The position numbers were made by a program, and so were the translations under genes. A DNA stretch of 30,562 nucleotides from assembly GCA_024278555.1 (NCBI GenBank), contig JAJRSX010000050.1, forward strand, positions 1-30,562, read 5' to 3'. The notes under the pieces are model-generated. The model saw only the letters and a list, made by a program, of their open reading frames with translations, had not been told where the DNA came from and ran no database searches. Origin of the DNA: a bacterium. Lineage in GTDB: Bacteria > CG2-30-53-67 > CG2-30-70-394. Shown piece by piece: positions 1 to 30,562 of this stretch (within the stretch, counting starts at the first letter, position 1; each line of letters opens with the position of its first letter).

Positions 1-149
1 AGCCCTCCACCTCCCGGCCGAGGCGTGGAGCGACGCCGTACCTGAAAACGGCTCCCCCCTCCCTGGTGGATAGGATGCCACTCGCCATCCTCGACCTCTT
101 GCGTTCAGGACGAACCACGCTGTCCGTCATGGGCAAAGGGGATAGGGAG

Positions 150-240
150 TTCTCAAGAAGTTACGGTGCTCGGCGGGCTGAAGCCCGCCCTACGGACGGT
201 CCCATCTTGGCCTGCATTGCTATTTCCGCTGATCCTCTCT
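150..240 (+). repeat. Dispersed ~90-bp repeat with REP-like palindrome (copy 1)
   Basis: The core at 172-189 is a perfect palindrome built on GGCGGGCTGAAGCCCGCC and followed by CTACGG. A second copy lies in opposite orientation at 30353-30431. The two share the palindrome framework, a CCCATCTTG block and a TTTCCGCTGATCCTCT block in the same order, so homology extends well beyond the hairpin. The element runs directly into a short-word repeat (CGCAAAGA-type words on the minus strand) at 234-262. No gene is visible in 1-306; short ORFs here overlap the repeat and are not convincing. Confidence 0.75.
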
Positions 241-262
241 GCGTCTTTGCGTCTCTGCGCGA
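234..262 (-). repeat. Short-word repeat, 8-nt CGCARAGA words
   Basis: Read on the minus strand this stretch consists of consecutive 8-nt words of the form CGCARAGA (CGCAGAGA, CGCAAAGA, CGCAGAGA). Related words (GCGAAG, CGCAAAG) occur in the opposite orientation at about 1964-1992, on the far side of the metal transporter genes. The stretch belongs to the same class of degenerate word arrays seen at four other intergenic sites of the window. Confidence 0.55.
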
Positions 263-293
263 GATTCCCAACCGGCGATGACGGGCGGTTCGG

Positions 294-299
294 TATAGT
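294..299 (+). promoter_or_regulatory. Candidate -10 box of cbiM, implying a leaderless mRNA
   Basis: TATAGT lies seven bases before the cbiM ATG at 307. A start of transcription at normal distance from this box would fall on or next to the A of the start codon. No Shine-Dalgarno sequence precedes the ATG, which fits leaderless translation. No good -35 hexamer is visible 16-18 bases upstream, so this is a suggestion only. No cobalamin riboswitch could be recognised upstream. Confidence 0.4.
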
Positions 300-306
300 G
301 GCCTCC

Positions 307-972
307 ATGCACATCCCGGACGGCTACCTGTCGCCGCAGACCTATCTGCCGGCCTACGCGATCACCCTGCCGCTCCTGGCGCGCGGGGCGCGGCGGCTGC
401 GGGCGGCCCTCGACGAGGAGATGCTCCCCACCCTCTCCGCCCTCACCGGCCTCGCCTTTGTCGTCCAGATGATCAACATCCCCCTCCCCGGCGGCACCAC
501 CGGCCACGCCCTCGGGACCGCGACCCTCGCCATCCTCTTCGGGCCGTGGGCGGCGAGCTGCGCCATGGGGCTGGTCATCCTGATCCAGGCTTTGCTGTTC
601 GGCGACGGCGGCATCACCACCTACCCGGTGAACTGCCTCGCCATGGGGTTCGCCGCCGCCTTTACCGCCCACCTCATCTACCGTGCCGGCCGCGACCGCC
701 TGGGGGAGTCCGTTGCCGCCTTTGTCGCCGGCTGGGGCGGAACTGTGGTGGCGGCGACGGTGACCGCCGTCGCCCTCGGCGTCCAGCCGATGATCGCCCA
801 CGATGGCGCCGGCCAGCCCCTCTTCTTCCCCCTCGGCCTGGCGGTGACCCTACCGGCGATCGTCGGCGGCCACTGCCTCCTCTTCGGGGTCGCCGAGGGG
901 GCCTACACCGCCGCGGTGATCGGCTTGGTGCGGCGCACCACCCCGGCGGTCGCGGAGGAGCCGACCCCATGA
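307..972 (+). CDS. cbiM: CbiM-type substrate-binding membrane subunit of a cobalt/nickel ECF transporter
   Basis: The product (221 aa) is an integral membrane protein of the CbiM/NikM family, the subunit that captures Co2+ or Ni2+ in group I energy-coupling factor transporters. It begins MHIPDGYLSP, the family N-terminus whose Met-His pair takes part in metal chelation. The conserved central block (GGTTGHALGTA, then LFGDGGITTYPVN) is intact, and six or seven hydrophobic segments are visible. A longer upstream reading frame was rejected because it would place residues before the required N-terminal MHIPDG. The gene overlaps the next by ATGA, so translation is probably coupled. Sequence alone does not separate cobalt from nickel. 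A HypB-like gene 4 kb away hints at nickel but is not in the operon. Confidence 0.92.
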   Translation: MHIPDGYLSPQTYLPAYAITLPLLARGARRLRAALDEEMLPTLSALTGLAFVVQMINIPLPGGTTGHALGTATLAILFGPWAASCAMGLVILIQALLFGDGGITTYPVNCLAMGFAAAFTAHLIYRAGRDRLGESVAAFVAGWGGTVVAATVTAVALGVQPMIAHDGAGQPLFFPLGLAVTLPAIVGGHCLLFGVAEGAYTAAVIGLVRRTTPAVAEEPTP

Positions 973-1253
973 GACGGCCCCACCCCCTCCACCTCCTCCT
1001 CGGCGCCGCCCTCTGCCTCACCCCGGTGGGGCTGCTCGCCGGTGGCGCGGCGTGGGGCGAGTGGGAGCCGGAGCAGTTCCAATGGCTCGTCGGCTTCATC
1101 CCGGTGGGGATCCGCAATGCCGTCCACCTCTCCGCCCCCCTCGCCGACTACCAGCTCCCGGGGGTGGGGCCGGTGGTCGGCTACCTCCTCTCCGGCGCCG
1201 CCGGCGTCGCCCTGCTGTTCGCCGCGATGGTTCTGTTGCGGCGGCGCGGGTAG
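969..1253 (+). CDS. PDGLE-domain (CbiN/NikN-like) small membrane subunit
   Basis: This 94-aa protein has an N-terminal hydrophobic segment (about residues 7-27), a soluble loop and a C-terminal hydrophobic segment (about 70-90) followed by RRRG. The loop carries the stretch APLADYQLPG, which matches the APLPDY..PG pattern of PDGLE-domain proteins. These act as the small accessory subunit (NikN/CbiN-like) that is needed with CbiM for metal uptake. Its ATG overlaps the cbiM stop (ATGA), typical of cbiM-cbiN pairs. The family assignment is firm from context and topology; metal specificity is not. Confidence 0.8.
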   Translation: MRRPHPLHLLLGAALCLTPVGLLAGGAAWGEWEPEQFQWLVGFIPVGIRNAVHLSAPLADYQLPGVGPVVGYLLSGAAGVALLFAAMVLLRRRG

Positions 1254-1273
1254 ATCGCCCCCCTGGATCCGCC

Positions 1274-1846
1274 GTGGCCGCCCGCCGCTCCCCGCGTCTC
1301 GACCGCCTCGGGTTGGTCGTCTACGCCGCCGCCGTGGTGCTCCTCACCAGCCGCCACGAGCTCACCCTCTTTGGGGTCGCGACCATCGGCGCCCTGGTGG
1401 TCGCCGGCCCCGCGGCAGGGCGCCTCCTGCGCCGCGCCTGCATCCTCCTGGCGCTGATGAACGGTGCCGCCAGCGCCGCCTATGCGGGTATCGCCGTCGC
1501 CCACGGCAACTTCGACGCCGCCGTCTTGGTGCGCCTCAACCTTCGCACCCTCGCCATCACCCTCCTCACCCTGGCAGTGGTCCGGCGGATCAACCTCGCC
1601 GCCGCCGTCGCCCCCCTCCCCACCCTCTCCTTCCTCCTCACCCTCTGTCTCGGTCAGATCGCCGCCCTGCGCCGCGCCGCGGATGACATCCGCCTCGCCT
1701 GGACCAGCCGCACCCCAATACGCCCCCGCCCCACCACCGCCCGCCGCCAGGCGGCCGCCGCCACCGAGGCCCTCCTGCGCCGCGCCCAGTCCCGCGCCCA
1801 CGCCACCGGCGAGGCGATGCGCTCCAGGGGATTGCTCGACGGCTGA
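1274..1846 (+). CDS. CbiQ-like transmembrane (EcfT) component, short form
   Basis: The product is a 190-aa membrane protein with four to five hydrophobic stretches in the first 135 residues and a basic, Ala/Arg-rich C-terminus. It is placed directly after cbiM and the PDGLE gene, where the EcfT/CbiQ coupling subunit is expected. The segment LRTLAITLLTLAVVRRIN followed by LSFLLTLCLGQ resembles the membrane core of CbiQ. It is shorter than typical CbiQ (about 230-270 aa), and I do not see the two clear Ala-Arg-Gly coupling motifs. The start is the GTG at 1274, 20 bp after the preceding stop. No CbiO-type ATPase follows, so the ATPase would have to be encoded elsewhere. Confidence 0.65.
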   Translation: MAARRSPRLDRLGLVVYAAAVVLLTSRHELTLFGVATIGALVVAGPAAGRLLRRACILLALMNGAASAAYAGIAVAHGNFDAAVLVRLNLRTLAITLLTLAVVRRINLAAAVAPLPTLSFLLTLCLGQIAALRRAADDIRLAWTSRTPIRPRPTTARRQAAAATEALLRRAQSRAHATGEAMRSRGLLDG

Positions 1847-2209
1847 AGGGGCCGGGGGTTCCACGCGGAGCGGAGCGTTCGGCATTCAGCCCTCAGCGGA
1901 TGGCTGCCGCCATCCACGACCCCGTTCGAGGCGCGACAGAGGGGAGAGGTACCTGGCAGGGGTTTCACCGCGAAGACGCAAAGAGCGCGAAGGGCTCGTC
2001 CCGAGTCTCGCTCGTGATCGAGGCCGACCGGGGAGCATAGGGCCTCCGGCAGGAATCGAGTCGCCAGAGGAGCGCCGCAATGGCCGTGCATATCACCCGA
2101 CGCCGTCGCTCGTCGCCCGGATTCGTGTTGTCGTCCGCCATTCCAGATAATGGCCAGTACAAAGACCGTCTTTTTCCCGCCCACCCACCTCCCAGCCGAG
2201 AGCCGCGCC
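1847..2209. other. Intergenic region with word repeat and a small hairpin
   Basis: No convincing gene is present between cbiQ-like and cbbQ. A hairpin at 1898-1915 (7-bp stem GGATGGC/GCCATCC, 4-nt loop) follows the cbiQ-like gene but has no T-run. Around 1964-1992 there is a short-word array (ACCGCGAAG, ACGCAAAG, AGCGCGAAG) of the type described at 30216-30303. Nothing else was recognised. Confidence 0.5.
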
Positions 2210-3022
2210 ATGCCCACCCACGCCATTGCCGTCGAGGAGTATCGACCGGAGAGTGAGCCGTATTACCACCCGGTGAGGGACGAGGTCTCCCTGTTCGAGG
2301 CCGCGGCCGCCGGGCGGATTCCGCTGCTCCTCAAGGGGCCCACCGGCTGCGGCAAGACGCGCTTCGTGGAGCACATGGCGTGGCGCCTGAACCGGCCCCT
2401 GGTGACCGTCTCCTGTCACGACGACCTCACCGCCTCCGACCTGGTGGGGCGCTACCTGGTGAAGGGGGGGGAGGTGGTGTGGGTCGATGGGCCGCTGACC
2501 CGGGCGGTGAAGGCGGGGGCGATCTGCTACCTCGATGAGATCGTCGAGGCACGCAAGGACACCACCGTGGTGATCCACCCGCTGGCCGACGACCGCCGCT
2601 ACCTGACCATCGAGAAGACCGGCCAGGTCCACCCGGCCCACCCGGACTTCTGCCTGGTCATCTCTTACAACCCCGGCTACTAGTCGGTCCTCAAGGAGCT
2701 TAAGACCTCCACCCGCCAGCGGTTCATCTCCCTCGCCTTCGACTACCCCGAGGCGCAGGTGGAGGCGGAGGTGGTGGCCCACGAGACCGGCCTCGCCCCG
2801 GAGCGGTGCGGCCAGCTCGTGCGCCTCGCCCGGATGACCCGCAACCTCAAGGAGCAGGGGCTGGAGGAGGGCGCCTCCACCCGCCTGCTGGTCCACTGCG
2901 GCCGCCTGATCACCGCCGGCATCGACCCGCGCCGCGCCTGCGAGACCGCCATCGCCCTCACCCTCACCGACGACCCGGAGATGGTCACCGCGGTGGAGGA
3001 GATGGTGGAGGCGGTGTTTTGA
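2210..3022 (+). pseudogene. cbbQ: cbbQ, MoxR-family AAA+ RuBisCO activase subunit, interrupted by an in-frame TAG
   Basis: CbbQ is the AAA+ ATPase of the CbbQO RuBisCO activase (NorQ is the relative acting on nitric oxide reductase). The N-terminal part has Walker A GPTGCGKT, the CbbQ block [15 protein letters not shown], and Walker B ICYLDEI. The family sequence SYNPGYQS is here SYNPGY-stop-S: codon 158 is TAG (2681-2683) where CAG is expected, a single C-to-T change. The same frame continues without other stops through STRQRFISLAFDYP to the natural C-terminus at 3022, giving a normal full length of about 270 aa. The ATG at 2210 is chosen because family members start close before the [12 protein letters not shown] region; an ATG at 2150 is possible. 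This may be a recent nonsense mutation, a sequence error, or a readthrough site. Confidence 0.88.
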
Positions 3023-3043
3023 GGGGCGCGCTGCGCGCGCCCC
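3023..3043 (+). other. Perfect 9-bp hairpin directly after cbbQ
   Basis: Immediately after the cbbQ stop codon, GGGGCGCGC pairs perfectly with GCGCGCCCC around a TGC loop. It has no T-run, so it is not a standard intrinsic terminator. It contains the 15-nt box (3026-3040) shared with two other intergenic elements, described in the entry for 3026-3190. Confidence 0.6.
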
Positions 3044-3190
3044 GGGGACGGGGGATGAGGGGTGGGGGATGAGGGGCGGGATGGCCGCTTCGCGCCCAGC
3101 CTCTTTGTCGTTGAGTAGCCTTTACTGTCACCACCATCCGGCCCGCAGGGCCGACCGCCCCCTCATCCCCCACCCCTCATCCCCCACCCC
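3026..3190 (+). repeat. Inverted short-word intergenic element W1
   Basis: Order of parts: Box 1 (GCGCGCTGCGCGCGC, 3026-3040); a left arm of four heptads at 3050-3077 (GGGGGAT, GAGGGGT, GGGGGAT, GAGGGGC); a spacer; Box 2 (TCCGGCCCGCAGGGCCGACC, 3137-3156), itself a hairpin; and a right arm at 3158-3190 made of the complementary heptads. The arms could pair over more than 25 bp in DNA or in the cbbQ-cbbO transcript. It fills the whole cbbQ-cbbO spacer; cbbO starts 16 bases later. Boxes 1 and 2 recur in the same order at 9605-9736, where the words between them are different. Confidence 0.8.
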
Positions 3191-3205
3191 GCGCGTAGCC
3201 CCCCC

Positions 3206-5404
3206 ATGCACTGGACCCGCGACAAGCTCGATGACCACCTGAGCCGCCTCCTGGAGCCGGTCCTGTCGTCGCGACGGAGCGCGGCACAGGCGGTAGAGGC
3301 GGTGTGGCGGCTCACCCCGCGGCAGCGGGCCACTGTCCTCAATCTGTTCGAGATCGCCGCGGCCACCAACGAGGAGGTCGCCTTCCAGTTTCTCCTGCGG
3401 GTGGAGGAGGGGCTCGACCGCCTCGGCCTGGAGGGGATCCGGGCGTGGATGATGGAGGCCCTCGACCGGTACGACACCGGCGGCATGTACCCGGCCATCT
3501 CCTACCTGCGGATGGTGGGGGGGATGGAGGTGGCGGCGGAGGGCGAGGTGGCCCTGGCAACCCTGGCCGGCAGGCTGGAGACCTTCATCACCGCCCTTGG
3601 CGGCGAGCGCCACGAGGTGGTCGACGGCGACGGCCCGGCCACCGACGGCGATCGACTCATCTTCCCCGCCCGCCTCCGCCTCTGCACGACCACCGACCAC
3701 AACCTCGCCCTCTACCGGTGGTCGGCCACCCTCCTGTGGGCGCAGCTCGACCGCGCCACCTTCCGGCTGCCTGCCGGCTGGGGCGACGGGGCCGAGGACG
3801 ACCTCGGCCGCCTCGACTGCTTCCTCCGGAGCTTCGACGCCCCCCCCGTCGCCACCTACCTCTACCTGGTCGGTGAGACCGTGCGCCTGGAGGCGGCCCT
3901 GGCCCGTGAGCTCCCCGGGCTGGCGCGCGCCGCCACCGCGGCAAAGGAGGCGCTCCTCGCCACCACCACGGAGAGGCCGATGATGCCACGCGCCTCCCTG
4001 TGCATGGAGCTCACCCGCTGGCTCCTCGGCGGTGACCGGCCCACCGGGGAGGCGGGCGCGGTGGCCGACCTCTTGGCCCCCCTGGCCGCCGAGGGCACCA
4101 CGGTGGCGGCGACCTGCGCCGCGGTGGTCGCGGCCTACCCGATCCTCGCCGACCTGCCGGGCAACGACCTCCCCCCCCTCCCCTACCTCGCCCCCCTGCG
4201 GCCGGCATCGGTCGCGACCGCCCTGCGCGAACGGCGAGAGCAGCAGTTGTCCTGTCTGCGCCTGGCGCTCAGCCGCCTCGTCGAAGAGCAGGAGATCGAC
4301 CCCCACGCCGGGGTGCGCCTGCGCCCATGCACCGACGGCGAGGAGCCGACCCGCTTCGAGATGCTGGCCGACGGCCGGCCGGTAGAGATCCCGGTGGAGG
4401 TCGAGGAGCTCCTGCGCTCGGTGGCCGCCGACCTCGGCGACCTGCCGCCGGAGCTCCTCTCGGCCGGCGGCTGGGCGCCGGGCTACGACGCGGACACCAA
4501 GCCGGAGCGGGACGGTCCGGACGAGGAGCGCGGCGACGGCTACCACTACGACGAGTGGGACCACCGCCGCCACGCCTACCACAAGGGGTGGTGCACGGTG
4601 CGCGAGCTGCAGCCGGCGACCTCGCCCGACCCGGTGGCGGCGCGCATCCTCGCCGAGCACCACGGCATCGTGCGCGCCCTGCGCCACCGCTTCGAGCGGT
4701 TGCGGACCGAGGAGCGCACCCTGCGCCGCCAACGTGACGGTACCGACATCGACCTCGACGCGGTGATCGAGGCGGTGGCCGATAGCTGCGCCGGGATGGA
4801 GCCGGACAACCGCCTCTTCACCCGCCTGCAACGGGACGAGCGCAACATCGCGGTCTGCTTCCTGGTCGACATGAGCGGCTCCACCAAGGGGTGGATCAAC
4901 CGGCTGCAGAAGGAGTCCCTCGTTCTGCTGTGCGAGGCCCTGGAGATCCTCGGCGACCGCTACGCGATCTACGGCTTCTCCGGCATGACCCGCCTCAAGT
5001 GCGACATCTACCCGATCAAGCCGTTCACCGAGCCGTACGGCGAGGAGGTGCGGGCGCGCATCGGCGGCATCGAGCCGAAGGACTATACCCGGATGGGGGC
5101 GGCGATCCGCCACGCCTGTGCCCGCCTCGGCGAGGTGGAGGCACGCACCCGCCTGCTCATCACCCTCTCCGACGGCAAGCCGGACGACTGGGACCACTAC
5201 CGTGGCGCCTACGGCATCGAAGACACCCGCCGGGCCCTGATCGAGGCGAAGCGCGGCGGGGTCCACCCCTTCTGCATCACCATCGACCGCGACGCCGCCG
5301 ACTACATCGCCCACATGGTCGGGCCGGCCAGCTACTGCTACGTGGAGGACGTCCGCACCCTGCCGCGCAAGATCCCCGAGGTCTACCGGCGGCTCACCAC
5401 CTGA
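3206..5404 (+). CDS. cbbO: CbbO-type VWA-domain protein, RuBisCO activase partner
   Basis: The 732-aa product has a long helical N-terminal region and a C-terminal von Willebrand A domain (about residues 545-730), as in CbbO/NorD proteins. The MIDAS metal site is intact: DMSGS (D555, S557, S559), then KDYTRMG and SDGKPDD supplying the later Thr and Asp. CbbO works as an adaptor that links the CbbQ AAA+ ring to RuBisCO and helps remove inhibitory sugar phosphates. The closely related NorD acts on nitric oxide reductase, so the target cannot be proven without a neighbouring RuBisCO or norCB, neither of which is in the window. It lies 183 bp after cbbQ, with a repeat element between them. No clear ribosome-binding site is visible before the ATG. 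Confidence 0.85.
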   Translation: MHWTRDKLDDHLSRLLEPVLSSRRSAAQAVEAVWRLTPRQRATVLNLFEIAAATNEEVAFQFLLRVEEGLDRLGLEGIRAWMMEALDRYDTGGMYPAISYLRMVGGMEVAAEGEVALATLAGRLETFITALGGERHEVVDGDGPATDGDRLIFPARLRLCTTTDHNLALYRWSATLLWAQLDRATFRLPAGWGDGAEDDLGRLDCFLRSFDAPPVATYLYLVGETVRLEAALARELPGLARAATAAKEALLATTTERPMMPRASLCMELTRWLLGGDRPTGEAGAVADLLAPLAAEGTTVAATCAAVVAAYPILADLPGNDLPPLPYLAPLRPASVATALRERREQQLSCLRLALSRLVEEQEIDPHAGVRLRPCTDGEEPTRFEMLADGRPVEIPVEVEELLRSVAADLGDLPPELLSAGGWAPGYDADTKPERDGPDEERGDGYHYDEWDHRRHAYHKGWCTVRELQPATSPDPVAARILAEHHGIVRALRHRFERLRTEERTLRRQRDGTDIDLDAVIEAVADSCAGMEPDNRLFTRLQRDERNIAVCFLVDMSGSTKGWINRLQKESLVLLCEALEILGDRYAIYGFSGMTRLKCDIYPIKPFTEPYGEEVRARIGGIEPKDYTRMGAAIRHACARLGEVEARTRLLITLSDGKPDDWDHYRGAYGIEDTRRALIEAKRGGVHPFCITIDRDAADYIAHMVGPASYCYVEDVRTLPRKIPEVYRRLTT

Positions 5405-5419
5405 GACCGCCGCGAACGC

Positions 5420-5453
5420 AAAAGAGGCGGGCCGCGGTGGCGACCCGCCTCTT
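5420..5453 (-). terminator. Intrinsic terminator of tRNA-fMet
   Basis: On the minus strand, AAGAGGCGGG pairs with CCCGCCTCTT around a 12-nt loop and is followed by a short U-run (TTTT). It lies just downstream of the tRNA. The stem is symmetrical, so on the plus strand it may also end the cbbO transcript, though there the T-run is weak. Confidence 0.75.
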
Positions 5454-5461
5454 GAGAGGCT

Positions 5462-5538
<77 letters not shown>

Positions 5539-5551
5539 TCAGCGAGGCGGG

Positions 5552-5579
5552 AGTATAGGGAGGGGCAGGGACGAGTCAA
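5552..5579 (-). promoter_or_regulatory. Sigma-70 promoter of tRNA-fMet
   Basis: On the minus strand there is a -35 TTGACT (5574-5579), a 16-bp spacer and a -10 TATACT (5552-5557). The -10 lies 13 bases before the first base of the tRNA. This is one of the clearest housekeeping promoters in the window. Confidence 0.8.
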
Positions 5580-5768
5580 GACTCGCGCCACTCACCGTCA
5601 TCGTCGGTTGGTGGCCCAATCCATAGATCGAGCCGCGAATGGACGGGGACGGACGCCAATGGTGGCGCCTTCGGTCTGACGTCACCGCTGCAGCCAATCC
5701 GCGAGCAACGGCGTGAAACCTAGATTCTGCCGCCGAATCCACGGGAGGAGCGAGCGCCCGACAGGCTC

Positions 5769-6428
5769 CTATCCAAAGAAGATCGCCGTGTCCGAACCCA
5801 CGTGGTGGCGGCACAGGTGGTGGCGGCGGAGGTCGTGGAGGAAGGAGATCCACTCCATCCACTCGGAGTGCTGCCTGTGCGACAGGATGAAGGTCGGCAC
5901 GTCCGCCACCGACCGCACCCGCCGGCACGCCTCGCGCATCTCATGGGAGGCGACATCGGTGCGGTCGCCCTGGGTGAAGAGGACGCAGTGGGCGCGGCGG
6001 ATCGCCTTTGCCGCCTCGTCGATCTCGCCGGCGCGGCCGCCCGCCGGTAGGACCACCGCCCGGGCGTGGCAGCCGAGGTCGCTCGGTGAACGGGAGGTGG
6101 GGTCGCGGTTCTCCTCCACGAAGAGGTAGTCGAGACGGTGCAGGGGCAGGCGGTCGAGGAGTGCCAGGAGGTCGTCGGCGGTGAGGTGGTCGACCCCCTC
6201 GACCTTCCAGATCCGCGCCTCCTCCGGGGTGACGCTCGCCGGGTCGCTGCGCGCCAGGGCCGGGGTCACCATCCCCACGGCCTCCAAGTTGGTGAGGGAG
6301 GCGGCGAGACGGTCGACCACGGTGGTCTTCCCCACCCCCGGCCGTCCCCATAGCTGGATCGCCACGGTGAACGCGGCGGTGAGACGAGCCCGGACATCCT
6401 CGGCTGCGGTGCGGGTGGTGTTGTGCAT
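5769..6428 (-). CDS. Degenerate HypB-like P-loop NTPase
   Basis: The 219-aa protein resembles the GTPase domain of HypB, which inserts nickel into [NiFe] hydrogenase. It has a P-loop GRPGVGKT (residues 28-35), a HypB-like segment EGVDHLTADDL (where HypB has the CHL-type metal site), then LDYLFVEE followed by DLG, and a C-terminal block ending in WMEWISFL that matches the end of HypB. Key GTPase features are altered: the NKxD guanine-specificity motif is replaced by TQGD, the ENVGN motif by ENRDP, and the cysteine of the metal site by Asp. It may therefore bind ATP or not act in metal insertion. No hydrogenase genes are adjacent. The ATG at 6428 is chosen because the upstream extension is unlike the family. 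Confidence 0.65.
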   Translation of the reverse strand: MHNTTRTAAEDVRARLTAAFTVAIQLWGRPGVGKTTVVDRLAASLTNLEAVGMVTPALARSDPASVTPEEARIWKVEGVDHLTADDLLALLDRLPLHRLDYLFVEENRDPTSRSPSDLGCHARAVVLPAGGRAGEIDEAAKAIRRAHCVLFTQGDRTDVASHEMREACRRVRSVADVPTFILSHRQHSEWMEWISFLHDLRRHHLCRHHVGSDTAIFFG

Positions 6429-6576
6429 GGCTCGACTCCTCACTACCCCGGGATCTAATTTTACCACCTTCACCGGGTCGGCGTGGGTTGACCCCGGTGA
6501 GCGGTCGCAGGGGCCGACGCGGCGGGGCAGCCCTCCGCCCAGTGGCCGCACAGCGCCGGTTGTGGTTCGATGGGCG
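6429..6576. promoter_or_regulatory. Divergent intergenic region, HypB-like / gshB
   Basis: The 148-bp space between the two divergent genes must hold both promoters. The only AT-rich spot is around 6456-6464, which reads TAAAAT on the minus strand and could be a -10 for the HypB-like gene. No matching -35 is visible, and nothing clear was found for gshB. Confidence 0.3.
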
Positions 6577-7515
6577 ATGGCCTCCGAACCGTTGATCGGG
6601 GTGGTGATGGACCCACCCGCCACCCTCCACTACGAAAAAGACACCACCTACGCCCTGATGGAGCAGGGCACCGCCCTCGGCGCCCGCTTCGAGGCGATCA
6701 CCCTCGACGACCTCTACGCCCGCGGCGCCACCGCCCGCGCCCGCGCCCACCCGGTGGCGGTGGTGGAGGCGCCCCGCTATCTGGAGGTGGGCGAGGCGGT
6801 GGAGCGGGAGCTCTCCGACTACACCTGCCTCCTCATGCGCAAGGATCCGCCGTTTGACCTCGACTATATGTGCGCCACCTACTGCCTCTCCCTGGCGGGG
6901 TGTCCGGTGATCAACGACCCCGGCGCCCTGCGGGACGCGAACGAGAAGATGGTCACCCTCCGCTTCCCCGAGTGGATCCCGGAGTCGATCGCCACCGCCT
7001 CCATGGGGCGGATCCTCGCCTTCGTGGAGGAGATGGGGGCGGCGGTGATCAAGCCGCCCGACCACATGGGCGGCCAGGGCGTCTTTCTCCTGCGCCCCGA
7101 CGACCCCAACCTGCGCGGCCTGGTGGAGGAGGCGACCGGCCGCGGCCGCCACTACGCGGTGGTGCAGCGCTACCTGCCGGAGGTGGAGGAGGGCGACAAG
7201 CGGGTGCTCCTGTGGGACGGCGAGGTAGTGGGGGTGGTGAACCGGGTGCTGCCGCCGGGGGAGCTGCGCGGCAACCTCGCCGCCGGCGCCTGGCCGCAGG
7301 CGACCACCCTCACCGAGCGCGAGGCGCGGCTGGTCGCCGACGTGGGACCGCGGCTGGCCGCCGAGGGGCTCCGGCTGGTCGGGCTCGACCTGATCGGCGA
7401 GCACCTCACCGAGGTGAACGTCACCTCCCCCACCGGGATGCGCGAGGTGGCGCGGCTCACCGGCGTCTCGCCGGCGCGACTGGTGATGGAGCGGCTGCTG
7501 GCCGAGGTCGGGTGA
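6577..7515 (+). CDS. gshB: Glutathione synthetase
   Basis: GshB joins gamma-glutamylcysteine and glycine using ATP, the last step of glutathione synthesis in the cytoplasm. The 312-aa length matches E. coli GshB (316 aa). The N-terminal domain starts IGVVMDPPATLHYEKDTTYALM, matching the family pattern of MD......KDST. MRKDPPFD, INDPGALRDANEK and the ATP-grasp part (VIKPPDHMGGQGVF, then LIGEHLTEVNVTSPTG) are intact. The start at 6577 is set by this N-terminus; there is no strong ribosome-binding site. The stop overlaps the start of the next gene (TGATG). Confidence 0.96.
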   Translation: MASEPLIGVVMDPPATLHYEKDTTYALMEQGTALGARFEAITLDDLYARGATARARAHPVAVVEAPRYLEVGEAVERELSDYTCLLMRKDPPFDLDYMCATYCLSLAGCPVINDPGALRDANEKMVTLRFPEWIPESIATASMGRILAFVEEMGAAVIKPPDHMGGQGVFLLRPDDPNLRGLVEEATGRGRHYAVVQRYLPEVEEGDKRVLLWDGEVVGVVNRVLPPGELRGNLAAGAWPQATTLTEREARLVADVGPRLAAEGLRLVGLDLIGEHLTEVNVTSPTGMREVARLTGVSPARLVMERLLAEVG

Positions 7516-8591
7516 TGGCGCGGCCGCCCCTGCCGGTGTTCGCCACCGCCGCCGACGCCCTCGCCCTCATGTGGCGCCACCTGGTCCCGGCGATCCTCCT
7601 CACCGTCGTCATTACCGTGCCGGTGGAGTGGGCGGTAGAGGTGGCGGGCCTGCGCCGCGGCGGCGACAACCCCCTCGCCCTCCTCCTCGCCACCCTCATC
7701 TCGGTAGCCGCGACCGCCTGGCTTGCCGCCGCCTACCTGCGGATCGTTGCGGTGCGCGAGGCGGGCGGCACGGTGGGGCTGGCCACCGCCCTCTTCGAGC
7801 AGCTCGACTGCCTCCCGTGGCTCCTCCTGAACCTGATCGCGGTGACCGTCGCCCTGCTCGCTGCGATGGCCGTGGTCGGGGGGGTGGCGGCGGCAACGGT
7901 GACCACCCTCCTCCCCCTCGGCCTCCTCCACGACCCGAGTGCCGTGGGGCTCGCCCTTCTCCTCCTCCTCCTCGTCTTCGGCGGCGGCGGCGCGGTGTGG
8001 ATCGGCAGCCTGGCGGTGCGCTGGTCCCTGGTGACCCCGGTGGTGGTCCTCGAGGGGCGGCGGTGGGGGCTGGAGCGCTCCAGCGACCTCACCCGCGGCC
8101 GACGGTGGCGCTGCATGCAGGTGATGGCGGTGGTCGGCACGGTCCTCACCGTGCCGACCATCCTCCTCCTCGCGGTGGCGGTTGGGGCCGGCGACGACGG
8201 CGAGATCGTCCGCAGCCTCACCACCGGCGGCGGCCCGGCGACCCAGGCCCTCTTCGGCCTCACCGGCCTGCTCTTCGCCAACACCGGCTACCGCCTGCTC
8301 ACCCTCCTGGCGGGCGGCGACGCGGATGCAGCCGAGCGCGAAACCGCCACGGCGACCGCCGACAACCCGGCCCTACATGTAGTCGAGGTTGAAGCGAACC
8401 GCGGCGACGACCCCGGCGCAGCTACCGATGAAGCTGCAGGCGTAGGCGGTCATGAAGCCGACGAAGCTGCCGAGCCACCAGCCGAGGGCGCCGCCGACGG
8501 TGATGCCGATGAAGATCATGAGCTTTCCCATGCCCCACCTTACGACCAACCCGCCGACGACTTGAACGCCGATCGCCCGGAGTTCCGGTAG
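7515..8591 (+). CDS. Polytopic membrane protein of unknown function with an acidic tail
   Basis: The 358-aa protein starts on the last base of the gshB stop (TGATG), so the two are translationally coupled. About six membrane segments are visible in residues 20-270, with an Arg-rich cytoplasmic loop (LERSSDLTRGRRWR) between segments four and five. The layout recalls glycerophosphodiester-phosphodiesterase-type membrane domains, but I do not recognise the family with confidence. Residues from about 272 onward form a disordered Asp/Glu/Ala-rich tail. Codons for residues 287-339 are in exact antisense register to the small minus-strand gene 8373-8531, which explains the odd composition. The tail is thus probably not conserved, and the ancestral stop may lie earlier. 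Confidence 0.6.
   Translation: MARPPLPVFATAADALALMWRHLVPAILLTVVITVPVEWAVEVAGLRRGGDNPLALLLATLISVAATAWLAAAYLRIVAVREAGGTVGLATALFEQLDCLPWLLLNLIAVTVALLAAMAVVGGVAAATVTTLLPLGLLHDPSAVGLALLLLLLVFGGGGAVWIGSLAVRWSLVTPVVVLEGRRWGLERSSDLTRGRRWRCMQVMAVVGTVLTVPTILLLAVAVGAGDDGEIVRSLTTGGGPATQALFGLTGLLFANTGYRLLTLLAGGDADAAERETATATADNPALHVVEVEANRGDDPGAATDEAAGVGGHEADEAAEPPAEGAADGDADEDHELSHAPPYDQPADDLNADRPEFR
8373..8531 (-). CDS. Small conserved-type membrane protein (52 aa), nested antisense
   Basis: This gene lies entirely within the 3' part of the plus-strand membrane protein gene. It encodes MGKLMIFIGITVGGALGWWL and a second hydrophobic stretch ending VRFNLDYM: a glycine-rich two-helix membrane protein with a GWWLG motif. 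I recall similar 50-60 aa proteins of unknown function with MGKL starts and GWWLG motifs. A Shine-Dalgarno-like AAGGTG lies 4-5 bases before the ATG. It is co-directional with fabH and starts 70 bp after the fabH stop, so it can be its operon partner. Amino-acid composition (clean amphipathic membrane segments) strongly favours this strand over the opposite one as the selected frame. Confidence 0.75.
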   Translation of the reverse strand: MGKLMIFIGITVGGALGWWLGSFVGFMTAYACSFIGSCAGVVAAVRFNLDYM

Positions 8592-8601
8592 GAGCTCGCT
8601 G

Positions 8602-9597
8602 CTACCAGCGCGCCACCGCCGCCGCCCAGGTGAAGCCGGCGCCGAAGGCGACCATCCCTACCAGGTGGCCCGGCCGGATGCGACCGTCGCCCACCGCCGT
8701 GTCCAGGGCGATGGGGATCGATGCGGCGGTGGTGTTGCCGGTGGTCGCGACGGTGGAGACGACCCGCTCGCGCGGCAGGCCGAGGGCGTCGGCGGTGACG
8801 TCGAGGATGCGCTGGTTCGCCTGGTGCGGCACCACCCAGTCGAGGTCGGCCACCGCCACCCCGGCGCGGTCGCAGGCCGCGCGCAGGGCGGCCGGCATCT
8901 GCACCACCGCCTGCTTGAAGACCAGGCGGCCGTCCATGTGGATCCGGTGGAGCCCCGCCCCCACCTGCTGATCGTCGAGGAAGGGGCGGCGAGCGGTGCC
9001 GGGGACCGGGATGGAGAGGGCGTCCACGAAACCGCCGTCGGCGCCGAGGTGGGTAGCGAGGAGGCCATGGTCGTCGTCCGCGGCCCCCTCCACCACCACC
9101 GCCCCGGCGCCGTCGCCGAACAGGACCGCGGTGTCGCGGCCGGTGTCGGAGAGGTCGAGCCCCGCCGACTGGACCTCGGCGCCGACCACCAAGACCCGCT
9201 CCGCCTCGCCGGCGCGCACGTAGACGTCGGCGAGGGCGAGGGCGTAGAGGAAGCCGGAGCACTGGCCGCGCACGTCGATCGCCCCCACCGGCCGCGTCCC
9301 GAGCTTGTGCTGGAGGAAGCAGGCGGCGCCGGGGACGAGGTAGTCGGCGGTGGAGGTGGCGAAGAGGATGAGGTCGATCGCCCCCGGCGCCAGGTCGGCC
9401 GCCTCCAGGCAGCGGCGGGCGGCCACCAGGCCGAGGTCGGAGGTCGCCTCGCCGTCGGCGGCGAACCGGCGCTCGCGGATCCCGGAGCGCTGGCGGATCC
9501 ACGCATCCGACGTCTCCATCCACCCCTCCATGTCGCGGTTGGTGACCACCCGCTCGGGGAGGTAGCTGCCGGTGGCGACAATGCGGCTACGGGACAT
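8602..9597 (-). CDS. fabH: Beta-ketoacyl-ACP synthase III
   Basis: FabH condenses acetyl-CoA (or another acyl-CoA) with malonyl-ACP to start fatty acid synthesis. The 331-aa protein has the catalytic triad Cys113 (GQCSGF), His258 (VPHQANQR) and Asn288 (GNTTAASIP), plus the glycine-rich FGDGAGAVV motif and the C-terminal FGAGFTWAA. Length and motif spacing are normal. The ATG at 9597 is chosen because the family begins with a short strand (SRIVATGSYLP); upstream codons lie in repeat element W2. It stands apart from a fab cluster, with yhbY upstream on the same strand and the 52-aa membrane protein downstream. Confidence 0.96.
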   Translation of the reverse strand: MSRSRIVATGSYLPERVVTNRDMEGWMETSDAWIRQRSGIRERRFAADGEATSDLGLVAARRCLEAADLAPGAIDLILFATSTADYLVPGAACFLQHKLGTRPVGAIDVRGQCSGFLYALALADVYVRAGEAERVLVVGAEVQSAGLDLSDTGRDTAVLFGDGAGAVVVEGAADDDHGLLATHLGADGGFVDALSIPVPGTARRPFLDDQQVGAGLHRIHMDGRLVFKQAVVQMPAALRAACDRAGVAVADLDWVVPHQANQRILDVTADALGLPRERVVSTVATTGNTTAASIPIALDTAVGDGRIRPGHLVGMVAFGAGFTWAAAVARW

Positions 9598-9604
9598 GGT
9601 TGGG

Positions 9605-9736
9605 GCTCGCTTCGCTCGCGGGGGATAGGGATGTAGGGAGGTAGGGAGGTAGGGACGGATCCTGTGGATAGCGCCAATCGGCACCTTCGTCCAGCCCGGA
9701 GGGCTGACCCTCCCTATTTCCCTATCTCCCTACTTC
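9605..9736 (+). repeat. Inverted short-word intergenic element W2
   Basis: Parts in plus-strand order: Box 1 (GCTCGCTTCGCTCGC, 9605-9619); a left arm of 8-nt words (GTAGGGAG-type, 9624-9656); a spacer; Box 2 (TCCAGCCCGGAGGGCTGACC, 9690-9709); and a right arm of three complementary 8-nt words (9710-9733: CTCCCTAT, TTCCCTAT, CTCCCTAC). It fills the space between yhbY and fabH. The last word contains the yhbY stop codon (TAG read on the minus strand at 9730-9732). Boxes 1 and 2 match those of the element at 3026-3190 in order and orientation, while the arm words differ in sequence and period. Confidence 0.8.
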
Positions 9737-10065
9737 GCCCTCTTCGACCTGTTCGCCTTCGCCTCCCCACCGCCCTCGCCCTCCTCTTCCGGGCGCTCCC
9801 GATACAGCAGGGCCGTCCGGCCGATGCGGCTCACCACGGCGGCGGCGTGGTCGCGGGCGAGGGAGTCGACCGCCGCCTTGCAGTAGTCGCGGTCGTCGGT
9901 GGCGATGCGCACCTTCACCAACTCGTGGACCTCGAGGGCCTCCTCCAGGGCCTCGCCCACGGCGGCGGTGACACCTGCCTGCCCGACCATTACGATCGCC
10001 GGCAGGGTCTGCCCTTTCCGCCGTAAGGCAGCACGCTCTTTGCTCGTCAACACAGGGGGTTGCAT
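9730..10065 (-). CDS. yhbY: YhbY/CRM-domain RNA-binding protein
   Basis: The 111-aa protein is a single CRM domain, the RNA-binding fold of E. coli YhbY, which associates with pre-50S ribosomal subunits. The pattern LTSKERAALRRKGQ...VGQAGVT...EALEVHELVKVRIATDDR matches YhbY closely, including the HELVKVRI strand, and RIGRTALLYR matches the last strand. The C-terminus is a Glu/Gly then Lys/Arg-rich tail, and its stop codon is provided by repeat W2. The ATG at 10065 is preceded by AAGGTG at good spacing on the minus strand. This start codon overlaps the ybgC start codon on the other strand (shared bases 10064-10065), so the two genes are divergent with no intergenic space. Confidence 0.88.
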   Translation of the reverse strand: MQPPVLTSKERAALRRKGQTLPAIVMVGQAGVTAAVGEALEEALEVHELVKVRIATDDRDYCKAAVDSLARDHAAAVVSRIGRTALLYRERPEEEGEGGGEAKANRSKRAK

Positions 10066-10462
10066 GGATAAGTTCACCTTTCTCTATCAGGTTACCTACG
10101 GCGACACCGACGCTGCGGGGGTGGTCTACTATGCCCGCTATCTGGAGATCATGGAACGGGCCCGGTGGGCGTGGCTGGAGGCCCACGGGGTGGCAATGGC
10201 CGACCTCCACCGGCTCGGGCGGTGGTTCGTGGTGGTGGAGGCCCATGTTCGTTACCGGCGCCCCGCCCCCCTCGGGGCGCGGCTTTCCGTGGGCGTGGGG
10301 GTGGAGCGGGTCGGGCGGGCATCGATCACCGTCTCCCAGCCGGTGCGCGGCGAGGACGACACCCGCTTCGTCGACGGCACCATCCGTTTGGGGTGTGTCG
10401 ACCCTACTGGTAAAGTCTCTTCCCTTCCCCCCGAGGTCGTCCGCACCCTGTCGGGAGCGTGA
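10064..10462 (+). CDS. ybgC: YbgC-family acyl-CoA thioesterase (hot-dog fold)
   Basis: The 132-aa protein belongs to the 4-hydroxybenzoyl-CoA/YbgC thioesterase family, which hydrolyses acyl-CoA thioesters and in many proteobacteria is linked to the Tol-Pal system. The family signature YGDTDAAGVVYYARYLEIMERAR is present, with the catalytic Asp in DTD. The rest of the hot-dog domain (WFVVVEAHVRYRRPAPLGARL) and length are normal. AGGGGG precedes the ATG at normal distance. No tol-pal genes are next to it; instead bioB follows after 21 bp, probably in one operon. The start codon overlaps that of the divergent yhbY. Confidence 0.9.
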   Translation: MDKFTFLYQVTYGDTDAAGVVYYARYLEIMERARWAWLEAHGVAMADLHRLGRWFVVVEAHVRYRRPAPLGARLSVGVGVERVGRASITVSQPVRGEDDTRFVDGTIRLGCVDPTGKVSSLPPEVVRTLSGA

Positions 10463-10483
10463 CGCCCCTAACCCGAGGCCACC

Positions 10484-11488
10484 GTGAGCCACTCCTTCAT
10501 CCGCTCCTGTTACGACAAGGTCGCCGGCGGCGGCGCCATCTCCCCGGGTGAGGCGGAGGCGTTGATCCGCCTGCAGGGTGCCGACGTCATGGACCTGATG
10601 GCGGCGGCAAACCGGCTCCGCCACCAGTTCGTCGGCGACGAGGTCCACCTCTGCTCGATCGTCAACACCAAGTCCGGCGGCTGCACCGAGGACTGCGCCT
10701 TCTGCGCCCAGGCGAGCCGCTTCGCCGCCCCGATCGACAACTACGGCCTGCTAGACTCGGAGGCGGTGGCGCGCGCCGCTGACGAGGCGGTGGCCCAGGG
10801 CGCCCGCGCCTTCGGGGTGGTGGCGGCGTGGCGCGGCCTGAAGGAGGGGGAGGTGCTCGACGCGGTGTGCAAGCAGATCGAGACCATCGCCGCCCGCGGC
10901 GACGTCAACGCCGACGCCTCCCTGGGGCTGATCGACTCGCCGGTGGTAGCCCGCCGCCTGAAGGAGGCGGGGCTGGTCTGCTACAACCACAACCTGGAGA
11001 CGGCGCCGAGCTTCTTCCCCGACGTGTGCTCCAGCCACGGGTTCGAGGCGCGCGTCGCCACCCTGCGCCACTGCCGCGAGGCGGGGATCCACATCTGCAG
11101 CGGCGGCATCCTGGGGATGGGCGAGACGCCGGAGCAGCGGGTGGAGCTCGCCTTCGCCCTCAAGGAGGTGGCGCCGGACATGGTGCCGCTCAACTTCCTC
11201 AACCCGCAGCCCGGCACGCCCCTCGGCGAGCGCGCCCCCCTGGCGCCGATGGAGATCCTCGCGGCGATCGCCTGCTTCCGCTTCATCCTGCCGGACCGCA
11301 ACCTCATGGTCGCCGGCGGCCGCGAGGTGGGGCTGCGCTCGCTGCAACCGATGATGTTCCTGGCCGGCGCCAACGGCACCATGACCGGCAACTACCTCAC
11401 CACCACCGGCGCCTCCCCGGCCCAGGACCAGGCGATGATCGACGACCTCGGCCTCGCGGTGGCGGAACGGGAGGTCCCGGTGGGGTGA
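10484..11488 (+). CDS. bioB: Biotin synthase (radical SAM)
   Basis: BioB inserts sulfur into dethiobiotin to make biotin, using a radical-SAM [4Fe-4S] cluster and an auxiliary [2Fe-2S] cluster. The 334-aa protein has the radical-SAM motif CTEDCAFC (Cys67, Cys71, Cys74), the YNHNLET motif, SSGG-like ICSGGILGMGE and the late NLMVAGGREV. These are the core residues of BioB, and the length is normal. The start is GTG at 10484, with GAGG before it and ybgC ending 21 bp upstream. No other biotin genes are in the window. Confidence 0.96.
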   Translation: MSHSFIRSCYDKVAGGGAISPGEAEALIRLQGADVMDLMAAANRLRHQFVGDEVHLCSIVNTKSGGCTEDCAFCAQASRFAAPIDNYGLLDSEAVARAADEAVAQGARAFGVVAAWRGLKEGEVLDAVCKQIETIAARGDVNADASLGLIDSPVVARRLKEAGLVCYNHNLETAPSFFPDVCSSHGFEARVATLRHCREAGIHICSGGILGMGETPEQRVELAFALKEVAPDMVPLNFLNPQPGTPLGERAPLAPMEILAAIACFRFILPDRNLMVAGGREVGLRSLQPMMFLAGANGTMTGNYLTTTGASPAQDQAMIDDLGLAVAEREVPVG

Positions 11489-11605
11489 TGATGGATAGGC
11501 AGGTCGCCGGGCAACCGAGGGGGGGTGGTCCGGCGTGGACAATGGCGAAGTACCAACCGGGCCGCACGTAGAGACGTCGCGGCCGCAGATCGAGGAGGTG
11601 AGACG

Positions 11606-12262
11606 ATGGCACGTGTCGGCGTGATCCTTTCCGGGTGTGGCTACCTCGACGGGGCGGAGATCCAGGAGGCGGTCCTCACCCTCCTGGCCCTGGACCGGGC
11701 CGGGGCGGAGGTCTCCTGCTTCGCGCCGGACGTGGCGCAGCACAAGGTCGTCAACCACCTCACCGGTAAGGAGGAGGGGGAGAGCCGCAACGTCCTGGTG
11801 GAGTCGGCGCGCATCGCCCGCGGCCGGATCGCCGACGTGGCCGAGGCGAACGCCGACGACCTCGACGCCCTCATCCTCCCCGGCGGCTTCGGCGCCGCGC
11901 TCAACCTGTGCGACTTCGCCATCCACGGCCCCGACTGCACCGTCGACCCGGGGGTCGAGCGGCTGATCCGCGCGGTCCACGGGGCCGGCAAGCCGATTGG
12001 CGCCATCTGCATCGCCCCGGCCCTGATCGCCAAGGTCCTCGGCGACGGCGGGGTCGAGGTCACCATCGGCAACGACGCGGGCACCGCGGCGGCGCTGGAG
12101 TCCATGGGGGCGCGCCACTGCGACTGCCCGGTGGACGCCTTCGTCGTCGACCGCAAGCAGAAGGTGGTGACCACCCCGGCCTACATGCTCGGCCCGGGGA
12201 CCAAGGACGTGGCCGCGGGGATCGAGCGGTGCGTCGCCGAGACCCTCGCCCTGGTGGGTTGA
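11606..12262 (+). CDS. elbB: ElbB/ES1-family glyoxalase-like protein
   Basis: The 218-aa protein is a DJ-1/PfpI-superfamily member of the ElbB (ES1, KNP-I) type. The N-terminus VGVILSGCGYLDGAEIQEAV, the LILPGGFGAALNLCDFA block and IGAICIAPALIAKVLG are diagnostic. E. coli ElbB has glyoxalase activity and has been linked to isoprenoid synthesis; the true role is uncertain. The start is secure: a strong GGAGGTGA precedes the ATG. The 117-bp space after bioB shows no clear promoter or terminator. The next gene follows after 19 bp. Confidence 0.93.
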   Translation: MARVGVILSGCGYLDGAEIQEAVLTLLALDRAGAEVSCFAPDVAQHKVVNHLTGKEEGESRNVLVESARIARGRIADVAEANADDLDALILPGGFGAALNLCDFAIHGPDCTVDPGVERLIRAVHGAGKPIGAICIAPALIAKVLGDGGVEVTIGNDAGTAAALESMGARHCDCPVDAFVVDRKQKVVTTPAYMLGPGTKDVAAGIERCVAETLALVG

Positions 12263-12281
12263 GCACGCAGCGGGAGCCGGC

Positions 12282-14030
12282 TTGAGCGAAGAGCGCCCAG
12301 AGGCGGATGACGGGGTGTGGCCGTGGGGCCGCACCGCGACGGGTAACGCCCCCGGCGCCACCCCGCCCCACGGCCGCTCGGTGACGAGCTTCCGCTGGAA
12401 GTTCTTCGGCTACATCGCCCTGCTCATCCTCTTCATCTGCGTCGTCTTCGGCTTCATCATCCACGCCCAGCAGACCGGCATCCTGCAGCGTGACCTCATC
12501 CGCCGCGGGGAGGTGGTGGCCGGGGCGGTGGCCGAGGTCGTCGCCCTCGCCCCGTCGCCGACCGCAGGGATCGAGGCGGCGGCGCGGGTGGTGGCCGGCG
12601 ACGAGGCGGTGGTCGGGGTGGCGATCTACGACGCCGCCGGCCGCGAGGCGGCGGCGACCCACCGGGACGATGGCCGGGGATGGCTCCCGGGCCGCGCGCC
12701 GCTCCTGCCGCCCTTCAACCTGGAGGGCAACCCGAGCCGCAAGGCGAGCCGCTACCTCCTCGAGCTCACCGACGGCGGCGCGGTGTGGTGCTTCACCCAC
12801 CCGCTCCCCGCCACCCGCGGCGGCGTGGTCGGTTGGGCCGAGGTCCACGTGGTGCCGCCCTACGCCAGCCACCGTCTCGACTACGTGGTACGGGTCGGCC
12901 TCCTCGCCCTCACCGTCTTCCTCAGCTTCGCCCTCTTTGCGGTCCTCTTCCTGTCGCGGCGGGTCACCGGCCCCCTGGTCCAGCTCGCCGACCGGGCGCG
13001 GGAGTGGGGCAAGGGCAACCTCGGCGGCCGGGTGGCGATCCACACCGGCGACGAGTTCGAGCTCCTCGGCAACGCCTTCAACGACATGGCCGCCAACCTC
13101 CGCTCCACCATCGGCCGCCTGCAGGAGAGCGAGCTCAAGCTCAAGGAGCACACGGGAGATCTGGAGCTCAAGGTCCTCGACCGCACCCGCGCCCTGGCGG
13201 AGAAGAACGTCGAGCTCCAGCGGGCCATGGAGCAGGCGCGCGACTCCGACCGGCTGAAGTCGGAGTTCATCTCCAACATGTCGCATGAGCTGCGCACCCC
13301 GCTGAACGGCGTCATCGGCTTCGCCGAGCTCATCCTCATGGGGATCGACGGCGAGGTGGACGGCAAGGTGCGCGAAGACGTGGAGCAGATCCACGAATGC
13401 GGCAACCACCTGCTCCACCTGATCACCTCGATCCTCGACTTCTCCACCATCGAGGCGGGGATGATGACCGTCCACAAGGAGGAGACCGACGTCGTCTCGA
13501 TCCTCGACGAGGTCGCGCCGGTGGCCCGCTCCCTGGCGAGCAAACGGCAAAACGAGTACCGCCAGGAGGTGGGCGACGACATGCCGGAGGTGGTGGTCGA
13601 CCGGATGCGCATCAAGCAGGTGCTCCTCAACCTGGTCTCCAACGCCTGCAAGTTCACCGAGCACGGCAGGGTCACCGTCCGCCTCGACCTCCTGGAACGG
13701 CAGCCGCAGGTGGTCAAGCAGCTCCGCGCCCACTACCCGGCGCCGCTGGACCCACGGGAGTACTTCTACCTCGGCGTCAGCGACACCGGCATCGGCATCC
13801 CGGCGGAGCACCTCGGCAACATCTTCAAACGCTTCAACCAGCTCGACGGCTCAGTGCCGCGCACCTACGGCGGCACCGGCCTCGGGCTGGTGATCAGCCG
13901 CCAGCTCATCGAACTCCACGGCGGCTGGATCTGGGTCACCTCCACCCCCGGCGAGGGCTCCACCTTCCACTGCGTCCTCCCCCGCCGCGCCCGCGAGCTG
14001 GAGGCGGAGGCGTGTGAAAGCGACCGCTGA
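12282..14030 (+). CDS. Membrane sensor histidine kinase
   Basis: The 582-aa protein has two membrane segments (about 42-61 and 203-225) flanking a roughly 140-residue periplasmic sensor region, a HAMP domain (about 226-278), a coiled coil (280-325), a HisKA domain with the phosphoacceptor His335 in SNMSHELRTPLNG, and a HATPase domain with NLVSNACKF, DTGIGI and GGTGLGL boxes. It is a class I orthodox kinase without a receiver. No response regulator is adjacent, so it may signal through an unlinked partner. The start is taken as TTG at 12282 with GGAG upstream; the first 35 residues are low-complexity and the true start could be later. The signal sensed is unknown. Confidence 0.93.
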   Translation: MSEERPEADDGVWPWGRTATGNAPGATPPHGRSVTSFRWKFFGYIALLILFICVVFGFIIHAQQTGILQRDLIRRGEVVAGAVAEVVALAPSPTAGIEAAARVVAGDEAVVGVAIYDAAGREAAATHRDDGRGWLPGRAPLLPPFNLEGNPSRKASRYLLELTDGGAVWCFTHPLPATRGGVVGWAEVHVVPPYASHRLDYVVRVGLLALTVFLSFALFAVLFLSRRVTGPLVQLADRAREWGKGNLGGRVAIHTGDEFELLGNAFNDMAANLRSTIGRLQESELKLKEHTGDLELKVLDRTRALAEKNVELQRAMEQARDSDRLKSEFISNMSHELRTPLNGVIGFAELILMGIDGEVDGKVREDVEQIHECGNHLLHLITSILDFSTIEAGMMTVHKEETDVVSILDEVAPVARSLASKRQNEYRQEVGDDMPEVVVDRMRIKQVLLNLVSNACKFTEHGRVTVRLDLLERQPQVVKQLRAHYPAPLDPREYFYLGVSDTGIGIPAEHLGNIFKRFNQLDGSVPRTYGGTGLGLVISRQLIELHGGWIWVTSTPGEGSTFHCVLPRRARELEAEACESDR

Positions 14031-14033
14031 CGT

Positions 14034-14205
14034 GCGCGCTACGCGCGCCAGCTTTCAGCGGACAGCGTCTCCTTCCAGCAAGTGAACCGGGGGCCGTGGT
14101 GCGACCGCAAGCCCCCCTCTCTCCACCGCCCCCCCCCGGCGCCCCTCCACTGAAAGCTGTCCACTGTTCGCTGCAGGCTGAGCGCTGCAAGCTGAGAGCT
14201 GAAAA
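14034..14205 (+). repeat. Inverted short-word intergenic element W3 (heptads)
   Basis: Box 1 (GCGCGCTACGCGCGC, 14034-14048) comes 3 bases after the kinase stop. The left arm is three heptads with a CAGC core (CAGCTTT, CAGCGGA, CAGCGTC; 14049-14069). The right arm is eight consecutive heptads starting CTG at 14150-14205: CTGAAAG, CTGTCCA, CTGTTCG, CTGCAGG, CTGAGCG, CTGCAAG, CTGAGAG, CTGAAAA. The phase never slips over 56 bases, while three to four positions of each word vary. Box 2 of W1/W2 is not recognisable here. Confidence 0.8.
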
Positions 14206-14252
14206 CTCTCCATTGGCCGTATCGCCACGGTCGCGGCTATGGTGCACCTCCC

Positions 14253-14648
14253 ATGTCCCGTCTCTTCCTCCTCTTCCTCGCCGTCCCCCTGGCGGAGCTC
14301 TACGTCCTCATCCACGTCGGCAGGGTGATCGGCGCCGGGTGGACCATCCTTCTGGTGATCCTCACCGCCATGGTCGGCGCCGCCCTGGCGCGGGCGGAGG
14401 GGCTGCGCACCCTGGCGACGATCCAGGCCTCTCTGGAAGCCGGCCGGCCCCCCACCAACGAGCTCATTGAGGGGGCGATGATCCTGGTCGCCGGCCTCAC
14501 CCTCCTCACCCCCGGCTTTATTACCGACGCCCTCGGCCTGCTCATCCTCTTTCCGGTCACCCGCCGCCCCATCCGCCGCTGGCTCGTCGCCCAGCTCCGC
14601 CGCCGCGCCCGCGACCACGAGGGGATCATCGACGTGGACTTTCGCTGA
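14253..14648 (+). CDS. fxsA: FxsA family membrane protein
   Basis: The 131-aa protein matches FxsA, a small cytoplasmic-membrane protein whose overproduction in E. coli relieves exclusion of phage T7 by the F plasmid. The N-terminal pattern (VPLAELYVLIHVG), the central GRPPTNELIEGAMILVAGLTLLTPGFITD and the third hydrophobic segment are typical, and the C-terminus is basic. A TATGGT sequence at 14238-14243 sits nine bases before the ATG and no Shine-Dalgarno is present, so a leaderless transcript is possible. The upstream space is filled by repeat W3. Confidence 0.93.
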   Translation: MSRLFLLFLAVPLAELYVLIHVGRVIGAGWTILLVILTAMVGAALARAEGLRTLATIQASLEAGRPPTNELIEGAMILVAGLTLLTPGFITDALGLLILFPVTRRPIRRWLVAQLRRRARDHEGIIDVDFR

Positions 14649-14692
14649 CGACACCGAAGACCCCGCGTTGCGACGAGAGGCGACTGCTCCCG

Positions 14693-15187
14693 TCATCCCA
14701 CCCCGCCCCCCTCCTCAAGGAGCCTCTTGAGGATGTTCAGCATGAGGAGATCCTTCGCCCTCGCGGTCTCCTCCTTGACCTGCACGAGGGTCGAGAGGTC
14801 GAGGATCCGTAGGGGCATCGATTCCACCTCAACCTCTGCCGTGTGCCCGACGAGCTCCGGGAAACCACGACCTGCCCCAATCGTCCCGAGCAGGTCGAGC
14901 GGCCCCCCAGTGGTCATCAGGAGGTGGTGGCCGGGTCCGGCGAGAGCCGGGCGCGACGGGATCAGTCGCTGCGTACCCCGCCCCCGGTAGCCCGCTTCCA
15001 GCTCCGCCAGTGCGTCGAGGAGGCGGGTAAGGTTCGCATTGTCGCGGTTGTGCACCACGTCGAGGTCGAAGGTCGTGACCGGCGCCCCGTGGAGAACGGC
15101 GCAGACACCACCCACGACGATGAGCTCGACGTCGTGGGCGGCCAGCACCCGCAGAAGGGCGAGAAAATCAGGAACGCAGCCGGCCAT
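14693..15187 (-). CDS. Nucleotidyltransferase-fold protein, possible toxin-antitoxin component
   Basis: The 164-aa protein has the start of a nucleotidyltransferase fold: VELIVVGGVCAVLHGAPVTTFDLDVVHNRD, with a GG motif followed by the DxD pair (DLDV) that would bind metal. This resembles small nucleotidyltransferases of the AbiEii/MNT kind. The second half has HTAEVEVESMPLRILDLSTLVQVKEET, typical of such proteins (target-site helix with Lys). Its ATG overlaps the stop region of the upstream 64-aa gene by 20 bases, so the two are co-translated. Function as a toxin is not shown by sequence; a tRNA- or protein-modifying enzyme is equally possible. Confidence 0.7.
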   Translation of the reverse strand: MAGCVPDFLALLRVLAAHDVELIVVGGVCAVLHGAPVTTFDLDVVHNRDNANLTRLLDALAELEAGYRGRGTQRLIPSRPALAGPGHHLLMTTGGPLDLLGTIGAGRGFPELVGHTAEVEVESMPLRILDLSTLVQVKEETARAKDLLMLNILKRLLEEGGGVG

Positions 15188-15362
15188 CGCGCAACTTCTG
15201 GAGGGCGACCACGTTCGCCTGCAGGACCCGCAGCCGCTCCGTGGGAGTCAACGATGCCATCCACCGCAGGAGGGTGAGGTCGACCCCGTTGTCGTCGTAC
15301 TCCGGCTCGGAGGCCGGTAGCGGCAGAGGACGCGGGGCGGGCTCGTATGCAGACGGGGCCAT
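15168..15362 (-). CDS. Small protein upstream of the nucleotidyltransferase, possible partner
   Basis: The 64-aa protein has a proline-rich start and a helical C-terminal half, VDLTLLRWMASLTPTERLRVLQANV followed by LQKLRDGR. I recall this D.TL.RWM.SLTP.ERL..LQ pattern from small proteins encoded directly before nucleotidyltransferase-like genes, so the pair probably forms a functional unit. It overlaps the next gene by 20 bases. No Shine-Dalgarno is visible before the ATG at 15362, so the start is uncertain. It may be an antitoxin, but this is inferred from gene order only. Confidence 0.6.
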   Translation of the reverse strand: MAPSAYEPAPRPLPLPASEPEYDDNGVDLTLLRWMASLTPTERLRVLQANVVALQKLRDGRLRS

Positions 15363-15451
15363 GACGGGAGGCTAACACGCACGGGGCAGATGGCGTCGAC
15401 TGGCCCGCCGACGGTGGCCGCCACCCTTGGGCAGGGGCCACACTACCGGAC

Positions 15452-16285
15452 ATGGAGCGGACCGGGAGCCCACCGTGGGAGATCGACGTCGCGCCGCCAC
15501 GGCCGCCGTGGGAGCAGATGGCGATCGACCGGTGGCTGCTCCATCGGGCCGAGGAGGCGGTGGCCCCGCCGGTCCTGCGCCTCTACCAGTGGGACCGCCC
15601 CACCCTCACCCTCGGCCGCCACCAGGAGGTCGATTCCGATGGGGTCGACCTCGCAAGGTGTGCGCGGCTCGGGGTCGCGGTGGTCCGGCGGCCCACCGGT
15701 GGGCGGGCGGTCTTGCACGGCCCCGGCCTCACCTACGCGATCGTCGCCCCCCTCCCCCACCCCGGCGCGACAGTGGTCGCCTGCTATGGGTGGGCGATCG
15801 CGCCGCTCATCGCCGCCCTCGCCGCCCTCGACCTTCCGGTGGCGGAGCTCGGCCGGACCCATGGCGCCACCAACGCGGCGCGCCTGCGCGCCGCCTGCTA
15901 CGCCGCCCCCTCCGCCGGGGAGGTGGCGCTCGCCGGCCGCAAGTGGATCGGCTCGGCCCAGCGACGGCTACGCAGCGCCTTCCTCCAGCACGGCGCCATC
16001 CCCTTCACCCACGACGGGGCCGCCCTGGCCGACTGCCTCCGTTTCCCCGACGGCACCACCCGGGCGGCGCGGGCGGCAGCCCTCGCCCGGCGCATTGCCG
16101 ACCCTGCGCCCCTCCTCGCGGGCCGTACCCCTGAGGAGCTCACTGCCGCCATCGCCGACGGCTTTCGCAGCCACCACCGCTTCGACCGGTGGCGGCAGCT
16201 TCACCTACCGGCGGCGGTAGGAGAGGCGGCCGAGGCGGCGCGGCAGGATCCCCGCTGGACCCTCACTGAGGGGCGGCCTCTCTGA
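15452..16285 (+). CDS. LipM-like octanoyltransferase / lipoate-protein ligase A family
   Basis: The 277-aa protein has the BirA/LplA/LipB fold. It shows VVRRPTGGRAVLHG (residues 78-90, substrate-binding RRxTGG...H loop), then ACYAAPS with Cys149, AGRKWIGSAQRR with Lys164, and LQHGAIPF. The Cys-containing segment before GRK..GSAQ is the mark of LipM, which transfers octanoyl from acyl carrier protein via a cysteine thioester. LplA ligases lack it. So octanoyltransferase activity is favoured over ATP-dependent lipoate ligation. Family members commonly have an RRPTGGGAV loop; here the third Gly is Arg. It is monocistronic, followed by a REP element, with no clear ribosome-binding site. Confidence 0.82.
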   Translation: MERTGSPPWEIDVAPPRPPWEQMAIDRWLLHRAEEAVAPPVLRLYQWDRPTLTLGRHQEVDSDGVDLARCARLGVAVVRRPTGGRAVLHGPGLTYAIVAPLPHPGATVVACYGWAIAPLIAALAALDLPVAELGRTHGATNAARLRAACYAAPSAGEVALAGRKWIGSAQRRLRSAFLQHGAIPFTHDGAALADCLRFPDGTTRAARAAALARRIADPAPLLAGRTPEELTAAIADGFRSHHRFDRWRQLHLPAAVGEAAEAARQDPRWTLTEGRPL

Positions 16286-16335
16286 GAGCCTCGCGCCCAT
16301 GGACCCGGACCCGGCGCCACCCTCCCCGGGGCCCC

Positions 16336-16420
16336 GGTAGGAGGAGGCCATGCCCCCGATCCGCGCCGTTGGCGCGGCAGGCCCAAAGGGCCTGGATCGC
16401 GGGCATGGCCCGCTCCTACC
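16336..16420. repeat. REP-type cruciform element, copy 1
   Basis: Two 27-bp outer arms (16336-16362 and 16394-16420), matching at 24 positions when one is reversed and complemented, enclose two smaller hairpins: GCGCC-GTT-GGCGC (16363-16375) and AGGCCC-AAA-GGGCCT (16379-16393). The outer arms start GGTAGGAG and contain GGCCATGCCC. A sister copy is at 22364-22457. It lies between convergent genes (LipM-like and eboF), the usual place for REP elements. No transposase is nearby. Confidence 0.85.
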
Positions 16421-16448
16421 CGTAGACCTCGATCCGGGGCCAGCCTCT

Positions 16449-17825
16449 TCAAACACCGAGCTGACGTAGCAAGAGGTCGTGCACCGCCCCCATCTCCAGG
16501 GTGTCGCAGGCGCCGATGCGGTTGGAGGCGATGAGGAGCGGCCCTACCTCGGGGCGCGCGGGGAGGCGGCCGTGGCTGCCGCGCACCAGGGTGGCGTCCA
16601 GGGGGATGACGTCCATGAGGTAGCGCATCCCGAGCCGCTTTTGCAGCAGGCGCCGGGCAATGCGCAGCTTCGGCAGGCGCAGGATGGGGTCGAGGAAGAG
16701 CTCCCGCGGGTCGTAGCCGGGCTTGCGGTGGATATCCACGGTGCGGGCGAAATCCGGGGCGCGGTCGTCGTCGAGCCAGTAGTCGTAGGTGAACCAGCAC
16801 CCCGCCTCGGCCACCGCCACCCGCTCGCCGGCGCGCGGGTGGTCGAGGGAGGCGGCGCGCATACCGTCGCTGTCGAGGAGCTGGGAGATCCCCGGGAGCC
16901 GGGCGAGGAGTGCATCCACTCGCGGCAGGTCCGCCGGGTCGCGCACGTACAGGTGCGCCACCTGGTGGTCGACGACCGCGAAGCAGCGGGAGACGAAGGG
17001 GTCGAGGATGTCGCCGATCTCGCTCTCCCGCACCCGCAGGAGCCCCGCCTCCCGCAGGACCCGGTTGATCGCCACCGGCCGGGCCACCGCCTCGATGCCG
17101 TACTCGGAGCAGACCACCACCTCGGCGCCTTCGCCGCGCACGTGGTCGATCAGCCCCCCGGCGATCCGGTCCACCTCGGCCACCGCCCGGCCGATGGCCG
17201 GGTGGTCCGGGCCGAGCCGCTGGAGGTCATAGTCGAGGTGCGGCAGGTAGACGAGGGTGAGGTCGGGACGGTGGCGGTCGAAGGTGAGGCGCGCCGCCTG
17301 GGCGATCCACTCGCTCGACGCCACCCCCGCCCCCGGCCCCCAGAACTGGAAGAAGGGGAAGGGGCCGAGCTCTCGCTCCAGGGAGGCGGGCAGGGTGGGC
17401 GGCTCGCCGTAGATGGCGATGATCTTCCGCCCGTCCGCCGGGTAGAGGGGCCGCGGGGTCACCGACCAGTCCACCGTCGAGCCCATGTTGTACCACCAGA
17501 AGAGGTTGGCGCAGGTGAGGCCGGGCCGGTGGCGGCGCGCCGTCTCCCACACCTTCGGCGCCTGCACCAGATGGTTCGACTGGCGCCAGAAGAGGACCTC
17601 GGCGAGGTCGCGAAAATACCAGCCGTTGGCGACGATGCCGTGGTCCCGGGGGGGCCGGCCGGTGAGCAGGGTCGCCTGGCAGGTGCAGGTGACCGCCGGC
17701 AGGGGCGGCGTCACCGTGGCGAGGAAGCCGTCGTTCGCCAGGCGGTTGAGGTTGGGCGTCTCTTCCCCCAGCAGCTCGGGGGTGAGCCCCACGACGTCGA
17801 TCACCACCAGCGGCGGGGCGCTCAC
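16449..17825 (-). CDS. eboF: EboF-like alkaline phosphatase/nucleotide pyrophosphatase family protein
   Basis: The 458-aa protein belongs to the type I phosphodiesterase/nucleotide pyrophosphatase group. It has the first metal-binding Asp in PLVVIDVVGLTP, the nucleophile region ATVTPPLPAVTCTCQATLLTG (Thr in the PAVTCTCQA segment), LVYLPHLDYDLQR for the second metal site and SEYGIE in place of the usual SDHG. This matches the protein encoded last in ebo (EDB) clusters, linked to transport or maturation of prenylated products. The GTG start overlaps the eboE stop (GTGA), with GGAGG seven bases upstream. Substrate is unknown. eboABCD are not in the window. Confidence 0.8.
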   Translation of the reverse strand: MSAPPLVVIDVVGLTPELLGEETPNLNRLANDGFLATVTPPLPAVTCTCQATLLTGRPPRDHGIVANGWYFRDLAEVLFWRQSNHLVQAPKVWETARRHRPGLTCANLFWWYNMGSTVDWSVTPRPLYPADGRKIIAIYGEPPTLPASLERELGPFPFFQFWGPGAGVASSEWIAQAARLTFDRHRPDLTLVYLPHLDYDLQRLGPDHPAIGRAVAEVDRIAGGLIDHVRGEGAEVVVCSEYGIEAVARPVAINRVLREAGLLRVRESEIGDILDPFVSRCFAVVDHQVAHLYVRDPADLPRVDALLARLPGISQLLDSDGMRAASLDHPRAGERVAVAEAGCWFTYDYWLDDDRAPDFARTVDIHRKPGYDPRELFLDPILRLPKLRIARRLLQKRLGMRYLMDVIPLDATLVRGSHGRLPARPEVGPLLIASNRIGACDTLEMGAVHDLLLRQLGV

Positions 17826-19056
17826 TGCGCTGCCTCCGCGCCGGAGGCGGCGGCGACCTCGCCCTTTGCCCACGCCACCTCGGCGGCCAGCGCGCGGGCA
17901 AGGGCGGCGTCGTCTATGGGTCGCTCCCCATCCGGGAGGAGCGACCAGGTGTAGGTCTCCACCTCCAGGTGGTCGCAGAGGCGCGCCGCCACCAAGTGGC
18001 GGATGGCGCGGGCCAGCTCTGCCTGGGTGGTCGCCACCGCCCCCACCACCGGGCGGTGGATCGGCGCGTGGAAGTGGACCCGCCACGGCCGGTCCATCGG
18101 GAAACCACCGCCCGCGGCCCCGGCGAGGGCGGCGCCGAGGTCGTCCGCCGCCACCACCACCCCATCGGCCCCCCGGCGCGCACCTGGTGGAGGAAGCGCG
18201 GCTCGTCGAACGCGACGAGGGCGGCGCGGGTCGCGGCCGCGCTCGGGTCGGCCACCTCCAGGCCGCAGGAGAGCTGCGCCTTGCCGACCACCAGCCCGGC
18301 GGCGGCGAGGGCGTCGAGGCTCGCCTCGGGCGACTCAAAGGCGACCGCCTGGTGGCAGCAGTCGAAGCAGAGGCCGAGGGTCTCGTCGATGAGCGACCTC
18401 CCCTCCCCCGCCGCCCGCGCAGCCGCGGCCAGGGGGCCGTGGAAGAGGTCGATCGCCTGTGCTGTCGTCTCCACCACGCAGCCGGGCTCCGGCTCGATGC
18501 ACAGGCGCACCCCCCTCCCGTTCTCGTCCGCCAGCCGCCGCAGGGCGACGGCGGTGGCGACGAGGCGAGCGCACGCCACCTCGGTGTGGGCCCCGTCCCA
18601 GCCGTCGCCCCACCCGAGGGGGAGGGTGGAGAGGGTGGCGGTGGCCACCTCCGGCGGCGCCAGCTCGACCAGCAGCCGCGCCGCCGCCACCGTGTAGTCG
18701 GCCCGCGCCGGGCTCGTCCAGTCCGGGGTGTAGACCGCCCGCTTCACCGCCCCCGCCTGAAAGTTACCGTAGGGGAAGCAGTTGAGGGTGAATGGATAGA
18801 CCCCCGCCGCCGCCATGGCGTCCCCCAGACGCGCCACCCCCGACCGGTCACCGGCAAGGGCCGCCACCACCGCCTGCCCGAGCCAGAGGCCGAGGCCGAG
18901 GCGCTCCACCCCCAGGCGGCGCCGCACCGCCGCCCCGTGCACCTCCACCACCCGATGGAGGGCGGCGAGGTCGCCGCCCGGGTGGACGTTGGTGCAATAC
19001 CCGAGGTGGAGGCGGGAGGGGGGGGCGAGGGGGGGAGGCTGCGAAGGGGGCGACAT
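17822..19056 (-). pseudogene. eboE: EboE-like TIM-barrel metabolite traffic protein, frameshifted
   Basis: The N-terminal part carries LHLGYCTNVHPGG, GVYPFTLNCFPYGNF, VYTPDWTSPARADYT and LCFDCCHQAVAFE, the typical xylose-isomerase-like barrel sequence of EboE. After FLHQVRA the frame is lost at a run of six C on the plus strand (18169-18174). One extra G in the coding strand would restore reading into GADGVVVAADDLGAAL and on to the natural end at 17822, which is joined GTGA-fashion to eboF. The total would be about 411 aa, normal for the family. The homopolymer suggests a sequence error or a slippage site as well as a true mutation. The ATG at 19056 is a best guess; it lacks a Shine-Dalgarno and the family may start nearer LHLGYC. 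Confidence 0.8.
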
Positions 19057-19233
19057 GGGGCGGGGCGACGGGACGGAGGGTCGACCTCGGAGCGTGCCTC
19101 GCCGCCGCCGCCCCCTCAAGCCAACCCATCCCGGGGCCATCCCGGGGTCCACCTTCGGATTATGTCCGAGGAAGCGCCCCGATTCCTGGAGTGTGCACCC
19201 TGTTGGGAACGGGTGGGCCCCCCACTGCAGCAG

Positions 19234-19392
19234 ATTTTGGGGTCAGGTCTTTCATTGCCACATTTCTTGCAGATTTTGGGGTCACATTTCTTGAAGAAAT
19301 GTGGCAATGAAAGACCTGACCCCAAAATTTGTGTGACCCCAAAATTTGTGCAAAATTTGTGTGACCCCAAAATCTGTGACCCCAAAATCTGA
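19234..19392. repeat. GGGGTC/GACCCC palindromic dispersed repeat
   Basis: Two perfect 35-bp inverted arms (19234-19268 and 19294-19328) contain TTTTGGGGTCAGGTCTTTCA and its complement. They are followed by direct repeats of GACCCCAAAATTTGTG and GACCCCAAAATCTG at 19318, 19335, 19363 and 19378. The stretch is much more AT-rich than its surroundings. I recall similar sequences scattered in gammaproteobacterial genomes, sometimes near REP-associated tyrosine transposases; none is present here. Small ORFs across it are not genes. Confidence 0.85.
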
Positions 19393-19401
19393 GAGGCCGC
19401 C

Positions 19402-20949
19402 TCATGTAACCCTCCGGACCTTGAGGGTCACGCTCCCGTGGTTGTTGTCGTAGAAGTGCCACGCGTCGTTGGCGAAGCCATAGAGGTAGCCGGACCGCGC
19501 CGGGGTGTAGCTACAGCCCCCCTTGATCGGGATCACCTCGTGCAGCGCCGGGGTGCCGTCCGCCTTGGGGTTGCCGCCGTTGGCGACCACCCCCACGAGG
19601 GCAAACCACGGCAGCGCCTCGACCCGCTTGGTGCCGTGGAAGTCGGCCTGCTCGTTCTTCGAGATCCGCTTGAAGAGCTCCTCCACCTGCCCCCAGAGAG
19701 AGCCGGCGAGGTGGGCGAGCTCGCCGATCTTGAAGCGGCCGACGGTGGTGCCGTCGGGGCTGCACTTGATGGTCCGATCGATCCACTGGCCGGTGGCGGT
19801 GAATTCGTAGACCCCGCCCGCCTCCAGGTAGAGGCCGGTCTCATTCCACGGCTGCGCCGCGTAGATGGGAAGCTCCACCTCGTCGCCGGGCGCCAGCACC
19901 CGGGTCGGCCGGTAGGGCGCCTGGGCGATCGGCGGGTTCTCATGGCGGGCCACCGCCGCCGTGCTCACCGCGCCGTTGCCGGCGGCGATCGCCGGGCAGC
20001 TCCGTGGCTGGCTGCGCAACATCTTGAAGAGGCCGGTACGGGAGTCGTGCAGCACACCGCGGGGATCGGGGACAATCTGCTCCACCATCTTCGACTCGAA
20101 GCAGAGGCCGAGCGCCTCCGACTCCTCCACCATCCACAGGAGGGCACAGTCGGAGAGGTCGGTCTCCCGGTAGCCGCCGCCCACGTCCGCGTGGACCCCG
20201 GGGAACCACACCTGCTTCACGTCTCGCCCCGGCGCCACCTCGGTCCACAGGGTCGGGCTGAACGAGGCGCGCACCTCATCCAGCGCCACGGCGTGGCGGG
20301 CGTGGACCACGCCGTCACCCAGGTCGGTGGCGTGGAAGGCGTACTTCTCGGGGTCGTCGAGGAGGTTCAGGAGCCCCAGATCATCCGGGATCCCCAACGC
20401 CCCGACCGTGTCCCAGACGCCGATGAAGTGAATCGGGAAGTCCGTGCCCGGACCGCCACCATGGAAGCGCCAACCGCCGTCGGCCCACGCCGAGGCCGGC
20501 CGCCGCCTCCGATACCCCTGCTTGAAGGCGCGCTCCACCCGCTGCCACACCTCGCCGTCGTCGAGGCCGGCAAGGTCGAGGAGACCGCACCGGCCGATCA
20601 TCCCGGCCAGGGAGCGCACCGTGTAGGCGCCACGGGAGAAGCCGTAGAGAAAGAGGCGATCACCTCCGCCGTCGCCGTCGCCGTCGCGGTAGACCGCGCC
20701 GAGCCAGCGGTAGGCGCTGAGGATGTTGCGGATCAGACCGACCCCGGCGCTCCCCCCGGCGAGCCGCTCCCACCAGTTCCCCTCGCTCCCCACCCCCGGG
20801 TGGTAGTAGCGAAGCTGCGCCTCCCCCGCCCAATCTCCCTCCGCCACCGCGTTGTAGAGCCGGACCACGTTGGTGGGCACCAGCACCCCCTCCTCCCGCT
20901 GCTCCGGCGTATTCCACGTCCCATCACAACAGACCACCAGATTGCCCAT
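19402..20949 (-). CDS. DUF2235 alpha/beta hydrolase (Tle1-like phospholipase) with LecA-like C-terminal domain
   Basis: Residues 1-330 form a DUF2235 domain: VVCCDGTWN at the start, the nucleophile Ser105 in YGFSRGAY, and the later VWFPGVHADVGGGY motif. This domain is found in Tle1 phospholipase effectors of type VI secretion. Residues from about 350 (APGDEVELPIYAAQPW) to the end (YGFANDAWHFYDNNHGSVTLKV) look like a beta-sandwich similar to the galactose-binding LecA/PA-IL lectin, whose end reads YNDVPGTYGNNSGSFSVNI. A strong GGAGGAG precedes the ATG. No VgrG, PAAR or immunity gene is adjacent, and no signal peptide is visible, so a secreted-effector role is not supported by context. It could be a cytoplasmic lipase or esterase. 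Confidence 0.82.
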   Translation of the reverse strand: MGNLVVCCDGTWNTPEQREEGVLVPTNVVRLYNAVAEGDWAGEAQLRYYHPGVGSEGNWWERLAGGSAGVGLIRNILSAYRWLGAVYRDGDGDGGGDRLFLYGFSRGAYTVRSLAGMIGRCGLLDLAGLDDGEVWQRVERAFKQGYRRRRPASAWADGGWRFHGGGPGTDFPIHFIGVWDTVGALGIPDDLGLLNLLDDPEKYAFHATDLGDGVVHARHAVALDEVRASFSPTLWTEVAPGRDVKQVWFPGVHADVGGGYRETDLSDCALLWMVEESEALGLCFESKMVEQIVPDPRGVLHDSRTGLFKMLRSQPRSCPAIAAGNGAVSTAAVARHENPPIAQAPYRPTRVLAPGDEVELPIYAAQPWNETGLYLEAGGVYEFTATGQWIDRTIKCSPDGTTVGRFKIGELAHLAGSLWGQVEELFKRISKNEQADFHGTKRVEALPWFALVGVVANGGNPKADGTPALHEVIPIKGGCSYTPARSGYLYGFANDAWHFYDNNHGSVTLKVRRVT

Positions 20950-21115
20950 CGCCCTCTCCTCCAGACCACGGATGAAACCCGGTCAGGATCGTCACCGCGC
21001 CGACAACTCAGCGCAAGCAGACCGCCCCCGACCTTTGCCCTTCCCGGCCCCGCCCACACCCACTACCCTCCCCTCCCGTCCCCACGCTGACCGCTGATCG
21101 CCGAGAGCCCACACG
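20950..21115. promoter_or_regulatory. Divergent region, DUF2235 gene / lolC
   Basis: The 166-bp space separates divergent genes and must carry both promoters; none is clear. Near its right end (about 21084-21110) GCTGACC, GCTGATC words resemble the CTG heptads of element W3, perhaps a remnant. No other feature was seen. Confidence 0.3.
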
Positions 21116-22366
21116 ATGCCGCCCGACCTCTTCATCGCCCTGCGTTACCTGCGCTCGCGGCGCAAGAGCCGCTTCGTCTCCCTGATTACCTGGTTCTCGG
21201 TGGGGGGGATCGCCCTCGGGGTGGCGGCGTTGTTGACGGTGATCGCGGTGATGACCGGCTTCGAGGAGGATCTGCGGGACAAGATCCTCTCCACCAATGC
21301 CCACCTGGTGGTCCTCGCCCACGACCCGGCCGGGATCACCGACGTGGACGGCGCACTGAAGACGATCCGCAAGGAGCCGACGGTCACCGGCGCCTCCCCC
21401 TTCGTCCTCACCCAGGTGATGCTCACCACCCCGCGCGGCGTCTCCGGGGTGGTGCTGCACGGCATCGACCCGGCCACCGTCGGCGACGTCTCGCACCTGC
21501 CCCTGGATATGAAGGAGGGCGACATCTCGGCGCTGGCCGAGGGGCCGGCGATCGTCGAGGGCGACCAGCGGCGGCCGCCTCTCCTCATCGGCAACGAGCT
21601 CGCCCGCACCCTCGGCGCCTGGGTGGGCGACGACGTCTCGGTGGTCTCGCCCCAGGGGGAGGCATCGCCCATGGGGGGCATCCTGCCGAAGATCCGCACC
21701 TTCCGGGTCGCCGGGATCTTCGCGACCGGGATGTACGAGTACGACTCGTCGATGGCGTACTGCGCCCTGAGCGAGGCCCAGTCCCTCCTCAAGATGGGCA
21801 GCGCGGTCACCGGCATCGCGGTGAAGACCACCGACTTCTTCCACGCCCGCGACATCGCCGCGCGGCTGCAGACGGCCCTGGGCTTCCCCTACTGGGCGCG
21901 CGACTGGATCGACATGAACCGCAACCTCTTCTCCGCCCTGAAGCTGGAGAAGGTCACCATGTTCCTGATCCTCACCCTGATCATCCTGGTGGCCGCCTTC
22001 AACATCATCTCCAGCCTGGTGATGGTGGTGATGGAGAAGGGGCGGGAGATCGCCATCCTCCGCTCGATGGGGGCGACGCGGCGCTTCGTGCGCCGTATCT
22101 TCCTCTGGCAGGGGGTCCTCATCGGCTGCACCGGCACCCTAATCGGCCTGGTGATCGGCCTGATCCTGTGCACCGTCCTCGACAAGTGGCACTTCATCCA
22201 GCTCCCCGGCGACGTCTACTACTTCACCACCCTGCCGGTACGGATGCAGGCGTCGGACTTCGCCCTGGTCACCCTCGCCGCCGCCGCCCTGTCGCTGCTG
22301 GCCACCCTCTTCCCGGCCTGGCAGGCGGGCCGCCTGGAGCCGGTCGAGGCGCTGCGCTACGAGTAG
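21116..22366 (+). CDS. lolC: LolC/LolE-family lipoprotein-releasing permease
   Basis: This 416-aa protein is the membrane subunit of the ABC system that frees lipoproteins from the inner membrane for transport by LolA. The N-terminus (ALRYLRSRRKSRFVSLITWFSVGGIALGVAALL) is the Lol signature. A large periplasmic domain follows (about 60-270), then three membrane segments with the FtsX-type segment MVVMEKGREIAILRSMGATRR and the end LFPAWQAGRLEPVEALRYE. Length is normal. The gene that should follow, lolD, is absent; instead a REP element begins so close that its TAGGAG supplies the stop codon (22364-22366). The ATPase must be encoded elsewhere. Confidence 0.92.
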   Translation: MPPDLFIALRYLRSRRKSRFVSLITWFSVGGIALGVAALLTVIAVMTGFEEDLRDKILSTNAHLVVLAHDPAGITDVDGALKTIRKEPTVTGASPFVLTQVMLTTPRGVSGVVLHGIDPATVGDVSHLPLDMKEGDISALAEGPAIVEGDQRRPPLLIGNELARTLGAWVGDDVSVVSPQGEASPMGGILPKIRTFRVAGIFATGMYEYDSSMAYCALSEAQSLLKMGSAVTGIAVKTTDFFHARDIAARLQTALGFPYWARDWIDMNRNLFSALKLEKVTMFLILTLIILVAAFNIISSLVMVVMEKGREIAILRSMGATRRFVRRIFLWQGVLIGCTGTLIGLVIGLILCTVLDKWHFIQLPGDVYYFTTLPVRMQASDFALVTLAAAALSLLATLFPAWQAGRLEPVEALRYE

Positions 22367-22457
22367 GAGGGGGCCATGCCCGCGATCCGCGCCAACGGCG
22401 CGGCAGGAAGGCTTGGCAGGCCCGGCAGGCCTGGATCAGGGCCATGGCCCCCTCCTA
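22364..22457. repeat. REP-type cruciform element, copy 2, overlapping the lolC stop
   Basis: Outer arms 22364-22388 and 22433-22457 match at 22 of 25 positions in inverted orientation and share the TAGGAG...GGCCATG core with the element at 16336-16420. Inner hairpins GCGCC/GGCGC and AGGCC/GGCCT are kept. A partial third copy of the arm (GGCCATGCCCGCGACCC) follows at 22472-22488. The first three bases of the element are the stop codon of lolC. Confidence 0.85.
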
Positions 22458-22614
22458 CCACGGATAGAGACGGCCATGCCCGCGACCCGCCGCGACTCCC
22501 GGCCGGAAGCCCGCTCCGCCCCCCTCCACAGCCGCCCTCGGCGGCCTCGGGGTGCGCTTCGGCGGCGCCGGCGTGGCTCCAATAGGATCCGTGCCATCCT
22601 GAGACCGACGCCGT

Positions 22615-22667
22615 GTTTATTTTGAATAAAACATAGTCTATTCTTCCTAACTGCTTGTTTCTACAAG
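22615..22667. promoter_or_regulatory. AT-rich upstream region with dyads, candidate enhancer site
   Basis: A sharply AT-rich block precedes the sigma-54 promoter. It holds an imperfect dyad GTTTATTTTGAATAAAAC (22615-22632) and a perfect one, CTTGTTTCTACAAG (22654-22667). Their position 25-90 bp upstream of the promoter is right for binding of a bacterial enhancer-binding protein. PEP-CTERM genes are known to be controlled by such a regulator (PrsR) with its kinase PrsK; neither is in the window. Confidence 0.45.
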
Positions 22668-22689
22668 ATTGAACAATACGCAACGACCT

Positions 22690-22705
22690 CGGCATTGTTT
22701 TTGCT
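22690..22705 (+). promoter_or_regulatory. Sigma-54 (-24/-12) promoter of the PEP-CTERM gene
   Basis: CGGCATTGTTTTTGCT has GG at 22691-22692 and GC at 22703-22704 with exactly ten bases between, and agrees with the TGGCAC-N5-TTGCW consensus at the key GGCA and TTGC positions. Transcription would start near 22715, leaving about 20 bases of leader with GAGG before the ATG at 22737. Confidence 0.8.
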
Positions 22706-22736
22706 AGAGGAGGGACAACCAGACCGAGGTTCCCCC

Positions 22737-23948
22737 ATGTTCACCCGCCTCCTCCTCCTCGCCCTCCTCCTCCCCCTCGGCCGTGCCGAGGCCATGCCGG
22801 CCCTCTTCTTTGATGGCGCCATCCGCTACACCCAGGCGACCGGCGAGGTGGTGGTGGAGGGTGACATCGCCCACACCCTGGAGCTCCCCCTCCCCGCCAC
22901 CCTGCCGGGGAGCAGCTTCCTCCTCCATGCCCGGTTCGCCAGCCTTACCACCGGGGAGGCGATCATCGCCACCCTCGGCCCGGCGCTGGACGGCCCGGGG
23001 GTCCTGGTGGCGGACAGCGACGGGACGACCCTCCTCGTCGCCGACCTCACCACCGCCGAGCTCGCCGGCCCGGCCGGCTGGGACTTCGGCCGCCTGCTCG
23101 GAGAGATCACCCCCACGGGCGGCACCGTGGCCCAAGGGTTCACCGACCCGTCGCCCCTCTTCGCCCTCTCTCTGAACCTCACCACCCCGTTCGGCGCCCA
23201 GATGTTCGACGCCGACTTCTCCGGCCGGGTGAACGGCCGGATCCTCGCCCTTGCCGCCGCACCGCACCCCGTCAACGCCGTGCCCGAACCGACCACCGCC
23301 CTCCTCTTCTCGGCCGGCCTCCTTCTCCTCTTCGTCACCACCCGCTCCCGAGGTATGACCATGCTGCGCGCCCTCCTCCTTGTTGCCCTCCTTCTGCCTG
23401 CCGGCCACGCCGCCGGTACGATCCTCCCCTACCCGCAGCTATACCTCGCCGACTTCGGCACGGACACGGGATTCACCTATCTCCGCGACCCCAGCGCCCC
23501 CTGGCTGTCGCCCACCGGGGTGCAGATCGAGGCCCATGTCGAGCACATCGCGTACGCCGATGCCAGCCGTCTGAACCTCCCGCTGAGCCCCCTCCTCCTC
23601 ACCGCCGACGCCACCGGCGCCAACGGCACCCTGACTATCGGCGCCGGCGGCAGCGAACTCACCGCGACGGTCTCCAACGGGGTGATCTCCACCTTCTTTG
23701 ACGGCACCCCCTACCTCTACTCCGCCGATCTCGCCTACACCGGCGGCACCTACGCCGCCGGGCTTGCGGGAGGCCAGCTCGAGGTGATCCTCTCCGACTA
23801 CCGCTCCAGCGGCGACATCATCCACGTGGGCGGCAACCTCGGCGCCATCAACGACGCCGCAGCGGTCGCGGCGGTCCCCGAGCCCACCTCCCTGCTGCTG
23901 CTTGGCTCCTGCTCGCTCCTCCTCCTCGCCCGCCGGCGCCGCCGGTAG
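22737..23948 (+). CDS. Tandem double PEP-CTERM protein in one reading frame
   Basis: The single 403-aa frame contains two complete exosortase substrates. Part 1 (residues 1-206) has a signal peptide (FTRLLLLALLLPLGRAEA), a beta-rich domain and a C-terminal sorting signal VPEPTTALLFSAGLLLLF followed by TTRSRG. Part 2 (209-403) starts MLRALLLVALLLPAGHAAG, a second signal peptide, then another beta-rich domain, and ends VPEPTSLLLLGSCSLLLLA plus RRRRR. No stop codon lies between; CGA at 23349-23351 would be TGA by one change. A GAGG lies seven bases before the internal ATG at 23361, so part 2 can also start on its own. Starts upstream of 22737 are excluded because they fall in the promoter. Products should reach the envelope or matrix after exosortase processing. 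Confidence 0.82.
   Translation: MFTRLLLLALLLPLGRAEAMPALFFDGAIRYTQATGEVVVEGDIAHTLELPLPATLPGSSFLLHARFASLTTGEAIIATLGPALDGPGVLVADSDGTTLLVADLTTAELAGPAGWDFGRLLGEITPTGGTVAQGFTDPSPLFALSLNLTTPFGAQMFDADFSGRVNGRILALAAAPHPVNAVPEPTTALLFSAGLLLLFVTTRSRGMTMLRALLLVALLLPAGHAAGTILPYPQLYLADFGTDTGFTYLRDPSAPWLSPTGVQIEAHVEHIAYADASRLNLPLSPLLLTADATGANGTLTIGAGGSELTATVSNGVISTFFDGTPYLYSADLAYTGGTYAAGLAGGQLEVILSDYRSSGDIIHVGGNLGAINDAAAVAAVPEPTSLLLLGSCSLLLLARRRRR
23350..23363 (+). promoter_or_regulatory. Internal ribosome-binding site and ATG for the second PEP-CTERM unit
   Basis: GAGGT (23350-23354) precedes ATG 23361 by seven bases; another in-frame ATG is at 23355. Starting at 23361 yields a 195-aa protein with a proper signal peptide. 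This is what one expects if the two units were once separate, closely spaced genes. Confidence 0.55.
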
Positions 23949-23960
23949 CCGTTCCGGGCC

Positions 23961-23988
23961 TTGACCCGCCACCCGCCTCGCCTACCCT
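23961..23988 (+). promoter_or_regulatory. Candidate sigma-70 promoter of the aldolase gene
   Basis: TTGACC (23961-23966), 16-bp spacer, TACCCT (23983-23988). The -10 is weak, but the position, 33 bp before the ATG at 24022, is right. Confidence 0.45.
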
Positions 23989-24021
23989 TGGCGCCTTCAC
24001 CTAACGAATAGGGAGGGCGCC

Positions 24022-24672
24022 ATGGAGTTTTTCATCGACACCGCCGACGTGGCGGAGATCCGCGAGGCCCAGTCCATGGGCGTCCTCGACGGGGTGACCA
24101 CCAACCCGTCGCTGGTCGCCAAGACCGGCCGCCCCTTCCGCGAGGTCCTGGAGGAGATCTGCTCCATCGTCGACGGCCCGATCTCCGCCGAGGTGGTGGC
24201 CACCGACGCCGACGGGATGGTCGCCGAGGGGGGGCGCCTCGCCGCGATCCACCCGAACATCACCGTGAAACTGCCGCTCACCGTCGACGGCATCAAGGCG
24301 TGCAAGGCGCTGGCCGGCCGCGGGATCAAGACCAACCTCACCCTCTGCTTCTCCGCCAACCAGGCGCTGTTGGCGGCGAAGGCAGGCGCCACCTTCGTCT
24401 CCCCCTTTGTCGGCCGCCTCGACGACATCGGCCAAGACGGGATGGCGCTGATCAACGACATCGTCACCATCTACCGCAATTACGGCTACGCCACCAAGGT
24501 CCTGGTCGCGTCGATCCGCCACCCGGAGCACGTCCACGCCGCGGCCCTCATGGGGGCGCACGTGGCCACCATCCCCTTCGCGGTGATCCGCAAGCTCGCC
24601 GCCCACCCCCTCACCGACAAGGGGCTCGCCGCCTTCCTCGCCGACTGGCAGGGGACCGGCGAGACAATCTGA
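24022..24672 (+). CDS. fsa: Fructose-6-phosphate aldolase / short transaldolase
   Basis: The 216-aa protein is a short class I transaldolase/FSA-type TIM barrel. It starts [16 protein letters not shown], has GVTTNPSL, the Schiff-base Lys83 in [38 protein letters not shown] and [18 protein letters not shown]. Short members (about 215 aa) are annotated either as transaldolase (MipB/TalC) or fructose-6-phosphate aldolase; in an autotroph a transaldolase role in pentose phosphate recycling is plausible. Sequence alone does not decide. AGGGAGG precedes the ATG. It stands alone between the PEP-CTERM gene and a kinase. Confidence 0.92.
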
Positions 24673-24711
24673 GGTAAGGCAAAAGAGGGGCGGCGCGGTG
24701 ACGTCCGGTTT

Positions 24712-24740
24712 TTGACCACATTGGATCGTATTCGTATGGT
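24712..24740 (+). promoter_or_regulatory. Sigma-70 promoter of the hybrid kinase gene
   Basis: TTGACC (24712-24717), 17-bp spacer, TATGGT (24735-24740). A transcript would start about 20 bases before the ATG at 24767. The short leader is C-rich and shows no Shine-Dalgarno sequence. Confidence 0.6.
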
Positions 24741-24766
24741 GGGGTAGTCTCTCCTCCCCGCCTCCC

Positions 24767-27049
24767 ATGAATAGCGAACGACCGAGTCGCGACGCCCTGC
24801 TGGAAGAGATCGCCGACCTGCGCGCGCGGCTCGCCGAGGCGGAGGCGGCAGTGGCACGGGGGGGCCGCGGCCACCTTGCCCTCCTGGCGGCGGTGGCCGC
24901 CGGCGACCGCCCCCTGACGGAGGTCCTCGACCACCTGGCACGGCTGATCGAGGCGGAACGGCCGGGGATGGCCTGCTCCATCCTCCTCTTCGACCCGGCG
25001 AACCAGTGTCTCCGCCACGGCGCCGCCCCCAGCCTCCCGGACGGCTACAACGCCCAGGTCGACGGCTTCCCGATCGGTCCGACCATGGGGTCGTGCGGCA
25101 CCGCCGCCTTTCGCCGCGAGCGGGTGGTGGTGGCGGAGATCGCCACCGACCCCCTGTGGGCCCCATTCAAGGAGGTCGCCGAGAGCTACGACCTCCGCGC
25201 CTGCTGGTCACAGCCGATCCTCTCCGCCGGTGGTGACCTCCTCGGAACCCTGGCGATGTACTACCGCGAGGTGCGCCGACCGGCCGCCACGGAGATCGAC
25301 TTGATCGAGACCGCCGCCCACGTCGTCGCCCTGGCGATCGAACGCCAGCGGACTGAGGCTGCCTTTCGCCACATGAACCGTGCCTTGCGCGCCTACAGCG
25401 GCTGCAACCGCGCCCTGGTCCGAGCGACCGATGAGGCCACCTTCCTCACCGAGATCTGCCGAGTTCTGGTGGTGGAGGCGGGCTATCGAATGGCGTGGGT
25501 GGGGCTGGCGCGTGACGATGAGCGGCGCACGGTGGAGCCCGTGGCCCAGGCGGGTGCCGAGGAGGGGTACCTGGCGGAGGCCGACGTCACCTGGGGCGAC
25601 GACCCGCATGGCCAGGGCCCATCGGGCAGCGCCGTCCGTGATCGCCGGCCGCAAGTCAACCAGGACATCCTCCACAACCCCGCTTTCGAGCCGTGGTGCG
25701 AGGCGGCGGTAGCGCGAGGTTACGCAGCCTCCATTGCCCTCCCCTTCGACGGCCAGGGCGACCACGCCCTCGGCTGCCTCAACGTCTATGCCGCCGAGCC
25801 CCACGCCTTCGACGAGGCGGAGGTAGCGCTGCTGACCGAGCTCGCCGAGGATGTCGCCCACGGCATTCGGACCCTCCGCGGTCGCCAGGAGCAACGCCGC
25901 CTCAAGGAGGAGCGTGCCGGTCTCGAACGGCAGCTCCGCCAGGCACAGAAGATGGAGGCGATCGGCACCCTGGCCGGCGGCATCGCCCACGACTTCAACA
26001 ACATCCTCCAGGCGATCTTCGGCTACGCCGACCTCGGCCGCAACACCCTGCCCGCGGACCACCCGAGCCGAACCTACCTCGACCACGTCCTCATCGGCGC
26101 CAAGCGCGCCCGTGACCTGGTGCGCCAGATACTCACCTTCAGCCGCCAGACCGAGAGCCACCGCCGGCCGTGTCGCCTCCAGCCGGTGGTGAAGGAGGCG
26201 TTGAAGCTCCTCGCCGCCACCCTGCCGGCGACCATCGAGGTCCACGCCCACATCGACCCCGACACCCCGGAGGTGGTCGCCGACCCGACCCAGCTCCACC
26301 AGGTGGTGATGAACCTCGCCACCAACGCCTACCACGCCATGCGCAAGGGGGGCGGCACCCTGGAGGTCTCCCTCGCCGGCCATCGCGAAGCGGAGGGTGA
26401 GGGGGAATCCGAGTGGCTCCGCCTGGTCGTCCGCGACACCGGCTGCGGCATGGACGAGGCGACCCGCGAGCGGATCTTCGACCCCTTCTTCACCACCAAG
26501 GAGGTGGGCGGGGGGACCGGCCTCGGGCTGGCGGTGGTCCACGGCATCGTCGCCGACCACCAGGGGCGCATCGAGGTCGAGAGCGAGGTCGGCAAGGGGA
26601 CCACGGTGCGGATCGACCTGCCGGCGGCGGAACAGGGAGCGCCGGCCGCGCCCCCCGACATCGCGGTGCCCCGGGGGGCGGGCCAACGGATCGTGGTCGT
26701 CGACGACACGGCGCCGGTCGCCGCCGTCCTCGGCGAGATCCTCACCGAGCTCGGCTACCGCCCCACCCTCTACACCGACCCACGCCGGGCGCTGGAGGCG
26801 ATCACCGCCAACCCGGCCGCCGTCGACCTGGTGATCACCGACCAGGTGATGCCGGCGATGAGCGGCACCGATCTGACCGCCGCCCTGGTCGCTGTCCGGC
26901 CCGACCTGCCGATCATCCTCCTCACCGGCTACGCCGATGAAGGCACGAGAGACAACACCGCCATCCGAAAACGCCTCACCAAGCCCATCTCCGGCCCCGA
27001 GCTGGCACGCACCCTCCAGCAACTCCTCTCCCCAGTCCAACCCGGTTAA
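24767..27049 (+). CDS. Soluble hybrid histidine kinase: GAF-GAF-HisKA-HATPase-REC
   Basis: The 760-aa protein lacks membrane segments. A short coiled coil (8-32) leads into two GAF sensor domains (about 40-195 and 210-370), a HisKA domain with His408 in [11 protein letters not shown] (the NtrB-like HDFNN type), and an HATPase domain with [15 protein letters not shown], and [12 protein letters not shown]-terminal receiver domain (about 640-755) has phosphoacceptor Asp692 in [12 protein letters not shown], acid pair DD, and Lys in TKPISG. The first GAF has the conserved GSCGTAAF motif common in two-component GAF domains. It is followed after 3 bp by a lone receiver, so a phosphorelay kinase-REC-REC is likely. 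The final output is not in the window. Confidence 0.93.
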
Positions 27050-27052
27050 CCC

Positions 27053-27418
27053 ATGGCCACGATCCTCGCGGTAGACGACGACCCCCAGGTGCGCGAGATG
27101 CTCGACACCCTCTTCACCGAGGCCGGTTACCAGGTGGTGACCGCGGCGGACGGCAAGGAGGCGATGGCGAACTTCCGCAAGCAGCCGGCGGAGGTGGTGG
27201 TGGCGGACATCCTGATGCCCGAGAAAGACGGCCTGGAGACGCTCCAGGAGCTCCACCAAATCGCCCCAGAGGTGCCGGTGATCGCCATCTCCGGCGGCGG
27301 CCACCTCCCCGGCAGCCACTACCTCAAGACCGCCACCCTCCTTGGGGCCTTCCGCGCCCTGGAAAAGCCCTTCCCCAATCGCGCCATCCTTACCGCGGTG
27401 GGCGAGGCCCTGGCGTAA
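27053..27418 (+). CDS. Single-domain response regulator (CheY-like)
   Basis: The 121-aa protein is one receiver domain: acidic pocket DDD (8-10), phosphoacceptor Asp52 in VVADILMPEKDG, Ser/Thr switch in AISGGG and Lys105 in LEKPF. There is no output domain, so it works as a phosphate shuttle or by protein contact. The start is 3 bases after the hybrid kinase stop, without its own strong ribosome-binding site, so it is coupled to the kinase and is its probable partner. A hairpin with T-run follows (27459-27494). Confidence 0.93.
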   Translation: MATILAVDDDPQVREMLDTLFTEAGYQVVTAADGKEAMANFRKQPAEVVVADILMPEKDGLETLQELHQIAPEVPVIAISGGGHLPGSHYLKTATLLGAFRALEKPFPNRAILTAVGEALA

Positions 27419-27458
27419 GAGGGGCGGCCGCTCGCAGCACCAGGACCCGCTCCGCCGA

Positions 27459-27494
27459 CGGCAGGCAGCCCCGGATTGCCGGCGCCGATTTTTT
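27459..27494 (+). terminator. Probable intrinsic terminator after the kinase/regulator operon
   Basis: CGGC and GGCA (27459-27467, one-base bulge) can pair with TGCC and GCCG (27477-27487, three-base bulge), followed by A and six T. The stem is imperfect, but the T6 is unique in this GC-rich region and the place is right. Confidence 0.5.
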
Positions 27495-27576
27495 CGTCAC
27501 GGCCACGGAGAGTCGGTGGCGGCGATCACGTTGCTCCATGGGACTCACGGTCGGCGCGTGGCATCCTGCCGCCCCC

Positions 27577-30057
27577 ATGGCCCTGACACCGGTTCGTATC
27601 CCCGATGGCGTGCGCGCGACGATCGCCGGTGAGATCGCCGGCGCCGACGGGTGTGAGCTCTTCTTTGCCGCGACCACCGACGGCGACGGCGACATCGCCT
27701 CGGTGGAGCTCCTCGCCCGCGGCCACGCCACCGCGGTGCCGGCGATCACCCGTGACCTCCAGCCGGGCCAGGTGGTCCTCCACAACCACCCGTCGGGCAA
27801 CCTCACCCCATCCGACCCGGACATTTCGGTCGCCTCGATGCTCGGTGAGCGCGGCATCGGCTTTGTGATCGTCGACAACCAGGCGACCCGCGACCTCACC
27901 GTCACCCGCCCCCACCGGCCGCCGCCGGAGCGGCCGGTGGCGAACGGGTGGATCGACGCCCTGTTTGCCGCCGGCGGCCCCCTCGCCGCCCACTTCGACC
28001 ACTACGAGCCGCGCGCGCCGCAGGTGGCGATGGCGAAGGCGGCGGCGGAGGTGATCAACCAGGCGCGGCCGCGGCTGGTGGAGGCGGGGACCGGGACCGG
28101 CAAGTCCCTCGCCTACCTCGCCCCGGCGGCGCGCTGGGCGCAGCAAAACCAGAAGCGGGTGGTGATCGCCACCCACACCATCCACCTCCAGCAGCAGCTC
28201 ATCACCAAAGACATCCCCCTGCTCGCCGAGGCCCTGGACCGGCCGCTGAAGGCGATCCTGGTGAAGGGGCGGAGTAACTATCTCTGCCTGCGCAAGCTCG
28301 GCGAGGCCACGGCCCAGCTCGACCTTCTGGAGGAGGGGGAGGTGGCCGCCCTGGAGGCGATCGCCGCGTGGGCGAAGACGACCCGCGACGGCTCCCTCGC
28401 CGACCTCCCCGAGCCCCCACCGCACAGCGCGTGGGAGCGGGTCTGCTCCGACGCCGACGCCACCCTGCGCGCCCGCTGCCCCCACTTCGACCGCTGCTTC
28501 TTCTACCAGGCGCGCCGCCGCGCTGCCTCCGCCCACCTGTTGATCGCCAACCACGCCCTGCTCTCCGCCGACCTGGCGGTACGGCTGGCGAGCGGCGACG
28601 CCGAGTCCGCCGCGGTCCTGCCGCCGTACCACCGGGTGGTGATCGACGAGGCCCACCACCTCGAAGACAGCGCGGTGCGCCACCTCGGCACCCAGACGTC
28701 GCGCCTGGCGCTGCTGCGGGCCCTGGGCCGGCTACACCGCGCCAAGGGCGGGACCCTGCTCGCCCAGCTCGGCCGGGCGATCGCCAAGCTCCCCCCCTTC
28801 GAGGAGCAGGCAGAGCTCCGGAGCGAGGCGACGGAGCGGCTGCCGGCGCGGATCGACGAGGCGCGTGACCTGGCACGCGCCGCCTTCGACGAGCTCGACC
28901 GGCTGCTCCTCCCCGACCCCATCCTGTCGAGCTGCGACCTCGACGCCGACGCCACCGCCCACCTGCGCCCCGACACCGACCGCATCCTCAAGGAGCTCGC
29001 CGCCACCCTCACCGGCACCGCGCGCGAACTCCACCGGCTGCTCAAGCAGTGCACCGCCCTGCCCCCGACCCTCGCCGACGCCCTCGCCTCGCCGCTCACC
29101 GACTGCGCCGGCGGGGTGAACCGGTTGCAGCTCATCGCCGACGCCCTGCTTACCTGCACCGGGGCGCGGCCGGAGAACCGGGTCCGCTGGGTGGAACGGC
29201 GGCGCACCAACCTCGTCCTCTTCTCCCTCCCGGTGGAGCTGCGCGGCGAGCTCCACGAGGCCCTCTTTCGCCCCTACCCCGGGACGCTGCTGACCTCGGC
29301 GACCCTCTCCACCGGCAACGACTGCGCCTTCGTCGCCGACCGCCTCGGCCTCACCGAGGGGGAGCCGACCCCCCTCTCCCCCCTCGTCCTGCCGTCCCCA
29401 TTCGACTACCCGCACCAGCTCCGCTGTCTCTGCCCCACCGACCTCCCGGGGGTGAACGATGGCAAGTTCGACACCGCCGCCGCCGACCTCATCGGCCGCG
29501 TCGCCCGGCGCCACGGCGGCCGCACCCTGGTCCTCACCACGGCCTACCGCCAGGTGCGCTCCCTCGCCCTGGCCCTACGGGGTGAGCTGGCCCCGGAGAT
29601 CGCCGTCCTCGCCCAGGGAGAGGCGGACCGCCACCGGCTCCTCGAGCGGTTCCGCACCGACACCGGCCTTCTCCTCATCGCCACCGACTCCTTCTGGGAG
29701 GGGATCGACGTGGTCGGGCCGGCGCTCTCCGCGGTGGTGATCACCCGGCTGCCCTTCCGCGTCCCCGACGACCCCCTGGAGCTGGCGCGAACCGAGGCCC
29801 TGCGCGCCCGCGGCCGCCACCCCTTCGCCCACTACTCAGTCCCCATCGCCATCCTCAAGCTGCGCCAGGGGGTCGGCCGCCTCATCCGCTCGCGCACCGA
29901 TTCCGGCGAGGTGTGGATCCTCGACCACCGCCTGGTCCGCAAGCCGTACGGCGGCCGCTTCCGCAAGGCCCTGCCGGTGGAGGTCGAGGCGGGTGCGGCC
30001 GCACGGCTGCTGGCGCGGCTGGAGGAAGAATCAATCTCTCACCGTCCACGCGCCTGA
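27577..30057 (+). CDS. DinG-family Fe-S DNA helicase with N-terminal JAMM (RadC-like) domain
   Basis: The 826-aa protein joins two modules. Residues 1-115 form a JAMM/MPN-like domain with a perfect HxH-x7-S-x2-D metal motif (His69, His71, Ser79, Asp82 in LHNHPSGNLTPSDPD), closest to RadC; Glu27 or Glu44 may be the catalytic acid. Residues 140-826 are an XPD/DinG helicase: Walker A AGTGTGKS (170-177), four cysteines for a [4Fe-4S] cluster (237, 290, 301, 307), DEAH (357-360), then LTSATL, DSFWEGIDV and QGVGRLIRS in the C-terminal half. E. coli DinG has no such N-terminal domain; Firmicutes DinG carries an exonuclease there. An in-frame ATG at 27538 could add 13 residues. Neither start has a ribosome-binding site. 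Confidence 0.9.
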   Translation: MALTPVRIPDGVRATIAGEIAGADGCELFFAATTDGDGDIASVELLARGHATAVPAITRDLQPGQVVLHNHPSGNLTPSDPDISVASMLGERGIGFVIVDNQATRDLTVTRPHRPPPERPVANGWIDALFAAGGPLAAHFDHYEPRAPQVAMAKAAAEVINQARPRLVEAGTGTGKSLAYLAPAARWAQQNQKRVVIATHTIHLQQQLITKDIPLLAEALDRPLKAILVKGRSNYLCLRKLGEATAQLDLLEEGEVAALEAIAAWAKTTRDGSLADLPEPPPHSAWERVCSDADATLRARCPHFDRCFFYQARRRAASAHLLIANHALLSADLAVRLASGDAESAAVLPPYHRVVIDEAHHLEDSAVRHLGTQTSRLALLRALGRLHRAKGGTLLAQLGRAIAKLPPFEEQAELRSEATERLPARIDEARDLARAAFDELDRLLLPDPILSSCDLDADATAHLRPDTDRILKELAATLTGTARELHRLLKQCTALPPTLADALASPLTDCAGGVNRLQLIADALLTCTGARPENRVRWVERRRTNLVLFSLPVELRGELHEALFRPYPGTLLTSATLSTGNDCAFVADRLGLTEGEPTPLSPLVLPSPFDYPHQLRCLCPTDLPGVNDGKFDTAAADLIGRVARRHGGRTLVLTTAYRQVRSLALALRGELAPEIAVLAQGEADRHRLLERFRTDTGLLLIATDSFWEGIDVVGPALSAVVITRLPFRVPDDPLELARTEALRARGRHPFAHYSVPIAILKLRQGVGRLIRSRTDSGEVWILDHRLVRKPYGGRFRKALPVEVEAGAAARLLARLEEESISHRPRA

Positions 30058-30215
30058 GCCGCAAGAGTCAACCGCCACCTCCTCGACCGACTCGCGCACG
30101 GCGCCACCGCGGACAAGATTACCGAGGAATACGACGGGATGTAAAAACGCTCTCTCATCCCGCTCACCGCCCTTCGACGAGCGCACTGTTGCGCAGGAAC
30201 CCAAGCTCTTTTTTC
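30058..30215. other. Intergenic region after the helicase gene
   Basis: No gene was recognised from 30058 to the window end. A 5-bp hairpin GCGCA-CTGT-TGCGC lies at 30181-30194, just ahead of repeat W4. Short ORFs here overlap the repeats. Confidence 0.4.
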
Positions 30216-30303
30216 ACCATGAAGGACATGAAGAGCATGAAGAGACAAACCGCAGCATGGCAGCCATCCCATAACCCTTCATGTCCTTCATGCTCTTCAT
30301 GGT
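30216..30303. repeat. Inverted short-word intergenic element W4 (permuted 9-nt words)
   Basis: The left arm (30216-30242) reads ACCATGAAG, GACATGAAG, AGCATGAAG. The right arm (30277-30303), read on the minus strand, reads ACCATGAAG, AGCATGAAG, GACATGAAG: the same three words with the last two exchanged. The core CATGAAG is invariant. The spacer is 34 bp. A T-rich stretch precedes the left arm and an A-rich one follows the right arm. Confidence 0.85.
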
Positions 30304-30352
30304 AAGAAAACAGATTTCTTACTTCGCACATCGCCCCTCGACAAGCACACTC

Positions 30353-30431
30353 AGAGGATCAGCGGAAACAAGATGGGTTTACCAGACCGTAGGGTCGGCT
30401 TCAGCCGACCGACGCCGTCATCTCAAGAAAT
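30353..30431 (-). repeat. Dispersed ~80-bp repeat with REP-like palindrome (copy 2, inverted)
   Basis: This is the inverted copy of the repeat at 150-240. The palindrome is GGTCGGCTTCAGCCGACC (30393-30410). On the minus strand it is preceded by TTTCTTGAGATGACGGCG and followed by CTACGG, CCCATCTTG and TTTCCGCTGATCCTCT, the same blocks as in copy 1. The palindrome stems differ by matched changes on both sides (compensatory), so the hairpin itself seems to be kept by selection. Confidence 0.75.
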
Positions 30432-30562
30432 GCCTATTGCCCCTAGCTCATGGCCGACGATGGGCAATCGGAAAGAGGGCGAGATGTCAGGGGGAGGGGA
30501 TACCGCCAACCGGGTCGAGGGACTCACGAGGTGATCACGGTGCGAGCCTGGAGGGCGATTTC

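Follow-up and report, generated by a model that had tools for sequence, protein, structure and literature searches.

The intergenic elements W1 and W2 belong to one class, as the first-pass annotation had proposed, with about 121 copies in this genome and conserved boxes in a fixed order. Both lie in the window, that is, the whole 30,562-nt stretch analysed here, which is contig 19 of a 3.06-Mb draft genome. The Box 1 hairpin at the outer end of the element carries a G/T ambiguity and the ambiguity is informative: the mismatched T-form stands mostly at gene starts and the perfect G-form at gene stops. From the sequence evidence, we give roughly even credence to the element acting between cistrons, in the manner of REP/BIME repeats, to control mRNA ends and the relative expression of the two genes.

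What G-rich heptad arrays and REP-type repeats do between bacterial genes is still debated, and this element fuses both kinds. Its parts differ by whether they face a start or a stop, its arms change jointly and its position outlives its sequence, which offers a testable link between repeat architecture and mRNA ends. It is also a case for how quasi-palindromic repeats stay alike within a species yet differ between sister species at the same gaps.

Architecture and copy number

The architecture was derived from reading about 75 element contexts. In the W1 orientation, the full order is an outer hairpin, G-rich words, the Box 3 hairpin, a linker, the Box 2 hairpin, C-rich words and another outer hairpin. 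This quasi-palindromic layout means that G-rich words come first on whichever strand is read. The two-box frame described earlier thus has real boxes in a fixed order but covers only half of the larger unit, to which Box 3, the linker and usually the far-side outer hairpin are to be added.

The Box 3 hairpin takes form A, GTTGGCCGC-TNC-GCGGCCAGC, or form B, TGCCGGCC-TGC-GGCCGGCG, and the Box 2 hairpin reads CGGCCC-GNA-GGGCCG or CAGCCC-GNA-GGGCTG. Between them lies a linker of 35–40 nt with a consensus near TTTCGTGGGTGGCTTCCATCGTCATCTCA. Among the copies listed, 76 have a GNA loop with a variable middle position in Box 2, and the Box 3 loop is mostly TNC, which is GNA on the opposite strand. 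A GNA triloop with a free middle base is a signature of DNA mini-hairpins. A third hairpin was suspected within the linker, and the consensus fold gave it no support. Several cores (L056, L070, L086, L031 and L214) have a CTTTCTA word array inserted in the linker, just before its conserved TCCATCGTCAT end.

Both boxes of W1 and W2 are present where the first-pass annotation placed them and are far above chance in the genome. Box 2 with up to two mismatches matches 59 times against once for the reversed pattern, although some of the two-mismatch matches are members of another REP family, of the GTAGGAG type. When one mismatch is allowed, Box 1 matches 169 times against 66 for the control, and 69 matches are exact. 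Searched as had been suggested, the stretches around the hits contain 46 cases of a Box 1 with a Box 2 in the next 200 bp and 5 of the reverse order. A lack of further pairs, which would have refuted the first-pass annotation, is thus clearly not what the genome shows. REPs of the GTAGGAG type (GTAGGAGGGGGTTGCACCCCCGATCC...) also occur at 16336–16420 of the window and at L014, L015, L018, L022 and L024; they are Pseudomonas REP-like and numerous genome-wide.

Covariance models built for the core in two forms find 121 distinct cores in this genome when overlaps are merged. W1 (E 2.3e-11) and W2 (E 7.8e-6) are the only convincing members in the window. Both inner stems covary, with double changes in 13 of 14 stem pairs and none of 500 shuffles reaching that, in an alignment of 106 matches that was fitted to the model and so is biased towards structure. 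The fold z-score is −3.5 in 87 element gaps versus −1.1 in 19 other gaps. An Rfam search of the window gave only a tRNA above the gathering score.

The W1 and W2 loci

W1 lies on the forward strand between cbbQ and cbbO. By the gene calls, cbbQ stops with TGA at 3020–3022 and the element begins at the next base. Its outer hairpin, GGGGCGCGC-TGC-GCGCGCCCC at 3023–3043, contains a G-form Box 1 (3026–3040) directly after the stop codon and has an RNA fold of −19.5 kcal/mol. A G-rich array of GGGGGATGAGGGGT units follows at 3044–3079, then a slightly degenerate form-A Box 3 hairpin at 3080–3100, the linker at 3101–3136 as aligned by the covariance model (model window 3080–3158), the Box 2 hairpin CGGCCC-GCA-GGGCCG at 3137–3156 and a C-rich array at 3157–3190. 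The C-rich array is complementary to 3045–3086, and the inverted arms noted at first sight are real: 3045–3086 and 3149–3190 are 86% complementary over 42 nt. A degenerate outer Box 1′ at 3191–3205 ends at the cbbO ATG (3206–3208).

The upstream gene has a feature of its own. An in-frame TAG interrupts cbbQ at 2681–2683 where the congener has CAG (Gln), and the halves are otherwise intact and 89% identical, so the TAG would be a point nonsense mutation, a sequencing error or a case of suppression.

W2 lies upstream of fabH, which is on the reverse strand. The fabH start codon is at 9595–9597, where the FabH profile alignment begins at this Met, and the W2 Box 1 ends 7 nt upstream of it. This start-adjacent outer Box 1 (9605–9619, reverse strand) is a T-form, GCGAGC-GAA-GCGAGC on the fabH strand. 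On the forward strand, a G-rich array of GTAGGGAG units at 9620–9656 is C-rich on the fabH strand. The core at 9649–9711 consists of the linker and Box 2, has lost Box 3 and is opposite in orientation to its genes; its Box 2 hairpin (9690–9709) is the A-T variant CAGCCC-GGA-GGGCTG. The C-rich array at 9710–9736 of the forward strand is G-rich on the gene strand and contains the stop codon of the upstream gene (9730–9732).

W3 and other inverted word families

W3 had been taken for a third variant of the same class that keeps Box 1. It does have a G-form Box 1 (14034–14048) after a stop codon, and it lacks Box 2 and Box 3. The rest of the locus (14021–14205, forward strand) is a copy of a different composite family, and membership in the W1/W2 class was ruled out by its AGCTTTC words (AGCGGAC in other copies) and its separate core. 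Since W3 joins Box 1 to the core and words of another family, Box 1 is a module common to more than one family.

In the second family, a core GGTGGAGAGGGGGGGCTTGCGG... is set between AGCTTTC/AGCGAAC words on one side and long runs of AGCGGAC heptads on the other. At least seven copies were read (the one in the window and those at L303, L307, L309, L310, L311 and L232 among them), and the word pair marks about 21 places. Yet another inverted word family is at 30203–30316, where inverted arrays of ATGAAGGAC/ATGAAGAGC words form 40-nt arms that are 80% complementary. At 19231–19393, an inverted repeat CAGATTTTGGGGTCAGGTCTTTCATTGCCACATTTC with a tandem GACCCCAAAATTTGTG unit matches the GGGGTCAGG-type ends of the genome's Y1_Tnp (RAYT-like) genes.

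Gene-gap placement and the two forms of Box 1

The position between co-directional genes, claimed from three loci, holds for nearly all of the W1/W2 class. Among 107 cores scored between two called genes, 98 are in co-directional, 6 in convergent and 3 in divergent gaps, and no copy is intragenic. Element-free gaps of the same stretches split 33:16 into co-directional and other (p 3e-4 against element gaps), a background that is small and non-random because the analysis covered the stretches around the hits. With a median length of 214 bp, an element gap is mostly taken up by the element itself.

Gene ends were called with a simple home-made gene finder, on which both the Box 1 and the stability results depend: the T-form of Box 1 (GCGAGC-GNA-GCGAGC, read towards the gene) lies within 12 nt of 44 starts and 5 stops, and the G-form (GCGCGC-GNA-GCGCGC) of 0 starts and 7 stops (T versus G, Fisher p 3e-6). 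A core is within 230 nt of 32 of the 44 start-adjacent copies. The exact T-form GCGAGCGNAGCGAGC is found 1–8 nt before an ATG 29 times in this genome and never in the reversed control; outside this genome, the congener has no such case and the other 143 genomes searched have a single one.

Energetically, the two forms are far apart as RNA: the start form folds weakly, at −2.9 kcal/mol, and the stop form strongly, at −12.9 kcal/mol for a 17-mer. Across 95 gaps, the first 35 nt downstream of the stop fold more stably than the last 35 nt upstream of the start (−10.8 versus −5.0 kcal/mol, p 7e-11). The core is also oriented, opposite to its co-directional genes in 74 cases and with them in 24 (p 4e-7).

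The Box 1 form, the hairpin strength and the core orientation all follow gene direction, hence a transcript-level role is the best-supported reading. In the mechanism that we propose, the gap would be transcribed together with its flanking co-directional genes. Pairing of the G-arm with the C-arm would shape the transcript into a rod tipped by the two hairpins, or alternatively the G-arm may fold into a G-quadruplex. A strong hairpin would stand after the stop codon and a weak one before the start codon, and the exposed linker would be a site of transcript cleavage or termination. A hairpin would then protect the 3′ end left on the upstream mRNA, and the start codon of the downstream gene would remain accessible.

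A more specific reading is a two-letter punctuation of gene ends. The mismatched GCGAGC-GNA-GCGAGC would mark starts and the perfect GCGCGC-GNA-GCGCGC stops, and a self-complementary module between them, able to invert, would fold the mRNA between the cistrons. Terminating ribosomes would be passed to the next start, or the mRNAs separated, largely independently of Shine-Dalgarno sequences. We consider this elaboration improbable. Counting against the mRNA-end reading as a whole, no difference in Shine-Dalgarno frequency is seen between element gaps and the others (21/95 versus 8/26).

Orthologous gaps in a congener and possible selfish spread

One other genome of the genus (2.6 Mb) gives 33–38 covariance-model matches at E ≤1, with about 25–35 counted as cores. 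Genomes from other taxonomic families of the organism's class gave covariance-model E values of 0.03 or worse, with no convincing match in the other genomes searched. Of 60 genomes, 58 contain no Box 2. That the form-A core might be spread more widely among taxa was considered and rejected, as the pattern matched only 11 scattered stretches in named genomes, a set that may lack the records of this organism, and the alphaproteobacterial ones (Rhodobacterales, Reyranella and Rhodoblastus) resemble REP dimers. By these searches, the family is restricted to the genus.

Orthologous gaps were compared in about 480 kb of the congener, where the flanking genes are about 73–92% identical. The 17 usable gaps, sorted partly by eye, comprise about 6 with a clear core in both species, about 4 more with remnants and at least 6 without an element. 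In the gap orthologous to W1, the element is kept and both arms are of the GATAGGG/TAGGGAG class, and, Box 1 being absent, they abut the stop and start codons directly. Two of the six clear same-gap pairs, W1 and C69:2509, have the core in flipped orientation.

Orthologous cores (similarity 0.53–0.64) are no more similar than paralogues (0.53–0.70), and the consensus is species-specific. Thus the site and the architecture outlast the sequence, which is homogenised within each species. As the orthologous cores are no closer and at least 6 of the 17 gaps are empty, no single copy looks essential, which counts against the mRNA-end reading.

In the main rival reading, the element is a selfish, non-autonomous, REPIN- or MITE-like mobile repeat. 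Its core would be mobilised as single-stranded DNA, and the bias in gene direction would come from the purging of insertions that damage starts. About 120 dispersed copies, the species-specific consensus and orthologues no closer than paralogues all suit such a repeat, as do the gaps filled in one species and empty in the other. The inverted hairpin pair with a spacer is as in REPINs (PMC3116915), GNA triloops stand on opposite strands at the two core ends, and the genome has four RAYT-type Y1_Tnp genes.

Several observations go against it. The four Y1_Tnp genes carry their own terminal repeats, of the GGGGTCAGG type or similar, with no copy of the element in the flanking stretches read. These repeats are unrelated to the element, and a strict RAYT-mobilised REPIN was rejected on this ground. 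No GTAG flank occurs in cores A1–A3, nor does the element carry a CGTC tag, and the orthologous gaps examined contain neither a clean empty site nor a target duplication. Moreover, six clear shared gaps among 17 exceed independent insertion, for which well under one is expected at about 2–3% gap occupancy (30–40 copies in 2.6 Mb), and two sequence-coded forms of Box 1 are not obviously predicted by pruning alone.

We hold selfish spread of the core to be less probable than control of mRNA ends as an account of what the element does; it may also explain the origin of the family. Under the mRNA-end reading, turnover at the DNA level, through gene conversion or past transposition, probably spread the copies and keeps them alike within the species, and the inverted arms would permit core flipping.

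Word arms, G-quadruplex motifs and possible termination

The arms are built from words of the GGGGATG, GGGGGTGA and TAGGGAG types. Different word families were claimed for the two elements and are found, W1 having the GATGGGG type and W2 the TAGGGAG type. They are G-rich inverted words as described, but the array units vary and are not strict heptads or octads.

The word class (GATGG or TAGGG) agrees between the left and right arms in 61 elements and disagrees in 12 (Fisher p 1e-5). An arm matches its own partner better than permuted ones (z 6.6), and within a word class the matching is not significant (z 1.8 and 1.1). The idea of a swapped cassette is supported in part. Different word classes do sit on the same core, and both arms of the W1 gap have changed jointly in the congener, but the arms are class-concordant and "interchangeable" is too strong.

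The second rival reading is a DNA-level structure (G-quadruplex, cruciform, or a topoisomerase or nucleoid-protein site) whose role would be to relax supercoils between co-directional genes, with no part played by the transcript. Of 87 element gaps, 65 have G3+N1–7 motifs in the start half on the antisense strand and 42 have them in the stop half on the sense strand, with few elsewhere. The core hairpins are of the d(GNA) kind and the wobble pairs show no strand preference; neither the wobble counts (33 G-U versus 22 A-C) nor the covariation distinguishes RNA from single-stranded DNA. Comparable heptads form G-quadruplexes in vitro by circular dichroism (PMC4692102). However, the quadruplex polarity is already implied by the quasi-palindrome itself and so lends no independent support, and three features run with gene direction, namely the separate start and stop forms of Box 1, the asymmetry in stability and the biased orientation of the core. 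We think a purely DNA-level role unlikely.

Less likely still is an ordinary intrinsic terminator that separates transcription units and acts in one or both directions, and this reading was rejected: the GC hairpins between genes are strong and their co-directional and convergent placement would fit, but they have no U-tract, neither W1 nor W2 has a terminator-like site and, for the two strands, T4 stands just outside the core in 1/113 and 0/113 elements. The C-rich arm may still act in Rho-dependent termination.

Relation to known systems

For the arms, the closest precedent is the G-quadruplex heptads GGGNATC of Xanthomonas and Nostoc. In that study (Rehm et al. 2015, PMC4692102), the xanthomonad heptads are often in inverted pairs (70–75) and lie between aligned ORFs, G-rich on the coding strand after stops and on the non-coding strand before starts. 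Related species keep them in the same gaps with changed array length, and Xanthomonas transcripts start or stop at them more often than at control repeats.

The arms of our element are likewise G-rich, inverted, G-quadruplex-capable and between aligned ORFs, with the same stop/start polarity. Their words are not GGGNATC but of the GATGGGG and TAGGGAG types with varying unit length. Unlike the heptads as described there, they also flank a conserved core of two hairpins, and the outer ends usually bear hairpins specific to a start or a stop.

For the core, REPINs are inverted REP doublets (Bertels and Rainey 2011, PMC3116915). The element shares with them two inverted short palindromes and a spacer, many dispersed extragenic copies and a hairpin predicted in single-stranded DNA or mRNA. 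It differs by having no GTAG tag and no linked RAYT, and by the word-array arms outside the doublet and the outer hairpins.

The published CGTC REPs of alphaproteobacteria have 8–9-bp stems, 4–5-nt loops, a CGTC tag with TGTC/CCTC variants and a CCA-like tail (PMC3733652). The inverted GC hairpins and similar stems are common to both, and the alphaproteobacterial pattern matches end in GTCTCGAAG. Box 2 in contrast has a 6-bp stem, a GNA triloop and no CGTC tag, with (C/T)GTCC after the stem in many copies.

The TAACTGA direct repeats of Beggiatoaceae stand a few nucleotides upstream of starts where Shine-Dalgarno sequences are rare (PMC4679880). The start-adjacent Box 1 is similarly placed before start codons, but it is a hairpin at the end of a palindromic unit whereas TAACTGA is an unstructured direct heptamer. 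As to MITEs, the outer hairpins and arms are inverted but variable in sequence.

The first-pass annotation knew of no named family with this design. This stands for the composite but not for the arms, for which the Xanthomonas heptads are a close published precedent (PMC4692102).

Follow-up and report, generated by a model that had tools for sequence, protein, structure and literature searches.

The gene JAB-DinG, found in the window (the whole stretch of 30,562 nucleotides that was analysed), almost certainly encodes a fusion of a RadC-type JAB domain with a DinG/YoaA-type helicase. The protein is a member of the RadC-like DinG helicases from a small Nitrospirota-like lineage. In aligned sequences from about ten phyla, the active-site residues of JAB hardly vary, and the domain is almost always intact wherever it is present. 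Within Treponema and Fusobacteriales, however, the JAB domain was lost repeatedly.

The N-terminal domain carries the JAMM signature E-x(n)-H-x-H-x7-S-x2-D (Table 1). In a Pfam search with the whole protein, PF04002 matched residues 40-104 with 24.7 bits (cut-off 22.1), and the score was 30.6 bits with the JAB domain alone and 27.1 bits in the search of its own genome. The helicase domains are located C-terminal to the RadC domain (Helicase_C_2, 132 bits in Pfam). The best full-length family match was NCBIfam YoaA (NF053712, residues 141-814), whose score of 535.9 bits did not reach the equivalog cut-off of 680. JAB-DinG is the sole DinG/XPD-type helicase found in the source genome, being the single gene found with Helicase_C_2 in the family searches. 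The nearest relative (L001, 82% identical) belongs to a MAG named Nitrospirae bacterium CG2_30_70_394. The gene may start at 27538 or at 27577, as both start codons occur in L001.

Table 1. Features of the JAB-DinG gene, in positions of the window
Feature	Position	Strand	Basis and remarks
JAB-DinG (RadC-like DinG) CDS	27538..30057	+	839 aa; alternative ATG start 27577
RadC-type JAB/MPN domain	27598..27912	+	about residues 21-125; Pfam PF04002, AF2 model, PDB fold matches
Glu40, putative catalytic residue of the JAMM motif	27655..27657	+	E in 60/60 aligned domains
Zinc-ligand motif HNHPSGNLTPSDPD (H82, H84, S92, D95)	27781..27822	+	predicted ligands; sequence and conservation
Walker A, EAGTGTGKS	28081..28107	+	sequence; T/G/K invariant in alignment A2
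Fe-S ligand 1, Cys250	28285..28287	+	family alignment
Thr309 at the Fe-S ligand 2 position (Cys in most of the family)	28462..28464	+	alignment
Fe-S ligands 3 and 4, Cys314 and Cys320	28477..28497	+	family alignment
DEAH box (motif II)	28645..28656	+	sequence; D and E invariant in alignment A2
Helicase_C_2, motor domain 2	29497..29976	+	Pfam PF13307

The original prediction had read an HxH-x7-S-x2-D motif in a RadC-like context at 27577-27930, joined to a DinG helicase. The motif lies inside this interval, which fits the domain closely, and the fusion is borne out by the Pfam score, the predicted fold and the homologues. Composition gives the bare motif an expectation of about 0.17 in the six frames of the window, so the motif alone is no proof and the identification is carried by family score, homology and fold. 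The possibility that the motif arose by chance, or that a G+C-rich ORF was misannotated, which this expectation would favour, is ruled out by the Pfam score over the cut-off, the confident fold and the co-linear homologues in many phyla; its probability is close to nil.

The AlphaFold2 model of the JAB domain, with 60 homologous domains as input, reached a mean pLDDT of 93.8. The top match in VIA-align was PfJAMM1 (Pyrococcus JAMM1; Z 11.3, rmsd 2.4 Å, 102 residues), followed by BubCD, Caldiarchaeum Rpn11, CSN5, BRCC36 and others, and EMC subunits were also among the matches. RadC (2qlc) was the first match in Foldseek (E 2.3e-5) and was also found in a profile search of PDB sequences (E 1.8e-7), in which AfJAMM was non-significant (E ~0.3). 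The full-length model had a pLDDT of 88.4, and its best PDB match was E. coli DinG (6fwr, E 1.2e-39). The MPN fold and the catalytic Glu, for which structure prediction had been proposed as a check, were thus both present in the prediction.

Across the 60 aligned JAB domains, which share a mean pairwise identity of 39%, Glu40, Asn83, His84, Gly87, Ser92 and Asp95 are invariant (60/60) and His82 is kept in 59; because a relaxed version of the motif served to select the rows of this alignment (A1), the counts for His84, Ser and Asp are partly circular, and Glu40 lies outside the selection. In a sample of 31 loci selected without use of a motif (the query locus and loci that similarity over the whole protein had drawn from 60 Fusobacteriales genomes; motifs counted by eye), the JAB motif was intact in 27, a pseudo-JAB was found in 2 and the domain was absent in 2. 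Between the window and L001, the dN/dS (NG86) was 0.43 for the JAB domain and 0.29 for the helicase, values that are crude at the G+C content of these genes. Both parts are under purifying selection, which is slightly weaker on the JAB domain.

The helicase had been described beforehand as a complete DinG Fe-S helicase. This description holds for Walker A, the DEAH box and motifs V/VI, which are all intact, but not for the second Fe-S cysteine, which is Thr309. The other three family cysteines (C250, C314 and C320 in window numbering) are kept. Thr at ligand 2 is also found in L001 and in two deltaproteobacterial proteins (L053 and L058), and Cys303 is no conserved substitute, with Ala at this position in L001. 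The lowest internal confidence of the full-length model falls on model residues 294-297 (307-310 of the protein), with pLDDT <50. Three Acidobacteriota proteins (L035, L036 and L043) lack the fourth Cys instead. In the 2025 review of this family, the presence of three or four cysteines in the Fe-S domain belongs to the definition of RadC-like DinG, H, S or D substitutions at these cysteines are reported, and three cysteines are supposed to be cluster-capable (PMC11981726); at the level of residues, the window protein has three. CasDinG, with a vestigial Fe-S domain, is a helicase nonetheless (PMC10450177). With one Fe-S cysteine gone, the motor itself may be atypical.

The original prediction had called for a survey of fusions across DinG proteins, and JAB-DinG was found in many phyla. 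The best 80 loci of the genome-contig collection include JAB-DinG proteins from Nitrospirota, Desulfuromonadales, Myxococcota, Planctomycetota (Brocadiaceae and others), Spirochaetota, Fusobacteriota, Acidobacteriota, Hydrogenedentota, Latescibacterota, Zixiibacteriota, Riflebacteria and Halobacteroidaceae, with organism names taken from the records, many of which are MAGs. Among 8 genomes of the window's own small phylum, the fusion was found in the genus of the window only, and the other family gave nothing but RadC-like matches in short frames.

In a tree of the helicase part, JAB-less Treponema proteins lie inside JAB-bearing clades at least twice (L065/L067/L070/L072/L076 and L075/L077), and L069 is probably a third loss in Treponema. 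A six-frame search of the JAB-less Treponema loci found no detached JAB motif. In the same Treponema group, L057 keeps the domain with RNHP for HNHP, in which the first His is changed to Arg. Full-length pseudo-JAB domains, with the Glu and both His replaced, are encoded in Fusobacterium vincentii (L097, 1480-3948) and a relative (L098), and are co-linear with JAB (hhalign probability 83%, E 8.5e-6). Since the helicase persisted each time that JAB disappeared or decayed, the domain is dispensable for the helicase motor. One further locus (L045) starts at a contig edge and was left out of the count of losses. Six JAB-less proteins of Chlamydiota (L054, L059, L063, L066, L071 and L080) may never have had the domain. 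As had been predicted, the JAB domain sits where ExoDinG carries its exonuclease: the related protein L079, whose tree position on a long branch was disregarded, has an ExoDinG-like, exonuclease-like N-terminus in place of JAB. DinGs with a pseudo-exonuclease (pExoDinG) have been described in the review (PMC11981726), and the pseudo-JAB is a comparable fate. Closely related helicases thus offer a natural test set, in which JAB is active, mutated at the first His, a pseudo-JAB or missing.

Upstream of JAB-DinG, a GAF-histidine-kinase-receiver protein (24767-27049) and a response regulator (27053-27418) were identified by Pfam. The upstream genes differ in L001, and no flanking ORF matched between the window and L001. 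Across the loci, shared neighbours were common to single lineages only or belonged to ordinary gene families. A defence cassette was considered and rejected because no neighbours are conserved, even against L001; PADLOC matched the helicase part only (type IV DinG). Among those window genes that were scanned with Pfam, no csf-type gene of a type IV CRISPR-Cas locus was found. Elsewhere in the window, a protein encoded at 19402-20949 on the reverse strand strongly matches the PF09994 Tle1-like phospholipase catalytic domain (255 bits), whose family comprises type VI secretion effectors. A mobile or phage origin was rejected as well: tblastn of a phage collection gave no match to the JAB domain, and the plasmid matches listed covered the helicase part only, with the exception of Fusobacterium vincentii, whose L097 record has a length of 2.1 Mb but is classed as a plasmid.

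DinG, YoaA and XPD are 5'-3' motors on single-stranded DNA and are active on forks, R-loops and D-loops. By analogy, the motor of the chromosomal RadC-like DinG would move 5'-3' on single-stranded DNA at stalled forks, R-loops or D-loops. Its JAB domain would bind zinc and cleave proteins encountered or displaced by the helicase, at a peptide bond or another amide bond, and this motor-coupled, DNA-associated metallopeptidase would work without a dedicated ubiquitin-like tag. We tentatively prefer this reading, in which a zinc metallopeptidase is attached to a chromosomal 5'-3' helicase and acts on the proteins met on DNA, and give it as a whole a probability of about 0.4. Clearing of protein adducts from DNA, which the original prediction had suggested, is a plausible hypothesis. 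A more specific proposal makes RadC-like DinG the bacterial equivalent of SPRTN-like, DNA-dependent metalloproteases: the helicase would deliver proteins that are crosslinked or tightly bound to its JAMM peptidase, no ubiquitin tag being required, and lineages losing or killing the JAB domain would have passed the task to another pathway; we consider it quite unlikely. Should JAB prove to be an active peptidase coupled to a DNA motor, bacteria would have a dedicated, tag-free route for clearing proteins from DNA, and the biochemical role of the RadC family would become approachable for the first time. The literature searched gave no report of an activity for the RadC JAB domain.

A mainly structural or regulatory JAB domain, used for docking, dimerisation or DNA handling near the helicase entry, with a minor role or none for catalysis, as many MPN-minus proteins show, would accommodate the full-length pseudo-JAB of F. 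vincentii and its relative as well as the Treponema protein without the first His. Non-catalytic MPN-fold subunits are common, and the EMC subunits among the VIA-align matches agree with this idea. We nevertheless find it rather doubtful, as in most lineages no residues of the domain are better conserved than the catalytic ones, which a pure scaffold would not need. The JAB domain might otherwise hydrolyse something else than DNA-bound protein, such as a bond linked to nucleic acid or whatever canonical RadC acts on, and the fusion would then bring RadC activity to the fork. By sequence, the domain is indeed nearer to RadC than to known peptidases, and in four spirochaete genomes (G019, G022, G042 and G046) the fused copy gives the sole RadC-family match. 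However, the fused copy usually occurs alongside a canonical RadC in the 40 family genomes, and the source genome also encodes RadC separately (C39), so replacement of canonical RadC was rejected as a general rule. These counts depend on a model that can miss weak fused copies: one genome (G015) gave zero matches at threshold even though it is the source of a fusion (L018). On balance, we think that this alternative is unlikely.

The removal of ubiquitin-like modifiers from DNA-bound proteins by a deubiquitinase-like enzyme, also part of the original prediction, would fit the fold matches to PfJAMM1, Rpn11, BRCC36 and BubCD. This explanation is not favoured, and we judge it very improbable. 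No neighbour gene is conserved across lineages, and a limited family search of the source genome found no dedicated ubiquitin-like system and no Prok-JAB protein. The same genome has a single ThiS, with an ORF just downstream that we take from its sequence to be ThiG-like; since this ThiS already ends in GGG, it needs no JAMM trimming. Two ThiF-family adenylyltransferases were found, of which one is MoeB/ThiF-like below the equivalog cut-offs and the other matches PRK08223. The search for E2 carries no weight, as no control gave a match.

The preferred reading, a helicase with an attached metallopeptidase, can be set against several known systems. PfJAMM1, Rpn11 and BRCC36 share with the window protein the MPN fold and the zinc-site residues, both predicted here, at 12-16% identity, but they act on ubiquitin-like conjugates, and no such system is evident in the source genome. 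RadC (PF04002, 2qlc) has the same JAB domain with the HNHPSG...S..D motif; unlike the window protein, it has no helicase. The ExoDinG of Firmicutes (S. aureus DinG, PDB 8zef) also carries an extra N-terminal enzyme domain on the same motor, which is a DEDD exonuclease in ExoDinG and a JAB metallohydrolase-type domain in the window protein. Compared with YoaA of the E. coli type, the window protein scores under the equivalog cut-off and has an extra JAB domain, and no HolC gene was found in the source genome by a family search in which the E. coli control was positive.

The closest known system is the RadC-like DinG subgroup defined by Cheng 2025 with Desulfuromonas soudanensis as an example (PMC11981726). 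According to that review, an E/H/H/D centre, Zn and the likeness to PfJAMM1 and CsRpn11 are features of this subgroup, no RadC-like DinG had been studied to date, and HolC is absent from organisms with RadC-like DinG (PMC11981726). A phrase search of one literature collection found no other papers using the name. HolC was not found in 21 of the 22 family genomes, in agreement with the review; the Desulfuromonas sp. genome of L002 does encode it (G009:C22:39749-40150, E 2e-30), so the statement is not general. This exception, the repeated JAB losses, the pseudo-JAB and the Thr-for-Cys variant were not seen stated in the parts of the review that were consulted. The window protein differs from the subgroup in having Thr at Fe-S ligand 2 and in coming from another lineage. 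It agrees in the N-terminal RadC-like domain and YoaA-like core with an Fe-S domain in one ORF, in the putative metal centre of E, H, H and D (Glu40, His82, His84 and Asp95), in the ATP and DNA-binding motifs of the helicase core, and in a genome where HolC was not found. The architecture is therefore not new but that of the named RadC-like DinG subgroup, which the window gene joins.
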